Assembly (NCBI GenBank): GCA_024761205.1
Contig: JAMASS010000027.1
Location: forward strand, 25,497-73,196
Source of the DNA: Limisphaerales bacterium
Lineage (GTDB): Bacteria > Verrucomicrobiota > Verrucomicrobiia > Limisphaerales > AAA164-E04
Length of the DNA: 47,700 nucleotides
Direction: 5' to 3'
Part shown: one piece after another, positions 1 to 47,700 of the stretch
How positions within the stretch are numbered: position 1 is the first letter of the stretch
Layout: every line of letters starts with the position of its first letter
Translations under genes and position numbers: made by a program
Notes under the pieces: model-generated
Databases searched by the model: none
The model's input: the letters and a program-made list of their open reading frames with translations, nothing else
What the model was told of the DNA's origin: nothing

Positions 1-94
1 AACCGCCGCTTGACCCCGGACGAACTGAACTGCCAGGCGATGAGGCTGCCGCCGTAGGGCTGTTGCTTGCCGTTGTATTCGATTTTTCTACCAC
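1..94 (-). CDS. rpsE: 30S ribosomal protein S5, N-terminal fragment (cut by window edge)
   Basis: Only the first 31 codons lie in the window; the gene continues beyond base 1. S5 is a small-subunit protein involved in decoding accuracy. I chose a GTG start at 94 because an AAGGA lies 6 bases upstream and the reading begins VVEKSNTTASNSPTAAASS, a Ser/Ala/Thr/Gly-rich tail like the flexible N-terminal extensions of S5 in this phylum. Another frame, beginning at a TTG next to the rplR stop, is also open and cannot be excluded. The identity rests mainly on position: rpsE follows rplR in the spc operon, here 18 bases after its stop. Confidence 0.65.
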   Translation of the reverse strand, partial: MVEKSNTTASNSPTAAASSPGSSVRPGSSGG

Positions 95-112
95 GAGAAA
101 TCCTTGCCAAAT

Positions 113-478
113 TTAGAATTCGAGCCCGGCCGCTCTTGCCGCATCGGCCAGGGCCTTGACTTTTCCATGATACCGGGCGCCGCTGCGGTCAAAAACCACT
201 GTCGAAATCCCCTTCTCTTTTGCCGCAGATGCCGCCAAGCTTCCCAGCACTTCCGCACTGGCCACATTGGCTGCGAACTTATCCTTTGTCGTGGTCCGCT
301 GGGTTAACGATGAAACAGACGCCAGGGTCGTACCAGCGGCGTCATCAATGAACTGCACATAGGCATTACGTCCGGTAAATCGAACGCTCATACGCGGGCG
401 CTCACTCGTTCCCAAGACCTTCTTGCGAATGCGATACCGCCGCCGCTTTACTAGCTTTATCCGTTTTTCCGTTTTCAT
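113..478 (-). CDS. rplR: 50S ribosomal protein L18
   Basis: L18 (121 aa, normal family length) binds 5S rRNA and helps attach it to the large subunit in the central protuberance. The N-terminus is strongly basic ([13 protein letters not shown], residues 8-20), as expected for RNA contact. The C-terminal family signature is present as [20 protein letters not shown] (residues 96-115). It sits between rplF and rpsE in the usual spc-operon order, with 35 bases to the upstream rplF stop. Nothing unusual was seen. Confidence 0.97.
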
Positions 479-513
479 TTCTGGACCGGAAAGATCAACT
501 CAATCAACATCAC

Positions 514-1050
514 CTACTGGACGGTTTTGCCTTCCTTGCGGATCACTCGTTCGTCCTTGTACCGAACTCCCTTGCCTTTGTAGGGCTCCGGCGGATAGAA
601 ACCACGAATCTCTGCGGCGACTCGCCCCACCACCTGTTTGTCCGGTCCTTCGATTTTGATGTTCGTTCCCTCGGCCACGGACACTTTAACCCCTTTCGGA
701 ATCGAGTAATTAATCTGGTGAGAGTAACCAAGATTCAGTTCGATCGCTTTCCCCTTGATCGCAGCCTTAAAACCAACACCTTGAATCTCCAGTTCCTTTA
801 CAAATCCCCTAGAGACGCCAATCACCATGTTGTTCACCAAAGAACGGGCTAGTCCGTGCTGGGCTTTCGCCTCTTTATCATCGCCATCCCGTTGCACGAC
901 CACATTGCTGTCCTTCAAGACAACCTTGGTACGCTTGGGAGCCTCCCAGCTGAGCTTCCCATTGGGACCTTCAACGTCAATCGCCTGGCCTTTGATCGCC
1001 ACCTTGACTTTGGCAGGCACAAGGATCGGTGTTTTTCCAATTCTAGACAT
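514..1050 (-). CDS. rplF: 50S ribosomal protein L6
   Basis: L6 (178 aa) is a two-domain large-subunit protein near the factor-binding region and the sarcin-ricin loop. It opens with MSRIGKTPI and ends with the family signature PEPYKGKGVRY (about residues 153-163), which is diagnostic for bacterial L6. Length matches the family. It lies 11 bases after the rpsH stop in standard spc order and is presumably translated from the same polycistronic message. No missing residues or frame disruption were seen. Confidence 0.97.
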   Translation of the reverse strand: MSRIGKTPILVPAKVKVAIKGQAIDVEGPNGKLSWEAPKRTKVVLKDSNVVVQRDGDDKEAKAQHGLARSLVNNMVIGVSRGFVKELEIQGVGFKAAIKGKAIELNLGYSHQINYSIPKGVKVSVAEGTNIKIEGPDKQVVGRVAAEIRGFYPPEPYKGKGVRYKDERVIRKEGKTVQ

Positions 1051-1061
1051 ACCGTTATTCG

Positions 1062-1445
1062 TTACCAGACGTGACAGAGAACTTCCCCTCCAATATTCCC
1101 TTTCTTTGCATCGGTCCCAGTCATCACCCCGCGTGAGGTCGATAGAATCGAGACCCCCATACCGCCCAAAACCCGGGGCACATCCTGCGAGATCACATAA
1201 TGACGCAATCCCGGACGACTGATCCGCTTGATCCCGGCGATCACCCCTCGCCGCCCTTTGTACTTCAAGGTCATGCGGATCTGCTTCTTGACGTCTCCAT
1301 CCACACGATAGTCTTGGATGTAACCTTCCCGCCGCAGCATTGCAACGACACCTTCCTTCAACTTCGAGTGAGGCACCTTCACCTCGGGCAGCAACGCGGA
1401 GCTTGCGTTACGGATGCTCGTCAACATGTCGGCAATCGGATCCAT
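1062..1445 (-). CDS. rpsH: 30S ribosomal protein S8
   Basis: S8 (127 aa from this start) binds the central domain of 16S rRNA and is a classic translational repressor of the spc operon in other bacteria. The start is ATG at 1445 (MDPIADMLTSIRNA), the conserved family N-terminus. An in-frame extension back to 1523 would overlap the end of rpsN and is rejected. The C-terminus DAKKGNIGGEVLCHVW is the S8 signature. The gene starts only 5 bases after the rpsN stop, so translation is probably coupled. Confidence 0.97.
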   Translation of the reverse strand: MDPIADMLTSIRNASSALLPEVKVPHSKLKEGVVAMLRREGYIQDYRVDGDVKKQIRMTLKYKGRRGVIAGIKRISRPGLRHYVISQDVPRVLGGMGVSILSTSRGVMTGTDAKKGNIGGEVLCHVW

Positions 1446-1450
1446 ACGCT

Positions 1451-1720
1451 TTACCAGCTTGCTTTCGTTACGCCGGGAATCAACCCGGCTAATGCCATCT
1501 CCCGGAAGGTTAACCGGGAACAACTAAATTTCCTAAAATACCCGTGCCGCCGTCCAGTGATATTGCACCGGTTCACCACTCGCGTCGGACTGGCGTTTCG
1601 CGGCAACTTATTCAACCCTTCATAGTCTCGCTGAGCTCGAAGCTCCGCTCGACGTTCGGCGTATTTCTTTACCGTCGCCGCTTTCTTTTTATTTCTTTCA
1701 ACCCAAGATTTCTTAGCCAT
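1451..1720 (-). CDS. rpsN: 30S ribosomal protein S14, zinc-free type
   Basis: S14 (89 aa) belongs to the 30S head. The conserved block [19 protein letters not shown] (about residues 51-69) identifies it. There is no CxxC...CxxC pair, so this is the longer, zinc-independent (C-minus) form and not the roughly 61-residue zinc form. It ends with the family tail [11 protein letters not shown]. It lies between rplE (12 bases upstream) and rpsH (5 bases downstream), the standard location. Confidence 0.97.
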
Positions 1721-1732
1721 ACAGAACTCCGC

Positions 1733-2269
1733 TTACGCAAAAGGCATGCCCATGAGCTTCAACAGCTTGCGGGCCTCATCATCCGTTTCTGCCGTCGTGA
1801 CAATGGTAACATCCATTCCCTGAGTCCGCTTAATCTTATCGAGATCAATCTCAGGAAAAATAGTCTGGTCCGAAATCCCCAAAGAATAATTACCGCGCCC
1901 GTCAAACGATTTGCTCGGAATGCCTCGGAAATCGCGAATGCGCGGCAGCGCCGCAGTAATCAATCGATCGAAAAACTCATACATCACCTCGCGTCGCAAG
2001 GTCACGCGGCATCCAATCGGCTGCCCTACCCGAAGCTTAAAGTTCGAGACACTCTTCTTGGCTCGGCAGAACACCGGCTTTCTGCCGGTAATCACGGTCA
2101 AATCCTTAGCGGCATCTTCTAGCGCACCCTTCTCCAAAGTGGCGCTCACTCCCATGTTCACCACGATCTTTTCTATCACGGGGACCTGATGAACGTTTTT
2201 ATAGGTGTCGCCCTGTTTCAATTCGGGCACCACAGTATCGATATATTTCTGATAAAGCCTTGGTTTCAT
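1733..2269 (-). CDS. rplE: 50S ribosomal protein L5
   Basis: L5 (178 aa, normal length) binds 5S rRNA and contacts the P-site tRNA from the central protuberance. Diagnostic segments are [11 protein letters not shown] (about residue 33), [21 protein letters not shown] (residues about 60-80) and [14 protein letters not shown] (about residue 123 onward). It follows rplX by 7 bases and precedes rpsN by 12 in the usual order. Stop is TAA. No anomalies were seen. Confidence 0.97.
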
Positions 2270-2276
2270 TCAACCA

Positions 2277-2549
2277 CTACTCATTCACTTGCTCGCGCTT
2301 CGCCACTCGATCGTCAAACTTCTTCGCTAACATGACGTTTGAAACATGAATGGTCCCTTCCCGTTCCAGGATGGCTCCTTCGGGATATTGTTGGTTCTTC
2401 CGAACGTGTTTTTTGATCAACTTTACACCTTCTACAATCACCCGCTCGGTCTTCGGAAGCACGGCGATGATCTTTCCACGCTTTCCCTTCTCCGTCCCCG
2501 ATAGGACGACGACCTCATCGCCTCGTTTTACATGAAAATTTGTTGGCAT
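2277..2549 (-). CDS. rplX: 50S ribosomal protein L24
   Basis: L24 (90 aa) is an early assembly protein of the 50S subunit and binds near the polypeptide exit tunnel. The N-terminal KOW motif is clear: KRGDEVVVLSGTEKGKRGKI (about residues 8-27). The middle segment KKHVRKNQQYPEGAILERE carries the typical L24 core. The protein is slightly shorter than the ~100-residue average, with a basic C-terminal tail. It is 5 bases downstream of rplN, as in standard spc operons. Confidence 0.95.
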   Translation of the reverse strand: MPTNFHVKRGDEVVVLSGTEKGKRGKIIAVLPKTERVIVEGVKLIKKHVRKNQQYPEGAILEREGTIHVSNVMLAKKFDDRVAKREQVNE

Positions 2550-2554
2550 AGTGC

Positions 2555-2920
2555 TCAGATAACTTCCGGGGCGAGAGAGATAATCTTAGTAAATTTCTTT
2601 TCCCTAAGCTCTCGAGCCACTGGCCCGAAGACGCGTGTCCCCCGTGGGTTCTTATCCTTGTCGATGATCACGATTGCATTGGAATCAAAGTGAAGATAGG
2701 AACCATCGTTGCGCCGAATCGACCGCTTGGTTCGGACAACGACCGCGTTCACGACGTCTCCCTTCTTGACGGTTTCACCCGGGGTGGCCTCCTTGACGTG
2801 GGCCTTGATGATATCACCAATGCGAGCCACTCGCTGTCCCTGTCCCAACACACCGATCATCGCCGCCTTCTTGGCTCCGGTGTTGTCGGCTACATTTAAT
2901 AAACTGCGTAGTTGTAGCAT
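2555..2920 (-). CDS. rplN: 50S ribosomal protein L14
   Basis: L14 (121 aa, normal length) sits at the subunit interface and forms an intersubunit bridge. It starts [19 protein letters not shown] and contains the conserved [20 protein letters not shown] and [14 protein letters not shown] segments that define the family. It is the first gene of the classical spc group. The gap from rpsQ is 23 bases, with no terminator visible, so S10 and spc genes probably share transcripts. Confidence 0.98.
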
Positions 2921-2943
2921 TTCCTTTCGCCCTCTCTATTGTC

Positions 2944-3222
2944 TCAAGTCACTGACTTCTTTGAGGTCAAAACCTCGACTAATCGCCAGCACTTGGTCTT
3001 GGAAAGCGGTCGCGTCTCCAGAATTCGAACCTGGTCTCCCACTTTCGCCTGCTCCTTTTCATCGTGCGCGTAACATTTGGCGAAGACCGTCACTACTTTC
3101 TTGTATCGAGGATGGTGGACGCGTCGGCGCACCCGCACCACAATCGTTCGGTTCATCCCGTCGGAGATCACCTCTCCAACACGTTCCTTGCGATGCCCTC
3201 GTTTTGCTGTCGACTCTGCCAT
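2944..3222 (-). CDS. rpsQ: 30S ribosomal protein S17
   Basis: S17 (92 aa) binds the 5' domain of 16S rRNA early in 30S assembly. Visible signatures are RKERVGEVISDGMNRTIVV and YKKVVTVFAKCYAHDEKEQ, followed by VRILETRPLSKTKCWRLVEV, the conserved C-terminal core. Length is normal. It follows rpmC by 9 bases in the usual S10 order. Confidence 0.97.
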   Translation of the reverse strand: MAESTAKRGHRKERVGEVISDGMNRTIVVRVRRRVHHPRYKKVVTVFAKCYAHDEKEQAKVGDQVRILETRPLSKTKCWRLVEVLTSKKSVT

Positions 3223-3231
3223 ATTGGCTAC

Positions 3232-3447
3232 CTACTCAGCCTGATTGTTCCGTTGGTTACGAAGAATCGACATCCGGGTCTCGATCCTGGCAATGTCACG
3301 GCGCAGGTCCCGCAGTCGCGACGGCTTCTCGAGCTGACTACTGGCCTTTTGCAAGCGCAAATTGAAGAGTTCCTGACGCGCATCGCGATTCTTGGCACTT
3401 AATTCAGTAGGAGAAAGATCCTGCATATCTGACATTTTCAGTGGCAT
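3232..3447 (-). CDS. rpmC: 50S ribosomal protein L29
   Basis: L29 (71 aa) is a small helical protein at the peptide exit site. It shows the characteristic coiled pattern SAKNRDARQELFNLRLQKA (about residues 17-35), then LRDLRRDIARIETRMSILR. The family is poorly conserved, so position between rplP (9 bases upstream) and rpsQ (9 bases downstream) supports the call strongly. Length is within the normal range. Confidence 0.96.
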   Translation of the reverse strand: MPLKMSDMQDLSPTELSAKNRDARQELFNLRLQKASSQLEKPSRLRDLRRDIARIETRMSILRNQRNNQAE

Positions 3448-3456
3448 AATGCTTAC

Positions 3457-3876
3457 TTAACTTATCTTGTGTCGGGCAATGAACTTGGTACGCATCGGCA
3501 ACTTCGCCGCCGCCAATCGTAATGATTCTCGCGCCAGGTTCTCCGAGATCCCCTCAATTTCAAAAAGGATCATCGCGGGACGAATCACCGCTACCCAGCC
3601 TTCAACTGGACCCTTACCTTTACCCATACGGATCTCCAACGGCTTCTTGGTATAGCTCCTGTCCGGAAACACCCGAATCCAAACCTTGCCGCGTCGCTTC
3701 ATATTACGAGTGATGGCAATACGGGCGGCCTCAATCTGCTTGTTATTGAGCCAACACCGACCCATCGCCTGCAGCCCAAACTCGCCGAAGGCAACCGACT
3801 CGCCACGTCGCGCAATTCCCGCCCGATTCCCCCGCTGCATCTTGCGATGCTTCACCCTTGCTGGCATTAAAGGCAT
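3457..3876 (-). CDS. rplP: 50S ribosomal protein L16
   Basis: L16 (139 aa) lies near the peptidyl-transferase centre and A site and is essential for full 50S activity. The sequence starts [20 protein letters not shown]. It contains [36 protein letters not shown] and [16 protein letters not shown] in family order, ending [12 protein letters not shown]. Length is normal. It starts 33 bases after the rpsC stop. Confidence 0.98.
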
Positions 3877-3909
3877 AAGAGCTCCTCGGCTTCCTTCCTA
3901 TCGACTCAA

Positions 3910-4587
3910 TTAACCAAGAAAAGGTGATGTCGTGGTCGCAAGCCGTGCTTCCGGCGCCGACATATCAATCTCACCCTTACAAATCCAACACTTCACACCG
4001 AGGACACCATAAAGCGTCTTCGCCTCCGAAAATCCGTAGTCGATATTGGCGCGCAACGTGTGCAATGGTACTCGACCTTCCAAATACGATTCCACGCGTG
4101 CGAGTTCAGAGCCACCCAATCGCCCGGCGCACCGAATCTTGATCCCCTCAGCCCCGAAATCCATCGCCGTCTGAACGGCTTTTTTCATAGCTCGTCGAAA
4201 AGAAATGCGGCGCTCCAGCTGTAAGCAAACGTTGTCCGCAACCAACTGAGCATCCATTTCTGGATTCTTCACTTCTTGAATGTCCACGTAAATCTCTTTG
4301 CCGGTCAGCAAGGAGATCTCCTCCTTGAGCTTGTCGATCTCGGCGCCCTTGCGGCCGATCACGACTCCAGGTCGAGCAGTGAAAATCGTTACTCGGCACC
4401 GCGTGGCCGCACGTTCAATCTGTATCTTGGGAACCGAAGCTGATTCCAACTTCGACTTTAAAATATCTCGAATCTGGCAGTCCTCGGCCAGCAAGCCACC
4501 AAAGTCTCGCTTGTTGGCGTACCACTTGGAACGCCAGTCCCGGTTAACGGCGATGCGCAGGCCGATTGGATTTGTCTTTTGTCCCAT
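3910..4587 (-). CDS. rpsC: 30S ribosomal protein S3
   Basis: S3 (225 aa from this start) is a 30S head protein at the mRNA entry tunnel. The start is ATG at 4587 ([20 protein letters not shown]), the canonical family N-terminus. The longer in-frame reading to 4635 overlaps rplV and is rejected. A type-2 KH domain is seen around [18 protein letters not shown], and the C-terminal S3 signature around [17 protein letters not shown]. It follows rplV by 14 bases. Confidence 0.97.
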
Positions 4588-4601
4588 GTTTAAAAAGCGT
4601 C

Positions 4602-4934
4602 TTAAATGTCGGATACCACGATTTTGACGTGGCAACTGCGTTTTACGATTGGTCCGGCGGAACCCCTTGCCTTGGGAACAAAGCGTTTTAGCGATCTTGC
4701 CTGTCCGGCAACCGCTTCCTGCACGACCAGTTTTTCAGGCTTGAGGTTGTTATTGTTTTCCGCATTGGCAATGGCTGACTTCAAAGTCTTCTTAACTACT
4801 CGAGCCGACTTTCGCGGTACGGCGGAAAGGACGGCAACCGCTTGCAAAGCATTCATCCCTTGAATCTGCCGCACGACCTCACGCATCTTCTGCGCGGACA
4901 TGCGAACATTGCGGGTAATGGCCTGAACTTCCAT
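4602..4934 (-). CDS. rplV: 50S ribosomal protein L22
   Basis: L22 (110 aa) has a globular domain on the 50S surface and a beta-hairpin lining the exit tunnel, where macrolide resistance changes arise in other species. The N-terminus [19 protein letters not shown] and the tunnel-loop part [20 protein letters not shown] are recognisable, ending with [10 protein letters not shown]. Length is normal. It starts 2 bases after the rpsS stop, so translation is likely coupled. Confidence 0.97.
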
Positions 4935-4936
4935 GA

Positions 4937-5215
4937 CTACTTGGCTACCTTGGCGGTATGCGACCCATGCTTGCGGAACGTTCGGGTGGGTGAGAACTCA
5001 CCCATCCGATGCCCCACCATGTTTTCCGTGATAAAAACCGAATTAAAAACCTTGCCGTTATGAACACTAAAGGTGTGTCCTACGAAATCCGGCGTGATCA
5101 TCGACCGCCGTGACCATGTCTTGATCGGTTTCTTTATTCCCGACTCGTTCATCTTAGCGATCTTTTTCAGAAGATGCGCCTCTACGAATGGCCCTTTCTT
5201 GATCGAACGTCCCAT
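4937..5215 (-). CDS. rpsS: 30S ribosomal protein S19
   Basis: S19 (92 aa) is in the 30S head and contacts the A-site finger of 23S rRNA. It starts [19 protein letters not shown] and contains [20 protein letters not shown] and [19 protein letters not shown], an almost textbook S19. It lies 8 bases after rplB in S10-operon order. Confidence 0.98.
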
Positions 5216-5223
5216 AGTCGCTG

Positions 5224-6078
5224 CTATTTGCGCTTCATCGGCCGACCATCACGTCGAACCAAAATGAATCGATTAGAGGTTTTGTGCTTATTCCGCGTCT
5301 TGTAACCCTTGGCCAACAGACCCCAAGGAGACATTAAATGCTGTCGACCGCCACCACTCTTGGATTGTCCTTGGCCGCCGCCATTCGGATGGTCGACCGG
5401 ATTTCGGGACACGCCTCGAGTCAGAGGTCGCCGCCCCATGTGCCGCGCTCGTCCTGCCTTCCCCAGCATCACATTCTCATGCTGGCTATTGCCAACTGCG
5501 CCGATCGTCGCTTGGCATTTGCCGTGAAATCGGCGAATCTCCCCTGAAGGCAACTTGACCTGAGCGTAACCAGAATCAAACGACATCAACGTTGCGGACG
5601 ATCCCGCGGTTCGCACCATTTGGCCCCCGCCACCCGGCATCAACTCAATCCCATGAATGCTCGAACTCACCGGAATCTCCGACAACGGCATGGCGCATCC
5701 AACTTGCTTGGGCGCTCCAGGACCGCTCACAACTTTGTCGTCAACCTTTAATCCCTCCGGGGCGATGATGTAGCGTTTCTCGCCATCCGTATACTGAACC
5801 AAAGCAAGACGAGCAGAACGAATCGGATCATACTCGATCGCGATCACAGTAGCCTCTACACCATGCTTTCGTCGGCGAAAATCTACCGAGCGAATCTTTT
5901 GCTTGTGCCCGCCACCAATGGCGCGAGCGGTAATGCGTCCGTAGCAATTACGTCCGCCCGTCTTCTTCTTGGTGATGGTTAGGCGTTTCTCAGGCTTTTT
6001 CTTAGTGATGTCCGTAAAGGACGCCACCGTCAAAAAGCGCCTTGCCGGCGTCAAAGGTCTGAATGATTTTACAGCCAC
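5224..6078 (-). CDS. rplB: 50S ribosomal protein L2
   Basis: L2 (284 aa, a little longer than the ~273-residue E. coli protein) is needed for subunit association and supports the peptidyl-transferase centre. The C-terminal signature reads [17 protein letters not shown]. The functionally important His of VDHP is kept, while the following PHGGG of many bacteria is PNGGG here. Other family segments include [19 protein letters not shown] and [19 protein letters not shown]. It starts 18 bases after the rplW stop. Confidence 0.98.
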
Positions 6079-6096
6079 GCTCTTTACCCTCTTCTC

Positions 6097-6378
6097 CTAA
6101 GTCAGTTCTATCTTATCCCCTTCTTTGAGGGTCACAATGGCCTTTTTCCAGTCCGGAGATTTGCCTGCCTGGTAGGTTCGCTGACGCCGGGCTTTGCCTC
6201 GGACATTGCTGGTGTTCACGCTCAACACCTTGACCTTGAACAATTCCTCAACAGCCTGCCGAATCTGGATTTTATTCGCCCGTTTATCGGCGACTATGGT
6301 ATATTGGTTTTGCTCATCCGACAGCAGCGCGCCCTTTTCCGTGATACGAACTGTTTTGACGATATCAAAAGCATTCAT
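6097..6378 (-). CDS. rplW: 50S ribosomal protein L23
   Basis: L23 (93 aa) sits beside the exit tunnel and is the docking site for trigger factor and SRP in bacteria. Family features are VRITEKGALLSDEQNQYTIV near the N-terminus, ANKIQIRQAVEELFKVKVLS in the middle and the short exposed loop NVRGKARRQ, ending DWKKAIVTLKEGDKIEL. Length is normal. It starts 2 bases after rplD, suggesting coupled translation. Confidence 0.97.
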   Translation of the reverse strand: MNAFDIVKTVRITEKGALLSDEQNQYTIVADKRANKIQIRQAVEELFKVKVLSVNTSNVRGKARRQRTYQAGKSPDWKKAIVTLKEGDKIELT

Positions 6379-6380
6379 GA

Positions 6381-7019
6381 CTAGGCTTCCGCCCCCTTCC
6401 CAACCAGTCGGTTATCCACTGCTTCAATAGCTCCCTGAGCAAATACCAAGTGATCGTATTTCAAAACGTCGTATGTGTTCAACGTGGACGCCAGAGTCAC
6501 ATCGACATAAGGGATATTTCGGGCAGACAGAATCAGATTCTCATTTACGGAATCCGCGACAATCAAAGTCGTTCCGCTCAAGCCCAAAGACTCACACACT
6601 CCCAAAAATCCCTTGGTGCTGGGTTTCTCGAATTCAAATGCATTTACGATATGAACATCGCCACCTTTGAAGCGCTCGCTCAACGCCTTCCTCAAGGCCA
6701 ACCGTTTGGTTTTCTTGGAAACGGTCTTTTGGAAACTCCGTGGCTTGGGCCCAAATACCACACCCCCGCCACGCCAGATGGGTGACCGAAGGTATCCGGC
6801 TCGGGCTCGGCCCGTACCCTTTTGCCGCCAAGGCTTGCGACCGGACCCCGCTACTTCCGCCACTGTTTTGGTGCAAGCCGTACCACTGCGCTGCGCTGCC
6901 GTATAGGCGACGACCGCATCATGAACTGCCTGTGTGCCTCGGCCGTCGGCAATAATATCGAACTTGACCTCATAATCTCCAACCTCAGCACCAGAGGTGT
7001 CTTTGACTTTGATATTCAT
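6381..7019 (-). CDS. rplD: 50S ribosomal protein L4
   Basis: L4 (212 aa) has a globular domain on the 50S surface and a loop reaching into the exit tunnel; in E. coli it also represses the S10 operon. I chose ATG at 7019 ([13 protein letters not shown]) because an AAGGGA lies 7 bases upstream. An in-frame TTG at 7025 would sit too close to that site. The tunnel-loop segment [20 protein letters not shown] and the following [17 protein letters not shown] are diagnostic. It lies 19 bases downstream of rplC. Confidence 0.96.
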
Positions 7020-7038
7020 CCTCAAATCCCTTCAGTCG

Positions 7039-7680
7039 TTAAGTGCTAGCCTTTTTCTTCTTCGCACTGCGAATAACCACATAGTCGCCCACAGCTCCCG
7101 GAATCGCTCCGCTCACCAAAACGACGTTGTCTTCTTCCATAATCCGCACGACCTTCAAATTCTGAACCGTTCGACGCACCTGACCCATGTGACCCGGCAT
7201 GGGCTGGCCTTTGCGCACATAACCCGGTGTTGAGCCTTGACCAATCGAGCCAGGACGACGCTTCCAACCCTTGGCGCCGTGGGTCGCGCGACCACCGCCG
7301 AAACCGTGTCGCTTCATCACCCCTTGAAACCCGTGCCCCTTGGTCACTCCAATGGCATCGACAAAGTCGCCCGCAAAAAAACAATCCGCCAGCTTCACCT
7401 CGTCGCCTGGTTTTACCGATACCTCAAAATCCCGGAACTCTTTGATTTTCTGACAAGGCTCAGCGCCATGCTTATGATAATGCCCCGTCAATGGTTTGTT
7501 GACCCGCTGCGGCTTCTGAACGCCGAAACCCAATTGAACGGCATTGTATCCATCCGTCTCCTCCGTCTTGCACTGCAAAACGCGGTTCGGCCTACACTCA
7601 ACTGCGGTGACGCAAACCAAGTCGCCACCCTCGTCATAGACCTGAGTCTGCCCTAATTTTTTTCCAAGTAAACCAACCAT
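7039..7680 (-). CDS. rplC: 50S ribosomal protein L3
   Basis: L3 (213 aa) is an early 50S assembly protein whose extension approaches the peptidyl-transferase centre. It starts MVGLLGKKLGQTQVYDEGG. It carries the signature VTKGHGFQGVMKRHGFGGG, followed by ATHGAKGWKRRPGSIGQGST and GKQ-like KGQPMPGHMGQ. Length is normal. It begins 2 bases after rpsJ, the standard start of the S10 operon. Confidence 0.98.
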   Translation of the reverse strand: MVGLLGKKLGQTQVYDEGGDLVCVTAVECRPNRVLQCKTEETDGYNAVQLGFGVQKPQRVNKPLTGHYHKHGAEPCQKIKEFRDFEVSVKPGDEVKLADCFFAGDFVDAIGVTKGHGFQGVMKRHGFGGGRATHGAKGWKRRPGSIGQGSTPGYVRKGQPMPGHMGQVRRTVQNLKVVRIMEEDNVVLVSGAIPGAVGDYVVIRSAKKKKAST

Positions 7681-7682
7681 GA

Positions 7683-7991
7683 CTAAATCTTAACCGTAAT
7701 ATCAACACCCGCGGGCAGGTTGAGCTTCCTCAATTCGTCGACCGTTTTGGCCGTGGGATCAAGAATGTCGAGGAGTCGTTTATGGGTTCGCTGCTCGAAG
7801 GTCTCATGGGACTTCTTGTCTACATGCGGCGACCGGGTTACCGTGAATCGTTCCACCCGGGTGGGCAACGGTATCGGCCCGGCCACCCGAGCGCCTGATC
7901 GCTTGACCGTATCGACGATTTCGCAAGCCGATTGATCGATGACTCGATGATCGTAGGCCTTCAATCTGATTCGAATTCGCTGTCCTGACAT
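7683..7991 (-). CDS. rpsJ: 30S ribosomal protein S10
   Basis: S10 (102 aa) is a 30S head protein that in many bacteria also pairs with NusB in antitermination. It starts [20 protein letters not shown] and contains the signature [20 protein letters not shown] and [19 protein letters not shown]. Normal length. It begins 29 bases after the fusA stop. Unlike E. coli there is no long leader or visible terminator here, so the S10 genes probably continue the fusA transcript. Confidence 0.98.
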
Positions 7992-8020
7992 ACCTAAATT
8001 ACCAAAGCTACATTTTGAAG

Positions 8021-10198
8021 CTATACCCTAACGGCGTAGCTCTGTCCCGTATCCAAAATTGTCGCCAATATGTTCTCCGGCACCTGCTCGAATTTTAGCG
8101 GCTCCATGGAATAAGATGCTCTCCCTTTTGAAAGGGATCTGACGATGGTAGAGTATCCAAACATCTCAGAGAGCGGCACCTCAGTATTGATTAGCGCAAT
8201 CTGCGGTTTGGAATCAATATTGACGATCTTCCCACGCCGGCGATTGATATCTCCTAGGATATCCCCCTGATACTCCTCAGGCGTGCTCACTTCTACCTTC
8301 ATCACGGGTTCCAAAAGGATCATGCCGGCATCTTTGGCCGCATCCTTGAAAGCAAAGATTGCCGCCATCTTAAAGGCGAGCTCGTTGGAATCCACATCAT
8401 GAGCGCTCCCGTCAATGATCGTCAGCTTAAGATCAACCATCGGATAGCCCGCCAGCACACCGCCAGCCACCGATTCCTTTAATCCAGAAATGATCGCCGG
8501 GATAAATTCTTTGGGAATGACGCCGCCAACGATCTTGTTCTCAATCTCCAGGCCTTTACCCGTCTCGTTGGGTTCCATAATGATGATCACATGGCCGTAT
8601 TGGCCTTTCCCTCCAGATTGTCGGACGAATTTCCCTTCACCCTTGGTGGATTGGGTGATCGTTTCACGGTAAGCGATCTGCGGCGTTCCCGCATTAGCGT
8701 CGACTTTAAATTCTTTCAGCAGCCGATCCCGAATAATCTCAAGATGGAGCTCACCCATTCCCGCGATGATCAATTGCCCTGTCTCGTCATTAGTGTAGCA
8801 CTTGAATGTCGGATCCTCGTCCGAAAGCCGCTGTAGCGCTTCGGACATCTTTTCCCGATCCGCCGTCGTCCGCGGCTCGATCGCCAGTGAGATCACCGGT
8901 TCGGGGAAGGTGGGCGGTTCCAGCATGACCGGTGCTTTCTGACTGCACAGGGTGTGTCCGGTCGCCACCTTGCGAGCACCGACAATCGCGGCAATATCCC
9001 CCGAATAGATCGCGTCGACATCCGTGCGCTTATTCGCCTGAATCATCAACACACGGCTGATCCGCTCCTTCTTGCCCGTTGCGGTATTGATTACCGTGCT
9101 CCCCTTTTTTAGAGTGCCTCGATAGACGCGGAAAAACACCAATTTACCGACAAAGGGATCTGTCCATAGCTTAAAAGCCAAGCCACAAAACTCTTTGCCA
9201 TCCTCGGGGGCGATTTGGACCGATTTATCCAAATTATCCTCTAGATGCCCTTCCATGGGAGGAATATCGAGGGGCGAAGGGAGATAATCAATAATGGCAT
9301 CAACCAGGGGTTGCATCCCTTTCTTCTTAAAGGCAGATCCCCCAATAACCGGAACCAATTCCAAACCGCAGGTCAATCGACGGATAGCAGCCTTCAACAC
9401 AGCCGGTTCAATTGGACGATCCTCAATCACCAGTTCGGCAATCGTATTATCCTTATTGGCAACCGCAGCAATGAGCTGATCCAAGACGGACTGCGCCCTA
9501 ATTTCCTGCTCTTCTGTCAAATCCGTCACCGAATACTCAACTCCCATCGGATCCGAATCATCGTAGACGATTGCCTTTTGACTCACGACGTCGATGACGC
9601 CTTTGAGCTCATCCTCGCTGCCGATGGGAATAATGACCGGATAGGCATAGGCGCCCAACTTACAGCGCATCTCCTCGACCGCATTATCAAAATCAGCTCC
9701 GACTCGATCCATTTTGTTAACAAAAGCAATCCGCGGCACCTTGTACTTGGTTGCCTGCCGCCACACAGTCTCAGACTGCGGCTGCACACCGGCAACGCCG
9801 CAGAAAACAGCAACCGCTCCGTCGAGTATCCGCATGGAACGCTCCACCTCGGCCGTGAAATCCACATGGCCCGGTGTGTCTATAATGTTAATTCGGAAAG
9901 GCATCCCTTCAAAATTCTTTAGCACTCCATCCCTCCGCTGAGTCCAGAAACAAGTAATGGCCGCCGAGGTGATTGTGATACCCCGCTCCTTCTCCTGATT
10001 CATCCAATCCGTGACGGTATTGCCATCATGCACCTCACCCATTCGATGGATGAGTCCCGTATAAAAAAGGATTCGCTCAGTCGTGGTTGTCTTCCCCGCA
10101 TCAATATGCGCAGCAATGCCGATATTCCGCGTCCGCTCCATCGGATACTCGCGGTCCGGCGAATTTGCTGAGGATAACTGTTCCAGGCCCGATTCCAC
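8021..10198 (-). CDS. fusA: Translation elongation factor G
   Basis: EF-G is the GTPase that drives translocation of tRNA and mRNA. GTP-binding motifs are visible: P-loop [15 protein letters not shown]3 DTPGHVDFT and G4 NKMDR, followed by the usual domains II-V to about residue 725. The start is uncertain. A GTG at 10198 gives a 19-residue extension ([19 protein letters not shown]) before [14 protein letters not shown], while an ATG at 10141 gives the more common N-terminus; neither has a convincing Shine-Dalgarno. An intrinsic terminator-like hairpin ends about 12 bases before the GTG, so expression may depend on read-through from rpsG. Confidence 0.97.
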
Positions 10199-10209
10199 TT
10201 AATTTTGAG

Positions 10210-10245
10210 AAAAAAAAGCCCCGATTTTAACGACCAAGTCGGGGC
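10210..10245 (-). terminator. Rho-independent terminator after rpsG, directly before fusA
   Basis: On the minus strand the sequence reads GCCCCGA, a 14-base loop region, TCGGGGC, then a run of eight T. The 7-bp GC-rich stem (10218-10224 with 10239-10245) followed by the T tract (10210-10217) is a textbook intrinsic terminator. It lies between rpsG (ends 10264) and fusA (starts 10198 or 10141), where the str operon is normally continuous. Confidence 0.85.
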
Positions 10246-10263
10246 ATCTGATATTATGCTTTG

Positions 10264-10737
10264 TTACCAACGGAAATGTGCGAATGCTTTGTTTGATTGT
10301 GCCATCTTGTGAACTTCATCTCGTCGGCGTATCGAGGCTCCTTGGCCTCGATACGCGTCCATAATTTCGCTAGCTAGTGCCTGCCGCATGGGAATACCCT
10401 TTCGCCTCCCCGCAAACTTGACCAACCAGCGTAAAGCCAACGCATTTTGACGATCGGGAGACACTTCCAAGGGTACTTGATAAGTTGCGCCTCCCACGCG
10501 TCTCGGCTTCACTTCCAACCGTGGCTTTGCATTGTCCACCGCACGCTGTAAAATTTCCAACGGGTTCCACTCAGAGTTCTTCTCCGCCAAAGCATCAAAA
10601 GCACCGTAAACCACCCTCTCTGCCACAGTCTTCTTACCCTTGACCATCACCACATTTACAAGCCGGGCCACGAGCGTACTATCGTACTTCCCATCCGGAG
10701 CCACACTTCTCTTCACTGCCTGTCGACGACGCGACAT
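10264..10737 (-). CDS. rpsG: 30S ribosomal protein S7
   Basis: S7 (157 aa) nucleates assembly of the 30S head and lies at the mRNA exit channel. It starts MSRRRQAVKRSVAPDGKYDS. Family segments include LVNVVMVKGKKTVAERVVYG, PRLEVKPRRVGGATYQVPLE and the C-terminal GQGASIRRRDEVHKMAQSNK. It follows rpsL by 26 bases and is closed by a strong intrinsic terminator. Confidence 0.98.
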   Translation of the reverse strand: MSRRRQAVKRSVAPDGKYDSTLVARLVNVVMVKGKKTVAERVVYGAFDALAEKNSEWNPLEILQRAVDNAKPRLEVKPRRVGGATYQVPLEVSPDRQNALALRWLVKFAGRRKGIPMRQALASEIMDAYRGQGASIRRRDEVHKMAQSNKAFAHFRW

Positions 10738-10763
10738 AAAAACTCTATCAACCTATTCGCGAA

Positions 10764-11147
10764 CTATTCTTTCTTTTCCTTCGGGCGTTTGACCCCGTAT
10801 TTTGATCGGCTCTGGCGACGCTTCTCAACCCCGCCCGCATCTAAGGTGCCGCGGACAATATGATAGCGCACACCGGGCAAATCTTTGACACGACCGCCGC
10901 GCACCAACACGATCGAGTGCTCCTGTAAATTGTGCCCCTCGTCGGGAATATAGGCGATCACTTCGTAACCGTTCGTCAACCGCACCTTGGCTACTTTACG
11001 CATCGCTGAATTCGGCTTCTTCGGCGTTCGCGTCATGACCTGCACACACACACCACGGCGGAACGGGCAGTTCTCCAAAGCCGGCGATTTCGGCTTGAGT
11101 CGGATTTTCTTTCGTCCCTTTCGGACAAGTTGATTGATTGTCGGCAT
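10764..11147 (-). CDS. rpsL: 30S ribosomal protein S12
   Basis: S12 (127 aa from this start) controls decoding accuracy at the A site. Start is ATG at 11147 ([14 protein letters not shown]), the invariant family N-terminus; an in-frame reading back to 11171 is rejected. The loops altered in streptomycin-resistant mutants of other species are wild type: [11 protein letters not shown] and [11 protein letters not shown]. It is the first gene of the str unit here, with a consensus-like promoter about 65 bases upstream. Confidence 0.97.
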
Positions 11148-11212
11148 CACTGCTCTCAATATACGTGACAAAAGCCCTATTTTTAACCTTACCCCAGAGA
11201 AACGGAAGACTG

Positions 11213-11240
11213 ATTATATAAAAACGCGTTTCCGGTGCAA
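11213..11240 (-). promoter_or_regulatory. Sigma70-type promoter for rpsL-rpsG
   Basis: On the minus strand a TTGCAC -35 element (11235-11240) and a perfect TATAAT -10 element (11213-11218) are separated by 16 bases. The predicted start lies about 60 bases before the rpsL ATG. It sits in the 112-base gap after rpoC, so the str genes form a transcription unit separate from rpoBC. Confidence 0.7.
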
Positions 11241-11283
11241 TAGATTATTCGAAAAACTTTAACCTCTCTAAAACCCTTCGATT

Positions 11284-14200
11284 CTAGCTCGCCAGAGGCT
11301 CCTCAACGGACTCGGTTTCCTCTTCATTTTCTTCCTCTTCGATCGGCGAGAGATCCACCTTGTACTTGACCCGAACGTTCCGATGATCCGTATATCCGGT
11401 ACCAGCTGGAATGATATGCCCCAAGATGACGTTCTCTTTGAATCCTCGGAGGTGATCCACCTTCCCCATTGTTGCCGCCTCGGTCAGCACCCGCGTCGTG
11501 TCCTGGAATGAAGCCGCACTCAGGAAGCTTTCGGTCTCAAGAGACGCCTTGGTAATGCCCAACAAAACGGGCTGCGCCTCGGAGGGCTTGCCACCCTTCT
11601 CTTCGACCCGCTCGTTCTCACGCTCGAAAGTTGACTTCTCAATCTGCTCACCCCACAAAAATGTCGTATCACCGGGATCCGTGATCCGAACCTTTCTCAG
11701 CATCTGCCGGACGATCACTTCAATGTGCTTGTCATTAATCGTCACCCCTTGCAGTCGATAGACTTCCTGAACTTCATTAACCAGATGTTCCTGCAGTTCT
11801 TGCGGACCGCATACTTCCAGGATTTCGTGCGGCACAACGGGACCTTCCGTCAACTGCTGTCCCTTCTTCACATAGTCCCCCTTGAAGACGATCACATGCT
11901 TCGCAATCGGAATCAGATGCTCCTCTTCATCCCCCGTTTCGGAGTCACGAATAATGACACAGCGTTTCCCTCGAACACTGGGGCCGAAATCAACCACCCC
12001 GTCGATCTTGGAAATCTCTGCCGCATCCTTGGGACGCCGTGCTTCAAACAACTCGGCCACGCGGGGAAGACCACCGGTAATATCTTTCGTCTTGGAAGTC
12101 TTGCGCGGTGTCTTTGCCATCAACGTGCCCGCCTCGATCTTCGCAAATTCCTGTACCACGATGTGAGCGTCCGAGGGAATCGAATAATTTGCAAGTATCT
12201 CACCCTTACTATCCGAAATCATGATCTGCGGATGAAGATCTTCCTTGTGATCAATGATCACCATCGCCTCCTGCCCCGTGGCTTCGTCGACTTCCTGCTT
12301 CATGGTGACCCCTTCAATGATATCCTGGAATTTTACCTTGCCGGCTTTCTCAGAAAGGATCGGAACATTGTAAGGGTCCCATTGAACAAAAGTTTCGCCC
12401 TTCTTAATCATCTCTCCATCCCTTACCGAAATCACCGAACCAATCACGACGTGGTAGGATTCTAGCTCACGGCCATCATCATCGAAGATCCCGACACTCC
12501 CGTTCTTGTTGAGCACGATACTGTTGCCATCCTCGAGCTCAACCTTCCGGATTTCCTGATACACCAACTTACCGGTGAATCGCGCTTTAATCTGTGGTTG
12601 CTTAAAGATCTGCGATGCGGTACCGCCAATGTGGAATGTTCTCATCGTCAGCTGAGTCCCAGGTTCACCGATGGACTGCGCAGCAATGATTCCCACAGCT
12701 TCACCTTCCTTGACCAATTCCCCGGTCGCTAAATTGCGGCCATAGCACATCTGGCAAAGTCCGACTTTGCTCTGACAAGTCAACACCGAGCGAATTTTCG
12801 CCTTCTCAATATTTGCCTTCCCAACAGCCTGAGCTTTAGCCTCATCAATCATCTCATTAGCTTCGACAATCACATTCTTGACATCAGCCGGATCCTCAAT
12901 CTTGCCGCAGGAAGTTCGGCCAATTAAACGTTCACTGAGTTTGACGACCTCATCCTCACCCTCAGAAATGGCTTTCATCTCAATGCCGTTCGTCGTCCCA
13001 CAATCGTGCTCCCGCACGATGACGTCCTGAGCCACATCAACCAGCTTTCGAGTCATGTATCCCGAGTCCGCCGTCTTCAACGCCGTATCTGCCAATCCCT
13101 TGCGAGCACCATGCGTTGAAATGAAGTATTCCAACACGGTCAGCCCCTCGCGGAAATTCGAGAGAATCGGACGTTCAATAATATCACCCGACGGCTTCGC
13201 CATTAGACCTCGCAAACCGGCCAACTGACGCACCTGTTGGCGATTCCCTCGGGCGCCAGAATCCACCATCAACCAAACCGGATTGAACTCATCCTTGCCT
13301 TGATTGTCCCGAAAGGTCTGCAACATCACATTAGCGATCTGATCCGTGCAGTGAGTCCAAATATCAATCACCTTGTTGTAACGTTCACCCGGCGTAATAA
13401 CCCCTCGACGATATTGCTTCTCAACATCGGCAATCTGTTTTTGCGCTAAACTAATCTCTCGGGTCTTCTCCGGCGGGATGATCATATCATCAATCCCGAT
13501 GGAAACACCGGCTCGCGTCGCTTCTCGGAAGCCGATTTCCTTCAGCTTGTCCAACGTATCGACCGTCCGGTTGTGCCCGCACTTTTTGTAGCAATCCCAA
13601 ATAAGATCGCCGATGTCGCCCTTGTGGATCACGCGATTGTGAAAACCGAGTTCCTCTGGCCAAATCTCGCTGAAAATCACGCGGCCAACCGTTGTCTTAA
13701 TGATCTTCTCCGTTTCCTTCAGCTTCGCCGCAAGCCAGTCCGGATTTGCCAGGCGAATCCACTCGTGCATGCCAACCGAACCGTCTTTGAATGCGAAGAT
13801 CACTTCCTCCTTGGTGCCGAAGAGCTTCATCCGCTTCTTCTGGCTCTTCTCCGTTTTCTTCAGCTCTGCCAGCCCGCTCTCCAAGCTCTTCTCCGTTTCC
13901 TTCAGCTTCGCCAGCTCGCTCTCCAAGCTCTTCTCCGTTTTCTTCAGATCCGCCAACTCACTCTTCTGGCTCTTCTCCGTTTTCTTCAGCTCTGCCAGCC
14001 CGCTCTCCAAGCTCTTCTCCGTTTCCTTCAGCTTCGCCAGCTCGCTCTTCTGGCTCTTCTCTGTTTCCTTCAGCTCCGCCAGCCCGCTTTCCAGAATCTT
14101 CTCCGTTTCCCTCAGCTTCGCCAGCTCGCTCTCCAAGCTCTTCAGCCTCGTTTTCAGCTTCGCTAACCTGCTCTCCAGGCTCTTCCTCTTTTCCTCAGTC

Positions 14201-15804
14201 TTCTCCGGGCTCACCTCCGTCTTAGGCTCGGCCGTCAGATAGTAACAGCCCAAAGTAATATCTTGGGTCGGGGTCATGATCGGGCGCCCACTGGAAGGAC
14301 TGAAGATGTTGTTCGGCGCCATCATCAAAAGTCGTGCCTCCATCTGCGCCTCCACTGAAAGCGGTACGTGCACCGCCATTTGATCGCCGTCAAAATCAGC
14401 GTTGTAAGCCGTGCAAACCAAAGGATGAACTCGGATTGCTTCCCCTTCAATGAGCACAGGCTCAAACGCCTGAATCGACAGACGGTGCAGGGTCGGCGCA
14501 CGGTTTAGCAGCACCGGATGTCCGTGAGTCACTTCTTCCAAGATGTCCCAGACCTCGGGCGACTGCCGCTCAATGAGTTTTTTAGCCGATCTCACGGTGT
14601 GCACATAACCGCGATCCTTCAAGCGCCGAATAATAAATGGCTCAAAGAGAACCAGCGCCATCTTCTTGGGGAGACCGCATTGATTGAGCTTCAACTCCGG
14701 ACCGATCACGATCACGGAACGCCCCGAGTAGTCCACACGTTTCCCAAGCAGGTTTTGACGAAAACGTCCGCTCTTGCCCTTAAGCATATCGCTCAGCGAT
14801 TTCAACGGACGGTTGCCGGTGCTAGTTACGGCGCGACCATGACGACCATTGTCAAACAACGCGTCAACGGCTTCCTGTAGCATCCGCTTCTCGTTACGGA
14901 TAATGACCTCCGGGGTCTTGAGTTGCAGCAGATTCTTCAGCCGTTTATTGCGGTTGATGACTCGACGGTAGAGATCATTAAGATCCGAGGTGGCAAATCG
15001 TCCGCCTTCCAAAGGCACGAGCGGTCGCAAGTCCGGCGGGATTACCGGCAGCACGGTAAGAATCATCCATTCCGGTCGGCTGCGAGACGATTGAAAGCCC
15101 TGGAAAAGTTTGATTCTCTTGGCCAGCTTCTTCCGTATCTGCTTGCTCCGAGTCTCGATCATCGCCTGCTGCAGCTCTTCGATCTGCGTCTGCAACTTGA
15201 TTTGAGCTAGGCCATTTCGGACCGCCGCCGCACCCATCTCGGCGGTGAAAGCATCCACGCCATAAGTCTCACGAGCTTCTCGATATTCAGCCTCGCTCAG
15301 CAGTTGGTGCTTCTCCAGCGGCGTCGAACCCGGATCAATAACCATGTAGTCCTCGTAGTAAATCACCCGTTCCAGTTCCCGTCCGGTCATGTCCAACATC
15401 AAGCCGATTCGAGATGGCATGCATTTGAAAAACCAGATGTGGGAAACCGGAACCGCCAACTCAATGTGCCCCATTCTTTCCCGTCGCACCCGCGAAAGCG
15501 TGACCTCAACACCGCAACGATCACAAACCACACCGCGATGCTTGATTCTCTTATACTTACCGCAAGAGCACTCCCAATCCTTTACGGGACCAAAGATTCG
15601 TTCGCAGAACAAACCACCCTTTTCAGGTTTGAGTGTGCGGTAGTTAATCGTTTCCGGATTCTTGATCTCGCCCTTGGACCAGGAACGAATCGAATCAGGT
15701 GGCGCTACGGAAATCGTGATGCGATCAACCAGGTTGACCTTTTCGAGACCGAACAACTCGCGAGCGGATTCCTTCGTTGTAATCATCTTCTTATCGATCA
15801 GCAA
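11284..15804 (-). CDS. rpoC: RNA polymerase beta' subunit with a coiled-coil repeat insertion
   Basis: RpoC (1506 aa) forms the catalytic clamp side of RNA polymerase. The N-terminal zinc site is C79, C81, C94, C97. The catalytic Mg-binding motif DFDGD is at residues 470-474. The bridge-helix region [20 protein letters not shown] and the second zinc cluster ([19 protein letters not shown]) are present. The anomaly is residues 542-653: eight 14-residue repeats (type [14 protein letters not shown]) that have no counterpart in standard RpoC. The rest aligns without a break and the frame is open, so the subunit is presumably functional. The start shown is TTG ([13 protein letters not shown]), with a GGAG 9 bases upstream; an ATG at 15786 is the alternative. 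It starts 19 bases after rpoB. Confidence 0.96.
13846..14181 (-). repeat. Tandem 42-bp repeat array, 8 copies, inside rpoC
   Basis: Eight imperfect copies of a 42-bp unit run in frame through rpoC, each coding 14 residues: unit types are SLESxLAxLKxTEK and SQKSELAxLKxTEK. Types alternate in places, giving an 84-bp higher-order period. Leu at positions 2, 6 and 9 of each unit fits a heptad d-a-d pattern, with Lys/Glu elsewhere, so a long charged coiled coil is expected. A partial ninth unit (SQKKR) follows. The array also creates long spurious open frames on the opposite strand. Confidence 0.95.
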
Positions 15805-15823
15805 TTATGAGTTCTCCGAGTAT

Positions 15824-18800
15824 TTACCCTAGCGCAGTCAAAGAGGGGCTCGTCGGCGGCAACACGGGTTTCTCCTCGCCAACTTGAACATCCATACCCA
15901 ATGACTGGATTTCCTTCACTAATACGTTAAACGATTCCGGCACGCTGGCATCCAACGAGTTGTCCCCCTTGACAATACTTTCGTAGATACGCGTCCGGCC
16001 CTGCACGTCATCAGATTTCACCGTGAGCAGTTCTTGCAGCGCATAGGCCGCCCCATAAGCCTCCATCGCCCAGACTTCCATCTCCCCGAATCGCTGCCCA
16101 CCATACTGAGCTTTTCCACCCAACGGTTGCTGGGTCACCAATGAGTAAGGCCCAACAGCCCGGGCGTGGATCTTGTCAGCAACCAAGTGGCCCAACTTCA
16201 GCATGTAGATATAGCCAACAACAATCTCCTGATCGAACCGCTCTCCGGTTCGGCCGTCATACAGATGAATCTTCGCATGCTCGGGCAATCCAGCGTCCTT
16301 GAGATAGCCGCGGATCTCGCTCTCGCGAATGCCGTCAAACACAGGCGTTGCAAATCGCTTGCCGAGTTTCTTGGCCGCCCAGCCTAGGTGAGTTTCCAAC
16401 ACCTGTCCCACATTCATACGGGACGGAACGCCCAGCGGGTTCAGCACGATGTCCACCGCGGTTCCATCGGCCATGAACGGCATATCCTCTTCGGGCACGA
16501 TCTTTGCCACAACACCTTTGTTCCCGTGGCGTCCGGCCATCTTGTCTCCGACGGAGAGCTTGCGCTTGGAGGCGATGAACACTTTAACGGACTTGATGAT
16601 CCCGGTATCGACTTCATCACCTGATTTCACCCGTTCTATCTCCTCATTGTGCTGCATCTGCTGATCATCGAACTTCTTCTTAAAGGAGCCGATGATCTCG
16701 TCGATCTTGTTTCGAATGGGCGAGGGGTCGATTTCGATCCGATCATAAGCTCCGGCCAACCTCCGCAGTAGGGTCTTGGTAATCTTTCGATTAGCCGGAA
16801 TGATGATATCACCTGTCTCCGAATTAATCACATCCAACGGGATTTTCTCACCTAAAAGGATATTACTGAGTGCTTCGGTCAATTGCCTATAAAGCTCATC
16901 CATCTTCTTCTTGAAATCGTCCTCGACTTGCTTGGCGTGCTTTTTCGATTCACTGGTGCGAAGCGTCCGCTCGCTCTCTTTCTTGGAGGACACCTTGACA
17001 TCCATGACGATGCCGTAAGTTCCGGACGGAACCTTCAGTGAGGTGTCCTTCACGTCTGCGGCCTTCTCACCGAAGATCGCCCGCAGCAATCGTTCTTCCG
17101 GAGCCAGCTCAGTTTCGCTCTTCGGCGTGATCTTGCCGACCAGGATATCTCCCGGCTTCACCTCCGCACCGACCCGAATCACGCCATCAAGCCCCAGATT
17201 TCTCAGCGCGTCTTCACTCAAGTTCGGAATATCCCGGGTGATTTCCTCCGGACCCAGCTTCGTGTCCCGGGCACTTACTTCAAACTCATCAATGTGAATC
17301 GAGGTGAACACATCATCCTTCACAATCCGCTGACTGATCAAAATGGCGTCCTCAAAGTTGTAGCCATTCCAAGGCATGAACGCACACAAGACATTGCGTC
17401 CGAGCGCCAACTCCCCATTGTCCGTGCAAGGTCCATCGGCAATGACTTGGGCCTTCTTGACGGATTCGCCTTTCTTAACCAAGGGTTTCTGATTGATGCA
17501 GGTAGCAGCATTCGAACGTACGAACTTACGAATGTCGTAAACGTAAGAGCCGTTCGCAGGATCATGCTTAATCTTACGCTTCGACTCGGGAAGGTTGCCG
17601 TCGGCAGTGATTACAATCCGAGTTCCAGTAACCGACGCCACCTTGCCCTCACCTTCAGCGACCAAAACCGATTTCGAATCCTTGGCCACACGAGCTTCCA
17701 ATCCGGTGGCGACGAAAGGCGCCTCGGTCACCAACAGCGGCACCGCCTGTCGTTGCATGTTGGATCCCATGAGCGCTCGGTTGGCATCATCATGCTCCAA
17801 AAACGGAATCAATCCAGCTGCGACAGATACTAGCTGCTTCGGAGACACATCCATAAAGTCGACCCCAGTGGGTTCGACGTCGATGAAGTTCCCTTTGCTC
17901 CGGCACATCACCCGCTCATTAATAAAGTTTCCTTTTTCATCAATCGGGGCATTTGCCTGTGCCACAATGAACTGCTCTTCACGATCCGCCGTGAGATATT
18001 CAATGGTTTGGGTAACACGCCCCTTGACCACTTTTCGATAAGGCGTCTCAATAAAACCAAAATCGTTAACCCGGGCAAAGGTCGCCAAGGAAGCAATCAA
18101 ACCGATGTTGGGTCCTTCAGGTGTCTCAATTGGGCAGATTCGACCGTAATGAGACGGATGAACATCGCGCACCTCAAATCCGGCCCGATCACGTGACAAT
18201 CCACCAGGACCCAATGCCGAGAGTCGACGCTTGTGAGTCAACTCCGCCAACGGATTGATCTGATCCATGAACTGTGACAGCTGGCTTCGCCCGAAGAAAT
18301 CTCTGACCACGGCTGATAAAGCCTTAGGATTAATCAGTTTCTGTGGGGTCATCGTATCCAGCCCTTGATCAAACAAGGTCATGCGCTCCTTCACCAAACG
18401 CTCGGTTCGGGCCAAACCCACACGACATTGATTCGCCAGCAACTCACCCACGGTTCGAATACGCCGACTACCGAGATGATCGATATCATCGATGCTGCCT
18501 TCACCCTTCTTGAGCTTTAACAAATACTTCGTAGCCGCAACCAAATCTTCCCGCCCCAGAATTCGAGAGTCATTCTTGGCATCCAGCCCCAACTTCTGGT
18601 TGATCTTGTAGCGACCAACGCGACCCAAGTCATATCGTTTGGGATCAAAAAAAAGCCGCTTAATCAACGCACGCGCGTTCGCAGCAGTAGGCGGATCACC
18701 GGGACGCAGCCGCCGATAGATATCTTTCAGCGCCTCTTCTTCGTTGGTCGTCGGGTCCTTCTTGAGGCACTTGATAATGATGCCATCATCCGTACTCGTA

Positions 18801-19675
18801 TCGACGATCCGAATCTTTTTCACACCGACCTCGGCGATCTGTTTCACCACTGCCTTCGAAAGCGGCTCGAATGCGCGGGCGACGACCACACCCTCATCCT
18901 CGATGTCTTCAGTGAGAAACTTATTCTGAATGTCATCCAAGCCCACAGCCTTCTTGACGGAGATTTCTTCAATGTCATAGAAGAGATTCAAGATCTCCGC
19001 ATCTGATCCATAACCGAGTGCGCGGAAGAAGGTAGTGGTCAAAAACTTGCGTCGACGTTTCTTGCGGTCTAAGTAAACATAAAGCATGTCGCTCGTATCA
19101 AACTGAGCCTCATACCAAGACCCCCGATCCGGAATAATGCGGAACGAATGCAGCATTTTGCCATTAGAATGCTGGGTTGCCTCAAAGGCCAGACCAGGAG
19201 AACGATGCAACTGACTCACAATGACTCGCTCCGCACCGTTAATGACAAAGGTGCCCTGCGGCGTCATCAAAGGCAGCTCGCCCATAAAAACCTCTTCCTC
19301 CTTCGTTCCCTGCTCGTCCTGCAAGCGGAACTTCACATACAGAGGAGCGCCATAAGTGAGCCCCTCATGCAAGCACTTCATCCATTCAGGGCCAAAGGCA
19401 AAAATACTCTTCACTCCCTTGTACTGCGACCAGTCATTTTTGGATTTCCCGATACGGTAAGAACAAAAATTAAGGACGCATTTCCCATCGTAGCTTTCGA
19501 TGGGAAAAACTTCTTTAAATACGGACTGAAGTCCTGAGGGACGCCGCTTATCCTCGGCTACATCCTTTTGCAAGAAATCTCGATAAGAATCCAGTTGGAC
19601 TTCGATCAGATTGGGAGTTGTGATGATCTCCTCAATCTTGCCAAAATTAATTCGCTTAGGTTTGTTTGTTGGCAT
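15824..19675 (-). CDS. rpoB: RNA polymerase beta subunit
   Basis: RpoB (1283 aa) carries much of the RNA polymerase active-site cleft and the rifampicin pocket. It opens [17 protein letters not shown]. The rifampicin-cluster region reads [19 protein letters not shown] and then SALGPGGL. The usual resistance positions (Asp, His, Ser) are wild type; the residue after DQ is Ile, where Asn, Thr or Val is common. The C-terminal [20 protein letters not shown]-like block (here [16 protein letters not shown]) is intact. It starts 222 bases after rplL, beyond a long hairpin, and is followed by rpoC after 19 bases. Confidence 0.98.
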
Positions 19676-19842
19676 GCCTTTACTCAGACTGTTCCGGCTG
19701 TCCGTAATCGTTCAGCGATTCAAGTGATGGGACACAAATAAGCCAAGACCGGTTCGCATCAACCAGCCTTGGACTAACCCAATGTGACGTTCTGTTTTGA
19801 CGTCCGTTCAATGATTGTTTCTGACAACGCTAGAAACCGCAA

Positions 19843-19878
19843 GGCCAGGCACCGAATCCGGTGATTCAGCACCTGGCC
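19843..19878 (-). promoter_or_regulatory. Long hairpin between rplL and rpoB (attenuator or processing site)
   Basis: The minus-strand RNA can fold GGCCAGG, UGCU, GAAUC, loop ACCG, GAUUC, GGUG, CCUGGCC: a 16-bp stem with three G-U pairs and a 4-base loop, 20 bases past the rplL stop. No T tract follows, so it is not a normal intrinsic terminator. In E. coli the same junction holds an attenuator and an RNase III site; equivalence is inferred from position. Confidence 0.6.
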
Positions 19879-19897
19879 AGAGAACTGCAACGAGCAA

Positions 19898-20290
19898 CTA
19901 CTTCAATTCAACGATAGCTCCAGCTTCCTCCAGCTTCTTCTTAGCGCCTTCGGCTTCTTCCTTCGGTGTTGCTTCCAAGAGTGTGGTGGGAGCTCCCTCC
20001 ACCAACTTCTTGGCGTCGGCCAGTCCAAGGCCAGCTTTAACCTCGCGGACAGCCTTAATCACCGGAATCTTCTTGTCGGATGGCGCCGCCGCGAGAACCA
20101 CGTCAAATTCAGTCTTGGCCTCGCCACCATCTCCGCCGCCGCCATCAGCAGGTGCGCCCTCAGCCGCGACGGCCGCCACCGGTGTCACTGCGCTAACGCC
20201 CCACTTCTCTTCCAGCTGCTTTACTAAGTCAGCGGCCTCCATGACCGTCAACCCACTCAAGTCTTCTACAATTTTATCTAGGTCTGCCAT
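19898..20290 (-). CDS. rplL: 50S ribosomal protein L7/L12
   Basis: L7/L12 (130 aa) forms the flexible stalk that recruits translation factors. The N-terminal dimerisation part contains [21 protein letters not shown] Gly/Ala-rich hinge lies at about residues 38-56, and the C-terminal factor-binding domain reads [20 protein letters not shown] through [20 protein letters not shown]. Length is normal. It is separated from rplJ by 138 bases and from rpoB by 222 bases containing a hairpin, leaving room for differential expression of the stalk protein. Confidence 0.98.
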
Positions 20291-20428
20291 TTTTGTTTGA
20301 GTCTCGTCGCCAGCTACAGAATAACTGATTTAAACTCACCGATTGAGTCGACGATTTACTTGTTAGTATTCTATTTTCGGATTAATGGACGCCCCGTTCA
20401 AAAACGTGACCAAATCTGTTTCTGGACT

Positions 20429-20938
20429 CTATTCCTTCTCGCTCTTTGCTTTCAGTAACTGAGCCAATTGCCTGGCCGGCGTTTTAATGATCGTCGCCAA
20501 TTGTGTCGCCGGAGTGTTGATGAGTCCAACAAGCTTCGCCCGGAGCTGATCCAACGGCGGCAGATCGGCGATCCGTCTTATGCCATCAGCATCCAACCGC
20601 TCGGTCCCCATGAATCCAAAGAGAATGGTCGGTTTTTCGAATTCCTCCGCAAAATTCTTCAGAGCTTTCGCCGCGACGGAGATTTCTTGATCACCGACCA
20701 CAATGGCAATCTGCCCTCTTAACGGTTCACCCAAATCCTCAATCCCAGCCTCGGCGGCTGCAATCTTGAAAATTGAATTCTTAACCACGTGCACTTCCCC
20801 GCCCGCCATGCTCAACCGGCTACGAAGTTCGGCAAATTGATTGACCTTGAGGCCGTTGTAATCAACAACAACAAAATAAGGAGAAGACTGCAGCCGTTCC
20901 AGATACTCAGCACTAATCTGCTTTTTTTCAAGGCGCAT
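20429..20938 (-). CDS. rplJ: 50S ribosomal protein L10
   Basis: L10 (169 aa) anchors L7/L12 dimers to the 50S base and autoregulates the L10 operon in other bacteria. Recognisable blocks are YFVVVDYNGLKVNQFAELR and LSMAGGEVHVVKNSIFKIA near the N-terminus, and the C-terminal helix LVGLINTPATQLATIIKTPA that carries stalk-binding sites. It starts 28 bases after rplA, so there is no room for a long L10 leader. Confidence 0.97.
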   Translation of the reverse strand: MRLEKKQISAEYLERLQSSPYFVVVDYNGLKVNQFAELRSRLSMAGGEVHVVKNSIFKIAAAEAGIEDLGEPLRGQIAIVVGDQEISVAAKALKNFAEEFEKPTILFGFMGTERLDADGIRRIADLPPLDQLRAKLVGLINTPATQLATIIKTPARQLAQLLKAKSEKE

Positions 20939-20966
20939 GGTATTTTCTTAGTTTTCGGATGAACGA

Positions 20967-21668
20967 CTAGGCCGCCCGCACATAAGGTTTTACATCGAGA
21001 TGAACCGGCGGGCTCATCGTACCACTCATCGTGCCACTCAGGAGATAGGTTCCCTTCGCACTAGCTGGCTTGGCTTTCAAAACCGTCTCAATAACGATCT
21101 CCGTGTTCTCCTTCAGATGATCGGCAGAGAACGACATTTTGCCGACCGGTACATGGATATTGGCGGCCTTGTCGATCTTAAACTCAACGCGACCAGCCTT
21201 CACCTCGGCGACAGCCTTTGCGGTATCGTCAGTAACGGTTCCGGTCTTCGGATTGGGCATCAACCCCCGGGGGCCCAGCACCTTACCCAGCTTTCGAACC
21301 TCAGCCATGGCATAGGGGGTGGAGATGGCGACATCAAATTCCGTCCACCCTTCTCGGCATTTCTTCAAATATTCCTCATAACCCACATACTCCGCACCTG
21401 CTTCCGTAGCAGCCTTCGCAGCCTCCGAGCCCTCGGACGCAAATACTAAGACCCGCACCAGCCTTCCCGTCCCGTGCGGCAAAGGAACAGTTCCGCGGAC
21501 CATCTGATCGGATTGTCGTGGATCCACGCCGAGATGAATGGCGAGATCAACGGTTTGGTCAAACTTGGTTTTGGGCAGCTTACCCAAGATTTCTATGGCT
21601 TCCTCGATTCCGTAATGTTTCTTGAGCTCAACCAGCTCTAAAGCCTGTTTATATCGTTTACTTGGCAT
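20967..21668 (-). CDS. rplA: 50S ribosomal protein L1
   Basis: L1 (233 aa from this start) forms the mobile stalk at the E site and is a translational repressor of its operon in E. coli. The core signature is [20 protein letters not shown], with [20 protein letters not shown] earlier. ATG at 21668 ([14 protein letters not shown]) matches the family N-terminus. A GTG at 21692 (adding MRYYRPRK) has a better-spaced AGGAG 9 bases upstream, so the true start may be there. Confidence 0.95.
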
Positions 21669-21725
21669 TTTCCTTGGGCGGTAATAGCGCACTATAAGGT
21701 GCTCCTGCTCAGATCGTTGGGTTGG

Positions 21726-22151
21726 TTAGTCTTTGATATCGATTCCCATACTCCGGGCCGTGCCGGCAATTACTCGGAAAGCCGCCTCGTCACTCGCAGC
21801 GTTAAGATCCTTCTTCTTGGTCTTCACGATCTCCATTACCTGATTCCACGTGACAGAACCCACTTTACTCTTGTTGGGGGCCTTGGATCCCGACGCCACT
21901 CCGGCAGCCTTCTTGAGCAATACGGCAGCAGGCGGCGATTTGGTGATAAAGGTAAAGGACTTATCCTGAAAGACGGTAATCACCACGGGGATTACCGTCC
22001 CTGCTTGATCCATAGTCCGGGCATTAAATTCCTTACAAAACCCCATGATATTCACCCCTTGCTGACCCAAAGCCGGTCCCACCGGCGGCGCGGGATTTGC
22101 CTGTCCTGCGGGGATCTGCAACTTAACCATTCCTGTGACCTTCTTTGCCAT
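21726..22151 (-). CDS. rplK: 50S ribosomal protein L11
   Basis: L11 (141 aa, normal length) belongs to the GTPase-associated centre and is needed for RelA activation in other bacteria. The start is ATG at 22151 ([20 protein letters not shown]); the in-frame extension to 22211 overlaps nusG. The N-terminal domain has [20 protein letters not shown] and the C-terminal RNA-binding domain ends [15 protein letters not shown]. It starts 7 bases after nusG. Confidence 0.98.
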
Positions 22152-22158
22152 GGTATAT

Positions 22159-22707
22159 CTACGCTTTTTCGACTTGCCAGTACTCGAGCTCAACGGGCGT
22201 GTTCCGACCAAAAATATTTACCGTCACCCGAAGCTTTCCGCGCTCGGGTTCAATTTCTTCAATGACACCGCTAAAATTAAGAAAGGGGCCGTCATTGATC
22301 TTCACCGTTTCGCCCGTTTCAAAGTTGATCTTCGGCTTTTCGGTTTCCTCAGAATCCGAGATTTGCGCCTTGATCATCTCAATCTCCTCGGTCGGCGTCG
22401 GCGTCGGACGATCCCCGCCGATAAAACCAATGATCCCTTGAATACCTCGGACAAAATACCAAGGCTTGTCCACGATCCGCTGTTCTTCATCAAACAGCAC
22501 CATATCGATAAAAACATAACCCGGATAGAGCTTCCGATTCGTGATAGTCTTCTTACCAGCCCGAATCTCCGCTACCTTTTCCATTGGGACCAAGACCTCG
22601 CGGATATATTCCCCCATCACCTCAGTCTTGAGCCGCTTCTCAATACTATCCTTAACTTTTTGCTCCTGCCCCGCCAGGGTATGGATCACGAACCATTGGC
22701 TTTTCAT
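22159..22707 (-). CDS. nusG: Transcription termination/antitermination factor NusG
   Basis: NusG (182 aa) binds the RNA polymerase clamp, increases processivity and links transcription to Rho or the ribosome. The NGN domain starts [20 protein letters not shown] and includes [14 protein letters not shown] short acidic linker ([20 protein letters not shown]) leads to a C-terminal KOW domain with [20 protein letters not shown]. It lies between secE and rplK in the standard arrangement, 26 bases from secE. Confidence 0.97.
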
Positions 22708-22733
22708 AGTCAGGATAACCAGTCGCCGATCAA

Positions 22734-22985
22734 CTACATAACTAGGTGCATCAGTTGCATGAAGACAGTGTCAACACTCACCGTATACAGGCCAATGATC
22801 ACTGTTGCGATAATGACCACCACTGTGGACCCTTTCAATTCGTCCTTTGTTGGCCAAGCGCATTTCCTTAGCTCATCCCGGGTTTGCCCTACATATTGGG
22901 ACAACCGGAGCAAATAGCCCTTGCGCCACAGAAACCCAAAAACAACTCCGGCAACGACAATCCAAATTATGTAAGAATAGTCCAC
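22734..22985 (-). CDS. secE: Preprotein translocase subunit SecE
   Basis: SecE (83 aa) clamps SecY in the inner-membrane protein channel. Two hydrophobic segments are seen, about residues 4-20 (YSYIIWIVVAGVVFGFL) and 53-72 (STVVVIIATVIIGLYTVSVD). Between them lies the conserved amphipathic hinge YVGQTRDELRKCAWPTKDEL, matching the family pattern ending in WPT-[KR]-[DE]-E. A first transmembrane segment before the hinge is less common in short SecE forms. It precedes nusG as usual. Confidence 0.95.
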   Translation of the reverse strand: MDYSYIIWIVVAGVVFGFLWRKGYLLRLSQYVGQTRDELRKCAWPTKDELKGSTVVVIIATVIIGLYTVSVDTVFMQLMHLVM

Positions 22986-23001
22986 TTATCTCAAATCTGT
23001 T

Positions 23002-23089
23002 TGGCGGAGGGGGAGGGATTCGAACCCCCGAAGGTTCTCACCTTAACGGTTTTCAAGACCGTCGCGATCAACCACTCTGCCACCCCTCC
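23002..23089 (-). tRNA. tRNA-Ser (anticodon UGA), CCA encoded
   Basis: The minus strand folds to an 88-nt class II tRNA: acceptor GGAGGGG/CCCCTCC with encoded CCA, D arm beginning GTGGCAGAGTGG, anticodon loop CTTGAAA on stem ACGGT/ACCGT, a long variable arm, and a T arm with GGTTCGAATCC. The anticodon TGA reads UCA and related serine codons. It lies between tRNA-Trp and secE. Confidence 0.96.
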
Positions 23090-23104
23090 AGGGTTATACA
23101 GTAT

Positions 23105-23180
23105 TGGCAGGGCGAGAGGGATTCGAACCCCCAACCAACGGTTTTGGAGACCGCTACTCTACCAATTGAGCTACCGCCCT
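23105..23180 (-). tRNA. tRNA-Trp (anticodon CCA), CCA end encoded
   Basis: A 76-nt minus-strand tRNA: acceptor AGGGCG pairs with CGCCCT and CCA is encoded, D arm GCTCAATTGGTAGAG, anticodon loop CTCCAAA on GCGGT/ACCGT, T loop TTCGAAT. Anticodon CCA reads UGG. Its place between tuf and secE is a conserved bacterial arrangement. Confidence 0.97.
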
Positions 23181-23242
23181 TCCCTTCCCCGACTCGGCGA
23201 TGCTGCAACTCTCTACTCCATCACAGCGCCACCGGGGATCCA

Positions 23243-24433
23243 TTAATCAACAATATCGCTGATACGGCCAGCACCAATCGTACGTCCACCCTCCCGGATA
23301 GCAAATTGCTGACCTTTTTCCATTGCTACCGGCGTAATCAGCTCGATATCGACTGAAACATTGTCACCGGGCATCACCATTTCGACACCTTCCGGCAAAG
23401 CTACAGTTCCCGTAACATCACTCGTGCGGAAGTAGAACTGCGGTCGATAATTGGTGAAGAACGGTGTGTGACGCCCACCCTCATCCTTCGACAGCACATA
23501 CACTTCGGCCTTAAATTTCTTGTGAGGCGTGATCGAACCCGGCTGCGCCAAGACTTGTCCGCGTTCGACGTCGGTCTTCTTGATGCCACGCAGCAGCACG
23601 CCGACGTTATCACCAGCGGTGGCACTATTCAAAAGTTTTCGGAACATCTCAATGTCCGTCGCAGTGGTCTTTTGGGTCTCCCGCAGACCAACGATCTCAA
23701 CTTCGCTCATCTTCTTCAATTCACCACGCTCGACACGTCCGGTCACCACGGTTCCACGACCTTCAATATTGAAAACGTCCTCAATACACATCAGGAACGG
23801 CTTGTCCACATCGCGAGTTGGCAACGGGATTTTCTCATCAATCGCGGTCAAGAGATTGGCGATGGCTTCTTCCCCCTCAGGCTTGCCTTCCATCGCCGTC
23901 GTCGCGCTACCTCGGACAATAGCGGAATCATCACCAGGGAACTGATATTTGTTCAGCAGATCCCGAACCTCCATGTCAACAAGCTCAAGGAGTTCATCAT
24001 CATCAACCAAGTCCACCTTGTTCAAGAAAACCACAATGGCCGGCACCCCAACCTGACGCGCCAAGAGGATGTGCTCGCGAGTCTGCGGCATCGGACCGTC
24101 CGCTGCACTCACCACTAAAATCGCCCCATCCATCTGCGCCGCACCGGTGATCATGTTCTTCACATAATCGGCATGCCCCGGACAATCGACGTGCGCATAA
24201 TGGCGAGTCTCAGACTCGTACTCCACATGGGATACAGCAATCGTCACCGTTTTGGAATCATCACGAACGGTACCCCCTTTTGTAATATCCGAGTAAGAAA
24301 TTTCCTGAGCCAAGCCCTTTCGAGCCTGCACTGCCACAATTGCTGCTGTCAGTGTCGATTTACCGTGATCAACGTGTCCGATCGTCCCAACATTAACGTG
24401 AGGTTTAGTCCTCTGAAACGCTTCTTTTGCCAT
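23243..24433 (-). CDS. tuf: Translation elongation factor Tu
   Basis: EF-Tu (396 aa, normal length) delivers aminoacyl-tRNA to the ribosome as a GTP complex. The G motifs are clear: [34 protein letters not shown] and [10 protein letters not shown]. Domains II and III follow, including [13 protein letters not shown] and the C-terminal [17 protein letters not shown]. It is flanked by tRNA-Thr upstream and tRNA-Trp downstream, as in many tufB-type loci. No second tuf copy is in the str cluster here, where fusA is followed directly by rpsJ. Confidence 0.98.
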
Positions 24434-24496
24434 GCGATTTTGTGTTCTGATTATATTGAAATTACTCAGTATGAGACACTAACATATACATGTATC

Positions 24497-24572
24497 TGGA
24501 GCCCATGACCAGGATTGAACTGGTGACCTCATCCTTACCAAGGATGTGCTCTGCCAACTGAGCTACATGGGC
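24497..24572 (-). tRNA. tRNA-Thr (anticodon GGU), CCA encoded
   Basis: A 76-nt minus-strand tRNA: acceptor GCCCATG/CATGGGC, D arm GCTCAGTTGGCAGAGC, anticodon loop TTGGTAA on stem CATCC/GGATG, T arm CCAGTTCAATCCTGG, with CCA encoded. Anticodon GGT reads ACC and ACU. It lies 63 bases upstream of tuf and is probably co-transcribed with it. Confidence 0.97.
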
Positions 24573-24805
24573 TTCTAAAAATACGAAGAACACCCTCAAT
24601 CCCCGATTTTCTCTAAAACTAAGGAAACTCGAGGATTTAATGACTGTTCTTCACTTAGGCCCTAAAAATAAAAACGAAGGAGGAAGAATATGAAGAGACT
24701 TTTAGGCTGTCAATGAGTTTTCGGAAAAATTTCCTCCACATTTTGATGGCAGCACAATCTTGCCACTTCGAGACTCTTCAAATAGACGAAAATCAACCAA
24801 ACCCT

Positions 24806-25480
24806 CTAAACCGACCGCAAGGGGACCTGATTTTGCCCTGCCAGGGCATTCTCGATATCTGAGGAGAGTTCCTGAGTAAGACTCAACGCAAGCTTTTCGA
24901 GAGTCTCGCCTTCAAGCTTAAGGCTCGGAGCAGCCGACTCAAGGAATCCCCGAAGAATCTTTTGACTGTAATGCGCTAGTCCTTGGCGCAAAGGGACGGC
25001 GAAAGCACCCAACACAATCCCATAAATCACAAAATGCCACCCAAACGCCTTTCCCTGGCGAATCGCATCACAGTATCGCCAAACCGTTCGATGATCTCTC
25101 ATTCCCTGGAGCCGGCGGGCGTGACAATGACCAATCCATCGACTCGGCTCCGAAAACAGCCGAATTTGAGCGCTCTCTCCGTAGGATCGATCCAACTCTA
25201 CAAGCTCGCGCAGCTCACCTCGCTCCGTAAACTGCGACGATTCAATAATACCAGGTAATTCGATCACTGCCAAAACCTGCGTCCGATAGCCCCTAACGAA
25301 CTTTGCCAGAGACGCAGTATCGACAACGTCCCCCGGTTTTAGCGATAGCCCCATCCCATTCGAGTTGACCAAGCTCGCTGACTTCACTCCGATGCGGTCA
25401 GTCAACAGAGACAAATCACCAAAAAACTCCTGAACACAGGCGTCCCTCCCTATGGCAGGTCGTGATTCTGTCGTCATCAT
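24806..25480 (-). CDS. UreF-like (urease accessory family) protein, function unknown
   Basis: A 224-residue protein with no signal peptide. The C-terminal half (about residues 145-215: WHFVIYGIVLGAFAVPLRQG, GLAHYSQKILRGFLESAA, then LTQELSSDIENAL) has the spacing of the UreF fold, where a VxxG...LG helix is followed by an aromatic-rich helix and a final acidic helix. The N-terminal half (FFGDLSLLTDRIG, VLAVIELPGIIES, ELRELVELDRSYG) is less recognisable. UreF helps nickel insertion into urease, but no urease gene is in this window, so that role should not be assumed. ATG at 25480 was chosen over an in-frame TTG at 25492. Homology is from memory of the pattern and is moderate at best. Confidence 0.6.
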   Translation of the reverse strand: MMTTESRPAIGRDACVQEFFGDLSLLTDRIGVKSASLVNSNGMGLSLKPGDVVDTASLAKFVRGYRTQVLAVIELPGIIESSQFTERGELRELVELDRSYGESAQIRLFSEPSRWIGHCHARRLQGMRDHRTVWRYCDAIRQGKAFGWHFVIYGIVLGAFAVPLRQGLAHYSQKILRGFLESAAPSLKLEGETLEKLALSLTQELSSDIENALAGQNQVPLRSV

Positions 25481-25578
25481 TCTTGTCGCCAAGCCTTGGA
25501 GGTCGGTCTGCTGGGTCTAAGGTCAACTCGAGCGGACCCTATACAAAGTCTCACCACGTGCCAACCGGAAAACTACCC

Positions 25579-26440
25579 TCAGGCCAAGCCGAGTCCGGTA
25601 ACGCCCAAAACGGCCAACAGGCCACCGATAACAGCACGAATCCCTAGCTTGTCTCCCTCCACCCAAACTGTCATCGGCATCACAACCAACAGAATCGTGG
25701 CAACGATAGACAGGACAATACCACTCGGTGATCACTCCAACGCCCATTGATCACTCGCAACATCGAAGGTCGCGGAGCCTGCCTGCCCAGTCATAAAAAC
25801 CCATTTGAAGCACTCAACGGAGGCCGAATCACTGTCTGCCTCCCTTTTGGTTCTCAGTTTCCTGCGCCAAACGGCTACAAAGGTTATTAGCCTGACCATC
25901 AGTCATCCTCCCGTCAATCTCATATCTACCTTGATTGTTAATGGAATATCCATCCCGACTCATCATCGCACCCAGACTTTGTCCCACCGCAGCGAGAACA
26001 GCGTAAGCTCCCCCGACAATCAAAGTCCGACGATTAAGGTGAAGATTTTCCTTCGGTGCAAGCCCCAAGGCGACCCTAATTTGATAACACTACCCGCGCC
26101 CATTTCCGCCCCGCTAAGCGTTGTTCCCAAGTAGACCCATTCACAAACAGCCGCCAAGCAGTGCACGAGCAATAAGGTCAAGCAAGATCCCAGATGCGGC
26201 TCAGGTAAAGGGCCTCGTCCCCAATACCGAAACCGATCACCCCGCTATAATGAAAAAATTCCCAGGGCACTCCCATCCAATCCACCCCTCGAACCTGTGC
26301 GCCCGATGCCAGGGCGGAAGTGAGGAGCAATCCCAAAAATTGGTTTCGACGCTCCCGGCAAATCGGGGCACCCGATTGGCCGATACAGCCGAAAAGCAAA
26401 AAAAGACGCCATTAGGATTTAGAGGCTTAAGAAGTTTGAC
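25579..26440 (-). pseudogene. Decayed DMT/EamA-family membrane transporter
   Basis: Successive pieces of one drug/metabolite-type permease appear in order but in changing frames. They are GVFFCFSAVSANRVPRFAGS to about 26333; GLLLTSALASGAQVRGVDWM and YSGVIGFGIGDEALYL to about 26185; LTLLLVHCLAAVCEWVYLGT; RTLIVGGAYAVLAAVGQSLG near 26030; VRLITFVAVWRRKL; and finally SPSGIVLSIVATILLVVMPM and VIGGLLAVLGVTGLGLA with a stop at 25579. That is at least three frameshifts plus an in-frame TGA at 25732-25734 (ALE-stop-SPSG, where Trp is expected). The total span of about 860 bases equals a normal 10-TM EamA protein of about 290 residues. Intact homologues would export small metabolites. Confidence 0.75.
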
Positions 26441-27063
26441 CGGCTTTTCTTGGCGTTGAGCAGCAGGGCGGTGATAACGAATCATTTTTGGCAATGGGGT
26501 TTTGTCTTTTGAAAGATCGTCCCCGAAAGCACGTTGCAGCGGCGGCCGGCATGGCAATTTCACCGCCAAATCTTTTGCAACGCCCGCTTGCGTGCCCCCT
26601 ATTTGCTTTGGTAAAGCGGACATTGGGGGTGAATGCTCTCCAAGCGGCTAATGCAGTGCGCTTGATCGGGAAATCTTTCCATAAGCTCAGCTAGAAAAAT
26701 CTGAAATAGGGACGGGAGCGTCGCTACTTTCAACCTCAACGATTCAAAATATTGATTGTCGTCAGAAACAATTTTCACCCCACACTGACATACGGTGTCA
26801 CCTAGTCCTTGCATTAATTAGATTAACGACCCTCTGACATGGTCCTTCCAGTAATCTGTTAGCCCCTGAGGCCTTCGGATCACGGCGGGTTTAGGCACGA
26901 GTATTCGAATTCCAGTCTTGTGAATCGCCCGTTAACACGCAATGATCCAATGCCATTGAGTAAATCTCGATTTCAAATGATGCACTCTTGAGATATGTTC
27001 CAACGAAATCACTTGAAAGATAGTGCTGTTGAGAATGCTCAAAATTTAGTAAATTGGGTCTTT
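26441..27063. other. 623-base stretch without a supportable gene
   Basis: This region separates the dead DMT transporter from the plus-strand oxidoreductase. A minus-strand open frame of 71 codons (26599-26814, with FLAELMERFPDQAHCISRLE) is seen, but it has no recognisable family, ribosome site or neighbour support. The last part must hold the promoter of the oxidoreductase gene, yet I found no convincing -35/-10 pair. An in-frame ATG at 26995 could extend that gene by 23 residues. Confidence 0.5.
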
Positions 27064-30000
27064 ATGTCCGAATCAGCTGCAGCAACCAAGAACGATCCGA
27101 CGAGTCCGCAAGTATCCGTCCCGACGCAAAAGCCGAAGTACCCCGGAATACGCGTCACCTGCAACGGCAATCAATTGGTGACCGAACACGTGGAGATCCG
27201 CATCACCGAGGGAGGAGTTTTCTACCCGATCACTCCGTCCACGGAGGGAGGTGAAATCTACCAGCAGGCCTTTGCCCAGGGGCAGCTCAACGTATTTGGC
27301 GATCAGAAGATTGCCGTGGAATGCGAGGGGGAGCATGCAGCTCAAGGTGGAGCGACAGCCTATTCCATTGCGGGACGCCGGACGGTCAACTTCACCTCCG
27401 GCCAAGGGATCGTTTACGCTATGGAGCAATACTACCACGCTCCCGGGAAATGTTCCACCATGGTGTTGGAGATTGGCGCCCGCGCCCTGACCAAGCACGC
27501 ACTCAACGTTCATTGCGGCCACGATGACTTTTACGCTGCCCTCGATACCGGATGGACCATGTTAATGGCCAAAGGCGCCCAACAGGCAGCGGACCATGCA
27601 ATCATTCTTCGCAAAGTTAACGAGTTGTCGCTCAATCCGGGTATGAACATTCAAGACGGCATGCTGACGACCCACTCGGAACGAACCTACTACGCCCCGG
27701 AATCCGAATTCCTTCGCGAATTCCTTGGTGCGCCGGGTGATATGATTGAATGCCCGACCCCCGCGCAGCGGGAACTGTTCGGACCATCCCGCCGCCGAGT
27801 GCCTGAGATGATGGATCTCAAAAACCCCATTCTGCTTGGCCCGGTTCAGAACCAAGAGCACCACATGAACGGTCTGGTTGCCCGGCGCAACAACTTCAAC
27901 GAGCCAATTCTAAAGCTCCTGGAAGACGCCTACGAAGAATTCAGCCAACTGACGGGCCGGTATTACGGGTTGGTCTCCGGTTACAAAGATGAGGATGCCG
28001 ACACGGTTTTCATTTCGCTAGGTTGCGCTGCCGAGAACGTGGATGGAGCGGTTGACTACTTGCGAGAGAAACGCGATGCCAAAGTCGGCTCCATTCACAT
28101 CAATGTATTGCGCCCCTTTCCGGAATCAGCCGTCATCGAAGCGATCCGCGACAAGAAAAACATTATCATCCTGGAGCGAACCGACGAAGGAATGGCTGGC
28201 GATAACCCTCTCGCTCGCGACATCCGTACCGCAATTGGCAAAGCTCAAGAGGCAGCTAAGTTCGGCGGTGACATTAGCCCGTTAAAACCGGAAGAAACCC
28301 CAAGAATTTTCCGCGGTTCCTACGGAGTCGGCTCCCGCGACTTCCGCCCCGAACATACCCTAGGAGCCTATGAATTCTCCCAAAGCGAGACGAAACGCAA
28401 AGATGGCCGGAACGCTGCCGACGGTGAAACCTTCTTCGTCCTCGGCGTGGATCATCCATACGCAGTCATTTCCGAAGATACCCCGTCCCTCTTGCCAGAC
28501 AAAGCCATTGCCGTCCGGTTCCACTCTATTGGTGGTTGGGGAATGATCACAACCGGGAAGAATCTCGGATCCATCATCGGTGAGTTCGGCAATCTCATCT
28601 CCAAACGTGACCCCACTTATGACGAACATGGGGTCCTGGAGGACAAACTCTTCGTCAGTGCCAATCCCAAGTATGGATCTGAAAAGAAGGGTGCACCAAC
28701 CAACTACTACCTAGTCGTTGCGCCCAAACCGATTCGGGTGAACTGCGAGTTGAATCACGTAGATGTGGTCCTCTGCTGCGATCCCAAGGCCTTCACTCAC
28801 ACCAATCCACTCGAAGGCATCAATCCAGGTGGCTGTCTCGTTTGGGAATCGAAAGACAGCCCGGAAACCGCCTGGCAACGAATACCAAGCCATCATCGAA
28901 AGCACATCAAGGATAACAACATTAAGGTTTACATCCTGCACGGTTTCGACGTGGCGAAAAACGCGACGGACCGCGCCGACTTGCAGCTTCGTATGCAAGG
29001 CAATTCCTTCCTCGGCGCATTCTTCCGCGTCTCCAGCTTCCTCTCGGATAACGACATTTCGGAAGAAATTTACCGTGAAACGGTTCTCCGCCAATATGAA
29101 AAAAAATTCGGGCGCTTCGGCAAAGCAGTCGTGAACTCGAACATGGAGGTTATGAGGCAAGGCTTCAAACGAGTGGTCGAAATCAAATACGGGGAACTTG
29201 AAGATACTGACACCTCCAGCATGCGCAAGCCGCCCGTCATTCCGTTGGGCGATCATCAGATTCCTGCCACCGCTGGCTGCGAAACCAGTGGTTGCGGCAC
29301 CTGCGCGCCTCCCCAGGAACAAATCGAGCGGGCGCCCTACGCCATGCTCTCAAAGTTTGACAGCGAGTTTCGTAACGGATTGGGCTACCACCAGCCTGCC
29401 AGCGCATTGGCTTCCGTCGGCATCATGAGCGCGGGCACGGGGGCCACTTCCTCGAAGTACGTCGCTCGCAGGGAGACCCCGGTTTATATCGCCGAAAATT
29501 GCACGCAATGCATGGAGTGCATTACCGCCTGTCCGGACACCGCGCTACCGAACACATCGCAAGAAATTAAAACCGTTCTGCTCACGGCCGCCAAGAACTA
29601 CGTCAGCGACACCGCCCAGCAAACTAAACTCATCAGCGAATTGCCCGGTATCGAAGAGCGGGCCCGAGCGAAAATGGTTGCTGCGGTGAATGCTAAAGAG
29701 AAGATACCGTTCGCCGACATCGTTCGTGAGGAGGTCAGCGCGCTGGATTCGATCGATCAACCTATGAAAGATCAATTTACCGGCATCATTAACAAGCTAC
29801 CCTTGGCATATTCCTCCGTGCCTGCAATCTTCCGATCCGTCGAAAAGAAAAATCCGGGCGAAGGAGGCCTGTTTTCGATCTTCGTTTCCGATCTTTGCAA
29901 AGGCTGCGGCGAATGTGTCCAAGTCTGCGGCGATCACGATGCGTTGCGCATGACCGAAGAAACCGAGGAGCTCAACTCCGATCTCACCACGGCGCAAATC

Positions 30001-31803
30001 TTCTCGCGCCTCCTACCGGACACGAATCAAAAATATCTAGGCCTCTACAATGACGCGACACCCGAAGATTCTCGCGAAGCCGCCCTTCGCAATCATCTGA
30101 TGGTCCGCCGAAACTACGAAGCACTGGTTTCTGGCGACGGAGCCTGCGCCGGCTGTGGTGAGAAGAGCATCCTCCGCGCCGTCGGATCCGTTACCGAGGC
30201 CTACATGCGGCCACTCTATCACTCTAAAGCGGATCGCTTGCGCGCAACCGCCGATCGCTTGCAAACCGAGGGCCCGGAGAAATTGGCGAAGTTGCGGGAT
30301 CGCAGCAGCGAGGAATACGAGCTTTACCGCCAATCCATCGCTCACGTTGTGATGGGATTTGGTGGTGAGAACGATGAAGACACAAAGAAGCGCATCGCTG
30401 AACACGGAGAAATCACCGATCAAGAATTGCTCAATGCCCTCTGTGCCGTCATGCGGACGGATGCCTTCAACCACAAAGAGCTGCAAGCCGTGGACGGACG
30501 CATGGCCAACGGCATGTCGGTCATGTTCATGGGCGCCAGCACCGGATGCAATACGGTTTACGGCTCTACCCCGCCGTCCAATCCGCATCCGTATCCTTGG
30601 ATGAACTCGCTGTTCCAAGACGGTGCCACCATCAGCTGGCTGCTCAGTGAATCGGTGATCGTCAATCACGCTCGACGTTCCGTTGTGCCCGAGCGCCTCG
30701 CTAATAACTTGCTCGAACGGGAGGAGAACGTGATGACCGACGAAGAGTACTTCGCTCTCACTCGTTTGGACGACACCTTCATGACCGATCAGGAAATCAA
30801 AGAGCTGCCAAAAGTATGGGTGATCGGTGGTGACGGCGCTCTTGGCGACATCGGATTCCAAAACGTCTCCAAGGTCATTCTTCAGAATCGTCCTAACGTC
30901 AAAATGATGATGCTGGATACGCAAGTTTACTCCAACACCGGTGGCCAGAATTCAGATTCCTCCACGATGCTGGGCGGCTACGATATGAACCAATTTGGCC
31001 AAGCCTCCCAAGGCAAACTCATCGAAAAGAAGAACGTCGCTGAAGCCTTCACCTCGGGACACGGCTCGCCGTTTGTCGCCCAAGTCTCCATGGCAAACGC
31101 GGCTAAGCTTTACCGCGCCATGCTCGACGGAATGGAATACCGCGGCACCGCCTTCTTCCAAGCCTACACAACCTGCCAACCCGAACACGGCGTTCCCGAC
31201 AACATGTCGGCCGATCAAGCAAAGATGATTCGAGACGCGCGAGGCATGCCCGAGTTCGTTTACAACCCTCGCGCCGGAGAAACCTCTCAAGAAGCGTTTA
31301 GCTTGAAGGGCAATCCCTCTCTGGCCAAGGACTGGTGGGAAACCAAGTACAAGTCCTCCGGCGATAAATACAATTTTACCGTCGCCCACTGGGCATTAAC
31401 CGAAGCTCGATTTCGCAAGCACTTAAAGGCTATCGCCGAAGAGCAGGCTCAAGAGTTCATTCAGATGGACGATATGCTGGTCTGCATCAGTCAGGACGAC
31501 GTCATCAACCGGAAGGTCTTTGATCCCAATCATCGCTCCTATGTCCCCAACTTCGGGGTCTACATCAAAGCGGAAATTAACGGGAAGATGAAATTCTTTA
31601 CTGTTTCACGGCAGATGGTCTTATTCGCTGTCGAACGCCGCAAGTCTTGGCGGATGCTGCAAAGTAAAGCCGGCGTGATCAACAAGGATTACCTAGCCCA
31701 AAAAGCATTACTGAAAAAGGTCGACTCCAACGAAATCGCTTTGGAAGAACTTCAGGGCAAGACCCGCCAACTCTTTGAAGCCGAACTAGCTGCTGTCGGC
31801 TAA
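27064..31803 (+). CDS. nifJ: Pyruvate:ferredoxin (flavodoxin) oxidoreductase, long single-chain form
   Basis: A single-chain 2-oxoacid oxidoreductase that would convert pyruvate and CoA to acetyl-CoA, CO2 and reduced ferredoxin. In order: the pyrimidine-binding/alpha part (EGGVFYPITPSTEGGE), the gamma domain (RFHSIGGWGMITTGKNLG), two ferredoxin-type 4Fe-4S motifs (CTQCMECITACP and CKGCGECVQVCG), and the TPP domain with its proximal cluster Cys residues (GDGACAGCGEKS) and WVIGGDGALGDIGFQN...NTGG. At 1579 residues it is about 400 longer than common PFOR enzymes (about 1170-1200). Extra segments lie between the two ferredoxin motifs and inside the TPP domain. ATG at 27064 (MSESAAATKNDP) is preferred; ATG 26995 is possible. 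It is monocistronic and convergent with tmk. Confidence 0.93.
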   Translation: MSESAAATKNDPTSPQVSVPTQKPKYPGIRVTCNGNQLVTEHVEIRITEGGVFYPITPSTEGGEIYQQAFAQGQLNVFGDQKIAVECEGEHAAQGGATAYSIAGRRTVNFTSGQGIVYAMEQYYHAPGKCSTMVLEIGARALTKHALNVHCGHDDFYAALDTGWTMLMAKGAQQAADHAIILRKVNELSLNPGMNIQDGMLTTHSERTYYAPESEFLREFLGAPGDMIECPTPAQRELFGPSRRRVPEMMDLKNPILLGPVQNQEHHMNGLVARRNNFNEPILKLLEDAYEEFSQLTGRYYGLVSGYKDEDADTVFISLGCAAENVDGAVDYLREKRDAKVGSIHINVLRPFPESAVIEAIRDKKNIIILERTDEGMAGDNPLARDIRTAIGKAQEAAKFGGDISPLKPEETPRIFRGSYGVGSRDFRPEHTLGAYEFSQSETKRKDGRNAADGETFFVLGVDHPYAVISEDTPSLLPDKAIAVRFHSIGGWGMITTGKNLGSIIGEFGNLISKRDPTYDEHGVLEDKLFVSANPKYGSEKKGAPTNYYLVVAPKPIRVNCELNHVDVVLCCDPKAFTHTNPLEGINPGGCLVWESKDSPETAWQRIPSHHRKHIKDNNIKVYILHGFDVAKNATDRADLQLRMQGNSFLGAFFRVSSFLSDNDISEEIYRETVLRQYEKKFGRFGKAVVNSNMEVMRQGFKRVVEIKYGELEDTDTSSMRKPPVIPLGDHQIPATAGCETSGCGTCAPPQEQIERAPYAMLSKFDSEFRNGLGYHQPASALASVGIMSAGTGATSSKYVARRETPVYIAENCTQCMECITACPDTALPNTSQEIKTVLLTAAKNYVSDTAQQTKLISELPGIEERARAKMVAAVNAKEKIPFADIVREEVSALDSIDQPMKDQFTGIINKLPLAYSSVPAIFRSVEKKNPGEGGLFSIFVSDLCKGCGECVQVCGDHDALRMTEETEELNSDLTTAQIFSRLLPDTNQKYLGLYNDATPEDSREAALRNHLMVRRNYEALVSGDGACAGCGEKSILRAVGSVTEAYMRPLYHSKADRLRATADRLQTEGPEKLAKLRDRSSEEYELYRQSIAHVVMGFGGENDEDTKKRIAEHGEITDQELLNALCAVMRTDAFNHKELQAVDGRMANGMSVMFMGASTGCNTVYGSTPPSNPHPYPWMNSLFQDGATISWLLSESVIVNHARRSVVPERLANNLLEREENVMTDEEYFALTRLDDTFMTDQEIKELPKVWVIGGDGALGDIGFQNVSKVILQNRPNVKMMMLDTQVYSNTGGQNSDSSTMLGGYDMNQFGQASQGKLIEKKNVAEAFTSGHGSPFVAQVSMANAAKLYRAMLDGMEYRGTAFFQAYTTCQPEHGVPDNMSADQAKMIRDARGMPEFVYNPRAGETSQEAFSLKGNPSLAKDWWETKYKSSGDKYNFTVAHWALTEARFRKHLKAIAEEQAQEFIQMDDMLVCISQDDVINRKVFDPNHRSYVPNFGVYIKAEINGKMKFFTVSRQMVLFAVERRKSWRMLQSKAGVINKDYLAQKALLKKVDSNEIALEELQGKTRQLFEAELAAVG

Positions 31804-31806
31804 AAC

Positions 31807-31839
31807 TTTGAGTGCGGCAGACCTACTGCCACACTCAAA
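31807..31839. terminator. Bidirectional hairpin between nifJ and tmk
   Basis: Between the converging stops lies TTTGAGTG, C, GGCAG, loop ACCTA, CTGCC, A, CACTCAAA: a 13-bp stem with one mismatch. A-rich and T-rich flanks exist on both sides but no long T tract. It probably ends transcription from both directions. Confidence 0.6.
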
Positions 31840-31840
31840 A

Positions 31841-32488
31841 TCACAGACCAATGTCGCACCGTTCAAGCGTCTCCAAAATTCTCTGCGCGACCTCCTTGAT
31901 TGAGCCATGACCATCAATGACTTGGATTCGATTTGGCTCCTCTTTGGCAAGCTCCTTGAACCCTTGCTCGACACGAGAAAAAAAGGACTCCCCCGATTGC
32001 TCGAATATATCTTGCCTGAACGCCGAGTCCATCGACGTTAACCGGGCCCGTCGCTCATAACTCGTTGAAACCGAAACTTGAAGCAGCAGGGTCAGATCAG
32101 GAATCACTCCGTCTATCGAGTAATCAATAATCTCTCTTAACCACTCCAGATCCAAACCCCGGCCATAGCCCTGGTAGGCTAAGGTAGAATCAAAGAACCG
32201 CTCACAAAGAACCACCTTGCCCGACTCGAGTGCAGGGCGAATCACCGAGCGTACAAGCTCGCTCCGGCAGGCACTGAAGAGAAACACTTCCGCCTGCGGG
32301 GTCATCAACCCTGACAAATCGGGAGACATCAGAACGTTCCGAACCCGTTCACCTAAGAGAGTCCCACCCGGTTCACGTACGGTGATGACCTGGTGCCCTC
32401 GCCTTTGTAGAGTCTCCGCTAGAATCCGTATCTGAGTTCTCTTGCCAGCTTTGTCCGTTCCTTCAAACGTGACGAAACGCCCGCTCAT
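31841..32488 (-). CDS. tmk: Thymidylate kinase homologue with altered active-site motifs
   Basis: 215 residues, normal length for dTMP kinase, which phosphorylates dTMP to dTDP. The fold signature is clear: FVTFEGTDKAGKRTQIRIL, VITVREPGGTLLGERVR, FLFSACRSELV, and ERFFDSTLAYQGYGRGLD. Three key motifs deviate. The P-loop reads GTDKAGKRT with Arg where GK[ST] is expected. The DR[YFH] motif is ERF. The LID region reads RLTSMDSAF where the family usually has an Arg-containing DRxE. The frame is open and the codon AGA is one base from Ser. It may be a divergent enzyme or an inactive paralogue; a canonical tmk elsewhere in the genome would decide. Confidence 0.85.
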   Translation of the reverse strand: MSGRFVTFEGTDKAGKRTQIRILAETLQRRGHQVITVREPGGTLLGERVRNVLMSPDLSGLMTPQAEVFLFSACRSELVRSVIRPALESGKVVLCERFFDSTLAYQGYGRGLDLEWLREIIDYSIDGVIPDLTLLLQVSVSTSYERRARLTSMDSAFRQDIFEQSGESFFSRVEQGFKELAKEEPNRIQVIDGHGSIKEVAQRILETLERCDIGL

Positions 32489-32555
32489 GAAGAGATCCGA
32501 TCGAAACCCATCTGCAAGTAAAAATGCCTCACCAGCCTCTGAGACATCCTAGCGA

Positions 32556-33509
32556 CTACGGATTGAGATTTGCCGACACCGCTTTCTCAGAGGCATTGAC
32601 CGCAGGAGGATCGTCCGGAAAACGCTCGACCATATAGGAAGCCAGATCCTTAATCTGTTCGTTCGTCAACGGCCCCCCTTGCCCCTTGTGAAATGCCGGC
32701 ATGAGCGTTCCGGCCTTTCCATGGGTAATCCACAAAGTCCAGTAGGCCTCATTGCGTTTGATCTCTGCTTTGGCGACTGAGAGATCGGGAACCATCGTGG
32801 CCCGATGAGGTGTCTCGTGGCAAATGCCGCACGCGGCCACAAAAAGATCCTCCCCTCTCTTTCCCAGCGTCGCGTCATAGTGGCAAGACTTACAATTGCC
32901 CTTAAAAACAGCCTGCCGATCCTTGGCGGCGATCTGCATATTTTTCAACCTCTCACTCATGGTCATCTTGGCGACGGCCTTCTTGGGGTCATACAGATGA
33001 ACTTTAAACGTCAGATGCTTTCGGCCCGCCGAACTGTAGACGGACACAGATTTCGTCAGCGTACCCCGTTTTCCTTTTAGGTTAATCGACAGATTGATTT
33101 GATCACCGTCCTTCGGATTCAATGTCCAGGGTAAATCCGGGCTTTTGGCAAGAGTGCAGCCACACGACGGACGAATCTGCGTAATGGTGACAGGTCTCTC
33201 AGAATCATTGGAAACGTGAAAGAACAATTCGCCCTTTTCGAGACCCGGCTCGGGATAAATCTCCTTAAAGGTAGCATCCCAAGTAAGCGTCTTGTCCTCA
33301 GAGTATTGCGTGTAACGGGTCTTGGTTGTCCGCTGGGCCGTCGGTTTCTTCTTAGATTCGGGCGGACGCAAAGGAGTCTGTACTTGATAAGGAACTTGTA
33401 AAGCGGGCTTCGCCAGCGTCTTCTTTGGCTCCATCAGCTTTTGGCCATGTGCGGCCCTACCAGCAGCTAAAAGCAGCATCCCAACAACCAATCCAGAAAG
33501 ACGTTTCAT
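32556..33509 (-). CDS. Exported DUF1573 and c-type cytochrome fusion protein
   Basis: 317 residues. A signal peptide is evident (MKRLSGLVVGMLLLAAGRAA, cleavage near AHG-Q). A basic, Pro-rich linker precedes a DUF1573 Ig-like domain with the typical PSCGCTLAKS and a region on GTLTKSVSVYSSAGRKH. The C-terminal third is a cytochrome c domain with two closely spaced haem motifs, CKSCH and CGICH, 21 residues apart, and a probable Met ligand in TLMPAFHKGQGG. It should be periplasmic and redox active; the partner is unknown. The ATG at 33509 starts directly at the signal peptide and is preferred over an upstream in-frame start at 33545. It precedes nothing obviously related; cysS is upstream on the same strand. 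Confidence 0.88.
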   Translation of the reverse strand: MKRLSGLVVGMLLLAAGRAAHGQKLMEPKKTLAKPALQVPYQVQTPLRPPESKKKPTAQRTTKTRYTQYSEDKTLTWDATFKEIYPEPGLEKGELFFHVSNDSERPVTITQIRPSCGCTLAKSPDLPWTLNPKDGDQINLSINLKGKRGTLTKSVSVYSSAGRKHLTFKVHLYDPKKAVAKMTMSERLKNMQIAAKDRQAVFKGNCKSCHYDATLGKRGEDLFVAACGICHETPHRATMVPDLSVAKAEIKRNEAYWTLWITHGKAGTLMPAFHKGQGGPLTNEQIKDLASYMVERFPDDPPAVNASEKAVSANLNP

Positions 33510-33573
33510 AACTGATCTTCGTTTCAATCCGACCATACAAATCAATCTACGCTGACGGAAACTCGGTCAAACT

Positions 33574-34989
33574 TCAAGCTCGCTTTACCCGCGGCCCCTT
33601 CGGGGTATCTTCAATAGTCCATCCCGCAGCCAACAATTCGTCGCGAATAGCATCGGCTCGTTGAAAATCCCGCACCTTGCGCGCTACCTGTCGTTCTTCC
33701 ATCAGCGCCGTCACCTCAGCAAGCACCTCAGACGTTGCTCCAGAGCCAACGCCCAAGACAGCATCTACACGTTTCCAGGCAGCCAAGTTAGCCGCCGCCG
33801 CTTCCGAAGTCATTCCGCCCTCGCTGAGATGGCGATTCATCTCTCGGACCCAATCAAAAACAACCGACCATCCCAACGACACATTCAGGTCATCGTCCAA
33901 TGCCTCCCGAAAGGCGTCCAAAAAGGTCGCGCTCGGTTCTGCCGTTACCTCCCGAGCCAGCTCGCTCAATTTGCCGACGCACTCGTCAATCCGGTTCAGC
34001 GCCGACTTCCCGCCACGGAGACCGTCTAAAGTGAAATTGAACGTCTCGCGATAATGAGCGGAAGTCAGAACAAACCGGACTTCCCGCCCGGTGAACCCTC
34101 TGTCCATCAAATCACGCAAGGTGAAGAAATTCCCCAGTGACTTCGACATCTTCTTCCCCTCCACCAACAAATGGGCTCCATGCACCCAGTAGCGTACAAA
34201 CTTCCCTCCAGCTTTCTGCAGTCCAGCACCCTCACTCTGTGCAATCTCATCCTCGTGATGAGGGAACACCAAATCCTCCCCACCCAAATGAAGATCAAAA
34301 CTCGGCCCCAACAACTTCATACTCATGGCGCTACACTCAATATGCCAACCCGGCCGGCCCTCTCCCCACGGACTCGGCCAAAATACCTCGCCATCCTCAG
34401 GAACGCGGGCTTTCCAAAGGGCAAAATCCGCGATAGCATCCTTCTCATATTTATCGTTACTCACCCTTTCGCCAGGACGCATCTGCTCAAAATCCAGCTT
34501 GGTTAGCTGTCCGTAGACACAGCCTAGGCTCTGGTATTTCTTGATACTGAAATAAACCGATCCATCGACGGTAATATACGCAATTCCTTTTTCCACGAGC
34601 TTCAAAATCAGCTCAATGATCGCGGAAACATACTCCGTTGCATGTGGCACCTTATCCGGTCGAACACAACCCAAGGCATCCATATCCTCGAAAAAGGCCC
34701 CCTCAAACTCCGTAGTGTAGTCTTTTAGCGTCGCTCTTGCTTCTCGGACCCGAGCGATGATTTTATCTTCGACGTCTGTGACATTCATCACGTAAGTGAC
34801 CTCATACCCGAGGAACCGGAGGTAACGACATAAAAGATCCGTTAATACGAAAGTTCGGAAATTTCCAATGTGAGCAAAATCATGAACCGTTGGTCCGCAA
34901 CAATAAAGACTAACGGATTTGCCCTCTGCATCCAATGGCTCAAAAACCTCAGTTTGGCGCGACAGCGTATTGAATAGACGTAAACCCAT
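33574..34989 (-). CDS. cysS: Cysteinyl-tRNA synthetase
   Basis: CysRS (471 aa) charges tRNA-Cys. The class I motifs are seen as AHIGN (HIGH box, about residue 40) and KKMSKSLGN. The zinc site is formed by Cys in LYCCGPTVHDFAHIGNFRTF, by WHIECSAMS and by HLGGEDLVFPHHEDE. The C-terminal part contains a DALR-type helical region. The doubled Cys in YCCGP replaces the more common YVCGP. It lies 64 bases upstream of the cytochrome gene but has no functional link with it. Confidence 0.97.
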   Translation of the reverse strand: MGLRLFNTLSRQTEVFEPLDAEGKSVSLYCCGPTVHDFAHIGNFRTFVLTDLLCRYLRFLGYEVTYVMNVTDVEDKIIARVREARATLKDYTTEFEGAFFEDMDALGCVRPDKVPHATEYVSAIIELILKLVEKGIAYITVDGSVYFSIKKYQSLGCVYGQLTKLDFEQMRPGERVSNDKYEKDAIADFALWKARVPEDGEVFWPSPWGEGRPGWHIECSAMSMKLLGPSFDLHLGGEDLVFPHHEDEIAQSEGAGLQKAGGKFVRYWVHGAHLLVEGKKMSKSLGNFFTLRDLMDRGFTGREVRFVLTSAHYRETFNFTLDGLRGGKSALNRIDECVGKLSELAREVTAEPSATFLDAFREALDDDLNVSLGWSVVFDWVREMNRHLSEGGMTSEAAAANLAAWKRVDAVLGVGSGATSEVLAEVTALMEERQVARKVRDFQRADAIRDELLAAGWTIEDTPKGPRVKRA

Positions 34990-35141
34990 ACGAACGCCGA
35001 AAATTTAGGGAATTATATATCTAAGTGCCGAAAGACTTATTGCATTTAGTGCGCCATGTGGCCACGTTTTATGTTTGGAAATCGCATACTTAGCTTGATG
35101 ATCTTCTCAAATCCTAGGTAAACACTGCGAAATTCATTTGC

Positions 35142-35962
35142 TTATTCTTGTGTTCCGTAACCCTCTGTCAAATTGCAATGTCCACAAAGAAGCTGAAAAT
35201 TGTCTACCCAATCCAGACCGTCCTTTGTTCGTGAGAAAATGTGACCATATCAAAAATTGTTTATCCCAAATTCCAAATGGCAGATATTGCAGCGCCCCTC
35301 TTGATCGTTAAAAACTTTGCTTTTTATATCTCTACGCTGTTTCGGCGTTGATGCCATCTCTCTTTCTATGTCGGAAGGATGGGAACGTCCGCGGCACTTG
35401 AAACATCTTGGAATTGAAACAAATTTTTGTTCTCGCTTAAACATTACGACAATCTCTGATGCATTGTATGACAGGTCTACGCCACACCATTGACAACCTA
35501 GCAATTCCGATGCAACTAAAGTTGTTGCACATCCACAAAACGGATCAAACACCATATCACTTTCGTTGGAACTGGTTTTGATGATACGGTCAAGCAATGC
35601 AAGTGGCTTTTGTGTTGGGTAGCCAAGTCGTTCTTTCGATATTGAACTCATAGCATCTATATCTATTCAAACATCGGGGGCAAGTATTGTTTTATCGCCA
35701 AGTGATATTCTTGAACCCTTCGCGTTCTTTGCGTATTCTGGTGATTTTTCAGAGCGACGAACCTGCACGTCTTTAAATTAAATGTGTAGTTTTTGCTTTT
35801 CGCATAAAACAGAATACATTCATGTTTTTTGAGAACCAACTCTTGTTGGCACCTCCAGTTTTGTAGTGCCAAATATTTGGCAAGTTTCTCGGTCTGCTTT
35901 TTGTCGAGTATTAGTTTGGATCGAGGTTTGGTTTCTGGCCGTGGCTTGGCTCCGTCTTCCAT
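35142..35962 (-). pseudogene. Decayed DNA methyltransferase fused to an HNH domain
   Basis: Pieces of an N4/N6-type DNA methyltransferase occur in order. They are NIWHYKTGGANKSWFSK in one frame, then KKHECILFYAKSKNYTFN after a frameshift at an A run, and then PDV-stop-IDIDAMSSISKERL with TGA (35667-35669) at the DVW tryptophan. These are followed by GYPTQKPLALLDRI and DPFCGCATTLVASELLG. The C-terminal HNH part has CNICHLEFGINNF, an in-frame TGA, then DGLDWVDNFQLLCGHCN and a TAA at 35142. The normal DH of the HNH motif is GH here. The N-terminal part with the DPPY motif is missing. Intact relatives belong to restriction-modification or phage-associated methylation; this copy is dead. The 5' limit (35962) is approximate. 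Confidence 0.82.
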
Positions 35963-36013
35963 AACAAGCGTACCTAGTTCTTCCGGCGAGGCATCCCGCC
36001 TGATTTCCCCTAA

Positions 36014-37432
36014 TCAGCTCAAAATTCCGCGCACCACATGTGCATCCTCCACCCCGGTCAATCGCGTATCCAAACCTTGAAAGGGCACCGAGAACCGCTG
36101 ATGATCAATCCCTAACAAATGCAGCATGGTCGCATGTAGGTCTCGCACGTGTACGGTCTTATCGACCGAGTGATACCCTAATTCATCCGTAGCCCCATAG
36201 GTCACCCCGCCTTTCACTCCACCGCCAGCCAGCCACATTGAGAATCCCTTGATATGATGGTCGCGCCCCGGTCCGCCCTTGCCCTGATACATCGGTGTCC
36301 GACCAAATTCACCACCCCAGACGATTAACGTGTCCGCCAACATGCCTCGCTGTTTCAGATCGGTGAGCAACGCCCAAGTCGGCTTATCCGTAAGGCCACA
36401 ACAAGTGTTCATGTACTTAACCAAATCGCCATGGTGATCCCATCCCCGATGATAGAGATGAATGAACCGAACGCCCCGTTCGGCTAACCGCCGGGCCAGC
36501 AAACAGTTCGACGCATACGAACCATCTCCGGGGTTGGCGCCATACATTCCAAGAATGTGCTGTGGTTCATCGGAAACATCCATCAATTCAGGAACGGACA
36601 TCTGCATGCGAAACGCCATTTCGTACGCCGCAATTCGCGTCTCAACTTCAGGATCGCCTAGCACCTGATTTCGATGCCGATTCAAACGATTGATCGTCCG
36701 CACCAGTTTCGCCTGTTCGACATCGGTCACATTGGTAGGATCCTTCACATAATAGACAGGATCCCCGCTGGACTGAAACTCGACTCCTTGATAGCGACTC
36801 GGCAAGAAGCCTGAAGACCATTGTCGGGAAGCGATCGGTTGCGGATTGCGCCCGCCAACGCTCGTCATGACGACGAAACCCGGTAAATCGGAACTCTCCG
36901 TTCCCAAGCCATAATTGATCCACGCCCCCATAGAAGGGCGCCCACTCACTGCGGTTCCGGTATTCATGAATGTGTGCGCCGGGTCGTGATTGATTTGCTC
37001 AGTCACCATGGACCGGACAATTGCAATTTCATCGGCCATCTTCGCGTGCCACGGAAGAAAATCGCTGATCTCCTGTCCGCTCTGACCGTATTGCTTGAAT
37101 TCCGTCATCGGCCCTTGGCATTTCAGCGGCTGCCCCTGCAGTTGGGCAATGGGTTGTCCGCTAGTGTAAGACTCTGGCATCAATTCCCCATGTAAGGTCG
37201 CAAGTTTCGGCTTATAATCAAACGTCTCGAGATGAGAAGGTCCTCCCGCCATGCACAAGAAAATGACTCGCTTGGCCTTGGGCGCAATATGTGGGATTCC
37301 TGACTTTCCAGAACCCGCCAGGCCGTTGCCTCGCAGCAACGTGCCGAGGGCAACCCCACCGAGACTCAAGCCTGATTGATGCAGAAACGTTCGTCGACTG
37401 ACAGCGCGTTGAAATTCACTCTGGCGATCCAT
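36014..37432 (-). CDS. DUF1501 family Tat-exported protein
   Basis: 472 residues. The N-terminus carries a twin-arginine signal (SRRTFLHQSGLSLGGVALG) followed by the conserved start of the DUF1501 fold, AKRVIFLCMAGGPSHLETFD. Further family segments are INHDPAHTFMNTGTAVSGRP, HLYHRGWDHHGD and IVWGGEFGRTPM, then GRDHHIKGFSMWLAGGGVKG, which resemble alkaline phosphatase/sulfatase-type metal-binding surfaces. It is the usual partner of PSCyt/DUF1549 proteins, and lies 18 bases downstream of one here. Function is unproven; a periplasmic role in polymer breakdown is often proposed. ATG 37432 is used in preference to a TTG nine bases earlier. Confidence 0.93.
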   Translation of the reverse strand: MDRQSEFQRAVSRRTFLHQSGLSLGGVALGTLLRGNGLAGSGKSGIPHIAPKAKRVIFLCMAGGPSHLETFDYKPKLATLHGELMPESYTSGQPIAQLQGQPLKCQGPMTEFKQYGQSGQEISDFLPWHAKMADEIAIVRSMVTEQINHDPAHTFMNTGTAVSGRPSMGAWINYGLGTESSDLPGFVVMTSVGGRNPQPIASRQWSSGFLPSRYQGVEFQSSGDPVYYVKDPTNVTDVEQAKLVRTINRLNRHRNQVLGDPEVETRIAAYEMAFRMQMSVPELMDVSDEPQHILGMYGANPGDGSYASNCLLARRLAERGVRFIHLYHRGWDHHGDLVKYMNTCCGLTDKPTWALLTDLKQRGMLADTLIVWGGEFGRTPMYQGKGGPGRDHHIKGFSMWLAGGGVKGGVTYGATDELGYHSVDKTVHVRDLHATMLHLLGIDHQRFSVPFQGLDTRLTGVEDAHVVRGILS

Positions 37433-37450
37433 AATCAACAAATTCTCAGG

Positions 37451-39835
37451 TCAAAATCGGGTGATGGCCTCACTAAGATTCAAAATAGCGCGAGCTGCCA
37501 ATATCCAATCCCGTTTATCATCTACCTGACTCAATCGGGTTCCAGCATCATTCTCAAGCAGAGACCTCAACAAAAAAAGCTCCTCAGGGTCTGGCGCTCG
37601 CGAAAGCACCCGTTCAAAGCCAAACCGGAGCCGCTCACTCTTCGAACTACCCCCTTCTATCAACATTTGCTCCGCCAGCCCCTTGGCCGCTGCTACAAAA
37701 CTCGGATCATTCAACAGCACCAGCGCCCCAACCGGCGTGTTTGAAACCGGCCGCTGCGCCATGCACTCCTCTCGGCTCGGCGCATCAAAGGCAGCCAGCA
37801 TGGGATGCAGGAACTGCCGCTGCCAATGGATATAGACACCTCGACGCCACTGCCGATGATCCTCATGTGCCTCGTAAGTTCGCTTGGGAAAGTTCAAATG
37901 CCGATAGTAACCGGCCGGCTGAAACGGTTTCACGCTGGCTCCACCCACTTCATAATCCAATAAACCACCGCCAGCCAAAAGCGTGTCTCGAATCATCTCT
38001 GCCGGAAGTCGAAAACGAGCTTGTCGGGCGAGCAATTGGTTGTAGGGATCGCGGGCGCGCATCTCAGCCGACTCATAGGAATCCTGCCGATAAGTCCGAC
38101 TCCACGCCATCAGGCGCATCATGTGCTTGATATCCCATCCACTCTCCACAAACTCGATCGCCAGTTGATCGAGCAACTCACCATGCAGAGGGGGCTCTCC
38201 CTGTCCCCCAAAGTCATCGAGCGAGCGGGACAGGCCACCTCCAAACATCAAGAACCACAAACGATTAGCAAACACGCGTGCCGTTAACAGGCCAATCCCC
38301 GATTCAGAATCGGTCAACCAGTTGGCCAAATCCAAACGCGTCACCCGCCGGTCGGTATCCAACATCAATCTTCCTAAAAATTCGGGCACAGCGGGTTTGA
38401 CCACCGGTCCGGACTCATCAAGCCAATTCCCCCGCGGCAGCAAACGGACCGTCCTCGGTTCCACCGCCTGCGTCACCATTACTTTCCGAGCCTCCGAAGA
38501 GAGGCGATCTTTCATCTGCCGGAGCCAAGCCATGCGATCACTCACTGCCGTCTGCTCTGGCTCGCTGGGTCTTGCCTCGAGAGCTTCGATCTCACGCTCC
38601 AGCAACGCCAACACTTGTCGCTCCCGCCGACTCAGTACCTCGATTTCGGGCTCTCGGCGCGTTGGGAGATCATTGGTCCCATCCTTGAAGTGACGTGTTT
38701 CATCCACATCTGCAAAGAAGGCCTGCATTGCGTAGAAGTCCTTACTCGTAATCGGATCGTACTTGTGATCGTGACACTGGGCACAACCCATCGTCGCACC
38801 CAACCACACGCTAGAAACATTTCGCACGCGATCAGCGCCGTAAATCGCCAAGTACTCCTTTGGTTGAACACCGCCTTCGTGCGACGTCTGCAATAAACGA
38901 TTGTAACCGGTGGCAATCCGCTGATCAATGGTCGTCTCCAGCAGGAGATCACCGGCCAGTTGCTCCCGAGTGAATTGATCAAACGGCAGATTGTCGTTGA
39001 AGGCATCAATCACGTAATCGCGGTAAGGCGAGATATTGTGATCCTGATCCCCATGATAACCTACCGTGTCAGCGTACCGCACCAAATCCAACCAATAGGC
39101 CGCAAGCCGTTCGCCAAACTGAGGACTCTCCAACAACGAATCGATCAAGCGTTGGTAAGCCTGCGGCGTCGGCGCGGCAACAAACGCACTTACCATTTCC
39201 CGCGTTGGCGGAAGGCCAACCAGATCAAAACTCAAACGCCGTACTAGGGTCGTCGGATTGGCATCCAACGATGGCTCCAACCCGTTGGACTCCAATCGAG
39301 CGAGCACCCAATGATCGATCCAATTTCGCGGCCAGGTTCCTCGATTCACCGGAGGCACCGGCTTCCGTATTGGTGTTTGATAGGCCCAGTGCTGCGACCA
39401 AACCGCCCCCTCCGCGATCCAACGCTTGATCAGCGCCACCTCGGACTCCGTCAAGGCCTTGCCAGACTCCTCTGGAGGCATTCGATCCTCTGGATCTTTG
39501 GCAGTGATCCGCACCACCATCTCACTCAGATCCGGTCGCCACGGCACAATTGCAGACGAGCTGGAATGATTCGCCTTGGCGCTGGATTCGAGATCCAACC
39601 GGAGATCCGCCTTCCGATCCTCGGCATCCGGTCCGTGACAGAAAAAACAGCGATCCGAGAGTAGTGGCCGAATCTCTCGGTTGAAATCGATCGCAGATGC
39701 AGCCAATGACCGTCCGCCCAAGCTCATCCCGATAAGAGCCGCGACAACCAACAGAGCAACAACCCGAGCCGCAGGCCTAAATCTGCCGCAGGATGTGGAG
39801 ATACCATTCAAAGGATCGATCGGCCTAGCATTCAT
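37451..39835 (-). CDS. PSCyt1/DUF1549/DUF1553 cytochrome-like protein
   Basis: 794 residues, exported: a hydrophobic N-terminal segment (VVALLVVAALIGMSLGG, about residues 26-42) precedes a Planctomycete-type cytochrome C domain with haem motif CFFCHGPD. Next comes DUF1549 (WIDHWVLARLESNGLEPSLD, RRLSFDLVGLPPTREMVSAF). After a coiled region rich in RRERQVLALLEREIEALE comes DUF1553 (FANRLWFLMFGGGLSRSLDD, FGGQGEPPLHGELLDQLAIE). Such proteins are typical of Planctomycetes and Verrucomicrobia and occur with DUF1501 genes. It begins 2 bases after the Rrf2 gene stop and ends 18 bases before the DUF1501 start, so the three form an operon. Confidence 0.94.
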   Translation of the reverse strand: MNARPIDPLNGISTSCGRFRPAARVVALLVVAALIGMSLGGRSLAASAIDFNREIRPLLSDRCFFCHGPDAEDRKADLRLDLESSAKANHSSSSAIVPWRPDLSEMVVRITAKDPEDRMPPEESGKALTESEVALIKRWIAEGAVWSQHWAYQTPIRKPVPPVNRGTWPRNWIDHWVLARLESNGLEPSLDANPTTLVRRLSFDLVGLPPTREMVSAFVAAPTPQAYQRLIDSLLESPQFGERLAAYWLDLVRYADTVGYHGDQDHNISPYRDYVIDAFNDNLPFDQFTREQLAGDLLLETTIDQRIATGYNRLLQTSHEGGVQPKEYLAIYGADRVRNVSSVWLGATMGCAQCHDHKYDPITSKDFYAMQAFFADVDETRHFKDGTNDLPTRREPEIEVLSRRERQVLALLEREIEALEARPSEPEQTAVSDRMAWLRQMKDRLSSEARKVMVTQAVEPRTVRLLPRGNWLDESGPVVKPAVPEFLGRLMLDTDRRVTRLDLANWLTDSESGIGLLTARVFANRLWFLMFGGGLSRSLDDFGGQGEPPLHGELLDQLAIEFVESGWDIKHMMRLMAWSRTYRQDSYESAEMRARDPYNQLLARQARFRLPAEMIRDTLLAGGGLLDYEVGGASVKPFQPAGYYRHLNFPKRTYEAHEDHRQWRRGVYIHWQRQFLHPMLAAFDAPSREECMAQRPVSNTPVGALVLLNDPSFVAAAKGLAEQMLIEGGSSKSERLRFGFERVLSRAPDPEELFLLRSLLENDAGTRLSQVDDKRDWILAARAILNLSEAITRF

Positions 39836-39837
39836 AC

Positions 39838-40254
39838 TCAGATATAGTACATCTCCTGCTCCTGCCTACCAGCTTCGACCATCTGCTGAAAACTAATGGC
39901 GCCAGCCGCCTCGTCCAGTGCCCTCTGTATCTGCGACCAACTTTCCCTTAATTCAGCCGGACATTGCGAATCCGCAGACGGGGGCTCAAAAACCCGACCG
40001 TGAATATGTTGCAACACATCAGCTATGGTAATATCGTCGGGACTCCGTGCCAGCCAATAACCTCCATCCTTCCCGCGTTGACTGCGCACGATGCCAGCGT
40101 TTTTGAGCTCGATAAGAATCTGGACCAAATAATTGTGTGGGATCGATTGCTCCGTAGCGAGCGACTCCACGCGCACGGCCTTGCCCGCCGCATGGTGTCG
40201 GGCCAAGCCAAGCACAGCCCGAGCAGCGTAGTCACACTTTACGGTCAGCCTCAC
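39838..40254 (-). CDS. Rrf2-family transcriptional regulator
   Basis: 138 residues. The winged-helix pattern is clear: MRLTVKCDYAARAVLGLARH, then VESLATEQSIPHNYLVQILI and LKNAGIVRSQRGKDGGYWLA, ending in IADVLQHIHG. IscR/NsrR-type members bind an Fe-S cluster through three Cys in the region before the last helix; here only one Cys is present there (SQCPAEL) besides Cys7, so a classical cluster is unlikely. Its stop is 2 bases from the start of the PSCyt1/DUF1549 gene, so it probably regulates its own operon. Confidence 0.92.
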   Translation of the reverse strand: MRLTVKCDYAARAVLGLARHHAAGKAVRVESLATEQSIPHNYLVQILIELKNAGIVRSQRGKDGGYWLARSPDDITIADVLQHIHGRVFEPPSADSQCPAELRESWSQIQRALDEAAGAISFQQMVEAGRQEQEMYYI

Positions 40255-40589
40255 TCAGCAAAGATAGTCTCAAAGGTTTATGCTCATCAACTTGGAACTT
40301 CAAACCTGAAAGATGAAACTTTGAGCACCCACCGGACTTTGGTTGACGACTCTGTCCGTGATCGGTGTCCCTCAGCCCTCTATCTTCTTTATCTCGGCAC
40401 CAAGCTAGACCGCATGCCTCTACTCATTTCTACTCGCAATGTCGCCTCTGGGCTAGCCCGGATATCTCGCCAATAGAGATGGCCGCCATGAGGTGGACGG
40501 GATTTTGAGGGCTTCTTGAAGATGGGCGGCGGTGGGAGTGGGGAGGGCCTAGGGCAATCCCCATGCTTTTCAGTCTCCCTGCCGTTGGA
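40255..40589. other. 335-base region upstream of the Rrf2 operon with no gene
   Basis: It should contain the promoter of the minus-strand Rrf2 operon, but no clear -35/-10 pair was found. The remainder, up to the first permease remnant, shows no protein resemblance in any frame. Confidence 0.5.
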
Positions 40590-41403
40590 CAATCTTTATT
40601 GGCGAGAAATCCGGGTTAATCTCGTTGGAAAACTGCGGGAAGACGTGACACGGACGCTCAGGTGCAGGCGGAACTGACCAACGTGACCAAGTGTGTCCTG
40701 GCAGCGTTCGATCATCCGCTAAAGTTTGGCCGTTACGAAGAGCCCATCACGATCACACCGGTTCACGAACGGTTGGTCAGGCATGCGAGGCCGGAATTGT
40801 ATCTCCTGTTCGCCGCGGTTTTTTTGTGCTGCTGATTGGCTTGCGCCAATGTCGCCAATCTGCTGCTTGTCCTTGTCGGCGCGGTGGCGGCATTGGTGTC
40901 TTGTTTAATTTTGGGGACTGGCGCCCTGTCTCAGACCTTGCCCTCCTCGCTCCCCCCAGTTAAGTAAGTGCACCATCGACGCCCGAGTTCTGCTCTTTGC
41001 CATCGCCCTTTCGGTGTTGACCACACTGATCTCGGCGCTGAATAAAGGGGATGAGTCAGTGGAAAGTCTGGCTGATCGCGTATGCGAAAACTTTTCGTGG
41101 TCAGCGACGTCGCTCTCACCACAGCGCCACTCATGGGCGCAGGACTGACGATCCAAAGCTTTTGACGACTGAGTCGAGTTGATTTTGGTTTCAACCTAGA
41201 GCACTTGCTCTCTTTCGACTTGCTTTCGACAGGCTGCGATTCAGCCCGAGCGAAGGTTGGCCTCCTTTCACGAGGGTGCCGATCAACTCGAACGTTTGCC
41301 AGGTGTGCAGCGGATGGGAGACATCGACAGCCTGCCTATTGTCTCTCGGCGGCTTATGAAGAGGACGCGGCAATTTCCAGAGTTTACTGGCGTTGTGTTG
41401 TGA
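40590..41403 (+). pseudogene. Decayed FtsX/MacB-like (ADOP-type) permease, N-terminal and middle part
   Basis: Ordered but frame-broken pieces of an ABC-type permease of the acidobacterial-duplicated-orphan-permease kind: VNLVGKLREDV; AQVQAELTNVTK; PITITPVHERLVRHARPEL with YLLFAAVFLCC-stop-LACANVANLLL; TIDARVLLFAIALSVLTTLI; LFVVSDVALTTAPLMGAGLT with IQSF-stop-RLSRVDFGFN (TGA for the family Trp); LEHLLSFDLL; and QLERLPGVQRMGDIDSLPIV. A segment after LACANVANLLL appears deleted. Stops and several frameshifts make it non-functional. The expected C-terminus does not follow on this strand; it lies inverted just downstream. Confidence 0.78.
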
Positions 41404-41436
41404 CCGCGATATTTTGCCTGCCTGCTCCCAGCATGC

Positions 41437-41727
41437 CGTCCGGCTCCTAGGGCGATTCGGGTCCCGAGTTCTTGGATGCGTTGAGCAACGTCATAGGACA
41501 TCACTCCACAACAAAAAGGCCGCGGGCGGTAAGAAAGAATGCCGTTCCGGCGAAGAACCCCATCGGCGCCATGGTGGATTTAGGACGGGCAACGGAACAG
41601 GTTATGACTTCGGACATCATCATGAACGCCGGAATCGGGACATTGCGATCTTGTTCGGTAACGGTGGCTCTCAGGGACCGGGCAAAGTTCAAAGGGTTCC
41701 TTACGTCCGGACAACAACGGTCATCAT
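41437..41727 (-). pseudogene. Inverted C-terminal fragment of an ADOP-type permease
   Basis: On the minus strand: MMTVVVRT, stop, NPLNFARSLRATVTEQDRNV, MGFFAGTAFFLTARGLF, then after a one-base shift VMSYDVAQRIQELGTRIALG with AGR. This is the periplasmic-to-last-membrane-segment portion of the same family (normal pattern GLYGVMSYxVAQRTxEIGIRxALGA). It is exactly the portion missing from the adjacent plus-strand remnant, so both may derive from one gene split by an inversion. Confidence 0.75.
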
Positions 41728-41849
41728 GTGGTTGGGGCACCATTTGCCCCGGGGAAACCGAGCGTGCGGTGTGCGGATAACGAAGCCTGGGAAATCAAAC
41801 GCAAGCGCGACAAAGAAGGCTGGATACCCGGGAACGCGATGCCATTGCC

Positions 41850-42052
41850 ATGAAATTACCCGCACTCCACATCATTCGGTTGTTGATCGCCACAGTCCTT
41901 GCCTGTTAGGTTTCCACCGCCCAAAGCCTAACGTCCACTTCGCTGCTGTCGACGATCTAAGCGATTGAACCGGACGGACACACGCTGTTTCCCCTTTGTC
42001 AAAGCTCGCTACCCAGGCACCGGTATATAATCTTTCGAGGGCGGCTTGCGGG
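41850..42052 (+). pseudogene. N-terminal remnant of a sulfatase
   Basis: A signal-peptide-like start, MKLPALHIIRLLIATVLAC, is followed by a stop; then in another frame PKPNVHFAAVDDLSD, matching the sulfatase opening PNVLFIAVDDLxDW, with TGA at the Trp; then SPLSKLATQAPVYNLSRAA. The last piece aligns with the active-site motif of sulfatases, PVCNPSRAA, but the Cys that becomes formylglycine is Tyr and the Pro is Leu, and about 15 residues before it are lost. The downstream catalytic domain is absent. Clearly dead. Confidence 0.7.
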
Positions 42053-42497
42053 TGCTTGATTTTGTGAATTGATCTGGCAAGATCAATTCGTGGACAATTG
42101 ATTCCACGCTGCATGTTATCAATGAGCTGCCTACTGTTCTTTCAGGCATTGGACAAATGCCTCAGAATCTGCTTTTTTGGGTGTCACTTCTGTGCAGTGC
42201 TTGGGTGAAGCAAATGCCGCAAGTCCTCAGAGTGAGAGTTTGAAAATGGACTTGCATAGCGTAACGAATCAAGTCGGTCATTATGATGGGGTCAAGTAGT
42301 AACTCAGCACGGAATATTTTCACCGAAAGAGCCATGCAAACGAGGGCTTCTCATCTGATCATTCTCTCATCAGTATCGCACTTCAAGGATTCGATTGGCG
42401 GCGGTATATCGTCTGATTCGACACTAGTCCATCGTGATTCTCATGCTCCAAATCCGTCCCGATATCTTTTCCGTTCCGCTTTTACCCACTGATCCAA
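42053..42497 (+). other. 445-base region upstream of the tyrosine kinase gene
   Basis: No protein resemblance was found in any frame. It must contain the promoter of the plus-strand Wzc-like gene, but no consensus pair stands out. It may include more decayed DNA continuing from the sulfatase remnant. Confidence 0.45.
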
Positions 42498-44693
42498 ATG
42501 ATAGATAATTCTTACAATAGTGCCTCTCAAAACGGTCCAATGCCGCCTGTTCGCGATGCCTCCAGAGGGTTTGGCAGCATGACTGAAGAAAAGGCCAATG
42601 CGAAATATTATTGGTACGTCCTGCTTGAACGTCGCTGGCTGGTGATTACTACATTTGTGACGACCCTGGCCCTTGGAGTGATCTACCTCTTCAAAGCCGT
42701 GGCAGTCTATGAGGCCGAATCCATGGTCCAGATAGACACCGTGGAGCCTAATATCCTAAAAGGAACGGAGCGATTGGTCACGGATGTGAGACGGTCTCAT
42801 CTTCTTAACACCGAACAAAAGAAGGTCATTAGTAGAACCCTTGTCCAAAAAGTAGTTGATCAGCTCGATCTCAGAGCTGACCCGCGATTTCGGGATTCGA
42901 ATGATGTCGTCCAATCGGTCGCCGACTCAATCAATGTCACTCCCATCCGATTCACTCAACTGCTGAAGATCGGCTTCGAACACACCGATCCAAAACAAGC
43001 AGCAAAAATTGCCAATACGCTCGTGGATGAATTTGTTAAGCAGAATCGCGAAACCAAGGTAGGAAAACTGGCCGACCTTCATTTTTATCTCGAAGACGAA
43101 TTTCAGTCTACGAAGGAGAAACTGAACATTGCCCGTCAAAAGATGCAGGATTATCGGGAATCCCATGGCACCGTTTCACTGGAGAAGGATCAGGATATCA
43201 CCCTGCGAGCCCTAATCCAAGCTCAGACGGATTATGCCCGGGCCGAAAGTGAAGAAGCTGCGGTTCGGTCAATTGCTGAAGCAATACAAAGCCATTTGGC
43301 AGCGGGCAAACCGCTCGAGACCATCCCTCAAATCGCCTCAGACCCGCAAATTATCGCTCTGCAACAATCCCTAACCAAGGCGGAAGCCCACTTGCAGAGC
43401 CTTTTGGTCACTTACAAAGAAGGCTGGCCTGCGGTGAAGGAACTTAAAAAACAGATTGCCTCACTCAAACAGTCTCTCGCCAAAACTGCTAACGACGTGT
43501 TACCCGCAACGTTACTAGCCGCCGAACAGGCGAAGGCAAAACTAGACAGCCTGGCGGCGCTGGTCAAAGTCCGCGAAACAGCCCAATTAAAACTTAACAA
43601 ACAACGAATTCATTACGATATTGAGTCCCGCGACGCCGAACATCTGTACATCCTCTACAATACCCTCCTCTCCAGACTTGAAGAGGTTAGAATCGCTCAG
43701 CGAAGCTACGCCAGCAGTATTACAGTCGTCGACTATGCCCACGATCCCTTGGAGCCCGTGAAACCCCGTGTTGCGTTCACTCTTCTGTTTTTGGTGTTCG
43801 GCGGCTTGGTCCTTGGGGTGGGGAGCGCTTTCTTTGTCAATTTCTTGGATGACTCGATCAAGACCCAAGAGGATGTAGAAGCCTATCTTGGCTTAACATT
43901 TCTGGGATACATCGCCCGAATTAAGGGCGGAGAAAACTCAGAGCGGAGCCAGGAATCTTTTATTAACCCTCAGTCCGTTGTCTCAGAGTCCTTTCGCACT
44001 CTTAGGGCCACGATATCGCTCTTGCCGAATGGCAGCTCTTACCGAATGATTGCTGTATCGAGCACTAAGTCTGGAGAAGGAAAATCGTTGACCGCTTCGA
44101 ACCTCGCCATCGTCTGGGCTCAAGCCGGCAGCAAAACACTCCTAGTTGACAGCGACCTCAGAAGACCGGCGCTCCATGAAATCCACCGACTCCTAAATAC
44201 TTACGGCCTGACAGACTTTTTGACAGAACAAAAAGATTTTAAGGACATTATCCAATCAGGGCAGATTCCGAACCTGGACTTCACCACATCGGGACCCATT
44301 CCTAGAAACCCCTCTGAACTCCTCAGCAGCGAGAGATTCTCTCAGTTCATCAATGAAGCACGAAGAAACTACGACCGAGTTGTTATCGACTGTCCACCCA
44401 TATCCGCAGTTAGCGATCCGCTCTCGATCTCATCACAGTGCGATGGCATTATCTTTATTTCCAGATTTAACGAGATTCGCAGGGAGCACGCCCGTCGAAC
44501 CGTACAACGACTTAAAGAAGCCGGTGTTCAAATGATCGGAGCCTTGATCAACAACATCAGCGTAGACAATAGCTACGGATATTACTACTCCGACTACTAC
44601 TACAAGCCCTACAAATCAGAGGAGACAGCGAAGAGCGGAAGGGATAAAGAGTCACCCAAAGCCGAGGAAATTAAGGCCGGCACGGGAGCTTAA
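42498..44693 (+). CDS. Polysaccharide co-polymerase / BY-type tyrosine kinase (Wzc-like)
   Basis: 731 residues. An N-terminal cytoplasmic stretch leads to TM1 (WLVITTFVTTLALGVIYLF, about residues 47-65), a long periplasmic Wzz domain with coiled coils (about 66-425), and TM2 (VAFTLLFLVFGGLVLGVGSA, about 427-446). The C-terminal kinase has Walker A SSTKSGEGKSLTASNLA, Walker A' LLVDSDLRRP and Walker B VVIDCPPISAVSD. The tail carries a Tyr cluster (YGYYYSDYYYKPYK) for autophosphorylation. Such proteins control chain length and export of exopolysaccharide in the inner membrane. No export or glycosyltransferase gene is beside it. ATG 42498 is used; ATG 42579 (MTEEKANAKYYW) is an alternative. Confidence 0.93.
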   Translation: MIDNSYNSASQNGPMPPVRDASRGFGSMTEEKANAKYYWYVLLERRWLVITTFVTTLALGVIYLFKAVAVYEAESMVQIDTVEPNILKGTERLVTDVRRSHLLNTEQKKVISRTLVQKVVDQLDLRADPRFRDSNDVVQSVADSINVTPIRFTQLLKIGFEHTDPKQAAKIANTLVDEFVKQNRETKVGKLADLHFYLEDEFQSTKEKLNIARQKMQDYRESHGTVSLEKDQDITLRALIQAQTDYARAESEEAAVRSIAEAIQSHLAAGKPLETIPQIASDPQIIALQQSLTKAEAHLQSLLVTYKEGWPAVKELKKQIASLKQSLAKTANDVLPATLLAAEQAKAKLDSLAALVKVRETAQLKLNKQRIHYDIESRDAEHLYILYNTLLSRLEEVRIAQRSYASSITVVDYAHDPLEPVKPRVAFTLLFLVFGGLVLGVGSAFFVNFLDDSIKTQEDVEAYLGLTFLGYIARIKGGENSERSQESFINPQSVVSESFRTLRATISLLPNGSSYRMIAVSSTKSGEGKSLTASNLAIVWAQAGSKTLLVDSDLRRPALHEIHRLLNTYGLTDFLTEQKDFKDIIQSGQIPNLDFTTSGPIPRNPSELLSSERFSQFINEARRNYDRVVIDCPPISAVSDPLSISSQCDGIIFISRFNEIRREHARRTVQRLKEAGVQMIGALINNISVDNSYGYYYSDYYYKPYKSEETAKSGRDKESPKAEEIKAGTGA

Positions 44694-44754
44694 GCAGGCG
44701 CTCAAAACTACTATTCGGCACCCCCGAGGCAACTTTTAGGGAACGGGGCAGCCC

Positions 44755-45846
44755 TTAAGAAGCCGCCTTAACAGCTTCTGATTCGGGGGATTTGTCCGCT
44801 CTAGGCGGATATCGTTTTGCCAGAATTGCGGCTTTGATGCGCTCAGCTAGATCTGCGTTTTCCATCAGCGCCAGTCTTGTCGCCTCCTTGCCTTGCCCGA
44901 TCAACTCCCCATCAAACTGAAACCAAGCCCCTTTCTTGTTCACCACACCATCCCTGAGGCCGAGATCAAGCATACTGCCCTCTTTGTTGATCCCATGGTT
45001 ATAGATGATATCAAATTCGGCTTCAGCAAAAGGAGGTGCCACCTTGTTTTTCACAATCTTGACCTTGACATGGTTCCCAATCGCTGCCCCGCTGGAGTCT
45101 TTCAGTGTCTCTTTTCGGCGAATGTCAATTCTCACGCTAGCATAGAACTTCAACGCCTTTCCACCCGGAGTTGTCTCAGGGCTCCCGAAAATGACCCCCA
45201 CCTTTTCCCTGAGCTGATTGGTGAATAAGCAGGTGGTTTTTCCTTTGCTCAAGATTGAAGTTAGCTTTCTCAACGCCTGACTCATCAATCGCGCCTGCAT
45301 GCCCATCGTCGCCATCCCCATCTCTCCCTCCAACTCGGCCTTGGGCACCAGAGCGGCCACAGAATCGACAACAATCACATCAACCGCGCCCGAACGAGCC
45401 AAGGTCTCACAGATCGTCAAGGCTTCCTCTCCGCTATCGGGTTGAGAAACTAACAAGTCGTCTAGGTTGACTCCAAGCCTCTTGGCGTACGCCGGATCAA
45501 GCGCATGCTCAGCATCGATAAAGGCTGCCGCCCCCCCCGCCTCTTGCGCATTCGCAATCACGTGCAGCATCACGGTCGTCTTGCCGGAAGATTCCGGTCC
45601 GTAAATCTCAATGATTCGGCCCTTCGGCAAACCGCCGACGCCCAATGCCATGTCAACCGACATTGCTCCGGTTGGAATGACTTCAATTTGGGATTTCAGA
45701 TTAGCGTCCCCGAGACGCATGATACTCCCCTCACCAAACGTTTTGGTAATCGTGCTGATGGCCGTTTGCAAATTCCGCCTTCTTTCAGAGGCATCAGCAG
45801 AAGAATCGGGAACTGATTTTCGTCCTTTCTCAGTCTTTGGAGGCAT
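44755..45846 (-). CDS. recA: Recombinase RecA
   Basis: RecA (363 aa) is the strand-exchange ATPase and co-protease of the SOS response. Walker A is GPESSGKTT, Walker B region [19 protein letters not shown], and loop L2 lies around [20 protein letters not shown]. It begins with a short variable N-terminus ([20 protein letters not shown]) before [20 protein letters not shown]. Length is normal. It is convergent with the Wzc-like gene and has a promoter 23 bases upstream of the ATG. Confidence 0.98.
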
Positions 45847-45868
45847 AAGGTGTCAAAGTTTGACGGTC

Positions 45869-45896
45869 AGGATAGATCAACCTGCAGGTAAGTCAA
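45869..45896 (-). promoter_or_regulatory. Probable sigma70-type promoter of recA
   Basis: On the minus strand TTGACT (-35, 45891-45896) and TATCCT (-10, 45869-45874) are separated by 16 bases; the -10 box ends 22 bases before the recA ATG. No clear TGTTC-N4-GAACA-type LexA box was found in the 116-base intergenic region. Confidence 0.55.
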
Positions 45897-45962
45897 TGGT
45901 CACAGCCAAATCCGAGCTTATCGTGTATCTTGCACCACCCACCCCAACATCCGTTCACCATC

Positions 45963-46253
45963 TCAGTCACCAAGAAGTTTTCTTAGTTTATCAGCAGCAT
46001 CCGGCACTTTTTTGGTTCCCCCGAATGTCCGTAGAACCATCTCAAAATACTCACAAAAATTCGCCCGATCCTTCTCCATTACCGGCTCCGCCCTTCGCTC
46101 CCGACATTGGTACGCCGCGTGTTCGTCGAAATGTTCGCAGTTCAAACAAACTCGCAGATCCGCCCGGCATTGGAGACAGGTCACACTTCGTCCCGGCTGT
46201 CCGCTCAGCATCCATTCCCACCCACAACTATGGCAATGCTTTGTCACCATCAA
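45963..46253 (-). CDS. Small Cys-rich, probably zinc-binding conserved protein
   Basis: 96 residues. Three Cys-x-x-Cys pairs occur in a row: CHSCGWEW, CLQCRADLRVC and CLNCEHFDEHAAYQC. They are followed by the conserved block RRAEPVMEKDRANFCEYFEM. The pattern suggests two zinc-ribbon-like sites. Proteins ending in AEPVxxKxRANFCxxF are widespread and uncharacterised. A second Met directly follows the first, so the start may be 46250. It is 116 bases upstream of recA on the same strand and could be transcribed with it. Confidence 0.8.
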   Translation of the reverse strand: MMVTKHCHSCGWEWMLSGQPGRSVTCLQCRADLRVCLNCEHFDEHAAYQCRERRAEPVMEKDRANFCEYFEMVLRTFGGTKKVPDAADKLRKLLGD

Positions 46254-46366
46254 CTATTGAAGTTGAGTCAGACCAATCTGCTCGGACGCAAAATCAATTT
46301 TGGACATGGAACTGGATATCACCAACCGCCTACGGTGTGAAAACCCGGAAGGAATATCCGACCAAT

Positions 46367-47035
46367 TCATTCGGAATCCGCCCGCCGCCGCCGATGCCGA
46401 TTGATCACCCAGCCCATCAACACAGAACTTCCCACGACGAACCAGCCGGCCGGCTCTGGCACGGCGACAACGTCGCCAAAAAGTTCGACGTTATCGATCC
46501 GCCAAGTGCCCGAGTTGGCCTCCGCCATGTAGCCGTAAATCCGAAACTCCACCCTGTCCGTCAGCTCGGAGAAATCAGTAACACTGAAGGATATCTCTTG
46601 GTCCAACCGCGTTTCCGTATTATCGGGAACCGAAAATGGGGAGGGAGACAAATCGAAAGCGAACTCGTCCAAACTACTGCGCACCGACCAGTTCCGAATT
46701 CCGGTAGCCGAGCGCCGCTCATCCAACTCCAGCGAAGAAAGATTCAGTTGAAAACCAGGATCCGGTTCAATGGAAAAACTAAAGTAATCATCAAGATCAA
46801 TACTCTCACTCGACCAAGACCGGGCGCTAAAGGTGCCACTCGCAGGACTCGCAATTATGCCGGACCCGCGAGTGATTTCGCTGACTGTCCCATTAGTCGG
46901 CTGGGACACCGCACCAAACGAGGTTTCGTTCCCCGCCGCACCGTCAAAATCAAATAGAATCAGTTGCGCACCCAGCAAGCAATGAATCCCGAACCCTATG
47001 GTACTAACAACAACAATAAACACTCGCAAAATCAT
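46367..47035 (-). CDS. PEP-CTERM sorting-domain protein
   Basis: 222 residues. A signal peptide (VFIVVVSTIGFGIHCLLGAQ) leads a beta-rich Ser/Thr/Asp-rich region with no known domain. The C-terminus is a PEP-CTERM signal: VPEP, a hydrophobic helix (AGWFVVGSSVLMGWVIN), then the basic tail RHRRRR. Such proteins are processed by exosortase and linked to exopolysaccharide or the cell surface, which fits with the Wzc-like gene about 1.7 kb away. Start is ATG 47035, with an in-frame stop just upstream. It has its own promoter and a curious minigene in the leader. Confidence 0.88.
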   Translation of the reverse strand: MILRVFIVVVSTIGFGIHCLLGAQLILFDFDGAAGNETSFGAVSQPTNGTVSEITRGSGIIASPASGTFSARSWSSESIDLDDYFSFSIEPDPGFQLNLSSLELDERRSATGIRNWSVRSSLDEFAFDLSPSPFSVPDNTETRLDQEISFSVTDFSELTDRVEFRIYGYMAEANSGTWRIDNVELFGDVVAVPEPAGWFVVGSSVLMGWVINRHRRRRADSE

Positions 47036-47042
47036 AACAACC

Positions 47043-47054
47043 CTACAGCATCAT
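47043..47054 (-). other. Three-codon minigene (Met-Met-Leu-stop) in the PEP-CTERM leader
   Basis: On the minus strand an AAGGAG (47062-47067) is followed after 7 bases by ATG ATG CTG TAG, and 7 bases later by the real ATG of the PEP-CTERM gene, which itself lacks a strong ribosome site. This ribosome site is much stronger than most in the window. It may feed ribosomes to the downstream start or limit its use. Confidence 0.45.
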
Positions 47055-47077
47055 TAAAATACTCCTTCGAAAATGGA

Positions 47078-47106
47078 ATTTTAATACCCCAAACACAAAC
47101 TGTCAA
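47078..47106 (-). promoter_or_regulatory. Consensus sigma70-type promoter of the PEP-CTERM gene
   Basis: Perfect -35 TTGACA (47101-47106) and TAAAAT -10 (47078-47083) with the optimal 17-base spacer on the minus strand. The start site would be about 35-40 bases before the gene's ATG. Confidence 0.8.
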
Positions 47107-47700
47107 CAGAAGCATTTGACTACTTATTTTAGTTGCTCAGAAATTCGAAGCCTTGATATATCGGACTCAACAAACCGATTCCTGACACGCTTCCCCAACA
47201 TGGGCGTAGAGAGCTATTCTGATCAGCCAAAAAAGCTGACTCTCATCTTAATCAGACTAAGCTTATCAAAAACAGCCGCATCTCTCGGGTTTCAAGGCTA
47301 CTCCGCTGTCTTCTCCGAACTCATTCACCTCGTTAAGCCTCAAGCCCAATTTAATTCTTGATTTCATTGATTCAAAACCACCGCTGGAACCAGCATGACA
47401 TCTTTTGCGAATATGTGGCAACGATTCTGGATTTCAGCCACCGTGGCATCGGCCCCTCAAGAGTAGCCTCGTTTTCGCGGCCCTAATGGAACCGGTAAGG
47501 CTGCCGGTCATGCGAGTCTCCGGGGGCTTTCTCAAGGGAACCGGGCGCAGTTCAATTTTTGGAAAGCGATTACTTGGAGCGGGGCGGGAAAAGGGGATCC
47601 CGGCGGCCGTTGCGCCCACAGGCGTTCATCCAAGGAATGCCCTCGGCTCTCCCCGAGAGACTCCAGAATTGCTCCGGTCTTTTGAAGCCCCATGGCTTTG
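47107..47700. other. Right-edge region without a supportable gene; possible repeat at the end
   Basis: A plus-strand open frame of 81 codons (47116-47361) lacks a ribosome site and any recognisable family. From about 47430 the DNA becomes more GC-rich than the preceding bases, with a minus-strand frame of 61 codons (IELRPVPLRKPPETRMTGSL). This style recalls dispersed non-coding repeats in related genomes, but that cannot be tested here. Confidence 0.35.

Follow-up and report, generated by a model that had tools for sequence, protein, structure and literature searches.

Decayed ADOP permease remnants on both strands of a Limisphaerales contig: one inverted gene or the debris of two copies

When pieces of one permease family lie side by side on opposite strands, are they parts of a single gene whose 3' end was inverted, or what is left of two neighbouring genes? 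This question is raised by a locus in the window, a 47,700-nucleotide stretch of contig JAMASS010000027.1 from a Limisphaerales bacterium (draft assembly GCA_024761205.1, 4.94 Mb in 92 contigs); positions without a contig label are those of the window. The RecA protein of this genome finds its best matches among uncultured Verrucomicrobiota, at no more than 84%. We slightly favour an origin from two ADOP copies, with the reversed piece derived from the second. The locus, flanked by a small minus-strand ORF (39838-40254) and a large ORF (42498-44693), comprises the following features.

40453-40618, plus strand: MITE-like element, short form, 166 bp, terminal inverted repeats about 20 bp long
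40612-41337, plus strand: ADOP remnant P, columns 227-514 of an 817-column profile (88 rows)
41338-41412, no strand: spacer between P and the candidate carboxy-terminal scrap, no significant ADOP match
41413-41439, plus strand: candidate ADOP carboxy-terminal scrap, columns 796-804, sharing 7 bp with the end of M
41433-41769, minus strand: reversed ADOP fragment M, columns 627-736 of 817
41770-42497, no strand: stretch right of M up to the next long ORF, in which columns 515-626 and 737-817 are undetectable at significance

The pieces were identified with profiles built from reference ORFs of the same order, initially 67 rows (812 columns) and then 88 rows (817 columns); antisense ORFs among these rows (2 of 67 and 3 of 88) were pruned for the placements described below and are absent from a third set of 98 references. 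With the 67-ORF profile, frameshift-aware alignment recovers P at 40612-41337 on the plus strand with a score of 170.6 (maximum of 31.5 in 100 dinucleotide shuffles) and M at 41724-41433 on the minus strand with a score of 122.0 (maximum of 22.9 in 100 shuffles), and the 88-row profile lengthens M to 41769. A rerun with the 98 references, free of antisense ORFs, returns the same two pieces with scores of 201.8 and 130.1. Consistent matches to the ADOP family TIGR03434 are found in a search of the genome contigs, at 40650-40871 (E 1.7e-8) and 41046-41222 (E 2.4e-10) on the plus strand in P, and at 41507-41701 (E 7.3e-7) and 41433-41507 (E 1.3e-5) on the minus strand in M. When submitted to NCBIfam, two pieces of P are likewise named TIGR03434 (positions 249-295, E 2.4e-8, and 414-460, E 4.3e-10, of 803), as is a read-through piece of M (positions 625-721 of 803, E 7.8e-25). 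Pfam recognizes neither P piece and gives only a weak FtsX match on M (E 0.0059, under the Pfam cut-off). The region is also matched at E<=0.01 by 65 of the 70 long ORFs taken from relatives' ADOP loci. Judged by sequence, both pieces are thus confirmed as derivatives of an ADOP permease gene, with matches far beyond those of shuffled DNA.

The plus-strand, ADOP-type identity that had been proposed for the left part therefore stands, but its proposed end near 41403 does not, as clear ADOP sequence stops at about 41337. Nor was the N-terminal part that it was said to carry found on the plus strand: columns 1-240 of the 812-column profile are absent left of 40625, where 57 of 100 plus-strand and 60 of 100 minus-strand shuffles score as well. 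The continuation that had been placed just downstream on the minus strand does match ADOP, with its coordinates corrected from 41437-41727 to 41433-41769.

P carries frameshifts and in-frame stops, and has internal deletions at about columns 309-345 and 397-416; M, which runs up to the beginning of the second FtsX domain, has at least two frame breaks. The best of three pieces scores 87.1 bits against the whole-protein cut-off of 622.3 bits for TIGR03434, and frameshifts and stops are accompanied by the loss of columns 1-226 and 515-626. The region is most likely non-functional, decaying DNA, and a present function is unsupported. An Rfam search of 40000-42600 gave nothing near any gathering score. 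At the DNA level, 4 of 39 other genomes match 40300-42500, over just 29-62 bases, and no match to this interval was found in three genomes of the same genus.

Decay of ADOP genes seems to extend across this genome. TIGR03434 has 37 matches in it at E<=0.001 (35 when fewer candidates are scored), among them some ordinary permease-fold relatives, and none exceeds the family cut-off. In a search of 13 genomes that took in the window's own, the only one with matches over the cut-off is the same-genus genome G002, which has five; the contrast makes this genome a small example of gene-family loss. Two further clusters of remnants lie elsewhere in the assembly.

Contig C21, 32406-38257, minus strand: decayed ADOP remnants (locus L109), seven matches, all on one strand
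Contig C45, about 91500-93100: decayed ADOP remnants (locus L110)

The C21 remnants, found in a scan of positions 1-59900 of that contig, are interrupted by gaps such as columns 172-395, 384-551 and 489-691. A lone ADOP fragment at C21:23943-24113, of 57 aa and with no stops, lies on the plus strand, opposite to the decayed array, and is placed nearest an ADOP ORF of G002. As candidates for the closest paralogue of P or M, the remnants of this genome were set aside: none is clearly close, and the best-scoring ones share just 21-24 columns with either piece.

In relatives, neighbouring intact ADOP genes share one strand: all 44 of the pairs within 3.5 kb are co-oriented (98 reference ORFs; pairs in 21 of 53 loci). 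As these pairs and the seven clustered C21 remnants are all one-stranded, a neighbour on the opposite strand is probably the derived state, and a strand flip, that is, an inversion event, probably occurred at the locus. The inversion in the original prediction, which read the locus as a single gene with an inverted 3' part, is accordingly likely, whereas origin from a single gene is possible. Short inverted repeats had also been predicted to flank the inverted part. None is present: comparison of 41338-41450 with 41725-41850 gives exact inverted matches of at most 6 nt, a length equalled or beaten by 190 of 200 simple shuffles, which gives no sign of a repeat-mediated event. There is one imperfect inverted pair (24 nt, 79%), whose arms at 40993-41016 and 42321-42344 lie on either side of M but far from its edges. 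These observations led us to reject an invertible, phase-variable segment or an assembly misjoin, which we hold to be very improbable: the strand change itself, and nothing beyond it, speaks for such an origin, whereas inverted repeats would be expected at the edges of M, the 24-nt pair does not lie at the breakpoints, and, with the gene disrupted on either strand, flipping the segment would restore nothing.

To the left of M, the candidate scrap at 41413-41439 reads FACLLPACR against the profile consensus LACWLPARR, nine residues with a score of 20.7 bits. When any column from 515 to 817 on either strand is allowed, 6 of 400 shuffles and 8 of 449 real window stretches score as well, and 2 of 449 window stretches do so when the comparison is restricted to the plus strand and columns 770-817. 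In the first test none of 100 shuffles was as good, this being one among twelve combinations of place, strand and column tried; under looser gap costs, 17 of 300 shuffles were. The carboxy-terminal match is thus of only moderate strength as a sequence match. If it is real, the plus-strand gene retained its tail in place, M is extra and most simply comes from a second copy, and the position of the scrap left of M contradicts a simple single inversion. To the right of M, a single inversion would leave the remaining 3' end of the gene on the plus strand, and this was not found at significance. For the missing columns 515-817 in 41725-42500, 20 of 60 shuffles score as well as the real sequence; in separate tests right of 41725, shuffles were as good in 95/100 and 11/100 cases on the plus strand and in 65/100 and 93/100 on the minus strand. 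The figure of 11/100 belongs to the plus-strand test with columns 725-812, whose best candidate lies at 41880-41906 (columns 785-793 of the 812-column profile), and one read-through frame from 41770-42497 has no Pfam match.

Phylogenetic placement of the two pieces gave divided results. On the 88-ORF tree, which was built with the three antisense ORFs and afterwards pruned of them to 85 references, placing P and M separately gains 8.4 log-likelihood units, a gain reached in 7 of 170 same-gene simulations and 61 of 85 two-gene simulations; gains of 6.4-10.4 make up 0.08 of the former and 0.21 of the latter. With the 98 references the gain is 6.1; of the 98 simulations run under each model, 10 same-gene and 87 two-gene ones reach it, and gains of 4.1-8.1 account for 0.21 and 0.11 of them, respectively. 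At a median of 1.7, the simulated pieces are somewhat more diverged than P and M themselves (1.2), which makes the calibration of the test rough. Since the two reference sets lean weakly in opposite ways, placement was not used as decisive.

By the account that we slightly favour, a head-to-tail array of ADOP permease genes would once have stood at the locus, and the region would be debris of that array. The plus-strand copy would have lost its front, so that its left edge now adjoins the MITE-like element, as well as internal blocks, the largest spanning columns 515-795, and probably keeps the carboxy-terminal scrap at 41413-41439. M (columns 736-627) would most likely come from a second ADOP copy that was inverted, with both adjoining gene ends deleted. 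The same-strand arrays of relatives (44 of 44 pairs) make such a neighbouring copy plausible, big internal deletions are common in the other ADOP remnants of this genome, and the plus-strand scrap left of M and the gain of 8.4 with 85 references point the same way. Against two copies, values near the gain of 6.1 obtained with 98 references are about twice as common among same-gene simulations, and the scrap itself is nine residues long, was one of twelve tests and is rivalled by shuffles under looser gap costs. In addition, P and M cover non-overlapping parts of the protein, with M downstream of P, as one gene predicts, an arrangement that a random fragment of the size of M would show about 1 time in 4 by our own arithmetic. 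The two pieces are also equally diverged (1.2 for both, on a coarse grid), so that the earlier remark on their similar decay was fair.

The same two observations speak for the explanation by one ADOP gene with an internal inversion, in which a block from about column 515-626 to column 736 was flipped in place and the flanking blocks, columns 737-817 included, were later deleted or decayed past recognition. This account, while doubtful in our view, has a real chance of being correct. Coverage by the plus strand (columns 227-514) and the minus strand (columns 627-736) is complementary; forcing both pieces onto one branch costs 6.1 log units with 98 references, within the range of same-gene simulations, and the weak tail match at 41880-41906 lies on the predicted side. 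However, the 3' remainder that this account places beyond 41769 on the plus strand was not found at significance, though heavy decay or deletion could hide it, the carboxy-terminal match left of M goes unexplained, and the breakpoints are without inverted repeats. A more complex rearrangement of one gene, in which the middle was excised and re-inserted backwards behind its own tail or two inversions overlapped, would fit the order of P, scrap and reversed M, but it needs more events than either of the other two explanations and finds no repeat pair at the edges of M; we regard it as unlikely.

The left edge of P adjoins the element at 40453-40618, with which its alignment overlaps by 7 bp. A DNA search of the same genome with this element gave 87 matches at E<=10, the self-match and matches to opposite ends included, and at E<=0.01 the models of its two ends picked out 44 left ends and 41 right ends, three or more of these right-end matches being in fact left ends recognized via the inverted repeat. 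It qualifies as MITE-like by its inverted terminal repeats and its numerous dispersed copies with conserved ends; the folds show a terminal stem, the left-end consensus begins CTAGCCCGGATTTCTCGCCAATA, and the middle is GC-rich and variable. Eighteen paired copies, of 159-442 bp, were delimited. Copies elsewhere in this genome (G000) include the following.

Contig C42, 17228-17621: further copy of the element
Contig C10, 93669-94110: further copy of the element
Contig C60, 6857-7232: further copy of the element
Contig C3, 50611-51017: further copy of the element

The left end was found in none of 12 relatives, a set that includes three same-genus genomes, with up to 150 candidates scored per genome. 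Of 11 loci scanned for distant partner ends, L030 has both ends, L081 has a weak candidate with 5 mismatches, and the other 9 have none. The DNA search of the same genome returned solely copies of the repeat element and no relative of the permease part, and no ADOP sequence was found on the far side of the element, left of 40453-40618. It is improbable, in our estimate, that a species-specific burst of the element helped to dismantle the ADOP arrays, with the element setting the edge of P and element-linked recombination making the flip.

Further left in the window, two large adjacent ORFs of 475 and 794 aa occupy 36014-39835 on the minus strand; they resemble a DUF1501 protein and a cytochrome protein of the PSD1 type, which commonly occur together in Planctomycetes and Verrucomicrobia. 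The kilobase at 35001-36000 has a GC content of 0.41, against 0.476-0.563 in the other kilobases listed.

Taken alone, the locus matters little, as an ordinary pseudogene of a known family with a rearrangement; through it, however, a dispersed family of inverted-repeat elements came to light that is present here and undetected in the 12 relatives searched. Like prokaryotic MITEs, the subject of the review PMC10969869, the element is short, has many dispersed copies and carries terminal inverted repeats. The ADOP copies on C21 and C45 resemble P and M in their frameshifts, stops and large internal deletions, whereas the main C21 cluster (32406-38257), unlike the P and M locus, keeps to a single strand. 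Compared with the ADOP family TIGR03434 itself, the pieces follow the family's own order within each strand, but here they are truncated, frameshifted and split across two strands.
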